Position numbers and translations under genes: made by a program. Shown here one piece after another: positions 1-35,236 of a DNA stretch of 35,236 nucleotides. Below the pieces are notes generated by a model that did no database searches, was not told the DNA's origin, and worked only from the letters and a program-made list of their open reading frames with translations. Positions within the stretch are counted from its first letter, which is position 1. Every line of letters starts with the position of its first letter. Origin of the DNA: Lachnospiraceae bacterium. Lineage in GTDB: Bacteria; Bacillota; Clostridia; Lachnospirales; Lachnospiraceae. Location of the stretch: assembly GCA_017938315.1 (NCBI GenBank), contig JAGBBV010000002.1:1-35236 (forward strand). The letters run 5' to 3'.

Positions 1-678
1 AAGAAAAAAGAAAAAAAGAAAAAAGAAGATATTGAGGATATACCGGGACTTCCTAAGATAAAGCCTAAGAAGGTTTTATCGAAGAGAGGAATGCTTGTGT
101 TAGTTGCGTTTGGCGCTTCCCTCATAGCAGCAATTGTTTTTCTTAGTATTTTTTTGCCTGATTATTCGGAAAAGAAGAAAGCAAGAGAAGCTTTTTACGC
201 CGGTGATTATGAAGAAGCATATATTTTATTGTATGGTAAACGCCTAAATGTAAATGATAAATTGCTTCTTAACAGAGTGGAATCTGTATTGCAAGTTGAT
301 AGGTGTGTTGAAGCATATTATTTATATGACGAAATAGGTGAAAAAGCCAAGGCGCTTGATGCACTTTTCATGGGAATCAGATACTGTGATGAAATGATGG
401 ATATAAATGAATATGGTGCAGAAAAAGAAATAACAGCAGTGTATAATTCCATTTTAGATATTTTGAGCAGGAAGTATGATTTAAGTGAATTAGATGTCTT
501 AGAAATTATTGCATATGACGATGTCAGATATTCTGCTTTCATATATGAAACGGCAGAGGGGGCTGTGTTTGATACAGGTGCGGATGAACAGGAAGTGGAA
601 GAAGTACAAGAAACAAATGACCCCCAGGATATTTTGCCCGGAGAAGAAGATATCATAAGCATGGAGACAGAAAATTAA
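1..678 (+). CDS. Membrane-anchored hypothetical protein, 5' end missing
   Basis: The frame is open from base 1, so the first ATG in view (91) is probably internal and the gene begins before the window. The visible 225 residues start with a very lysine-rich stretch, then a proline-containing linker, one hydrophobic segment encoded at about 91-165 (likely a transmembrane helix), and a soluble part outside or inside the membrane. That part begins with an AREAFYAGDYEEAYILL stretch resembling a single tetratricopeptide-type helical hairpin. The C-terminal 40 residues are strongly acidic. I do not recognise the family and assign no function. It ends 10 bases before hisH, so it may be transcribed with the histidine genes, but nothing in the protein suggests a role in histidine synthesis. 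Confidence 0.7.
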   Translation, partial: KKKEKKKKEDIEDIPGLPKIKPKKVLSKRGMLVLVAFGASLIAAIVFLSIFLPDYSEKKKAREAFYAGDYEEAYILLYGKRLNVNDKLLLNRVESVLQVDRCVEAYYLYDEIGEKAKALDALFMGIRYCDEMMDINEYGAEKEITAVYNSILDILSRKYDLSELDVLEIIAYDDVRYSAFIYETAEGAVFDTGADEQEVEEVQETNDPQDILPGEEDIISMETEN

Positions 679-688
679 GGAGCATAAT

Positions 689-1303
689 ATGATTGCAATT
701 ATTGATTATGATGCCGGAAATATCAGAAGCGTCGAAAAGGCGATTGAGGCATTAGGTGAAGAAGTTATAGTAACAAGAGATAAAGAACAAATATTAAATG
801 CAGACAGAGTAATTTTACCGGGAGTAGGAGCATTCGGGGATGCCATGGAAAAAATCAGAGGATATGGCTTGGAAGATGTGATTAAGGAAGTAATCGCAAA
901 TAAAACTCCATTTCTTGGAATTTGTCTCGGATTACAACTTATGTTTGAAGAAAGTGAAGAATCTGCCGGTGTCAAGGGACTTGGTATATTAAAAGGAAAA
1001 ATTTTAAGAATTCCTGAAACACCCGGACTTAAGATTCCCCATATTGGATGGAATTCCCTGTCCTATCCGAATCAGGGAAAATTATATAAAGGTATACCTG
1101 AGAACTCGTATGTTTATTTTGTTCATTCTTATTATTTAAAAGCAGAAGAAGATGTTGTTGTTGCGGCAACAGAGTATGGAACGGAAATTCATGCATCTGT
1201 AGAGAAAGGTAATGTGTTTGCATGTCAGTTTCACCCTGAGAAGAGTTCAGATGTGGGACTTGCTATTTTAAAGAATTTTATCAGTATAGAGAAAGAGGAC
1301 TAG
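689..1303 (+). CDS. hisH: Imidazole glycerol phosphate synthase, glutaminase subunit HisH
   Basis: Class I glutamine amidotransferase that hydrolyses glutamine and channels ammonia to HisF in the fifth step region of histidine synthesis. The 204 residues are full length for the family. The nucleophile motif GICLGLQ places the catalytic cysteine at residue 79, and QFHPEKS gives the histidine 182 and glutamate 184 of the triad. The oxyanion region PGVGAFG is at 44-50. The ATG is preceded by AAGGAGC at good spacing. hisF starts 4 bases after its stop, as expected for two subunits made in equal amount. The rest of the his operon must lie upstream or elsewhere. Confidence 0.97.
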
Positions 1304-1307
1304 AAAC

Positions 1308-2066
1308 GTGCATACAAAAAGAATTATTCCCTGTTTGGATGTCAATAACGGAAGAGTAGTAAAAGGAACAAATTTTGTAAATTTAAGAGATGCAGGTGAT
1401 CCTATTGAAGTAGGAATCGAATATAACAAAGCAGGAGCAGATGAATTAGTTTTTCTGGATATTACAGCTTCTTCTGATGCAAGGGAAATTAAAGCAGAAC
1501 TTGTTCGGAAGGTTGCAGAAACCATATTTATACCGTTTACTGTAGGCGGCGGCATCAGAAGTGTGGAAGATTTTAAAATGATATTAAGAGAAGGCGCTGA
1601 TAAGGTGGCAGTAAACTCCGCTGCAATTATGAATCCTACTTTAATTAGCGAAGCCGCTGAGAAATTCGGAAGTCAGTGTGTGGTAGTAGCCATTGATGCC
1701 AAGCGAAGAGAGGACGGCGGCTGGAATATATTTAAAAACGGTGGCCGTGTGGATATGGGAATTGATGCTGTGGAATGGGCAATGAAGGCAGAAAAATTAG
1801 GCGCCGGAGAAATTTTACTTACCAGTATGGACTGCGATGGAACAAAAGCCGGATATGATATTGAACTGACCAAAATGGTATCTCAAAATGTTTCCATTCC
1901 TGTAATTGCATCAGGGGGTGCCGGAAATGAAGAGCATTTTTATGAAGCACTTTCAGAAGGCGGGGCTGATGCTGCACTGGCGGCATCTTTGTTCCATTAT
2001 AAAGAATTGGAGATTAATAAAGTAAAAAGTTATTTACGGGAGAAAGGCATTTCTGTAAGACTTTAA
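1308..2066 (+). CDS. hisF: Imidazole glycerol phosphate synthase, cyclase subunit HisF
   Basis: TIM-barrel cyclase that combines PRFAR with ammonia from HisH to give imidazole glycerol phosphate and AICAR. Length is 252 residues, standard for the family. The two catalytic aspartates are visible: Asp11 in [14 protein letters not shown] and Asp130 in VVVAIDAKR. The phosphate-binding loops are TVGGGIRS (78-85) and the ASGGAG stretch near residue 200. The start is GTG at 1308, which gives the usual family N-terminus [12 protein letters not shown]; no ATG is better placed. It follows hisH by 4 bases and is the last his gene here. Confidence 0.97.
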
Positions 2067-2082
2067 TGGAAGGTATTATATT

Positions 2083-2760
2083 ATGGCGATGATAACAAAC
2101 GATTGGCTGGATACAATTAAAACTGAATTTTCCAAGTCTTATTATAAAGAACTATATCAGTTTGTGCTAAATGAATATAATACACATGTTGTATATCCAC
2201 CTTCGGAGGATATTTTTAATGCCTTTCATTTAACCCCTTTAAGTGAAGTAAAAGTACTCATTTTGGGTCAGGATCCGTACCACAATGAACATCAGGCTCA
2301 CGGCCTTTGTTTTTCTGTTTTACCGGATCAACCGGAAATTCCCCCTTCTTTACAAAATATATATAAAGAATTGCAGGAAGATTTGGGATGCTATATTCCT
2401 AATAATGGTTACTTAGAAAAATGGGCAAAGCAGGGAGTGCTTATGTTAAATACTGTTTTGACAGTAAGGGCACATCAGGCAAATTCCCATCAGGGAAAAG
2501 GATGGGAACAGTTTACGAATGCGATTATCAGTGCAGTGAATGCCCAGGATAGACCAATTGTCTACTTGCTGTGGGGAAGACCTGCACAAAGTAAAATCCC
2601 CATGCTTACTAATCCAAAGCATTTGATACTAAAAGCACCTCATCCAAGTCCGTTATCGGCATATAGGGGGTTCTTCGGTTGTAAACATTTTAGCCAAACC
2701 AATGATTTTTTGCAAAAAAACGGAATAGCACCAATTGATTGGCAGATTGAAAATTTATAA
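2083..2760 (+). CDS. ung: Uracil-DNA glycosylase, family 1
   Basis: Removes uracil from DNA to start base excision repair in the cytoplasm. The 225 residues carry the family-1 signature LGQDPYH with the catalytic Asp64, and the C-terminal HPSPLSAYRGFFG loop with the catalytic His187 and the leucine-loop region that pushes into the minor groove. The start at 2083 has a GGAAGG upstream; an ATG two codons later is an alternative. It sits 16 bases after hisF and may be read through from that operon, though the functions are unrelated. A long hairpin followed by a T run downstream (2792-2857) may end its transcript. Confidence 0.97.
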   Translation: MAMITNDWLDTIKTEFSKSYYKELYQFVLNEYNTHVVYPPSEDIFNAFHLTPLSEVKVLILGQDPYHNEHQAHGLCFSVLPDQPEIPPSLQNIYKELQEDLGCYIPNNGYLEKWAKQGVLMLNTVLTVRAHQANSHQGKGWEQFTNAIISAVNAQDRPIVYLLWGRPAQSKIPMLTNPKHLILKAPHPSPLSAYRGFFGCKHFSQTNDFLQKNGIAPIDWQIENL

Positions 2761-2785
2761 ATACCAATGAATTTATAAAATAATG

Positions 2786-2814
2786 TTGACAAAGTGTTAT
2801 GTTTTTATTATAGT
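2786..2814 (+). promoter_or_regulatory. Promoter of the trmB-type regulator and lysA
   Basis: TTGACA (2786-2791), a 17-base spacer and TATAGT (2809-2814), so six of six and five of six matches to the vegetative sigma consensus. Transcription would start near 2821, giving a leader of about 60 bases before the regulator's ATG. The promoter core lies inside the left arm of the hairpin described at 2792-2857. Confidence 0.7.
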
Positions 2815-2857
2815 GTTCCTATAAAGAACTACTATATACAACATGACACTTTTTTTG
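2792..2857 (+). terminator. Long imperfect hairpin with T run: ung terminator and/or operator
   Basis: The left arm 2792-2818 pairs with 2826-2851 through about 12 outer base pairs, an AT-rich middle with small bulges, and four inner pairs; the loop is about seven bases. The right arm runs into seven consecutive T residues. In a transcript coming from ung this is a plausible rho-independent terminator. As DNA it is a large dyad covering the -10 box and start of the next promoter, so it could also be the operator of the TrmB-type regulator. The sequence does not decide between the two. Confidence 0.5.
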
Positions 2858-2879
2858 TTAAAAAAGCTATGGGGACGTA

Positions 2880-3602
2880 ATGGACGATAATTTAATTCTA
2901 GAAAAACTAAATATGTTTGGAATGACCAGACAGGAAGCAACTATCTATTTATGCCTGTTTCAAAATGGAGAATTGACAGGATATGAAGTTGCTAAGCAAA
3001 CAGGTATTTCCAGATCTAATGTATATAGTGGACTTTCCGCACTTGCAGAGATGGGAGCGGCTTATGTTGCAGAGGGAAGCACCAGTAAATATGTTGCAGT
3101 ACCTATAAAAGAATTTTGTACAAATAAAATCCGCAGTCTCAATAAAGAAAAAGAGTATTTAATTCAGAATATTCCTGATATGAAAGAACGGGAAATAGGG
3201 TATATAACTATTTCAGGGAGTAAAAACATAGAAGATAAGATAATAAATATGATTAAAGAAGCGCAGCTTCGAATTTATTTATCCGCATCTGTTTCTAAAA
3301 TTAATGAATTAGAAAATGAATTACTTGAAGTAATAGAAAAAGGATATAAATTGGTACTCATCACAGATGGTGAAATAAGAAATGCTGCAATAAGAAATGA
3401 AAGTATATATTATCAGGGAAATAAGAAAGAAAATAGCGTCAGATTAATTATTGACTCAAAATATGCACTTACCGGAGAACTAAGTGGAAGAAAAGATGAC
3501 ACTTGCCTATACACAGGACAGGAGAATTTTATAAAAATATTTAAAGATGCACTTAGAAATGAGATGCAATTGATTGAACTTACGAAGGGAGAACTAAAAT
3601 GA
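2880..3602 (+). CDS. TrmB-family transcriptional regulator
   Basis: DNA-binding regulator of 240 residues. Residues about 10-75 form the TrmB-type winged helix-turn-helix: MFGMTRQEATIYLCL, then ELTGYEVAKQTGISRSNVY as the recognition helix region, then a wing around SKYVAV. The rest resembles the TrmB C-terminal phospholipase D-like effector domain, starting near ITISGSKNIEDKI. TrmB proteins are best known as sugar-sensing regulators, but the neighbour here is lysA: its stop codon overlaps the lysA start as ATGA, so the two are translationally coupled. That arrangement suggests regulation of lysine or DAP supply. This is inference; the effector cannot be read from the sequence. The start at 2880 is preceded by GGGGACG. 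Confidence 0.85.
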   Translation: MDDNLILEKLNMFGMTRQEATIYLCLFQNGELTGYEVAKQTGISRSNVYSGLSALAEMGAAYVAEGSTSKYVAVPIKEFCTNKIRSLNKEKEYLIQNIPDMKEREIGYITISGSKNIEDKIINMIKEAQLRIYLSASVSKINELENELLEVIEKGYKLVLITDGEIRNAAIRNESIYYQGNKKENSVRLIIDSKYALTGELSGRKDDTCLYTGQENFIKIFKDALRNEMQLIELTKGELK

Positions 3603-4870
3603 ATAAAGTACCATTTGTAACCAAGGAAAAAGTGGAAGAAATTGTGACGAAATTTCCAACACCGTTTCATATTTATGATGAAAAAGGCATTAGGGAAAAT
3701 GCAAAGGCAGTGAAAGAAGCATTTGCATGGAATCCCGGGTTTAAAGAATATTTTGCTGTAAAGGCTAACCCGAATCCTTGTCTAATTAAAATATTAAATG
3801 AATATGGATGTGGATGTGACTGCTCATCCATGGCTGAACTTACACTTAGTAAGGCGATGGGAATTACCGGAAGCGATATTATGTTTTCCTCTAATGATAC
3901 CCCTGCTGAGGAATATGCATATGCAGCGAAACTTGGTGCCATTATTAACTTAGATGATATTACGCATATTGACTTTGTTGAGAACATTCTCGGAAAATTG
4001 CCGGAGACTATGAGTTGTAGATTTAATCCCGGTGGAATTTTTCAAATGAGTAACGGAATTATGGATAATCCGGGAGATTCAAAATACGGATTTACTACAG
4101 AGCAGATGTTTGAGGGATACCGTATTCTAAAAGAAAAAGGAGTAAAGAACTTCGGTATTCATGCATTTCTTGCAAGCAACACAGTTACGAATGAATATTA
4201 TCCAATGCTCGCAAAGCAGCTGTTTGAGTTGGCAGTCAAACTGGAGAAAGAAACCGGAGCCGATATTAAGTTTATTAATCTTTCCGGTGGTGTGGGCATT
4301 CCCTACAGACCTGAACAGAAAAAAAATGACATCCTAATGATAGGCGAAGGTGTTCGTAAAGTATATGAAGAAATTTTAGTACCGGCAGGAATGGGAGACA
4401 TTGCAATCTACACAGAAATGGGACGTTTTATGATGGGACCGTATGGTCAGCTTGTGACAAAAGCGATTCATGAAAAACACACGCATAAAGAATACATCGG
4501 TGTGGATGCCTGTGCGGTAAATCTCATGAGACCTGCCATGTATGGTGCATATCATCATATTACGGTTCTTGGAAAAGAAGAAGCACCTTGCGATTATATG
4601 TATGATGTGACGGGATCACTTTGTGAAAATAATGATAAGTTTGCAATCGACAGAATGTTACCTAAGATTGAAAAAGGAGATTACCTGGTAATCCACGATA
4701 CCGGTGCCCATGGTTATGCAATGGGATATAATTATAATGGTAAGTTGAAATCAGCAGAACTTCTTTTAAAGGAAGATGGAAGCGTTGAATTAATCAGAAG
4801 AGCAGAAAGATTAAGTGATTATTTTGCGACACTTGATTGTCTTCCTGTGTATCAGGAATTTGAATTTTAG
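3599..4870 (+). CDS. lysA: Diaminopimelate decarboxylase
   Basis: PLP-dependent fold-III decarboxylase converting meso-diaminopimelate to L-lysine, the last step of the pathway. Length 423 residues. The PLP lysine is Lys55 in YFAVKANPNP; the phosphate-binding glycine loop is NLSGGVGIPY; the C-terminal half has TGSLCENNDKF (substrate-side cysteine region) and HDTGAHGYAMGYNYNG, the usual tail of the family. Carboxynorspermidine decarboxylase is a relative, but ddh two genes on supports the lysine role. It starts inside the regulator's stop codon (ATGA). A tRNA promoter begins three bases after its stop, with no terminator between. Confidence 0.9.
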   Translation: MNKVPFVTKEKVEEIVTKFPTPFHIYDEKGIRENAKAVKEAFAWNPGFKEYFAVKANPNPCLIKILNEYGCGCDCSSMAELTLSKAMGITGSDIMFSSNDTPAEEYAYAAKLGAIINLDDITHIDFVENILGKLPETMSCRFNPGGIFQMSNGIMDNPGDSKYGFTTEQMFEGYRILKEKGVKNFGIHAFLASNTVTNEYYPMLAKQLFELAVKLEKETGADIKFINLSGGVGIPYRPEQKKNDILMIGEGVRKVYEEILVPAGMGDIAIYTEMGRFMMGPYGQLVTKAIHEKHTHKEYIGVDACAVNLMRPAMYGAYHHITVLGKEEAPCDYMYDVTGSLCENNDKFAIDRMLPKIEKGDYLVIHDTGAHGYAMGYNYNGKLKSAELLLKEDGSVELIRRAERLSDYFATLDCLPVYQEFEF

Positions 4871-4873
4871 GTC

Positions 4874-4902
4874 TTGTCAATAATGGCCGGATATGCTATT
4901 AT
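4874..4902 (+). promoter_or_regulatory. Promoter of tRNA-Leu
   Basis: TTGTCA (4874-4879), 17 bases, then TATTAT (4897-4902). A second -10-like TATAAT overlaps at 4900-4905 but would need a 20-base spacer. The start would fall near 4909-4912, about 37 bases before the mature tRNA. Confidence 0.55.
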
Positions 4903-4947
4903 AATATTCGGCTGTTAAAGCACATTAGTGCTAACAGAGGAGCAAAA

Positions 4948-5030
4948 GCCGGCGTGTCGGAATGGCAGACGAGGCAGACTCAAAATCTGTTGTGGGCAAC
5001 CACGTGTGGGTTCAAGTCCCACCGCCGGCA
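4948..5030 (+). tRNA. tRNA-Leu (anticodon CAA)
   Basis: The acceptor stem GCCGGCG (4948-4954) pairs with CGCCGGC (5023-5029), with discriminator A at 5030. The anticodon arm is GCAGA / TCTGT with loop CTCAAAA, so the anticodon CAA is at 4981-4983 and reads UUG leucine codons. The long variable arm GTGG-GCAA-CCAC marks a class II tRNA, and the T arm is GTGGG-TTCAAGT-CCCAC. The total of 83 bases fits leucine. No CCA is encoded, so the end is added after transcription. It lies between lysA and ddh, on the same strand. Confidence 0.96.
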
Positions 5031-5032
5031 GT

Positions 5033-5077
5033 AAAAGACCTAACAAATCAATGGTTTGTCAGGTCTTTTTTGTTTTT
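5033..5077 (+). terminator. Rho-independent terminator after tRNA-Leu
   Basis: AAAAGACCTAACAAAT pairs with GTTTGTCAGGTCTTTT with one mismatch and a short loop near 5049-5053, and runs into T-rich sequence to 5077. It ends the tRNA transcript just before ddh. No clear promoter follows it, so ddh may depend on read-through. Confidence 0.85.
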
Positions 5078-5105
5078 ATTTTAGTAGAATGAGAGGAGAA
5101 TGAAA

Positions 5106-6089
5106 ATGATAAGAGTCGGAATTTTAGGTTACGGCAATTTAGGAAAAGGAATTGAAAGTGCAATTACACAGAATCCAGACATGGAACTTAAGGCAGTGTT
5201 TACCAGAAGAGCGCCTGAAAGTGTAACCATCAGAACAGCGGATGTTCCTGTGTATCACACAGATAAATTATTAGAAATGAAAGAAGAAATTGATGTGCTT
5301 GTGCTTTGCGGTGGAAGTGCTACGGATTTGCCTGAGCAGACACCTGCATATGCAAAATATTTTAATGTAGTTGACAGTTTTGATACCCATGCAAGAATCC
5401 CGGAGCATTTTGATAATGTTGATAAAGTTGCGAAAGAAAGCGGTAAGACAGCAATTATTTCCGTTGGCTGGGATCCCGGTATGTTTTCACTGAATCGTCT
5501 TTATGCCAATGCCATTTTACCGGAAGGAAAAGATTATACCTTCTGGGGAAAAGGGGTAAGCCAGGGACATTCTGATGCCATAAGAAGAGTAGAGGGGGTA
5601 AAGAACGGAAAACAATATACCATTCCCGTAGAGGCAGCATTAGATGCCGTAAGAAAGGGTGAAAATCCGGAATTGTCCACAAGAGAAAAGCATACAAGAG
5701 AATGTTTTGTTGTGGCGCAGGAAGGTGCTGATAAAGAAAAAATAGAAGCAGAAATTAAAAATATGCCTAACTATTTTGCAGATTATGATACTACGGTACA
5801 TTTTATTTCTGAGGAGGAGCTGCAGAGAGATCATAGCGGAATTCCTCATGGAGGATTTGTACTCCGAAGCGGTGTTACCGGTATGAATAAAGAACACAAG
5901 CACTTAATTGAGTACAGCCTGAAACTGGATTCCAATCCGGAGTTTACGGCGTCTGTAATTACAGCATATGTAAGAGCTGCATACAGGATGAACAAGGAAG
6001 GAATGTCCGGATGTAAGACTGTGTTTGACATTCCGCCGGCATATCTTTCCATGCAGTCAGGAGAGGAGTTAAGAAAACATTTATTATAA
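5106..6089 (+). CDS. ddh: meso-Diaminopimelate dehydrogenase
   Basis: NADPH-dependent enzyme that makes meso-DAP directly from tetrahydrodipicolinate and ammonia, bypassing the succinylase or acetylase branches. The product feeds peptidoglycan and, through LysA, lysine. The N-terminal Rossmann motif is GILGYGNLGKG, followed by FTRRAPES, which fits NADPH preference; SVGWDPGMFSLNR and FWGKGVSQGHSDAIRR are family hallmarks for DAP binding. I chose the ATG at 5106 (327 residues) over the one at 5100: AGGAG at 5094-5098 is seven bases from 5106 but one base from 5100, and family members start as MIRVGI. With lysA 240 bases upstream, this is a small lysine/DAP cluster interrupted by a tRNA gene. 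Confidence 0.95.
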   Translation: MIRVGILGYGNLGKGIESAITQNPDMELKAVFTRRAPESVTIRTADVPVYHTDKLLEMKEEIDVLVLCGGSATDLPEQTPAYAKYFNVVDSFDTHARIPEHFDNVDKVAKESGKTAIISVGWDPGMFSLNRLYANAILPEGKDYTFWGKGVSQGHSDAIRRVEGVKNGKQYTIPVEAALDAVRKGENPELSTREKHTRECFVVAQEGADKEKIEAEIKNMPNYFADYDTTVHFISEEELQRDHSGIPHGGFVLRSGVTGMNKEHKHLIEYSLKLDSNPEFTASVITAYVRAAYRMNKEGMSGCKTVFDIPPAYLSMQSGEELRKHLL

Positions 6090-6115
6090 ATAGCGTAAAG
6101 ATAAGGAGGGGTTAG

Positions 6116-7729
6116 GTGAAAGTATATCGCGGTATAAGCGTCTCGAAGGGAATTGCAATAGGGAAAGTATATTGTTATACACAGAAACTGTATAAAGTAG
6201 AAAAAAGAGCAGTGATTGATATCGCGGGAGAACTGGAACGCTTAGAGGAGGCACTTCTGATTGCAAAGGCGCAACTTGCTGATTTATATGAAGAATCATT
6301 AAACAGTGTAGGAGAGGTACATGCGCTGATCTTTGATATTCATAAAATGATGCTGGAAGATGATGACTTTCTGGATACAATCAAGAAAGGAATTGTAAGC
6401 GGATATAATGCAGAATATGCTGTGTATGAAGCCGGAAATACACATGAAAAAATTTTCCTTAGAATGGAAGATGAATACATGAGAGCCAGAGCTATTGATG
6501 TCAAAGACATAACAGGAAGGCTTCTTCGCATCTTGAAAGGTATTTCAGAAACAGAAATAATAACCGATGAACCTGTCATTATTTTTGCTGATGAATTATC
6601 CCCAAGCGAAACCGTCAAAATGGATAAAAGTAAGGTGCTTGCATTGGTAACATCTAAAGGTGCAATTAATTCTCACGCGGCTATTTTAGCCAGAAGCATG
6701 AACATCCCAGCGGTTGTATGTGAAGGGATAAACATAACAGATAACTTTCGTGGCAAAGAGGTGATAGTAGACGGATATAGTGGTGAGGTACTTATAGAGC
6801 CGGATAAAGAATCTGTACTAACTGCCATTAAAAAAAGAGAAAACGAAGAAACAGAAATTAGTTCCCTGCGTTTGCTGAAAGGAAAGGAAAACATAACTTG
6901 TGACGGCAAAAAAATAGATATTTATGCAAATATTGCAAGCGTCCAGGAAGTAAATGCAGCACTTGAAGCAGATGCCGGCGGAATCGGGCTTTTCAGAAGT
7001 GAATTCCTCTACTTGAGCAGAACAGATTTTCCTACGGAGGAAGAACAATTTCACTGTTATAAAGACGTGGCCACAAAGATGCAAGATAAAAAAGTGATTA
7101 TCAGGACATTGGATATTGGAGCGGACAAGAAGGCAGAATGTCTGAAAATGAAACCGGAAGATAATCCTGCATTAGGATATCGAGCTATCCGGATTTGCTT
7201 AGACAAACCGGAGATTTTGATTACACAGCTGCGTGCTATTTATAGGGCATCTGCTTACGGGAATATAGCGGTGATGTTTCCGATGATTGTTTCTCTTGAA
7301 GAAATCAGTCGGATAAAGGAGTTGATTCAATATGTAAAAGATGCACTTTTAAAAGAAGAATATAAAGTGGGTAATGTGGAAGTTGGAATCATGATAGAAA
7401 CACCTGCGGCAGCATTGATATCAGAGGAACTTGCAAAAGAGGTGGATTTTTTTAGTATCGGAACAAATGATTTAATACAGTACACACTGGCAATAGACCG
7501 TCAAAATGAAAAAATGCAACATTATTTTGAAACACTTCATCCGGCGGTACTAAAGCTGATTAGTATGACAGTAATAAATGCTCATAAACAAGGAATCCGT
7601 GTGGGAATATGCGGAGAACTTGCAGCAGATACAACACTTACAAAAACCTTCCTCGATATGAATGTGGATGAACTGAGTGTATCTCCGGCAGAAGTGCTAA
7701 AACTTAGAAGGATGGTTAGAAGTTTATAA
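6116..7729 (+). CDS. ptsI: PTS enzyme I (phosphoenolpyruvate-protein phosphotransferase)
   Basis: Takes phosphate from phosphoenolpyruvate and passes it to HPr for the sugar phosphotransferase system. The 537 residues are slightly shorter than the common 570. Order: N-terminal HPr-binding helical part (about 1-140), swivelling domain with active His187 in GAINSHAAILAR, and the C-terminal PEP-binding barrel with GIGLFRSEF (Arg294), GIMIETPAA, GTNDLIQY and the proton-donor Cys499 in GICGELA. The start is GTG at 6116, after AGGAGGGG. No ptsH lies beside it, so HPr must be encoded elsewhere. nagB follows but has its own promoter. Confidence 0.94.
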   Translation: MKVYRGISVSKGIAIGKVYCYTQKLYKVEKRAVIDIAGELERLEEALLIAKAQLADLYEESLNSVGEVHALIFDIHKMMLEDDDFLDTIKKGIVSGYNAEYAVYEAGNTHEKIFLRMEDEYMRARAIDVKDITGRLLRILKGISETEIITDEPVIIFADELSPSETVKMDKSKVLALVTSKGAINSHAAILARSMNIPAVVCEGINITDNFRGKEVIVDGYSGEVLIEPDKESVLTAIKKRENEETEISSLRLLKGKENITCDGKKIDIYANIASVQEVNAALEADAGGIGLFRSEFLYLSRTDFPTEEEQFHCYKDVATKMQDKKVIIRTLDIGADKKAECLKMKPEDNPALGYRAIRICLDKPEILITQLRAIYRASAYGNIAVMFPMIVSLEEISRIKELIQYVKDALLKEEYKVGNVEVGIMIETPAAALISEELAKEVDFFSIGTNDLIQYTLAIDRQNEKMQHYFETLHPAVLKLISMTVINAHKQGIRVGICGELAADTTLTKTFLDMNVDELSVSPAEVLKLRRMVRSL

Positions 7730-7742
7730 TATTAGACTATAT

Positions 7743-7771
7743 TGCAGATAAATTTAAAAAAATGTTATAAT
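7743..7771 (+). promoter_or_regulatory. Promoter of nagB
   Basis: TTGCAG (7743-7748), 17 bases, then TATAAT (7766-7771) preceded by TG at 7763-7764, an extended -10 element. Transcription would start near 7778 and give an 85-base leader. Confidence 0.7.
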
Positions 7772-7810
7772 ACATGTTGGAAGAAGTATATGATACATAC
7801 AAAAGTAATC

Positions 7811-7837
7811 TTTCAAAGGCCAATAGGCTTTTTGAAA
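7811..7837 (+). other. Hairpin in the nagB leader
   Basis: TTTCAAAGGCC pairs with GGCTTTTTGAAA around an AATA loop, giving about eleven pairs including one G-U and one bulged T. It is followed by A residues, not T, so it is not a terminator for this strand. It ends about 13 bases before the AAAGGAG ribosome binding site. It may protect the messenger or bind a regulator; the sequence alone does not say. Confidence 0.45.
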
Positions 7838-7862
7838 AATATAGATTAAAGGAGATCAAGAG

Positions 7863-8588
7863 ATGAGAATAATCAAAGCAAAGGATTATGAAGACATGAG
7901 CAGAAAAGCTGCGAATATTATTGCAGCACAGATGATTACGAAGCCGGATTGTGTACTTGGACTGGCAACAGGTTCCACACCTATCGGAACCTATGCACAT
8001 CTTGTGGAAGCATACAAAAACGGAGATTTGGACTTTTCTACAGTTACCTCTGTAAATCTGGATGAATATAAGGGAATTACAAGAGATAATGATCAGAGCT
8101 ATTACTATTTTATGAATGACAACTTGTTTAGCAAAGTAAATATCAATAAAGAGCGCACTTTTTTACCGGATGGCATGGAAGCAGACAGCAAAAAAGCGTG
8201 TGAAGAATACGATAAGATTATTGAACAGGTGGGCGGACAGGATTTACAGCTGTTAGGACTGGGTCATAACGGACATATCGGGTTTAATGAACCAAGTGAT
8301 GTGTTTAAGGCAGGAACCCATTGCGTAGACCTTACAGAGTCAACTATCAAAGCTAACCAACGATTCTTTGCAAGCTATGATGATGTGCCAAAACAGGCAT
8401 ACACCATGGGAATTAAAACAATTATGTCAGCAAAGAAAATTTTAGTGGTAGTAAGCGGAGCTGATAAGGCTGCTATCTTAAAAGAGGTGGTAGAAGGTCC
8501 TATTACACCCAAAGTGCAGGCATCCATTTTACAGCTTCATCCCGATGTTACAATTGTGGCTGACGAAGAGGCATTATCTATGTTATAA
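7863..8588 (+). CDS. nagB: Glucosamine-6-phosphate deaminase
   Basis: Converts glucosamine 6-phosphate to fructose 6-phosphate and ammonia, the entry of amino sugars into glycolysis. Length 241 residues. Visible motifs: GLATGSTPIGTY phosphate loop (33-44), SVNLDEYKG with catalytic Asp67, and LGHNGHIGFNEP with His138, which acts in ring opening. The Asn before GH replaces the aspartate of the E. coli enzyme, a common form in Firmicutes. Short length without the E. coli allosteric C-terminus also fits the Gram-positive type. It has its own promoter and terminator and stands as a single-gene unit; there is no nagA beside it. Confidence 0.96.
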   Translation: MRIIKAKDYEDMSRKAANIIAAQMITKPDCVLGLATGSTPIGTYAHLVEAYKNGDLDFSTVTSVNLDEYKGITRDNDQSYYYFMNDNLFSKVNINKERTFLPDGMEADSKKACEEYDKIIEQVGGQDLQLLGLGHNGHIGFNEPSDVFKAGTHCVDLTESTIKANQRFFASYDDVPKQAYTMGIKTIMSAKKILVVVSGADKAAILKEVVEGPITPKVQASILQLHPDVTIVADEEALSML

Positions 8589-8596
8589 GGCAGTGG

Positions 8597-8623
8597 AAAA
8601 GAGGGGAAATCCCTCTTTTCTTT
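8597..8623 (+). terminator. Rho-independent terminator of nagB
   Basis: Perfect nine-base stem AAAAGAGGG / CCCTCTTTT with a GAAAT loop (8606-8610), followed by CTTT. Confidence 0.85.
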
Positions 8624-8679
8624 ATGCCTGTTTTGGTGTATATTTATTTAAGAAGTGTAGTTAAAAAGAGGGATAAATA

Positions 8680-9003
8680 ATGAACTGTAATGAAGCGGAA
8701 AGAATGATTCCTCTTTTTTTGGAGGATGAGCTGGACACAGACGAATTGAAAGCATTTAAAACACACATAGAAAACTGTGAAGACTGTAAAGAAGAGTTAT
8801 CTATTCAGTTTTTGGTAACAGTTGGTCTTGACAGGTTAGAAAGCGGTGGTGATTTTGATTTGCAGCGTGAATTGGCATCGCGAATGGATAACGCGAATCA
8901 TAGATTGCAGTTTGGGGAAAATATGCAATGGTTGCTTTATGTGTTAGAGGGGCTTGTTGGACTGGCACTTCTTATTTTGATTGTTATGTTTTTAATTTTA
9001 TAG
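8680..9003 (+). CDS. Zinc-finger anti-sigma-factor-like membrane protein (zf-HC2)
   Basis: Small protein of 107 residues. The N-terminus has the zf-HC2 pattern: Cys3, then His29-x3-Cys33-x2-Cys36 in THIENCEDCKEEL, as in ZAS-type anti-sigma factors that hold a sigma factor at the membrane. The last 24 residues (about 83-107) are a single hydrophobic helix ending almost at the C-terminus, so there is no extracellular sensor domain. No sigma-factor gene lies next to it; the neighbour 16 bases downstream is polA. It could bind a sigma factor encoded elsewhere or have taken another role. A weak TTGGTG-N17-TGTAGT promoter candidate lies at 8633-8661. Confidence 0.75.
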   Translation: MNCNEAERMIPLFLEDELDTDELKAFKTHIENCEDCKEELSIQFLVTVGLDRLESGGDFDLQRELASRMDNANHRLQFGENMQWLLYVLEGLVGLALLILIVMFLIL

Positions 9004-9019
9004 AAAACCGGAGAGTAAT

Positions 9020-11659
9020 ATGAGTAAATTAGTACTGATTGATGGACATAGTATTTTAAACAGAGCTTTTTATGGGGTTCCCGATTTAAGTAACAGTGCA
9101 GGGCTTCATACCAATGCAATATTCGGTTTTCTTAATATTTTATTTAAAATATTAGAAGAAGAAAAACCCGATTATCTTACAGTGGCTTTTGATGTGAAAG
9201 CACCGACTTTCCGGCATGAAATTTTTAAAGAGTATAAAGGGACAAGAAGCCCTATGCCTGATGAACTGCGGGAGCAGGTTCCTGTGATGAAAGAGGTTCT
9301 TTTAGCCATGGGCATAGTGATTATGGAAATGCCCGGATATGAAGCAGATGATATTTTGGGTACCCTTGCAAAAAAAGCAGAAAAAGAGGGAATAGAGGTT
9401 TCGTTGGTTTCCGGTGACCGTGATTTGCTACAAATCGCTACGGATACCATCAAAATCAGAATTCCCAAAACAAAAGGCGGCAAGACAGAAATAGAAGACT
9501 ATTATGCCAAAGATGTGGAAGCAAAATATCAGGTGAATCCTGTGCAGTTTATAGATTTAAAAGCGCTTATGGGAGATACTGCTGATAATATTCCCGGTGT
9601 TCCTAAGGTCGGTGAGAAGACAGCGACCCAGCTTATGGTACAGTTTGGAAGTCTGGAAAATATCTATGCACATATAGACGAAGTGAGTAAGAAGTCTATT
9701 AAAGAATCGTTGCTGGAGAATAAAAGTTTGGCTGACTTAAGTAAGGTTCTTGCAACCATAAAAACAGACAGTCCTGTAGAACTTGATTATGAGAAGGCAA
9801 AGATTACAGATTTTTATACAGAGGAAGCCTATAAAATTTTCAAAAAGTTAGAATTTAAACATTTGCTTTCCAAATTTGAAAGTGGAATTTCAAATGATGA
9901 GATAGTTTCGAAATTTATTACAGTTACAGATTTTTCAAAGGCAGATGCTTTCTTTGAAAAGGCCATAAAAGAAGATGATGATATAGGAATCTATTTATTG
10001 CCGGACAAAGACAGGAAAAGCTTACTCGGAGTTGCGTTATCTTTTACAGATGATATGTGTTGCTTCATCCGACAGGAAGGTTTTCTGACATCTGCATATT
10101 TGGAAGATAAAGTAAAACAGATCGCTGGGGAGGCAACGCTTTCCTGCGCAAATATAAAGGAGTACTATGATTATTTACAGACAGATGATACTAATCGCTT
10201 CTTTGATGTGGTTTTAGGTGCATATTTACTTAATCCGCTTAAGAATGACTATACTGTTGAAGATATAGCCAATGAATATCTGGGCCTTATGATTCCTGAG
10301 AGTGCCCGTCTTTTTGGAAAGATGCCGTTATGGCAGGCGACAGAAGAAAAGCCAAATGAGTTGTCCCAGTATGCATGCTATATGGCTTATGTGAGCCGGA
10401 AAGCTATGCCGGTACTTCGGGATAAGTTGGAGCAGACCGGAATGCTTACTCTTATGAGAGAGGTAGAAATGCCCCTCACTTATGTGCTGTATGATATGGA
10501 AAAAGAAGGGGTTATGGTACTGCCGGAAGAGTTAAAAGCGTACGGGGAAATATTGGCAGAGAGAATTATTAAGTTAGAAAAAGAAATCTATGAAAAAGCA
10601 GGGGTGGAATTTAATATTAATTCCCCAAAACAGCTTGGAGAAGTGCTTTTTGAAAAAATGCAGATTCCCGGTGGCAAAAAGACCAAGACCGGTTATTCTA
10701 CAGCGGCTGATGTTTTGGAAAAACTTTCCGAGGAATATCCCATTGTTTCCGATATATTGGAATACAGAGGGCTTTCCAAACTGAAATCAACCTATGCAGA
10801 TGGTCTGGCAACCTATATTGATAATGGAAACAGGATCCATTCCACATTTAACCAGACGATTACAGCAACCGGACGAATCAGTTCTACAGAACCGAATCTG
10901 CAGAATATTCCTATGAGGATGGAGCTTGGACGCAAGATACGTAAGGTTTTTGTGCCGAAGGAAGGATATCTGTTTACGGATGCGGACTATTCCCAGATTG
11001 AACTAAGAGTACTTGCCCATATGTCCGGAGATGAACAATTAATTGAGGCATATAAAACAGATGCAGACATTCACAGAATAACAGCTTCAAAAGTTTTTCA
11101 GACACCTTTTGAAGAAGTGACGGATTTACAAAGAAGAAATGCCAAGGCAGTTAATTTCGGTATTGTTTACGGAATCAGTTCCTTTGGGCTGAGTCAGGAT
11201 CTTAGCATAACGAAGAAAGAAGCCGCTGCGTATATTGAACAATATTTTCATACGTATCCCGGTATTAAGGAGTTTTTGGATGCAGCGGTATCTGAAGCAA
11301 AAGAGAAGGGATATGTTGTTACCATGTTCGGAAGAAGAAGACCGGTACCGGAGTTATCTTCAAGTAATTTTATGCAGCGGTCATTCGGCGAGCGTGTTGC
11401 CATGAACTCCCCGATTCAGGGAACTGCGGCTGACATTATTAAGATTGCAATGATACGTGTTTATAAACGTTTAAAAGAAGAAGGACTTGAATCAAAATTA
11501 ATTCTTCAGGTCCATGATGAACTTTTGATTGAAACAAAGATAGAAGAAAAGGAAAAAGTAGCCGTAATCCTTGCAGAAGAGATGAAAGGGGCTGCAGATT
11601 TAGCTGTCAGTCTTGAAATAGACCTTCATACAGGGAATAACTGGTACGAGGCAAAATAA
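9020..11659 (+). CDS. polA: DNA polymerase I
   Basis: Repair and Okazaki-fragment polymerase of 879 residues. Residues 1-290 are the 5'-3' flap exonuclease: LIDGHSILNRAFYG, GYEADDILGTLA, SGDRDLLQ, GDTADNIPGVPKVGEKTA. Residues about 300-470 are the 3'-5' exonuclease fold, but the usual Asp-x-Glu metal site is absent (the region reads EDDDIGIYLLPD), so proofreading is probably lost, as in other Gram-positive enzymes. The polymerase part holds TATGRISSTEPNLQNIP, motif A TDADYSQIELR with Asp656, the O helix RRNAKAVNFGIVYG, and motif C QVHDELLIE with Asp833-Glu834. coaE starts one base after its stop, so the two are coupled. Confidence 0.97.
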   Translation: MSKLVLIDGHSILNRAFYGVPDLSNSAGLHTNAIFGFLNILFKILEEEKPDYLTVAFDVKAPTFRHEIFKEYKGTRSPMPDELREQVPVMKEVLLAMGIVIMEMPGYEADDILGTLAKKAEKEGIEVSLVSGDRDLLQIATDTIKIRIPKTKGGKTEIEDYYAKDVEAKYQVNPVQFIDLKALMGDTADNIPGVPKVGEKTATQLMVQFGSLENIYAHIDEVSKKSIKESLLENKSLADLSKVLATIKTDSPVELDYEKAKITDFYTEEAYKIFKKLEFKHLLSKFESGISNDEIVSKFITVTDFSKADAFFEKAIKEDDDIGIYLLPDKDRKSLLGVALSFTDDMCCFIRQEGFLTSAYLEDKVKQIAGEATLSCANIKEYYDYLQTDDTNRFFDVVLGAYLLNPLKNDYTVEDIANEYLGLMIPESARLFGKMPLWQATEEKPNELSQYACYMAYVSRKAMPVLRDKLEQTGMLTLMREVEMPLTYVLYDMEKEGVMVLPEELKAYGEILAERIIKLEKEIYEKAGVEFNINSPKQLGEVLFEKMQIPGGKKTKTGYSTAADVLEKLSEEYPIVSDILEYRGLSKLKSTYADGLATYIDNGNRIHSTFNQTITATGRISSTEPNLQNIPMRMELGRKIRKVFVPKEGYLFTDADYSQIELRVLAHMSGDEQLIEAYKTDADIHRITASKVFQTPFEEVTDLQRRNAKAVNFGIVYGISSFGLSQDLSITKKEAAAYIEQYFHTYPGIKEFLDAAVSEAKEKGYVVTMFGRRRPVPELSSSNFMQRSFGERVAMNSPIQGTAADIIKIAMIRVYKRLKEEGLESKLILQVHDELLIETKIEEKEKVAVILAEEMKGAADLAVSLEIDLHTGNNWYEAK

Positions 11660-11660
11660 G

Positions 11661-12287
11661 ATGCGTATTATCGGAATTACGGGAGGCGTAGGAAGCGGCA
11701 AGTCCGCGGTCCTCTCATACATAGCAAATAAGTATAATTGTAAAGTGATTTTGGCAGATGAGGTGGCCCATAAAGTAAAAGAGCCGGGAGAAAAATGTTA
11801 TACGAGGCTAATTGAACTGTTATCCGATGAGATTTTAGAGGCTGACGGGACCATCAATAAAGCCAAGATGGCGGATAAGATATTTTCATCAGAAGAATTG
11901 CTTGAGAAAGTAAATGCAATTATCCATCCTGCGGTAAAAGAATATATTGTGGCGATAATAAAAGAGGAAAAAGAGAAAGGGAAACTGGATTATCTTTTTA
12001 TTGAAGCTGCTCTTTTGATTGAAGATGGATATATAGAAATTGTGGATGAAATGTGGTATATTTATGCTAGTGAAAAAGTGCGGAGAGAGAGACTTCGAAC
12101 CACCCGCCATTATTCTGATGAAAAAATAAATGCTATTATGGAAAAACAGCTATCAGAAGAAGAATTTAGGCAGCATTGCAAGGTTGTGATTGATAATGGT
12201 GGCAACCTTGAAAATACATATCAGCAAATTGATAGGAAGTTGGGGGACGACACGTGGCAAAAGGAAAAAAATATGCAGGACAATTAG
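11661..12287 (+). CDS. coaE: Dephospho-CoA kinase
   Basis: Last step of coenzyme A synthesis: phosphorylates the ribose 3'-hydroxyl of dephospho-CoA using ATP. The 208 residues begin with the P-loop GITGGVGSGKS (5-15), then ILADEVAH (the substrate-side aspartate region) and the lid region RERLRTTRHYSDEKI. The polA-coaE pairing is common in bacteria. Its last 34 bases overlap the next gene, whose GTG start and GGGGGA ribosome binding site lie inside coaE. Confidence 0.95.
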   Translation: MRIIGITGGVGSGKSAVLSYIANKYNCKVILADEVAHKVKEPGEKCYTRLIELLSDEILEADGTINKAKMADKIFSSEELLEKVNAIIHPAVKEYIVAIIKEEKEKGKLDYLFIEAALLIEDGYIEIVDEMWYIYASEKVRRERLRTTRHYSDEKINAIMEKQLSEEEFRQHCKVVIDNGGNLENTYQQIDRKLGDDTWQKEKNMQDN

Positions 12288-14428
12288 TGTTTGGGTTGGA
12301 CATCGGTACCAGAAGCATCGTAGGGACCGTGGGCTATAAAGAGGGAGATAAGTTTATTGTTGTATCCCAAAGAGTAAAGGAACATGAAACCCGTGCTATG
12401 ATAGATGGTCAGATTCATGATATTCAGGCAGTAGGTGAAACCATCAGAGATGTAAAAGAAGAACTGGAAAAAGCAATCGGAAGAAAATTATCCGATGTAT
12501 GTATCGCTGCCGCAGGCCGTGTCCTTTGCACAGTCACAACTCATGTGGAATATCCTTACGGAAGTGATAAGGAAATTGATCAGGAAGATGTATATGCCCT
12601 TGTATCTGCCGGCGTGGAGCAGGCTTATACAGAATTTTTGGAGGAACAGAAAAACCAGGAAGTGAAATTCTATTGTGTAGGTCATTCTGTGGTACGTTTT
12701 TATTTAAACGGATATCCTATGGGGAACTTAGAAGGACATAAGGCAAGAACTATCGGTGTGGATTTAATTGCAACATTTCTTCCGGAAGACGTTGTTGACG
12801 GTTTATATAAGGCTGTGGAAATTGCCGGTCTTAATGTGGCAAGCATGACACTCGAGCCTATTGCTGCGATTCAGGTAGCGATTCCGGACAGATTCCGTAT
12901 GCTTAACATTGCACTGATTGATGTGGGAGCAGGTACATCTGATATTTCCATTACAAACGATGGATGTATTCTTGCTTATGGTATGATTCCCATAGCAGGT
13001 GATGCCCTTACAGAAGTGATAGCAAGACATTGTCTTGTAGATTTCGGTACGGCAGAAAAAATTAAACGCGATATTGGGGAAGGGGAAGAAGTTACTTTTG
13101 AAGATATTATGTTCCTTCCACAAACCATGAAAAGCAGTGAAGTGATTGCAGTTGCACAGCCTGTCATTAAAGACATGGCAAAGCAGGTCGCAGAAAAAAT
13201 TAAAGAGTTAAACGGCGGTAAGTCCGTAAGTGCTGTATTTGTGGTAGGCGGTGGCGGAAAGATACCGGGATATACAGAAGCAATTGCAGAAGAATTACAG
13301 ATTGCCAAGGAGCGTGTGGCACTCCGTGGAGAAGAAGTGATGCAACAGATTGTATTTGAAGAAGAAATCCAGAAAGACAGTCTGCTTGTAACCCCTATTG
13401 GTATCTGTCTTAATTTCTATGAGCAAACCAATAATTTTATATTTGTGAGCTTTAACGACAAAAAAGTGAAAATATATGATAATAATAAACTGACTGTGGC
13501 AGATGCGGCTATGCAGGCAGGATTTCCTAATGACGGATTATTCCCGAAGAGAGGAAAGGCACTTGAATTTAAGGTGAACGGTAAGAGCCGGATTTCAAGA
13601 GGCGAAGTAGGTGAGGCGGCAATTATTCTGATTAACGGTGAGCCTGCAGGCATTTATTCCGAAATTCATGCAAATGATATCATCCGTGTGCTTGAATCGA
13701 CAGCAGGTAGTGCCGGAAAATTAACAATCGGTGAACTGCCGGAAGCACGTGACAGTTTTATGGTAAATGTAAACGGTCAGAAGGTGAGTCTGCCTAAGTT
13801 TGCCAGCGTAAACGGACAATTACAGTCCAATTACTATGAAATTTGCGAAAATGATAAGATAGAAATGCTCAATTATTATACGGTAAAACAGTTAACTGAG
13901 TTTATGGATGTAACGATTGATGCAAATACCAATTTATATGTAAATAACCAGTTGGCAGATTTAAATACAGCAGTTTATGAAAACTTTACTGTAACATGGC
14001 TTCTAAAAGATGAAGAAGAGGAAGTAACCTATGATTCTTTGGAAGAGGATACTGAAGAAGATGTGAGTAAAGCAATAGATAATGAAGAGGTGCAAGACGC
14101 AGAACCGAAAGAGAAAGACCAAAAGACGGTTAAAGAAGAAAATGCGACGGTAAGTACTGAAGATGTGGGTGCAGACGGAGAGAAGACAGAAGAAAAGCCT
14201 CCTGTTCCTGCAGAAAAGAAAGAAATTATTGTACTTGTAAATCGTGCGCCTGTACGTCTTTCCGGAAAGAGCAGTTATGTGTTTGTGGATGTTTTTGACA
14301 ATATAGATTTTGACTTATCAAGACCCAAAGGAAAGAGTATTGTCACAACATTAAACGGAAGGGCTGCACAGTATATGGAGACAATTGTTGATGGTGATGT
14401 GATTGAAATATACTGGCAGGATTATTAA
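12254..14428 (+). CDS. FtsA-like actin-fold protein with beta-rich C-terminal extension
   Basis: Large protein of 724 residues. Residues 10-390 have the FtsA/MreB/Hsp70 ATPase fold: phosphate-1 loop VFGLDIGTRS, phosphate-2 loop LIDVGAGTSDISI (221-233), adenosine motif VVGGGGKIPGY (330-340), and the SHS2-like insert around 85-200. Length and order fit an FtsA relative, but the short membrane-targeting helix at the C-terminus of true FtsA is not there. Instead, residues about 410-585 and 655-724 look like small beta-grasp-like units, each with a VNG/LNG turn and an IRVLE/IEMLN/IEIYW edge strand, joined by an acidic linker (about 586-650). A role in cell division or envelope assembly is likely by family but unproven. 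The start is GTG, inside coaE. Confidence 0.8.
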   Translation: MAKGKKYAGQLVFGLDIGTRSIVGTVGYKEGDKFIVVSQRVKEHETRAMIDGQIHDIQAVGETIRDVKEELEKAIGRKLSDVCIAAAGRVLCTVTTHVEYPYGSDKEIDQEDVYALVSAGVEQAYTEFLEEQKNQEVKFYCVGHSVVRFYLNGYPMGNLEGHKARTIGVDLIATFLPEDVVDGLYKAVEIAGLNVASMTLEPIAAIQVAIPDRFRMLNIALIDVGAGTSDISITNDGCILAYGMIPIAGDALTEVIARHCLVDFGTAEKIKRDIGEGEEVTFEDIMFLPQTMKSSEVIAVAQPVIKDMAKQVAEKIKELNGGKSVSAVFVVGGGGKIPGYTEAIAEELQIAKERVALRGEEVMQQIVFEEEIQKDSLLVTPIGICLNFYEQTNNFIFVSFNDKKVKIYDNNKLTVADAAMQAGFPNDGLFPKRGKALEFKVNGKSRISRGEVGEAAIILINGEPAGIYSEIHANDIIRVLESTAGSAGKLTIGELPEARDSFMVNVNGQKVSLPKFASVNGQLQSNYYEICENDKIEMLNYYTVKQLTEFMDVTIDANTNLYVNNQLADLNTAVYENFTVTWLLKDEEEEVTYDSLEEDTEEDVSKAIDNEEVQDAEPKEKDQKTVKEENATVSTEDVGADGEKTEEKPPVPAEKKEIIVLVNRAPVRLSGKSSYVFVDVFDNIDFDLSRPKGKSIVTTLNGRAAQYMETIVDGDVIEIYWQDY

Positions 14429-14450
14429 TTAAAATCATTAGAGGTGTATT

Positions 14451-15263
14451 ATGAGATTATGCAGTATCGCCAGCGGAAGTAGCGGCAACTGTATTTATGC
14501 AGGTTCAGACTCCACACATATACTGGTGGATGTGGGAATCAGCGGTAAACGGACGGAAGCGGGATTAAATGAACTGGATATATCCATGAGGGATATAGAC
14601 GGGATATTTATCACCCATGAGCATGCAGACCATATTGCAGGGCTGGGTGTTCTTTCCAGAAAATATGAAATACCGATTTATGCCACAAATGGAACTATTG
14701 AAGCAATTAAACAATGTTCATCTGTGGGGAAAATACCGGATGACTTATTTTGTCCCATTTGTGTGGACGAAAAAATTATCATAAAAGATTTGGTTTGTAA
14801 CCCAATGAGGATTTCCCATGATGCGGCTGAGCCGGTGGCATACCGTATCAGCCATGGGAAGAAAAAGGTGGCTATTGTAACAGACCTGGGTAATTATAAT
14901 GATTACACGGTAGAATCCCTAAAGGGAATGGATGCTCTGCTTTTAGAAGCAAACCATGATGTAAGAATGTTGCAGGTGGGACCTTATCCTTATTATTTAA
15001 AACAACGAATATTAGGTGACAGAGGACATTTATCCAATGAACGCGCAGGACAGCTGTTAAGCTGTCTTTTGCATGATAAATTACAGGCTGTTGTTTTGGG
15101 GCATCTAAGTAAGGAAAATAATCTGCCGGAGCTTGCCTATGAAGCGGTAAGAGTGGAAGTGACCATGGCAACGGCGGAAGATAATAGTACCATAAAGTTT
15201 AATGATATTCCTATGCAGGTGGCAAAGAGAAGTGAAAATTCATCTATTATTCATATTGCATAA
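14451..15263 (+). CDS. Metallo-beta-lactamase-fold hydrolase, YycJ/WalJ type
   Basis: Protein of 270 residues with the family opening LCSIASGSSGNCIYAG and the metal-binding motif THEHADH at 55-61, followed later by SHDAAEPVAYRI, TDLGNY and LEANHD, which supply the other metal ligands, and a final GHLSKENN histidine. This is the pattern of YycJ/WalJ proteins, linked in Bacillus and Streptococcus to the WalRK system and suspected to act as exonucleases. No walRK genes are nearby here. Reaction and substrate are not evident from sequence. The start at 14451 has GAGGTG upstream; the gene is 22 bases after the FtsA-like gene and probably in its operon. Confidence 0.88.
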   Translation: MRLCSIASGSSGNCIYAGSDSTHILVDVGISGKRTEAGLNELDISMRDIDGIFITHEHADHIAGLGVLSRKYEIPIYATNGTIEAIKQCSSVGKIPDDLFCPICVDEKIIIKDLVCNPMRISHDAAEPVAYRISHGKKKVAIVTDLGNYNDYTVESLKGMDALLLEANHDVRMLQVGPYPYYLKQRILGDRGHLSNERAGQLLSCLLHDKLQAVVLGHLSKENNLPELAYEAVRVEVTMATAEDNSTIKFNDIPMQVAKRSENSSIIHIA

Positions 15264-15284
15264 AAAGAGGAAGTCCGTTATACT
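15256..15284 (+). promoter_or_regulatory. Promoter of the ACT-domain / UPF0210 pair
   Basis: TTGCAT (15256-15261), 17 bases, then TATACT (15279-15284). The -35 box lies in the last codons of the upstream hydrolase gene. The start would be near 15291, about 24 bases before the ACT-domain ATG. Confidence 0.55.
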
Positions 15285-15314
15285 CAGTTAGGAAATTGAA
15301 AAGGAGACAGATAC

Positions 15315-15587
15315 ATGAAAAAGACAATTATAACAGTAGTGGGAAAAGATACCGTAGGAATTATTGCAAAGGTATGTACATATCTTGCGGATGCACAGAT
15401 TAATATTGAGGATATTTCCCAAACGATTGTACAGGGGTATTTTAATATGATGATGGTGGTTGACACCAATAAATCCGAAAAGCATTTTGGAGAAATCTCA
15501 GAAGAATTGCAGGCACTTGGTGAAGAAATTGGTGTGGTAATCAAGTGTCAAAAAGAAGAAATTTTTGATAAAATGCACAGAATTTAA
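15315..15587 (+). CDS. ACT-domain protein, UPF0237
   Basis: A stand-alone ACT domain of 90 residues: strand TIITVVGKDTVGIIAKVCTY, helix, then INIEDISQTIVQGYFNMMMVVD. Single ACT domains usually bind an amino acid or similar small ligand as dimers and control a partner enzyme. The partner here is almost certainly the UPF0210 protein 15 bases downstream; the two families commonly sit side by side in Firmicutes. Ligand unknown. The ribosome binding site AAGGAG is well placed before the ATG at 15315. Confidence 0.9.
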   Translation: MKKTIITVVGKDTVGIIAKVCTYLADAQINIEDISQTIVQGYFNMMMVVDTNKSEKHFGEISEELQALGEEIGVVIKCQKEEIFDKMHRI

Positions 15588-15602
15588 GGTGGGTGAAGCA
15601 TC

Positions 15603-16967
15603 ATGATAAATTTATTTGAAGTAGTTGAAACCAATGAGATGATTGCCAAGGAAAATTTAGATGTCCGTACCATTACCCTTGGTATCAGTCTTCTTGATTG
15701 CATTGATTCTGATTTAAACCGATTAAACGAAAAAATTTATAATAAGATATATGAAGCTGCGAAAGATTTGGTTGTCACGGGTGAAAAGATTTCCAGGGAT
15801 TTTGGTATTCCCATTGTAAACAAGAGAATTTCCGTAACCCCTATTGCATTAATCGGCGGTGCGGCATGTAAAACCGTGGAGGATTTTGCATCCATTGCAA
15901 AAACTCTTGATAAAGTAGCTCATGAGGTTGGGGTGAATTTTATCGGAGGTTATTCTGCCTTGGTATCAAAGGGAATGACAGCAGCAGATGAACTCTTAAT
16001 CCGTTCCATTCCCCTTGCACTTTCTACCACAGAACGTGTATGCAGCTCCGTAAATTTAGGCTCTACCAAAACCGGCATCAATATGGATGCAGTAAAGCTT
16101 ATGGGAGAAATTATTAAGGAAACAGCAGAGTATACCAAAGATGCAGATTCCCTTGGATGTGCAAAACTGGTAGTATTTTGTAATGCGCCTGATGACAATC
16201 CCTTTATGGCAGGTGCCTTCCATGGCGTGACTGAAGCTGACAAGATTATTAATGTGGGCGTTAGTGGTCCCGGTGTTGTTAAAACAGCACTTAGCAAGGT
16301 CCGCGGAGAGAACTTCGAAGTGCTTTGTGAAACCATTAAGAAAACAGCCTTCAAAGTCACCAGAGTAGGCCAATTGGTGGCGCAGGAAGCATCCAGAAGA
16401 CTTGGGGTTCCCTTCGGTATTGTAGATTTATCTCTTGCACCCACACCTGCAGTAGGCGATAGTGTGGCAGATATTTTATGTGAAATAGGTCTTGAGTATG
16501 CCGGTGCACCCGGAACGACAGCAGCCCTTGCTCTGTTAAATGATCAGGTAAAGAAGGGTGGTGTTATGGCGTCTTCCTATGTGGGTGGACTTAGTGGTGC
16601 ATTTATTCCCGTCAGTGAGGACCAGGGAATGATTAATGCAGTGGAGGCCGGTGCCCTTACCTTAGAGAAATTAGAAGCAATGACATGTGTATGTTCAGTA
16701 GGGCTTGATATGATAGCTATTCCGGGAGATACGAAAGCTACTACCATTTCCGGTATTATTGCGGATGAAATGGCAATCGGTATGGTAAACCAGAAAACTA
16801 CCGCAGTGAGAATCATTCCCGTAGTAGGAAAAGGAGTGGGAGAAACCGTAGAATTTGGCGGACTTCTTGGATATGCACCAATTATGCCGGTTAATCAGTT
16901 CTCTTGTGATGCATTTGTAAACCGTGGCGGAAGAATTCCGGCACCAATCCATAGCTTTAAGAATTAA
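15603..16967 (+). CDS. UPF0210 (DUF711, PFL-like fold) protein
   Basis: Protein of 454 residues, full length for the family often labelled PFL family protein. The family has a barrel fold related to pyruvate formate-lyase and anaerobic ribonucleotide reductase but no demonstrated reaction. Recognisable stretches include [13 protein letters not shown] near the N-terminus, [14 protein letters not shown], the [10 protein letters not shown] loop, [16 protein letters not shown], and a glycine-rich end with [14 protein letters not shown] see no clear glycyl-radical motif, so radical chemistry is not supported. Its stop is followed directly by a leucine-rich-repeat remnant. Confidence 0.9.
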
Positions 16968-16968
16968 A

Positions 16969-17262
16969 ATATATTTGTCAGAGTGTGCAAATGTTAGCGA
17001 TATCGGTGCATTAAGAGATTTGACGAATCTGACAGAACTGAATTTGAGCGGATGTGATGGCATAAGTGATATTGGTGCTTTAAGCAATTTAACAAACTTG
17101 ACGAGATTGGAGATTATTGGATGTCAAAACATTAATGATATCAGTGCGTTAAGCGGGTTGACAAATTTGACTTCACTGCTTTGTGGCAACTGTGACGGTC
17201 TTAGTGATGACCAGATTGCAAAAATAAAAGAAAGTTTACCTGACTGTCAGGTATATGATTAA
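16969..17262 (+). pseudogene. Leucine-rich-repeat protein remnant, 5' end missing
   Basis: Right after the UPF0210 stop the frame encodes three tandem 23-residue leucine-rich repeats (16993-17061, 17062-17130, 17131-17199) of the internalin-like type, consensus xSDIxALxxLTNLTxLxxxxCdg. A capping tail LSDDQIAKIKESLPDCQVYD follows, then a stop. There is no start codon with a ribosome binding site: the only upstream starts are a GTG at 16924 inside the UPF0210 gene and a TTG at 16975, neither with a usable site. No signal peptide remains. This looks like the last part of a longer leucine-rich-repeat protein whose front was deleted. Expression as a short peptide by read-through is possible but unlikely. 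Confidence 0.65.
16993..17199 (+). repeat. Three tandem 69-bp leucine-rich repeats
   Basis: Three consecutive 69-base units, each coding 23 residues with SDIGAL or NDISAL at the start and LTNLT in the middle. The nucleotide copies have diverged, so this is an old protein repeat, not a recent DNA duplication. Confidence 0.8.
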
Positions 17263-17306
17263 TTAGGAATAAATCGAATATTAAGGAAAAACTAAGACAA
17301 CTTACG

Positions 17307-17335
17307 TTGTATAGCCTCATATATAGTGCTATAAT
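17307..17335 (+). promoter_or_regulatory. Promoter of the transport operon
   Basis: TTGTAT (17307-17312), 17 bases, then TATAAT (17330-17335) preceded by TG at 17327-17328 (extended -10). The -35 is weak, which suggests activation or reliance on the extended -10. A short ACAAC-TTAC-GTTGT dyad (17297-17310) overlaps the -35. Confidence 0.55.
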
Positions 17336-17371
17336 TTGTATGACATAATAAATTAAGCACAATATATGAGG
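17315..17371. promoter_or_regulatory. 57-bp hyphenated palindrome over promoter and ribosome binding site
   Basis: CCTCATATATAGTGCT (17315-17330) is repeated inverted as AGCACAATATATGAGG (17356-17371) with 15 of 16 positions matching; a further five pairs (17333-17337 with 17350-17354) lie inside. The left arm lies in the spacer and touches the -10 box; the right arm contains the GAGG ribosome binding site of the first transport gene. The arm centres are 41 bases apart, about four helical turns. It could be a double operator, or, in a transcript starting further upstream, a hairpin hiding the ribosome binding site. Confidence 0.5.
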
Positions 17372-17377
17372 TTTTTT

Positions 17378-19756
17378 ATGAAAAAGAGGATGAAAAAAAT
17401 TATAACATTTATACTGGCGGGAGCAATGATTGTATCCCTTGCCGGTTGCGGTGGTGGCGGTGCAGACAAGCCACAGGAGATCAAAAAAGATTTTTACTAT
17501 GTACCTGAGAATAGGAAATTGGATATTAACTCAAATTACATAGAAGGCGTAGTTGCAAAAGATGATCAGATTTATATGTATGGTAATTCATGGGATGAAA
17601 AGAGCGGTATCAGCGTAGGCACATTATATTGCTATGATTTAGTGAATGATACCATAAAAGAAATACCCTTTAAAACAGACGATAATTCATCTGTTTATAA
17701 GATGTTATTAAATAAAGCCGGTAATCTTATGATGATTTTGCAAAGATATGAAGAGGTGATTTCTGAGGAAAAAATGATAGATGTGGAAGCTTCTGAAGAA
17801 TCGGATGAAATTGTCTATGCACAGGAAGCAGCCGGTGAAGGAGTAGTAGCTGAAACTACCATTGGCGGAGATGATCTTTATACAGAATCAGTAGAGTTTA
17901 ATCATTACATAGAACTGATTGAAGTTTCAACGGCAGATGGATCTGTAATGAATAGTGTAGATATTACAGCTGTTTTTGGGAACAACCAAGATTTCTATCC
18001 TCAATATGTTGCTACGGATGCCAATGAAAATATTTATATCAGTGATGGAAATTCCTGTATTTATGTGATAGATGCAGGGGGAAATAAACTGGCAGAAATT
18101 ACATTAGATGATTGGGTGGACGGGATGTTTTCTTCGAAAGAAGGAGACATTTATATAAAGATGTGGGGTGCAGAAGGCGAGGAAATCCGGCCCCTTGATC
18201 TTAACAGCAAAAAAATTGGTAATGCTATAAGTGCAAAGGGACTTTTAGAGCGTAGCAATCATTATAATCAGAGATACTATGAAGGAATGGAAAGCAGCCT
18301 TTTAGTGAGTGATTCAACAGGCCTGTTTACATATGATTTTACGACAGATGTTGCAAATGACATGTTTGATTGGCTTGATGTGGACATTAACAGTGATGAT
18401 GTAAGTGAGGCAGGTCAGATGTCCGATGGAAGATATTGGGCGCTTCTACATGATTATATGGGTGATGAAGCGGAATATTATATAGCAATCATGAAAAAAA
18501 CACCGGCATCAGAAGTGGTAATCAAGGAAGAACTTGTATACGGGACAATATGGACAAGTCAGGAGATACGTAAGAATATCATTGATTTTAATAAAACAAG
18601 TGATAAATACCGTATTACGGTAAAAGAATATCAGACAGATGATTATACAAGCGGAATTGCTCAGTTTAACAATGATCTTGCCAGCGGTAATTGTCCGGAT
18701 ATTATTAATTTGAGTAACCTAGACTTTGCAAGATATGCGAGCAAAGGTGTATTTGAAGACTTATATCCATATATGGAAAAAGATGGAATTCAAAAGGAAG
18801 ATTATGTGGAAAATGTACTGACAGCATATGAAATGAGTGGAAAGTTGTATGGTATCATACCACAGTTTTATATTCATTCTGCAGCAGTGAAATCTTCTAT
18901 AGCAGGGGACAGGACCGGATGGACGGTAAAGGAAATGCTTGAAGTTGCCAAGGAGAGCGGTATTGAAAATATATTCCAATATGGTAGCCGCATGAGTGTA
19001 TTCTATTACTGTATTTATAATAATATGGATGAATATATTGACTGGGAAACAGGAGAGTGCTTCTTTAACGGAGAAGACTTTATCAATGTTTTGGAATTTG
19101 CAGCACAGTTTCCTGAAGAGCCGGATTATTCGGATGAAGAAAGTATATCATCCAAGATACATGAAAACAAAGTGTTACTGTTAGAAACATCCGTAAGTTC
19201 TGTGCAGGAATATCAGATGATGAGTGGAATGTTTGGTGAAGAAATTACCTTTATCGGATACCCTAACAGTGAAGGAAAAGGGAATTTAATCCAGCCCACA
19301 AATGAGTGTATTGCCATAGCAGCGAAATCAGAAAAGAAAGAAGCGGCGTGGGAGTTTGTTAAAGGCTTCATGTCCGATGAATACCAGGATGGGCTAGTTA
19401 GTGAACATGCAAACTGGGGATTTCCGCTTAAGAAGTCCGCACTGGAAAAGCAGTTTGAAATGGACATGACACCAAGTTATTATGAAGACATGGATGGAAA
19501 ACAGGTAGAAAGCCCTAAGACATCATGGGGATATGATGATTTCCAGATTGACATTTATGCAGCCAAAAAGGAGGAAGTGGATGCAGTAAGGAAAGTGATT
19601 GCATCTGCTGAAAGGACGGCTACCTCCATTAACGAAGAGCTGGCTACTATCATTACAGAAGAGACGGATGCATATTTTAAAGGGCAAAAGTCTGCGAAGG
19701 AAACAGCCGATATTATACAAAACAGAATTCAAATTTATGTAAATGAAAATTCATAA
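17378..19756 (+). CDS. Substrate-binding lipoprotein of an ABC importer, with propeller-like N-terminal half
   Basis: Extracellular binding protein, 792 residues from the ATG at 17378; I prefer it to the one at 17366 because GAGG (17368-17371) lies six bases upstream and the signal peptide starts cleanly as MKKRMKKI. Lipobox LAGC puts the lipid-modified cysteine at residue 24. Residues about 40-375 are rich in short beta blades (ANENIYISDGN, KEGDIYIKMWG, SDGRYWALLHD) resembling a beta-propeller. Residues about 380-760 are a type I sugar-family binding domain with PDIINLSN, KGVFEDLYPYME, GKLYGIIPQF and AAWEFVKGF. About 800 residues is nearly twice a normal sugar-binding protein. The C-terminus (AYFKGQKSAKETADIIQNR) closely matches the second binding protein downstream. 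It precedes the two permeases and presumably delivers to them; substrate unknown. Confidence 0.85.
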   Translation: MKKRMKKIITFILAGAMIVSLAGCGGGGADKPQEIKKDFYYVPENRKLDINSNYIEGVVAKDDQIYMYGNSWDEKSGISVGTLYCYDLVNDTIKEIPFKTDDNSSVYKMLLNKAGNLMMILQRYEEVISEEKMIDVEASEESDEIVYAQEAAGEGVVAETTIGGDDLYTESVEFNHYIELIEVSTADGSVMNSVDITAVFGNNQDFYPQYVATDANENIYISDGNSCIYVIDAGGNKLAEITLDDWVDGMFSSKEGDIYIKMWGAEGEEIRPLDLNSKKIGNAISAKGLLERSNHYNQRYYEGMESSLLVSDSTGLFTYDFTTDVANDMFDWLDVDINSDDVSEAGQMSDGRYWALLHDYMGDEAEYYIAIMKKTPASEVVIKEELVYGTIWTSQEIRKNIIDFNKTSDKYRITVKEYQTDDYTSGIAQFNNDLASGNCPDIINLSNLDFARYASKGVFEDLYPYMEKDGIQKEDYVENVLTAYEMSGKLYGIIPQFYIHSAAVKSSIAGDRTGWTVKEMLEVAKESGIENIFQYGSRMSVFYYCIYNNMDEYIDWETGECFFNGEDFINVLEFAAQFPEEPDYSDEESISSKIHENKVLLLETSVSSVQEYQMMSGMFGEEITFIGYPNSEGKGNLIQPTNECIAIAAKSEKKEAAWEFVKGFMSDEYQDGLVSEHANWGFPLKKSALEKQFEMDMTPSYYEDMDGKQVESPKTSWGYDDFQIDIYAAKKEEVDAVRKVIASAERTATSINEELATIITEETDAYFKGQKSAKETADIIQNRIQIYVNENS

Positions 19757-19792
19757 ATAAGGTGGTAAAGAACCGGGAAAGAGAGTTTGAAA

Positions 19793-20725
19793 ATGTGCTC
19801 ATTTAAAAGAAAAAATTTAAATAAGCATAAAGGCGGAAAAAGGGTAAAGACAACAGTATCCAAACAAGGCAAAAGAGGGAAAGTAATCTCATGGGGATTT
19901 CTTTCCCCAAGCCTTTTGGGCGTACTGTTATTTTTCGTGTTGCCTTTTTTTGTGGTAATCTATTATTCCATGGTTGATAATCCAATCAACAATCAATTCG
20001 TGTTCTTTGAAAATTTTGTCCGGGTTTTTAATAACATGGCATTTAAGCAAGCAGCATATAATACCTTCCGTTTTTCCCTTGTGGCAGTACCCCTTGCTGT
20101 GCTACTGTCTCTTTTGCTGGCCATGATGCTTGACAGTAAGATTCCTTTTAGGAGCCAGTTCCGCACTTTCTTTTTAAGCCCTATGATGGTCCCTATTGCA
20201 TCAGTTGTGCTGATTTGGCAGGTGCTGTTTCATTACAATGGTATTGTGAATGATGCCCTCAGTATTTTGGGAACCGGAAAAACAGATTGGCTGAAATCAG
20301 CCCATGCCCAGATAGTGATAGTGATTTTGTTTTTGTGGAAGAACTTAGGATACAATATGATTCTTTTTATGGCAGCATTATCCAGTATTCCTAAAGATAT
20401 TCTGGATGTGGCAGTGCTTGAAAGCGCAAGTGCAAGGCAGATTTTCTGGCATATCAAGGTCAGATATATTTCTTCCACAATTTTATTTGTAACGATAATG
20501 TCATTAATTAATTCCTTTAAGGTTTTTAGAGAAATCTACCTGTTAACAGGGAATTATCCATATGATACAATATACATGATGCAACATTTTATGAATAATG
20601 CATTTACGCAGCTGGATTATCAGAAATTATCAGCGGCAGCAATTATGATGTCGATTGTGATGGTAATAATAATCGGTATCCTGTTCCTTGTCGAGAATTA
20701 TTTCGGAAAGGATATGGAAGAATGA
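19793..20725 (+). CDS. Sugar-type ABC permease 1 (MalF/UgpA-like)
   Basis: Integral membrane protein with six hydrophobic segments; the first is SPSLLGVLLFFVLPFFVVIYY and the last ends GILFLVENYFG. I chose ATG 19793 (310 residues) because GAAAGAGAG ends seven bases upstream; the in-frame TTG at 19787 is only one base from it. The cytoplasmic coupling loop reads LDVAVLESASARQIFWHIKVRYIS, divergent from the usual EAAxxDGAxxxQxFxxIxLP: Glu-Ser replaces Asp-Gly and the proline is missing. The permease 2 start overlaps its stop (ATGA), so the two are made together and should pair as a heterodimer. No ATPase gene is in the operon, so a shared MsmK/UgpC-type ATPase elsewhere is needed. Confidence 0.88.
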   Translation: MCSFKRKNLNKHKGGKRVKTTVSKQGKRGKVISWGFLSPSLLGVLLFFVLPFFVVIYYSMVDNPINNQFVFFENFVRVFNNMAFKQAAYNTFRFSLVAVPLAVLLSLLLAMMLDSKIPFRSQFRTFFLSPMMVPIASVVLIWQVLFHYNGIVNDALSILGTGKTDWLKSAHAQIVIVILFLWKNLGYNMILFMAALSSIPKDILDVAVLESASARQIFWHIKVRYISSTILFVTIMSLINSFKVFREIYLLTGNYPYDTIYMMQHFMNNAFTQLDYQKLSAAAIMMSIVMVIIIGILFLVENYFGKDMEE

Positions 20726-21648
20726 AGACAGATACAGCAATTTATATAAAAAGAACAAAGAAAAAACGTCGCAGACAGTTTGTGAAAGTGCTGATAGCAA
20801 CCATGATAGCAGCTATATTTGCCACACTGTTTTTAATGCCGATTATTCTAACGATTACCAACTCTTTTATGTCAGCTTCAGAAATATCGGCTAATTACGG
20901 GCAGGTATTTGCTACCACCGATACCGGAGGGAAAACGTTCATAGCAGAAAGAGTAAACTTAAAATTTATTCCTGATATGGTATCTTTCAGCCAGTATATT
21001 ACGGTCTTACTTAAGAGTCCGGATTATTTGTTTAAATTTTGGAATTCTGTGATATTGGTGGTGCCTATTGTGGCATTTCAAATATTTGTTGCAGCAGGTG
21101 CATCTTATGGTTTTACAAGATGTCAGGGCAGAATCAAAGAAATGATTTTTTTTATTTATATTATTTTGATGCTGATGCCTTATCAGGTAACCCTTGTACC
21201 TAATTATTTGGTATCGGATTGGCTTCATATATTAGACACAAGATGGGCCATATGGCTTCCGGGTATATTTTCACCATTTGCAGTGTTTTTGCTTACAAAA
21301 TATATGAGACGTATTCCCACAGCGATGATAGAGGCTGCCCAAATAGACGGTGCAGGTGAATGGCAAATTTTTAAGAGTATTTGTATGCCCCTTTGTAAAA
21401 GTGCCATTACATCTATTGCGATTTTAATCTTTATTGATTATTGGAATATGGTGGAACAACCGCTAATTTTGATGTCAGATGTGGAGATGCATCCTCTTTC
21501 TGTTTTTTTATCTAAGATTAACGAAGGAGAAGTGGGACTTGCATTTGCAGTTGCAACCATCTATATGGTGCCTCCACTTTTAATATTTTTATACGGAGAA
21601 GATTACCTGGTGGAGGGAATTACTTATCAGGGCGGAATAAAAGGTTAG
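20722..21648 (+). CDS. Sugar-type ABC permease 2 (MalG/UgpE-like)
   Basis: Integral membrane protein of 308 residues with six hydrophobic segments; a soluble loop of about 60 residues follows the first. The coupling loop EAAQIDGAGEWQIFKSICMPLCKSAI is the canonical carbohydrate-permease EAA motif, so an MsmK-type ATPase can be expected to dock here. It begins within the stop of permease 1 and ends 14 bases before the adaptor gene. Substrate cannot be told from sequence; family membership suggests an oligosaccharide or other polyol-like solute. Confidence 0.93.
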   Translation: MKTDTAIYIKRTKKKRRRQFVKVLIATMIAAIFATLFLMPIILTITNSFMSASEISANYGQVFATTDTGGKTFIAERVNLKFIPDMVSFSQYITVLLKSPDYLFKFWNSVILVVPIVAFQIFVAAGASYGFTRCQGRIKEMIFFIYIILMLMPYQVTLVPNYLVSDWLHILDTRWAIWLPGIFSPFAVFLLTKYMRRIPTAMIEAAQIDGAGEWQIFKSICMPLCKSAITSIAILIFIDYWNMVEQPLILMSDVEMHPLSVFLSKINEGEVGLAFAVATIYMVPPLLIFLYGEDYLVEGITYQGGIKG

Positions 21649-21662
21649 GAAAGGAACATACG

Positions 21663-23621
21663 ATGATGAATGAATTATCTTCAAAGAGAAGGGAATGGGT
21701 AAAAAATGCGGCAATTATCTTTTTGTCCGTTATGTTGGTGCTTACGTTCTTTTCTAATACAATTATGAATTATTCTTTGCCGGAAGTAGCTACCGCTTAT
21801 GTGCAGCCGGGAACCATTACTGAAAAGGTCCGCGGAACCGGTAATGTGGAAGCTACTGACCCTTATAATGTCATGACTACGGAGTCCCGTGTGATAGCAA
21901 GTGTAGCAGTCACACAAGGTGATTTTGTGGAAAAGGACCAGGTGATTTATTATCTGGAAGAACAAGAGAGCGAAGAACTGGAAAATGCAAAAGAGGAATT
22001 GGAAGAATTAGAACTGGCATACATGAAAGGTTTGTTTGGCGGTGAAGTTTCTGCGGATGTCATTAACAAGGTGGCAAGCGGAAACGTCAGCAGTTTTGCA
22101 ACCCTGCAGGCAAACGTGACAGACATGCAGACACGCCTTCAGGCTGCAGAGGACCGCGTAAAGGAATGTCAGGATGCATTAAATGCACTTAATTTACAAA
22201 GTTCTATCAGCACCAATGATGCCAGTGTTAGTACAATCCCCAATGAACTGGAAGCGGCGGATGCCACAACAGATTTAGCAAGTGCAAAAGAGTCCTTTGA
22301 AAATAGAAAAGCAGAAAGAATTGCAGAACTGAATGCTGAAATTACTGAGATAAAGAAGCAGATAGCGGATTTGGAAGTTTTGATTGCTAATGGGGAAGGA
22401 ACGATTGGAGACAGTACAGCATCCGATACCACAGATAGTTTGCAGAATGCAATTGACAATACAGATTTAACGACAAAACTGAATACGTTAAATACTAGCG
22501 TATCGGCAACGTTCACATCTCCGGAAGCAGCTTATGAATGGAGTAAAAATGTAGACTGGTCAAGCCTATCAGATGACGGTCAATTGGCTCTTCAAAATTT
22601 TTTGGCCGCATATGCTGATTATCAGAGCAATAAAGAAGCATTAAGCCAAGTAACAGGCATTGTAAGTAACCAGGAAAGCTTGAATAACAAAAAGGCGCAA
22701 TTGGAAAAATTCGAAAGTAAACTGGCAGAAGTAAGTGCCATCACTGTATCTTCAAGTGACAGTGTACAGGACGCACAGGAACGGCTGGATACAGCCAATC
22801 AGAATATTAAAGAAATCACAAGTGCCAATAAGCAATCCTCAGTTGCTTATCAGAATAAGATTTTAAATGCGGAAGCGGCACTGAAAAATGCACAGGCTGT
22901 TTATGACTTGTTAAAAGAAGAACAGGCAACCATGGCTGCAGATATCAATGCGGAGCTGGATTTGTCCAAAACCAATAAAGATATTGCAGAAAAGAAAGAG
23001 GAAATTGCAAAACTGGAAGAAAAAGCCATGGGAGCGAGCATTAAAGCCCCGGTGAGCGGTACGGTAACATCCCTTGCCTATGTGGCAGGAGAAACTACCA
23101 AGCCGGAACAGGCTGCAGCAGTGATCCAGATAGAAGGAAAAGGCTTTACGGTAAGTTTTGCAGTCACCAACGAACAGGCAAAAAAAGTAAAAGTCGGTGA
23201 TATGGCGGAACTGCAAAATGCTTGGTATTATGATGATGTCCAGGCGATTCTTTCAGCAGTAAAACCGGACCCCGAGAGTGCAGGGCAGAAAAAGTTATTG
23301 GTATTTGATGTGACCGGAAGCAGCATTACAGCAGGTCAGACACTGAATTTATCCGTAGGACAAAGAAGCGCAGAATATGAACTTGTGGTGCCAAACAGTG
23401 CAATCAGAGAAGACAGTAACGGTAAGTTTATTTTGATAGTGGAGTCTAAGAGTAGTCCACTGGGTAACCGTTATATGGCTACGAGAGTGGATGTAGAGGT
23501 ACAGGCATCTGATGATAACAATACTGCAATTTCGGCAGGATTATATGGCTATGAATATGTAATAACCACATCCACCAAGCCCATAGAGGCAGGTATGCAG
23601 GTGAGATTAAACGAAACATAA
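21663..23621 (+). CDS. HlyD/MacA-type membrane fusion (adaptor) protein
   Basis: Protein of 652 residues with one N-terminal membrane helix (about 15-35), then VRGTGNVEATDPYNV and VTQGDFVEKDQVIYYLEEQ, the first half of a lipoyl domain. A very long coiled-coil region (about 98-460, many EELEELEL and EIAKLEEK stretches) follows, then the second lipoyl half SIKAPVSGTVTSLAYVAGE and a beta-barrel/membrane-proximal part. Such adaptors normally work with MacB-type ABC permeases. The coiled coil is unusually long for an organism without an outer membrane and contains Ser/Thr/Asp-rich breaks. The gene lies between sugar permeases and a MacB-like fusion gene, 14 and 22 bases away, so it belongs to the operon. 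Ribosome binding site AAGGA is seven bases from the ATG. Confidence 0.85.
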   Translation: MMNELSSKRREWVKNAAIIFLSVMLVLTFFSNTIMNYSLPEVATAYVQPGTITEKVRGTGNVEATDPYNVMTTESRVIASVAVTQGDFVEKDQVIYYLEEQESEELENAKEELEELELAYMKGLFGGEVSADVINKVASGNVSSFATLQANVTDMQTRLQAAEDRVKECQDALNALNLQSSISTNDASVSTIPNELEAADATTDLASAKESFENRKAERIAELNAEITEIKKQIADLEVLIANGEGTIGDSTASDTTDSLQNAIDNTDLTTKLNTLNTSVSATFTSPEAAYEWSKNVDWSSLSDDGQLALQNFLAAYADYQSNKEALSQVTGIVSNQESLNNKKAQLEKFESKLAEVSAITVSSSDSVQDAQERLDTANQNIKEITSANKQSSVAYQNKILNAEAALKNAQAVYDLLKEEQATMAADINAELDLSKTNKDIAEKKEEIAKLEEKAMGASIKAPVSGTVTSLAYVAGETTKPEQAAAVIQIEGKGFTVSFAVTNEQAKKVKVGDMAELQNAWYYDDVQAILSAVKPDPESAGQKKLLVFDVTGSSITAGQTLNLSVGQRSAEYELVVPNSAIREDSNGKFILIVESKSSPLGNRYMATRVDVEVQASDDNNTAISAGLYGYEYVITTSTKPIEAGMQVRLNET

Positions 23622-23643
23622 CAGAAAGGATGGTAAAGTCATA

Positions 23644-26600
23644 GTGGCAAAAATAATTGATTTTTGGAATCATTTATCCATAAGACAAAAAGTATTGTCA
23701 CTGATGACAATCATCTGTCTGATTATTTTTATCATAATCACTTCCATCAGTAATCATATGATTGCAGGATTAAGTGACCAGCAGGCAGCTAAACGCTGGG
23801 ATAAAGATAACGGCTCCTCACAGGTAAGCGTTTTCGTAGCCGGTGATGTAAGCATTGACGAACTTAAAATTAAAAATTTTCAGATGCAGCTTGAAGCAGC
23901 CTTAAAGGAAGCAGCAATCACAGCAGACAATGCCAATGGAAGACTGTATGTTGATGCCTACAGTTCACAAGGGGAGGTTACTATAAACGGCTCCCAATCA
24001 AATATGGATACAAAAGCAATGGGAATTGGCGGAGACTTCTTTTTATTTCATCCGGTGAAATTGGTTGATGGCAGTTACTTTTCAGGAAATGATTTGATGA
24101 AGGATTTTATTCTCCTTGATGAAGAGGCCGCATGGAGGCTTTTTGGTTCAAACGATATTGCAGGTATGAATGTTACCATCAGTGGAATTCCCCATTATAT
24201 AGCCGGAGTATATGAAAAAGAAGAAGGACGTTTTCAGGAAGCTGCCGGATTAAATGAAAGCGTTGTGTTTTTATCCCACGAAAGTCTGTCGCAATATGGA
24301 AAAGGTGACAGTATCAGTACATACGAACTGATAGCTCCCAATCCTATTAAAAATTTTGTTTATAATACTGTAAAAGAGAAATTCGGACTGCAAGAAAATG
24401 AAATGATAGTAGTAGAGAATTCCTCCAGATATTCATGGGAATCAATCATACCGGTACTGTTTGACTTCGGCATCCGGTCTATGCAAAATACAAAAGTGAG
24501 GTTTCCTTATTGGGAAAATATTGCAAGGGGATATGAGGATGTGAGGGCATTGCTTTTCCTGTTTCAAATGATTTTCCTGATGATTCCAATGGTTATTATT
24601 TGTGCGTTTATCATGGTTAAAGGGAGAAAGTTTATGCGTTCTGCAGGAGAATTTATAAAGAAAAAAATAAGTGTAATGAGTTTCGTTTTATTTTGTGCTA
24701 TTCTTTTAAGCGGATGTGCTACAGATAAAGGGACAGAAACGTCAGCGGCATCATCCAAGGATTATGTATATCGTGTGGAAGAACTGCAGTTAGAGGAAAG
24801 TGGAGAGCAGCAAGGAAAAAGTTTGCTAAAAAAAGGTGACAAGTTATATATGTATAGTTATAACTGGGGAAATGGGGAACCGGATGCACCCTGGATAGAC
24901 TTTTGGGCCTTAAATGCAGACGGAACGGTAAAAGAAAAGACAAAGTTCCCTATTGGTGAAAATGGAAGTTTAAATTCTTTGTGCCCTGATGGAAAAGGAA
25001 ACATTTATGCTGTTAAATATATTTATCCTATGGAACCGGATGAAAACGGAATGTACATAGAGACATATTTCTTGCAGAAAATGACGGAGCAGGGAGATGT
25101 GCTATTTAGTGTTGAATTAAATTCCATGCCGGAATTAGAAGTGATTAATTCGCAGGATTATTTTTATACCGGAGATATGATTTATTCGGATGGTTTTCTA
25201 TATATCAATATTATGGATCAATACGTAAAGTTTGATGAGAATGGTAATTTTGTGAAAATTTTAGAAACCGGCGGAGAAAACGGACTGCAAGGTGGCACAC
25301 TGTTTGCGTTGGAAAATGGGAAAACGGTTGTACTTACCTATGAAGATACAGGTTGCTATGTTGCCTATGTTGATTTGGAAAATGGCGTAACAGAAAATAA
25401 AACAAAATTGCCGGGAACTTCCTATGAATATTCGGTATATGCAGGATATGGATATGATTTATATTTGGTAAATTCTTACGGAGTATATGGATACAATGTT
25501 GGAGATGAAGACAAAACCCAGATTATGAATTATATTGATTCAGATATGGGCATTTATAGTGTGTTTAATGTTGTACCCATTAATGATACCTCCTTTTTAG
25601 CGACCTATGATGATATGGAATCGGGAGATATTTTAGTTGGAAAATTTTCTAAAGTAAATCCGGAAGATGTAAAAGAGAAGGTTAACCTGACATTAGCGTG
25701 TGCAGGCCTTAATTGGGACGTAAGAACAGCTATTGTTAAATTTAATAAGAGTAATGAACAGTATCGTATCAGGATAGAGGATTATTCTTCTTTATATGGG
25801 TCAGAAACAGACTATATGGCAGGAATTAACCGGTTGAATGCAGACATTGTGGCAGGGAAAGTGCCGGATATTTTGTTAATCGATTCGGGAATGCCGGTTG
25901 ACAGCTATATAGCAAAAGGCTTGTTTGAGGATTTAAAGCCATATCTTGAAGCAGATATAGAAATTGACTATAACAGCTTTATGCCCAATATTATAGAGGC
26001 ATATTCCGTAGATGGGAAATTGTATCAATTAATTCCTTCCTTTATGATTAGAACTTTGGTCGCTAAAGCATCCGATGTAGGAGAGGAAAAGGGATGGACA
26101 ATTGATGAGGCAAAGCAGGTTCTTGAGAAAAAACCGGAGGGAACAGAATTTTTGACAAATACAACAAGAGATAATGTACTCAATAATTGTATTGCAACAG
26201 GGGATGAATTTATTGATTGGAAAACAGGTAAGTGTAATTTTGATTCCAAGGAATTTATTTCCCTTCTTGAATTTGTAAAAATTTTTCCGGAAACATATGA
26301 TGAGTCTGTCTATAATGAAGACTATTGGATGAATTACGAGTATATGTGGAGGGAAGGAACGGTACTTTGCCAGGAAGTATATTTATACGATTTCCGCAAT
26401 TATAATTATGTTGAAAAGGGAACTTTTGGTGAGAAAATTACCATGATAGGTTATCCTATGGCAGAGGGAGACGGTGCTTGTATTGTGCCTGACATGCAGC
26501 TTGCCATGTCAGCAAAGTCAAAGAATAAAGACGGTGCTTATGAATTTTTGAGATATTTTTTAACAGATGAATATCAAAATGAAATTAGTTTTGGTCTGCC

Positions 26601-26925
26601 CCTTAGTATGAAGCGCCTGGATGCTATGGCAGAAGAAGCAACGAAAGTACGTACTTATGAAGACGAAAATGGAAATCAAATAGAATCGCCGGAATATTTT
26701 TATATGAATGATATAGAAATAGAAATTCCTCCGATGACAGCAGATGAAGTGAAGAAATTCAAGGAAAATATATGTAGTGTTACCGATGTATATTCCTATA
26801 ATGAAAACTTGAATAAAATTATTGGAGAAGAGACTGCAGCATATTTTGCGGGTCAGAAGAGTGCACAGGATGTTGCTGCCATCATTCAAAGCAGGGTTCA
26901 AATTTATGTAAATGAAAACAGATAA
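23644..26925 (+). CDS. Fusion: truncated MacB/FtsX-type permease plus substrate-binding lipoprotein
   Basis: One open frame of 1093 residues from GTG 23644. Residues 17-40 are a membrane helix. Residues 41-300 are a MacB-type periplasmic core: DFFLFHPVKLVDGSYFSGND, then EEAAWRLFGSNDIAGMNVTISG and IPHYIAGVYE. Residues 302-326 are a second helix ending in basic KGRKF. The usual third and fourth helices of an FtsX-type permease are missing. Instead, residues 331-358 are a lipoprotein signal peptide (MRSAGEFIKKKISVMSF, lipobox LSGC, Cys358), followed by a binding protein paralogous to that at 17378: propeller-like region about 372-675 and binding domain about 680-1093 (KGLFEDLKPYLE, GKLYQLIPSF, FIDWKTGKC). 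The topology works: both soluble parts end up outside. Signal peptidase II could cut it in two. It may have arisen by an in-frame deletion joining two genes. Confidence 0.85.
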   Translation: MAKIIDFWNHLSIRQKVLSLMTIICLIIFIIITSISNHMIAGLSDQQAAKRWDKDNGSSQVSVFVAGDVSIDELKIKNFQMQLEAALKEAAITADNANGRLYVDAYSSQGEVTINGSQSNMDTKAMGIGGDFFLFHPVKLVDGSYFSGNDLMKDFILLDEEAAWRLFGSNDIAGMNVTISGIPHYIAGVYEKEEGRFQEAAGLNESVVFLSHESLSQYGKGDSISTYELIAPNPIKNFVYNTVKEKFGLQENEMIVVENSSRYSWESIIPVLFDFGIRSMQNTKVRFPYWENIARGYEDVRALLFLFQMIFLMIPMVIICAFIMVKGRKFMRSAGEFIKKKISVMSFVLFCAILLSGCATDKGTETSAASSKDYVYRVEELQLEESGEQQGKSLLKKGDKLYMYSYNWGNGEPDAPWIDFWALNADGTVKEKTKFPIGENGSLNSLCPDGKGNIYAVKYIYPMEPDENGMYIETYFLQKMTEQGDVLFSVELNSMPELEVINSQDYFYTGDMIYSDGFLYINIMDQYVKFDENGNFVKILETGGENGLQGGTLFALENGKTVVLTYEDTGCYVAYVDLENGVTENKTKLPGTSYEYSVYAGYGYDLYLVNSYGVYGYNVGDEDKTQIMNYIDSDMGIYSVFNVVPINDTSFLATYDDMESGDILVGKFSKVNPEDVKEKVNLTLACAGLNWDVRTAIVKFNKSNEQYRIRIEDYSSLYGSETDYMAGINRLNADIVAGKVPDILLIDSGMPVDSYIAKGLFEDLKPYLEADIEIDYNSFMPNIIEAYSVDGKLYQLIPSFMIRTLVAKASDVGEEKGWTIDEAKQVLEKKPEGTEFLTNTTRDNVLNNCIATGDEFIDWKTGKCNFDSKEFISLLEFVKIFPETYDESVYNEDYWMNYEYMWREGTVLCQEVYLYDFRNYNYVEKGTFGEKITMIGYPMAEGDGACIVPDMQLAMSAKSKNKDGAYEFLRYFLTDEYQNEISFGLPLSMKRLDAMAEEATKVRTYEDENGNQIESPEYFYMNDIEIEIPPMTADEVKKFKENICSVTDVYSYNENLNKIIGEETAAYFAGQKSAQDVAAIIQSRVQIYVNENR
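24621..24636 (+). promoter_or_regulatory. Internal ribosome binding site and ATG for the lipoprotein half of the fusion
   Basis: AGGGAGAAAG (24621-24630) is followed after three bases by an in-frame ATG (24634-24636, residue 331). Translation from here would give a 763-residue lipoprotein with a normal signal peptide and lipobox cysteine at its residue 28. The site reads like the original start of a separate binding-protein gene kept inside the fusion. Confidence 0.55.
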
Positions 26926-26961
26926 ATTGTTTCACCCTTTTAGGGGAACGGGGGAATACAG

Positions 26962-28233
26962 ATGAACAAGAAACAGGGAAAGGCGAGTTTATATAGTAAG
27001 TTATTGATTATGACGCTGGTTCCGTTATTTTTGCTGGCAGTCGTAATTATGTCATTTAGTGCGCATCGCTTTGCAGAAGCCTTACATGAAGAAGTGAAAA
27101 AAGGATTGCAAGACTTAAACGCTACTTTTTTGACAATGTACGATTATTTATATCCCGGAGAATATACTGCTGTTGAGATGGAGAATGAGATATATATGCT
27201 CAAAGGAGAACATCAGATTAACGGGGATTTTTCCTTGATTGACAGAATGAAAGAAAGCACAGGCGTAGATATTACATTATTCTATCAGGATGCAAGGGTG
27301 ATTACTACGTTACGTGACCAGAGCGGAAACAGGATTATCGGCACCATGGTCAATTCTGTTGTGAAGAGGGATGTAATAGAAAAAGAAATAGCAACCTTTT
27401 ATCCCAGTGTAAATATTAACGGAACTGAGTATTTTGCATATTATGAGCCAATCAAAAATTCTGACGGAAGTATGATAGGTATGTTGTTTGTCGGTAAGCC
27501 GGCGAAGGAAGTATATCAAAGTGTAAGATCATCCGTCATGCCAATTATTGTAATTGGTCTCATTGCAATGATGTTAGCGGGATTTGTTACGCTTCGTTTT
27601 ACCAAAGAATTAATCAGTGGAATCAAGAAGATAGAGCTTTTTTTGAAAAAAGTTGCAAAGGGCAATTTACGGGATGAACTTGATTATGAGGTTTTAAAGA
27701 GAGATGACGAACTGGGGGAAATGGGAAAGAATGCAGTTCATATGCAAAAAGCGTTGATAGAACAGGTAGAAAAGGATGCCCTTACCGGTTTATATAACAG
27801 AAGGTATAGTGAAAAGAAGATGGAGGAGATCTATAAAAAGGGAATTCCCTTTTCACTTGTACTCTGTGATATAGATTTTTTTAAAAAAGTAAATGATACT
27901 TATGGTCATGAGTGTGGAGACCTTGTTCTGCAAGAAGTATCTGCTATTCTAAAAAGAACCATGAGAGGAAAAGGATATGCTGCCAGATGGGGTGGCGAAG
28001 AGTTCCTCCTTGTTTTTGAAGACTATAAAAAAGAACAGGCTATAATGGTACTTCAAGGTATCATGGAAGATGTAAGAAATATTAGAATTGAATATAAAGA
28101 AGAGATTGTTACAGTCACCATGACATTTGGTGTTTGTGAGGGAACATCAGAAGATTTGGATGTTTTATTAAAAGAAGCTGATGATAAATTGTATTATGGT
28201 AAGGAAAACGGAAGAAACCAAATTGTAGAATAG
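26962..28233 (+). CDS. Membrane diguanylate cyclase with Cache sensor, HAMP and GGDEF domains
   Basis: Protein of 423 residues that should make cyclic di-GMP. Helix 13-33; extracellular Cache-type domain about 35-190 (single Cache_3 style: DRMKESTGVDITLFYQDARVITT, then YFAYYEPIKNSDGSMIGMLFVG); helix 193-213; HAMP about 214-268; GGDEF domain 270-423. The active-site motif is GGEEF (344-348), the accepted variant; Asp303 and the LCDIDFFKKVNDTYGH stretch supply metal and substrate contacts. The residues before it (GYAARW) do not form an RxxD inhibitory site, so simple product inhibition is unlikely. It starts 36 bases after the fusion gene behind GGGGGAA, with no promoter or terminator between, so it is probably in the transport operon and may report on the same extracellular ligand. 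Confidence 0.92.
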   Translation: MNKKQGKASLYSKLLIMTLVPLFLLAVVIMSFSAHRFAEALHEEVKKGLQDLNATFLTMYDYLYPGEYTAVEMENEIYMLKGEHQINGDFSLIDRMKESTGVDITLFYQDARVITTLRDQSGNRIIGTMVNSVVKRDVIEKEIATFYPSVNINGTEYFAYYEPIKNSDGSMIGMLFVGKPAKEVYQSVRSSVMPIIVIGLIAMMLAGFVTLRFTKELISGIKKIELFLKKVAKGNLRDELDYEVLKRDDELGEMGKNAVHMQKALIEQVEKDALTGLYNRRYSEKKMEEIYKKGIPFSLVLCDIDFFKKVNDTYGHECGDLVLQEVSAILKRTMRGKGYAARWGGEEFLLVFEDYKKEQAIMVLQGIMEDVRNIRIEYKEEIVTVTMTFGVCEGTSEDLDVLLKEADDKLYYGKENGRNQIVE

Positions 28234-28247
28234 CAAAGAATATAAGA

Positions 28248-28285
28248 AACGCTCCTAAGCATTTGCCAGGAGCGTTATATTTTTA
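28248..28285. terminator. Bidirectional terminator between the cyclase gene and uxaC
   Basis: AACGCTCCT (28248-28256) pairs perfectly with AGGAGCGTT (28268-28276) around an 11-base loop. The plus-strand transcript runs into ATATTTTT. The genes on either side converge, so it may serve both strands, though the minus-strand tail (TTTCTT) is weaker. Confidence 0.8.
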
Positions 28286-28291
28286 TAAAAT

Positions 28292-29707
28292 TTATGCTTC
28301 TTCTAAGTTGAATTTAAAATATCTTACTGCATTGTTATAAGAGATATTGGTTACAATTTCTGATAATACTTCCATATCAGCAGGGAACTCGCCATTTTCA
28401 ACAAGCTTTCCGATTAGGTCACACATAATTCTGCGGAAATATTCATGTCTTGTGTAGGATAAGAAGCTTCTGGAATCTGTAAGCATACCTACAAAGCCGG
28501 ATAAGTTTCCAAGGCTTGCAAGAGAAAGCATTTGATTTTGCATACCTATTTTATGATCATTAAACCACCATGCGCTCCCTTGCTGAATCTTAGCAACAGC
28601 TGTGGAATCCTGGAAGCATCCTAAAATGGTACCGATTACTTCATTATCACCGGGATTTAAACTATAAAGGATGGTTCTGGGTAATTCGTTTGTTTCAATC
28701 AGAGCATTCAGATAATCTGCCAATTGATCTGCCGGTGCATAATTGCTGATACAATCATAGCCGGTGTCAGGACCTAACTTCTGATACATGAATTTATTAT
28801 TATCACGTTTACAACCATAATGAAGCTGCATTACCCAGTTGTGACGGTTACATTCTTTTCCCATAAAAATCATAAATGCTGTTTTATATATGAGAGATTC
28901 TTCTTTGTTAAGGGTTTCTCCGGATAATCTTTTTGCAAATATTTTTTCTACAGTAGCTTCATCAGCAGGATAGTACATAACAAATTCAAGTCCGTGGTCA
29001 GAAACACTACAGCCTCTAGATGCAAAGAAGTCCATACGTTTTATCAATGCATCTTTTAAAGAAGAAAATGATGTAATTGCGGTTCCGCTCACAGAAGAGA
29101 GCTGCTCGATATAATCAATAAAATCAGCTTTTTCAATATTCATAGCTTTATCAGGACGCCATGCAGGTAAAACCTGAACATCAAAAGTCTCATCTGATGC
29201 AATTTTTTCATGCCACTCAAGAGAATCAACGGGATCATCTGTGGTACAGATTAATGTTACGTTGGAAGATTTGATGATATTGCGGACACTCATGGATGGC
29301 TCTGCTAATTTCGCGTTGCACAGATTCCATACTTCTTCAGCGGTGTTTTTATTTAATGTTCCATAGTATCCAAAATATCTTTGCAGTTCTAAGTGACTCC
29401 AATGATATAAGGGATTACCGATTGCTTTTCCTAAAACTTCGGCCCATTTCATAAACTTTTCTTTGTCTGAGGCATTTCCGGTAATATAATGTTCATCAAT
29501 GCCGCAAGAACGCATGAAACGCCACTTATAGTGATCGCCGCCAAGCCATACCTGGGTAATGTTTTCAAACTTACGGTCGTTTGCAATTTCAGCGGGATTA
29601 ATATGACAGTGGTAATCCAAGATGGGAGCCTTTGCCGCATACTCATGATAGAGAGTCTTTGCTGTTTCTGTGGATAATAAAAAATCTTTATCCATAAATG
29701 GTTTCAT
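28292..29707 (-). CDS. uxaC: Glucuronate isomerase (uronate isomerase)
   Basis: Isomerises D-glucuronate to D-fructuronate and D-galacturonate to D-tagaturonate, the first step of hexuronate use. The 471 residues are standard length for this amidohydrolase-fold family. MKPFMDKDFLL opens the protein and ILDYHCHINPAEIA gives the metal-site His33 and His35; LICTTDDPVDSLEWH, LPAWRPDKAM, GMLTDSRSFLSY and RHEYFRRI are further hallmarks. A GGAGGCAT site precedes the ATG. It lies 25 bases after the LacI-type gene on the same strand and is probably transcribed with it. The next enzymes of the pathway (uxuA, uxuB, kdgK) are not in this window. Confidence 0.97.
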   Translation of the reverse strand: MKPFMDKDFLLSTETAKTLYHEYAAKAPILDYHCHINPAEIANDRKFENITQVWLGGDHYKWRFMRSCGIDEHYITGNASDKEKFMKWAEVLGKAIGNPLYHWSHLELQRYFGYYGTLNKNTAEEVWNLCNAKLAEPSMSVRNIIKSSNVTLICTTDDPVDSLEWHEKIASDETFDVQVLPAWRPDKAMNIEKADFIDYIEQLSSVSGTAITSFSSLKDALIKRMDFFASRGCSVSDHGLEFVMYYPADEATVEKIFAKRLSGETLNKEESLIYKTAFMIFMGKECNRHNWVMQLHYGCKRDNNKFMYQKLGPDTGYDCISNYAPADQLADYLNALIETNELPRTILYSLNPGDNEVIGTILGCFQDSTAVAKIQQGSAWWFNDHKIGMQNQMLSLASLGNLSGFVGMLTDSRSFLSYTRHEYFRRIMCDLIGKLVENGEFPADMEVLSEIVTNISYNNAVRYFKFNLEEA

Positions 29708-29732
29708 AGTTGAATGCCTCCTGATGATTGTT

Positions 29733-30749
29733 TTATTTTAATGTATTTGTGCTGGCACGATGAATAATTTTTCCGGGTAAAACTGTTTTGGAAGGTAAAT
29801 CTTCACCATTTAAAACGCCAATACATGTAGCAACTAATTGTGTGCATAGGGGTTCCAGTCCGTTGTCTACCGATGTAATTTCCGGTTCGGAACAAGTGGT
29901 TATTAAGGAATTATTATAACCCATAACAGCAAAATCACCCGGTACGGAAAATCCGTTTGCTTTTGCATATTTTACAGCTCCTACAGCAAGGATATCTTCT
30001 GCGCCAATAATTGCATGGAAAGACAAACCGCTTTTCTCAATTTGTGAAACAAAATCACTGATTTCTTCCACGTCTTCACGCATGCCGGAATAGTAGTGGA
30101 GATACTCTTCAGATAAAGTTAGTCCTTTGTCTTCGTAGGCGGAACGGAAACCGTTCAATTTTTTGATACTGCTGTAGGAATATGAGTTATAAAGATAAAG
30201 AATATCTGTAATTCCCTGATCCAGTAAAAGGAGAGTGAGATCTTTCATTGCTTGGAAATCATTACAAACTGTACAATAAATATTAGGATAATCAATGATA
30301 CCATTTAAAAGCATAACAGGCACTTGGCCGGCGGCATCACAGATGTATTGATTGTCTTCCATATCAGGCTCAATAAAGTGAGAACCTACTAAGATAAGAC
30401 TGTCAACGTGCTGGTTAAGCAATAGGGAAAGGGATTCTTTCTTTCCATCAAGATCATAACCGGTACAACAAAGGATAGGATGATATCCACCTGCACGTAA
30501 ATTCTTTTCGATATAATAAACAGCCTTTGCTAAATAAATATCTGAGCAATCGGCACAGAGAATACCAATGGATTTCATGGAGTTTAAACCAAGCCCTCTT
30601 GCAAAAGCATTAGGAGTATAGCCACATTTTTCGATGATATCCAATACCTTTTTCCGGGTTTTCGGACGTACATTTGAACTCCCGTTAAGGACACGGGAAA
30701 CGGTCGCAATAGATACCCCTGCCTGCTTAGATATATCATAGATTGTCAT
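29733..30749 (-). CDS. LacI-family transcriptional regulator of uronate genes
   Basis: Repressor-type protein of 338 residues. The N-terminal helix-turn-helix is TIYDISKQAGVSIATVSRVLNG with hinge helix YTPNAFARGL, followed by a periplasmic-binding-protein-like effector domain (SIGILCADCSDIYLAKAV to the C-terminal FAVMGYNNSLITTCSEP). I set the start at 30749: AGGAGA lies eight bases upstream, and the 32-residue extension to 30845 would begin upstream of the likely transcription start and precede the conserved domain. Its neighbour uxaC suggests it senses a uronate or a derivative. The 40-bp palindrome at its promoter suggests it controls itself and uxaC. Confidence 0.93.
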   Translation of the reverse strand: MTIYDISKQAGVSIATVSRVLNGSSNVRPKTRKKVLDIIEKCGYTPNAFARGLGLNSMKSIGILCADCSDIYLAKAVYYIEKNLRAGGYHPILCCTGYDLDGKKESLSLLLNQHVDSLILVGSHFIEPDMEDNQYICDAAGQVPVMLLNGIIDYPNIYCTVCNDFQAMKDLTLLLLDQGITDILYLYNSYSYSSIKKLNGFRSAYEDKGLTLSEEYLHYYSGMREDVEEISDFVSQIEKSGLSFHAIIGAEDILAVGAVKYAKANGFSVPGDFAVMGYNNSLITTCSEPEITSVDNGLEPLCTQLVATCIGVLNGEDLPSKTVLPGKIIHRASTNTLK

Positions 30750-30773
30750 TTGTAATTCTCCTTTTTCAAAAAA

Positions 30774-30813
30774 GTCAGTATCAAAATGTAACCATTTACA
30801 TTTTGGCACTGAC
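30774..30813. promoter_or_regulatory. 40-bp palindrome, likely LacI-type operator
   Basis: The two 18-base arms (30774-30791 and 30796-30813) match at 16 of 18 positions around a four-base centre. The core TGTAACCATTTACA resembles the 14-base operators of LacI-family proteins. It lies directly downstream of the -10 box of the lacI-type gene and covers the expected transcription start, the position of a repressing operator. In the messenger it would also fold into a strong 5' hairpin. Confidence 0.65.
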
Positions 30814-30816
30814 TTC

Positions 30817-30845
30817 ATTATATAATAGTCTGTTTCAAAAAACAA
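30817..30845 (-). promoter_or_regulatory. Promoter of the lacI-type gene and uxaC
   Basis: On the minus strand: TTGTTT (30845-30840), 17 bases, then TATAAT (30822-30817). The start would be near 30810, inside the palindrome. Confidence 0.6.
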
Positions 30846-30876
30846 GAAGTGATAATAATGTATTATATATTATTAT

Positions 30877-32130
30877 TTATATTATTATCGGAGCCGTCTT
30901 AAATTCGTTTATAGGCGCTTGATTTGTTTTGCTTGAAGAGACATATTCATAAAGATCGCTACAATAGATATCTTTTTTTAGCATAGAATATGCAGTGGGT
31001 GGGAGAATATTGATAGCGTCAGGTATATTGCTGATAAGCGGTATGTCGGAATGCTTCTTGATACAAGAGAGTACTTCGGAAGCATTTTTATTAAAACCGA
31101 GCAAGCGTACGTAAGGAGTATATAAATTGCGTTCATGAAAAGTTGCTTCGTAGCAAGAAGGTGTTTCCATATTTAAAAGAATATGCATGAGTATGCGGCT
31201 GATTCTCGAGTATGTTATGTCTTTGCTTTTTAATGACATACAAAAATCAGAAAAAGAGTGATAAGATGCAAGTTTTTTGCTTATTTTGTCGGAAATATCC
31301 CGATTACAATCAAGGTACTTTGAAAAACCGATTTCTTTTTCTGATAAGAGTTTATAATATAACAAAGATGAAAAATCATCTGCGGTAATTGCATGAGAGG
31401 ATATATGATGCTCATCAAAAATTTTGATAATATCTTCCGGGATATGGGTGCGATAGTCATCTTTTTGCATTGCAATAGAAGAGCGGATCGCAGAGGCAGA
31501 ACAGAACTCCCGCGTATTATCGGACACAGAGTCATCGTGATAGCCGGCTCCCTTTCTCAAAACGGTAACAGGGGACATGCGGCTGCCGGATACAAGCAAT
31601 GATTTGCAGTATTCCAGACCAAGGATATTGTTTGGCGAAGAAAGAAGCAGTTCATAATCCTTTTTTTGGGAGATGCTAAGATCGGAAAGAAGCATCTGCA
31701 TACGGGCAGTGGGAAAAGAAAGCCCTTGTTTTTGCAAGTCAGACAAAAGCTTGTTTTGTGCGTCAGAAAAATGACATAATTTATCGGCACAGGACATTAA
31801 AGTATTAATGTCACCGCATTCGCTGCCAAATGATAAATAATCAATACACCCCAGATGGTTTAAGAGAGTTACTGCCCCCTGGGAAAAGTATTCTGCACTG
31901 GAAATTGCGTATAGGGAAGGCAGTTCCAAAACTACATCTGCACCGCCGAGAAGTGCCGTTTCGGTACGGGTGTATTTGTTGCAGATAGCAGGTGCTCCTC
32001 TCTGTACAAAATCACCACTCATGAGAATAACAATATAATCAGCCCCGGTTTTCTTTCGGGTTTCATCTATCTGATATTTGTGACCGTTATGAAAGGGATT
32101 GTATTCAGCAATAATTGCAGCAATTTTCAT
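30877..32130 (-). CDS. tmcAL: tRNA(Met) cytidine acetate ligase TmcAL (YlbM)
   Basis: Makes N4-acetylcytidine at the wobble base of elongator tRNA-Met using acetate and ATP. Length 417 residues. The nucleotidyltransferase motif is AEYNPFHNGHKYQI near the N-terminus; GDFVQRGAPAICNKYTRTE and GADVVLELPSLYAISSAEYF are strongly conserved in the family, and KGAGYHDDSV, SASAIRSSI follow. A minus-strand AAAGGAA precedes the ATG. It is divergent from pta-ackA; since its substrate is acetate, that neighbourhood may be more than chance. In Bacillus the homologue ylbM lies beside ylbN (DUF177) and rpmF, which here are about 3 kb away beyond pta-ackA. Confidence 0.95.
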   Translation of the reverse strand: MKIAAIIAEYNPFHNGHKYQIDETRKKTGADYIVILMSGDFVQRGAPAICNKYTRTETALLGGADVVLELPSLYAISSAEYFSQGAVTLLNHLGCIDYLSFGSECGDINTLMSCADKLCHFSDAQNKLLSDLQKQGLSFPTARMQMLLSDLSISQKKDYELLLSSPNNILGLEYCKSLLVSGSRMSPVTVLRKGAGYHDDSVSDNTREFCSASAIRSSIAMQKDDYRTHIPEDIIKIFDEHHISSHAITADDFSSLLYYKLLSEKEIGFSKYLDCNRDISDKISKKLASYHSFSDFCMSLKSKDITYSRISRILMHILLNMETPSCYEATFHERNLYTPYVRLLGFNKNASEVLSCIKKHSDIPLISNIPDAINILPPTAYSMLKKDIYCSDLYEYVSSSKTNQAPINEFKTAPIII

Positions 32131-32232
32131 AGTAAAATTCCTTTATGGGTTTATGGTATTTAAAATGTATCATAAATAAACTATATAAGCAATTTTGTAT
32201 TTTAATTTAGACAATTTTTTTGTGTTTCATAC

Positions 32233-32261
32233 TTGTTTGAACCCAAGTGATGCGATATACT
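32233..32261 (+). promoter_or_regulatory. Promoter of pta-ackA
   Basis: TTGTTT (32233-32238), 17 bases, TATACT (32256-32261). The start near 32268 leaves a short leader and excludes the upstream in-frame ATG at 32195 as a start for pta. Confidence 0.6.
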
Positions 32262-32290
32262 TTTTATATGAGACGAAAGGAGAAATTGCC

Positions 32291-33292
32291 ATGTCATATA
32301 TTGATGTAATTAAAGATAAGGCGAGAATGGACAGAAAAACAATTGTTTTGCCCGAAACTACCGATAAAAGAACTTTAATAGCTGCTGCACATATTATGCA
32401 GGAGGGGATTGCCAATATTATTATGATTGGTAACCGTGAAAAAATTATGGATGGTGCCAATTGGCTGGAAATTGAGTTAGATGGTGTGACAATCATAGAC
32501 CCGTCCAATTGTGATAAGTTAGACGAATATGTAAATTTATTATATGAAACAAGAAAATCAAAAGGAATGACACCGGAAAAAGCAAGAGAAATTTTGCTTT
32601 CTGATTTTTTGACTTTCGGTGTTATCATGGTAAAGGCCAATGATGCTGACGGTATGGTAGCAGGCGCGTGTCATGCGACGGCAGATACCTTGCGTCCGGC
32701 ACTTCAGATTTTAAAAACAGCACCGGGTGTAAAATTGGTATCAGGATTTTTCCTGATGTGTATTCCTGATTGTGAATACGGAGATAACGGCACATTCCTG
32801 TTTGCTGATTGTGGACTGAATCAGGATCCCACAGCGGAGGAACTGGCAGCCATTGCAGACAGTTCAGCGAAGAGTTTTAAGAGCCTTGTTGGAAGTAAAC
32901 CCGTGATTGCAATGTTATCCCATTCTACCAAGGGAAGCGCTAAGCATCCGCTGGTTGATAAAGTGGCTGAAGCTACCAGAATTGCACATGAAGAGTATCC
33001 GCATCTTTGCCTTGATGGTGAATTACAGCCTGATGCCGCTCTTGTTCCCCATGTTGCAAAATCGAAAGCACCCGGAAGTGAAGTGGCAGGTAAAGCGAAT
33101 GTACTAATTTTCCCCAATCTGGACTGTGGTAATATCGGATATAAATTAGTACAGCGATTAGGGAAAGCTGAAGCATACGGCCCGATGCTTCAAGGAATTG
33201 CAAAGCCTGTTAATGATTTATCCAGAGGATGTTCATGGCAGGATATCGTAGGTGTTGTAGCACTTACAGCAGTACAGGCACAATTAGTATAG
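32291..33292 (+). CDS. pta: Phosphate acetyltransferase
   Basis: Interconverts acetyl-CoA and acetyl phosphate, the first step of acetate formation with ATP gain. The 333 residues are the short single-domain form typical of Firmicutes. Visible: RKTIVLPETTDKRTL at the N-terminus, MVAGACHATADTLRPALQI, MLSHSTKGSAKHPLVDKVAEATR and DGELQPDAALVP, all conserved in the PTA/PTB family and favouring acetyl over butyryl substrates. I start at ATG 32291, which has AAAGGAG nine bases upstream; the frame is open 32 codons further but lies before the promoter. ackA begins 17 bases after its stop. Confidence 0.96.
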   Translation: MSYIDVIKDKARMDRKTIVLPETTDKRTLIAAAHIMQEGIANIIMIGNREKIMDGANWLEIELDGVTIIDPSNCDKLDEYVNLLYETRKSKGMTPEKAREILLSDFLTFGVIMVKANDADGMVAGACHATADTLRPALQILKTAPGVKLVSGFFLMCIPDCEYGDNGTFLFADCGLNQDPTAEELAAIADSSAKSFKSLVGSKPVIAMLSHSTKGSAKHPLVDKVAEATRIAHEEYPHLCLDGELQPDAALVPHVAKSKAPGSEVAGKANVLIFPNLDCGNIGYKLVQRLGKAEAYGPMLQGIAKPVNDLSRGCSWQDIVGVVALTAVQAQLV

Positions 33293-33309
33293 AAAACGGA
33301 GAGATGAAC

Positions 33310-34506
33310 ATGAATATTTTAGTTATTAACTGTGGAAGCTCATCATTAAAATTTCAGTTGATAAATGCACAAAGTGAAGAATTAATTGCAAAAGGACTCT
33401 GTGAGAGAATCGGCATTGACGGAAGTCAGATTGTCTATACACCTACCGGTGGAGAAAAGAAGATAACAGTTACACCTATGAATGATCACACGGATGCAAT
33501 CCGCCTTGTTCTTTCTGCACTTACAGACGAAAAGACAGGTGTTGTAAAAAGCCTTAATGAAATTTCAGCTGTAGGGCATCGCATCGTACACGGCGGTGAA
33601 AACTTTGCGGCATCTACCGTAATTACGGATGAAGTCATAAAGGCCATTGAAGAATGCAATGATTTAGCACCCCTTCATAACCCTGCAAACTTAATTGGTA
33701 TTGCTGCATGTAAGGAATTAATGCCGGATACTCCCATGGTGGCAGTGTTTGACACCGCATTCCATCAGACAATGCCGGAAGAAGCTTACTTATACGGTAT
33801 TCCTTATGATTATTATGAGAAGTATAAAGTGAGAAGATATGGGTTCCATGGAACCAGTCATTCTTATGTATCCCATCAGGCAGCAAAACTTCTCGGAAAG
33901 AATTATGAAGATTTAAAGATTATAGTTTGCCATTTAGGAAACGGAGCCAGCGTATCAGCTGTAAAGAATGGAAAGTGCGTGGACACCTCTATGGGACTTA
34001 CGCCACTGGAAGGTCTGATCATGGGAACAAGATCCGGTGATATGGATCCCGCCATTATCGAGTTCCTTTGTAATAAAGAAGGAAAGAACGTAAAAGAAAT
34101 TTTAAGTGAATTAAATAAGAAATCCGGAGTTCTCGGTTTGTCCGGTGGTTTTTCCTCCGATTTTAGGGACTTGGAAGATGCATATATGAATGGTGATGAA
34201 TTTGCCATCAGAACAATGAACGCATTTAATTACAGAGTTGCCAAGTATATAGGTGCTTATACGGCAGCAATGAATGGTGTTGATGCTATTTGCTTCACAG
34301 CAGGACTTGGAGAAAACAGTCCTTTTGTAAGAGAAAAAGTATGTGGTTATCTTGAGTATTTGGGCATAGCACTGGACGACGAAAAAAATGCAAAACGTGG
34401 TATGGATTTAGATATTGCCACACCCGACAGCAAAACCCGGGTATTGGTGATTCCCACTAATGAAGAATTGGCAATTGCACGGGAAACATATGCATTAGTA
34501 AAATAA
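33310..34506 (+). CDS. ackA: Acetate kinase
   Basis: Transfers phosphate from acetyl phosphate to ADP, giving acetate and ATP. The 398 residues are standard. The actin-like ATPase fold opens with MNILVINCGSSSLKFQL; RIVHGGENF, VFDTAFHQTMP and RYGFHGTSHSY carry active-site histidine and arginine residues; HLGNGASVSAVKNGKCVDTS and GLIMGTRSGDMDPAI follow, and FTAGLGENSP closes the nucleotide site. ATG 33310 is chosen because GGAGAG precedes it and the family starts MKVLVINCGSSSLK; the upstream in-frame ATG at 33229 is inside pta. Co-transcribed with pta. Confidence 0.97.
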   Translation: MNILVINCGSSSLKFQLINAQSEELIAKGLCERIGIDGSQIVYTPTGGEKKITVTPMNDHTDAIRLVLSALTDEKTGVVKSLNEISAVGHRIVHGGENFAASTVITDEVIKAIEECNDLAPLHNPANLIGIAACKELMPDTPMVAVFDTAFHQTMPEEAYLYGIPYDYYEKYKVRRYGFHGTSHSYVSHQAAKLLGKNYEDLKIIVCHLGNGASVSAVKNGKCVDTSMGLTPLEGLIMGTRSGDMDPAIIEFLCNKEGKNVKEILSELNKKSGVLGLSGGFSSDFRDLEDAYMNGDEFAIRTMNAFNYRVAKYIGAYTAAMNGVDAICFTAGLGENSPFVREKVCGYLEYLGIALDDEKNAKRGMDLDIATPDSKTRVLVIPTNEELAIARETYALVK

Positions 34507-34524
34507 TCTAAAAATATTTTTTAA

Positions 34525-34570
34525 AATTGTAACTATGGTATTGACAAAAATTGATACCATAGTTATAATT
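34525..34570. promoter_or_regulatory. 46-bp palindrome embracing the DUF177-rpmF promoter
   Basis: TAACTATGGTAT (34530-34541) is perfectly inverted at 34554-34565, and the symmetry extends outward to 17-base arms with one mismatch (AATT at 34525-34528 with AATT at 34567-34570). The 12-base centre contains most of the TTGACA box, and the right arm runs into the TATAAT. There is no T run after it, so it is better explained as an operator than as an ackA terminator. Confidence 0.6.
34541..34569 (+). promoter_or_regulatory. Consensus promoter of DUF177-rpmF
   Basis: TTGACA (34541-34546), exactly 17 bases, TATAAT (34564-34569): twelve of twelve consensus positions. The start is near 34576, about 40 bases before the ATG. 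Confidence 0.85.
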
Positions 34571-34615
34571 GTTTGAGTGTGCGAATAGATTTTTATGCAC
34601 ATTGGGAGTTAATAT

Positions 34616-35140
34616 ATGTTAATGAATCTGACTGATGTATTTACATCTGCTGGAAAAGTGAAGAAGGTAAACGTGCCTTATGCAAATGATATTTTTTCTT
34701 ACATGGGAAACAAGTATCCTATTAAAGAAAAGACAGAAATTGCCTTTACGTTTTCAAATGTTGGTACAGAATCTGTGCTGATTGAAGGAGAGTTGCAGCT
34801 TGTGCTGGATATTCCTTGTGATAGATGTTTGCAGAGTGTGAATGTTCATGTTTCTGTGACGTTTGCACATCAGGTAGCATCTCCTGAAAAGGAGGAAGCG
34901 TCATCAGAAGAGGATGAACAAATTTTTATGTCCGGTTATGAACTGGATGTAGACACTCTCATAAACAATGAAATCTTAATTAATATGCCGGTTAAAGTTC
35001 TGTGCAAAGAGGAGTGTAAAGGAATTTGTCCTGTTTGCGGCGGAAACTTAAATGAAAAGGAGTGCGGATGCGATACTTTCGTTCCCGATCCAAGGATGGC
35101 AGCAATTAAAGATATCTTTAACGCAAATAAGGAGGTGTAA
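34616..35140 (+). CDS. DUF177 (YceD/YlbN) protein
   Basis: Protein of 174 residues. The DUF177 family is almost always encoded before rpmF and, in E. coli and plants, is linked to 23S rRNA accumulation and ribosome assembly. Here the central LDIPCDRCLQSV gives Cys68 and Cys71, and the C-terminal part has six cysteines (130, 134, 138, 141, 150, 152; core ICPVCGG), so it probably binds metal. I start at ATG 34616, which has GGGAG seven bases upstream; ATG 34622 is an alternative. rpmF starts two bases after its stop, its GGAGG site overlapping the last codons. Confidence 0.9.
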   Translation: MLMNLTDVFTSAGKVKKVNVPYANDIFSYMGNKYPIKEKTEIAFTFSNVGTESVLIEGELQLVLDIPCDRCLQSVNVHVSVTFAHQVASPEKEEASSEEDEQIFMSGYELDVDTLINNEILINMPVKVLCKEECKGICPVCGGNLNEKECGCDTFVPDPRMAAIKDIFNANKEV

Positions 35141-35142
35141 CG

Positions 35143-35236
35143 ATGTCTATTTGTCCTAAGAATAAATCTTCCAAAGCAAGAAGAGATAAGAGAAGAGCAA
35201 ACTGGAAAATGAGTGCTCCTACATTAGTAAAGTGCA
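35143..35236 (+). CDS. rpmF: 50S ribosomal protein L32, 3' end cut by the window
   Basis: The first 31 residues are visible, opening MSICPKNKSSKARRDKRRAN and continuing with the conserved WKMSAPTLVKC; the last cysteine begins the zinc-binding site of the C+ form. GGAGG lies nine bases upstream. In Firmicutes plsX and fatty-acid genes often follow, but they are beyond this window. Confidence 0.95.
   Translation, partial: MSICPKNKSSKARRDKRRANWKMSAPTLVKC

Follow-up and report, generated by a model that had tools for sequence, protein, structure and literature searches.

Introduction

Some bacterial genes carry, within a single frame, an internal Shine-Dalgarno sequence and an in-frame internal start, from which a shorter C-terminal product is made. 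The FbcH cytochrome b/c1 precursor of Bradyrhizobium is a polyprotein that is cut by signal peptidase, and in the importer OpuA the binding domain is fused to the permease. MacB-type permeases are described as having four helices (PMC5985334), with the core domain located between TM1 and TM2 and a coupling helix between TM2 and TM3.

We analysed a 35,236-nucleotide stretch of DNA from a Lachnospiraceae bacterium (assembly GCA_017938315.1, contig JAGBBV010000002.1; hereafter the window), in which a two-helix MacB-core protein is joined in frame to a substrate-binding lipoprotein, SBP2. In contrast to genes with in-frame internal starts, the shorter product here corresponds to an ordinary separate gene in relatives, and the overlap appears to have arisen by stop loss. 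As in FbcH, an exported protein with an internal signal of its own comes after a membrane protein in the same frame; however, this signal is of the lipoprotein type (signal peptidase II) rather than a substrate of signal peptidase I, the frame also contains a proposed internal start, and cleavage is plausible. The N-terminal part resembles MacB-family (Type VII) ABC permeases such as MacB and YknZ (PMC5985334) in having a periplasmic core fold after TM1 and an adjacent gene for an HlyD/MacA-type adaptor, but it contains TM1 and TM2 only, without TM3, TM4, the coupling helix or an ATPase domain, and the operon showed no gene for an ATPase. The GlnPQ and OpuA importers (PMC8025302, PMC11065425) are comparable in that a binding protein is covalently joined to a membrane component; the partner here is a MacB-like core protein and not MalF or MalG, which are separate genes, and the joint carries both an entire lipobox signal and a proposed internal start.

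Results

The frame opens with a GTG codon at 23644 and continues without interruption to a stop codon that ends at 26925 (Table 1). Pfam analysis of the 1093-aa protein identified MacB_PCD at residues 23-217 (E 2.5e-9), SBP_bac_8 at 697-981 (2.4e-16) and SBP_bac_1 at 726-978 (2.5e-9). Hydropathy analysis detected hydrophobic segments at 17-33, 309-325 and 342-358, the third of which ends in LSGC with Cys358. The SBP2 part has the sequence and fold of a cluster-1 sugar-binding protein (SBP_bac_1/8), with a Foldseek match to 7x0o_A at 5.2e-17. At E 0.01, the fused protein, SBP1 and a separate SBP2 were all without a match among the NCBIfam models; a separate core protein matched two models, both far below their cut-offs. 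The initial annotation had described one uninterrupted frame in which a helix, a MacB-type core, a second helix, a lipoprotein signal and a binding protein follow one another; the frame was confirmed at its full length and recurs in two other species, and Pfam and hydropathy analysis agree with this order. Ahead of the sugar-binding fold lies a long beta-rich stretch within SBP2 (24769-25653, residues about 376-670 of the long chain) that is propeller-like by its strand string.

Table 1. Features of the fused frame and its operon, in positions of the window
Feature	Positions	Strand	Remarks
SBP1, the first of the operon's lipoprotein binding proteins	17366..19756	+	32% identical to the SBP2 part
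MalF-type permease	19787..20725	+	
MalG-type permease	20722..21648	+	
HlyD/MacA-type adaptor, one N-terminal helix	21663..23621	+	NCBIfam matches below cut-offs
Uninterrupted frame encoding a two-helix MacB-core protein and, fused to it, the SBP2 lipoprotein	23644..26925	+	1093 aa; same frame in two congeners
N-terminal part, residues 1-329: TM1 17-33, MacB-like core (Pfam 23-217), TM2 309-325	23644..24630	+	Profile of 31 unfused congeners stops at residue 329
Shine-Dalgarno-like GGGAGA, codons 327-328 (Gly-Arg), 6 nt upstream of codon 331	24622..24627	+	
Proposed internal SBP2 start ATG (codon 331)	24634..24636	+	ATG in G309, TTG in G310
Signal sequence of the lipoprotein type, MRSAGEFIKKKISVMSFVLFCAILLSG; the long chain's third hydrophobic segment	24634..24714	+	Profile of 28 unfused SBP2 begins (its position 2) at residue 339
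Lipobox LSGC, Cys358	24706..24717	+	L355, G357 and C358 invariant in three fused species
Mature SBP2, with a beta-rich region at its N-terminal end (about 376-670) ahead of the cluster-1 sugar-binding-protein fold	24715..26922	+	
Membrane GGDEF protein after SBP2	26962..28233	+	Relative downstream in 18/80 named loci

Strong relatives of the N-terminal part are encoded by separate frames that have a short tail past the second helix; most span 340-440 residues, and a few reach as many as 559 through longer tails. Hydropathy analysis of 60 core sequences (set A3, comprising the window and 59 loci; ten of 80 loci were missed by the motif filter and left out) detected exactly two segments in 57, three in the two from fused species, in which the third is the lipoprotein signal, and one in the remaining sequence. 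Among unfused core proteins of the genus, 31 of 32 had two hydrophobic segments and one had a single segment. Because 57 of the 60 core sequences show exactly two segments, the two-helix form is the normal state of this family. The initial annotation had termed this part a permease half; this term, which suggests that something was cut off, is not supported, since two helices are usual in the family. A truncated four-helix permease was ruled out, the relatives being complete two-helix proteins. With respect to membership in the MacB permease family, the N-terminal part has the periplasmic core fold between TM1 and TM2, and a MacA/HlyD-type adaptor partner gene, as in tripartite or YknXYZ-like systems, is present. 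Four transmembrane helices are absent from the family of the N-terminal part, and no fused or adjacent ATPase was detected at the core loci, as far as their contigs reach.

The distribution of the fused frame was examined in 37 genomes of the genus, including the window's own; one genome had no match (G306) and one was split across contig ends (G321), leaving 35. The fused frame was present in three (G000, which is the window's own genome, G309 and G310), and a stop follows the core domain in the other 32; among these, SBP2 runs off the contig in G304 and is broken in G323. In the latter (L097/L084), SBP2 forms two frames of 288 and 563 aa and is apparently broken or misassembled. The fused proteins of G309 (1090 aa) and G310 (1078 aa) share 62% and 60% identity with that of the window, and their loci correspond to MAG contigs from goat colon (JAFQQI010000107.1) and goat rectum (JAFSGE010000020.1), respectively. 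The search for homologues of the same domain order that had been proposed with the initial annotation thus succeeded in two other species of the genus, and since these share the frame, neither of the refuting outcomes named there, separate genes in all relatives or sequence missing near 24600, is borne out. Seven genomes with open frames of 1141-1226 aa (G300, G301, G312, G314, G316, G322 and G329) were considered as further fusions and rejected, as a stop separates two ORFs in each. Overlapping samples of 299, 397 and 392 genomes (the window's own included) yielded no match with a fused frame from outside the genus; among the matches listed, no frame apart from the window's exceeded 685 aa, and the frame of that length (G700) matches in two pieces. 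A first contig scan with the full-length protein as query gave no match.

The fused trio was monophyletic, with support of 1.0, 0.995 and 0.993 in the joint, core and SBP2 trees, respectively. These trees contained 34 rows (3 fused, 28 unfused and 3 outgroups); G302, G304, G323 and G325, in which the script found no SBP2 start, were omitted. One ancestral fusion event, retained afterwards, is the simplest account of this distribution. The frame is best read as the product of an old merger, in frame, between two neighbouring genes of the operon, and not as a freshly fused or truncated permease.

The junction was mapped with profiles of the unfused proteins. The profile of 31 unfused core proteins (G315, which is cut, was excluded) aligned to the fused proteins as far as residues 329, 334 and 319, and positions 2, 2 and 3 of the profile of 28 unfused SBP2 proteins fell on fused residues 339, 339 and 331. 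Judged by these ends, the fusion removed the stop, the start codon of SBP2 and the core C-terminal tail, which in many congeners reads ..KDKWEHF or similar, and apparently little else. In G313, an unfused sister species, the core gene ends 2 nt ahead of the SBP2 ATG, an arrangement that likely represents the intermediate state before fusion. In unfused congeners (e.g. L064, L087 and L088), the frequent core C-terminal KWEHF is often encoded by TGGGAGCATTTT, which is Shine-Dalgarno-like and lies upstream of SBP2; many loci additionally have a Shine-Dalgarno nearer to SBP2.

There is no clear sign of selection on the open frame itself. The neutral chance that no stop would re-arise in five free codons was estimated at 20-37%, and survival of the frame alone is therefore no proof that the long product is needed. 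This estimate, together with the finding that G311, G313, G318 and G323 likewise have a short version of the lost tail, would suit a neutral accident in which the stop was lost without effect, SBP2 is made from its own start and the joining of the chains has no role. However, the conserved core protein has no stop behind it and is obtainable only within the long chain, which therefore cannot be simply waste or discarded. We consider an accident of this kind unlikely.

All three fused species encode the Lys-Gly-Arg after the second helix as AAR-GGG-AGA, followed by two codons and then by ATG, ATG or TTG. This internal Shine-Dalgarno and start codon are conserved in 3 of 3 fused species, with TTG in one (G310, codon 322). 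Energies of the Shine-Dalgarno duplex with the anti-Shine-Dalgarno were -8.3, -8.1 and -8.3 kcal/mol, and by this measure the internal start ranked 2nd of 72, 1st of 80 and 2nd of 93 in-frame start codons in the three fused frames. For comparison, the SBP2 starts of 24 of 28 unfused congeners scored -7.3 to -10.9, and three of the four weaker ones look wrongly picked; script-picked starts are doubtful for G264, G330 and G331 in this comparison and, among the named loci, for L099, L117, L118 and L152, which are absent from the SBP2 set A4. Codon usage was compared across the trio, whose fourfold sites differ by 0.58-0.61. Only 11 of 52 conserved glycines keep one codon, and the Shine-Dalgarno glycine alone is GGG in all three; 4 of 16 conserved arginines keep one codon, all AGA, the Shine-Dalgarno arginine among them. 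Because both codons would be kept in all three species by chance in about 5% of cases, codon conservation is supportive but modest evidence for an internal start, and the high rank of the site in three species is the stronger point. The internal Shine-Dalgarno may be partly incidental, since a TGGAGA string (Trp-Arg) is already present in some unfused relatives. Local mRNA structure at the internal start was unusually weak only in G310, in which 0.4% of codons were as weak or weaker, and was ordinary in G000 (38%) and G309 (40%).

On balance, we lean towards an in-frame overlap that arose by stop loss in one clade of gut Lachnospiraceae and gives two products: the complete core-SBP2 chain and, initiated at codon 331, SBP2 on its own as a prolipoprotein. 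The fusion-only reading of the initial annotation was right about the frame but overlooked the internal Shine-Dalgarno and start that stand just before the signal peptide in all three species. As such a start offers a free lipoprotein without a cut, the arrangement would be less exotic than that reading implied.

The lipoboxes of the fused trio are LSGC, LTGC and LCGC. Because the lipobox residues Leu, Gly and Cys are invariant amid a hydrophobic core most of which varies, the alignment favours lipidation at Cys358, as first proposed from the window alone; with three sequences, this invariance is modest evidence. The internal lipobox is supported both by hydropathy and by the alignment of the three fused species, and the arrangement derived from hydropathy agrees with the earlier view that the topology is sound: with the core outside, the positive loop inside and the signal helix directed outward, Cys358 would be presented correctly. 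The conserved lipobox suggests that the long chain could also be cut at Cys358, and its cleavage is plausible. It would be the sole source of SBP2 if only the long chain were made and Lgt and LspA cut it at Cys358, so that a core protein with three helices and the released lipoprotein arose in a fixed 1:1 ratio. Such a polyprotein would be consistent with the permissive topology, the invariant lipobox, the presence of lgt (1 match) and lspA (2 matches) in the window's genome, and the finding that the position aligned with the unfused SBP2 start codon is now ATA, CTG or GTA in the fused species. However, the internal Shine-Dalgarno and start common to all three would then be superfluous, and we doubt that the long chain is the only product.

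The operon was surveyed in 80 named loci recovered with the core-domain profile, which represent the best 80 of 202 relatives. Among the visible loci of these best 80 of 202, an HlyD relative lay no more than 400 nt upstream of the core gene in 78 of 79 and about 500 nt upstream in the remaining one, MalF and MalG lay upstream in 72 of 72 and an SBP in 66 of 71; an SBP adjoined or was fused to the core gene in 72 of 75 (70 separate, 2 fused), and SBP2 was the next gene in 70 of 73 visible unfused loci. Three loci, L131, L132 and L139 (Konateibacter, Lachnotalea and Galacturonibacter), keep SBP1-MalFG-HlyD-core and have no SBP2 after the core gene. A scan of the operon strand for Walker A and signature motifs, from the first recognised operon gene to the gene after the core, detected no ABC ATPase in the 80 loci, some of which are cut by contig ends. 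MalK-like OB-domain proteins are encoded outside the operon in the window's genome, with one match over the cut-off and one below, and the MalFG importer presumably borrows an ATPase encoded elsewhere. The conserved Lachnospiraceae operon SBP1-MalF-MalG-HlyD-core-SBP2 (17366-28233 with the GGDEF gene) looks like an undescribed hybrid of a sugar importer and a MacA/MacB-like scaffold.

Discussion

Comparison with the unfused species shows that, in the ancestor of the three fused species, the end of a two-helix MacB-core gene was lost together with its stop codon, so that the frame runs into the SBP2 gene. The ribosome-binding site and start codon of SBP2 are now located inside the frame, at codon 331, where they may still be used, and ribosomes would probably make two products: the full-length core-SBP2 chain and the free SBP2 prolipoprotein. 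The latter would be lipidated and cut at Cys358, as expected of its unfused relatives. The long chain appears to have the right topology for the same Lgt/LspA processing; where cut, it would yield a core protein with a third helix and the same lipoprotein, and an uncut fraction would constitute a tethered binding protein. The most likely role of the core protein is to hold SBP2, or to position it, beside the HlyD-type adaptor and the MalFG importer.

Tethering could instead be permanent, with the signal helix serving as a third transmembrane anchor and the core and SBP2 forming one molecule beside the importer. The chain is continuous in three species, and a functional link between the proteins is plausible given that most of the visible loci have SBP2 after the core gene. 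However, a plain anchor would let the lipobox Cys, Gly and Leu drift, whereas all three are invariant, and there is no sign of a need for an uncut product; a permanent tether is thus quite improbable. As for an assembly error or private deletion, all three fused genomes are fragmented (40, about 120 and about 60 contigs) and two are titled MAG, but a junction common to three species, with proteins 60-62% identical and on distinct contigs, makes chance or misassembly a very unlikely source of the frame, to the point that we give it virtually no weight.

The wider operon is the more novel lead, as an importer combined with an ATPase-less MacA/MacB-like pair. A literature search, with subscription journals mostly outside its reach, found no paper on the core-SBP2 pairing or its operon. 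Speculatively, a CUT1-type sugar importer with two lipoproteins, MalFG and a borrowed ATPase might be joined to an ATPase-less HlyD adaptor and a two-helix MacB core that span the thick wall as an extracellular scaffold; the scaffold protein and its binding protein would, in one clade, be born as a single precursor cut at Cys358 by the lipoprotein machinery, with the internal start adding free binding protein. We regard this full picture as rather unlikely.

The fused frame offers a clean test case for two questions: whether a signal located within a multi-helix chain can be processed by the lipoprotein machinery, and how stop loss can be tolerated when the downstream gene keeps its own start. 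By its existence it also hints that SBP2 and the two-helix MacB-core protein act jointly; their operon is widespread in Lachnospiraceae.
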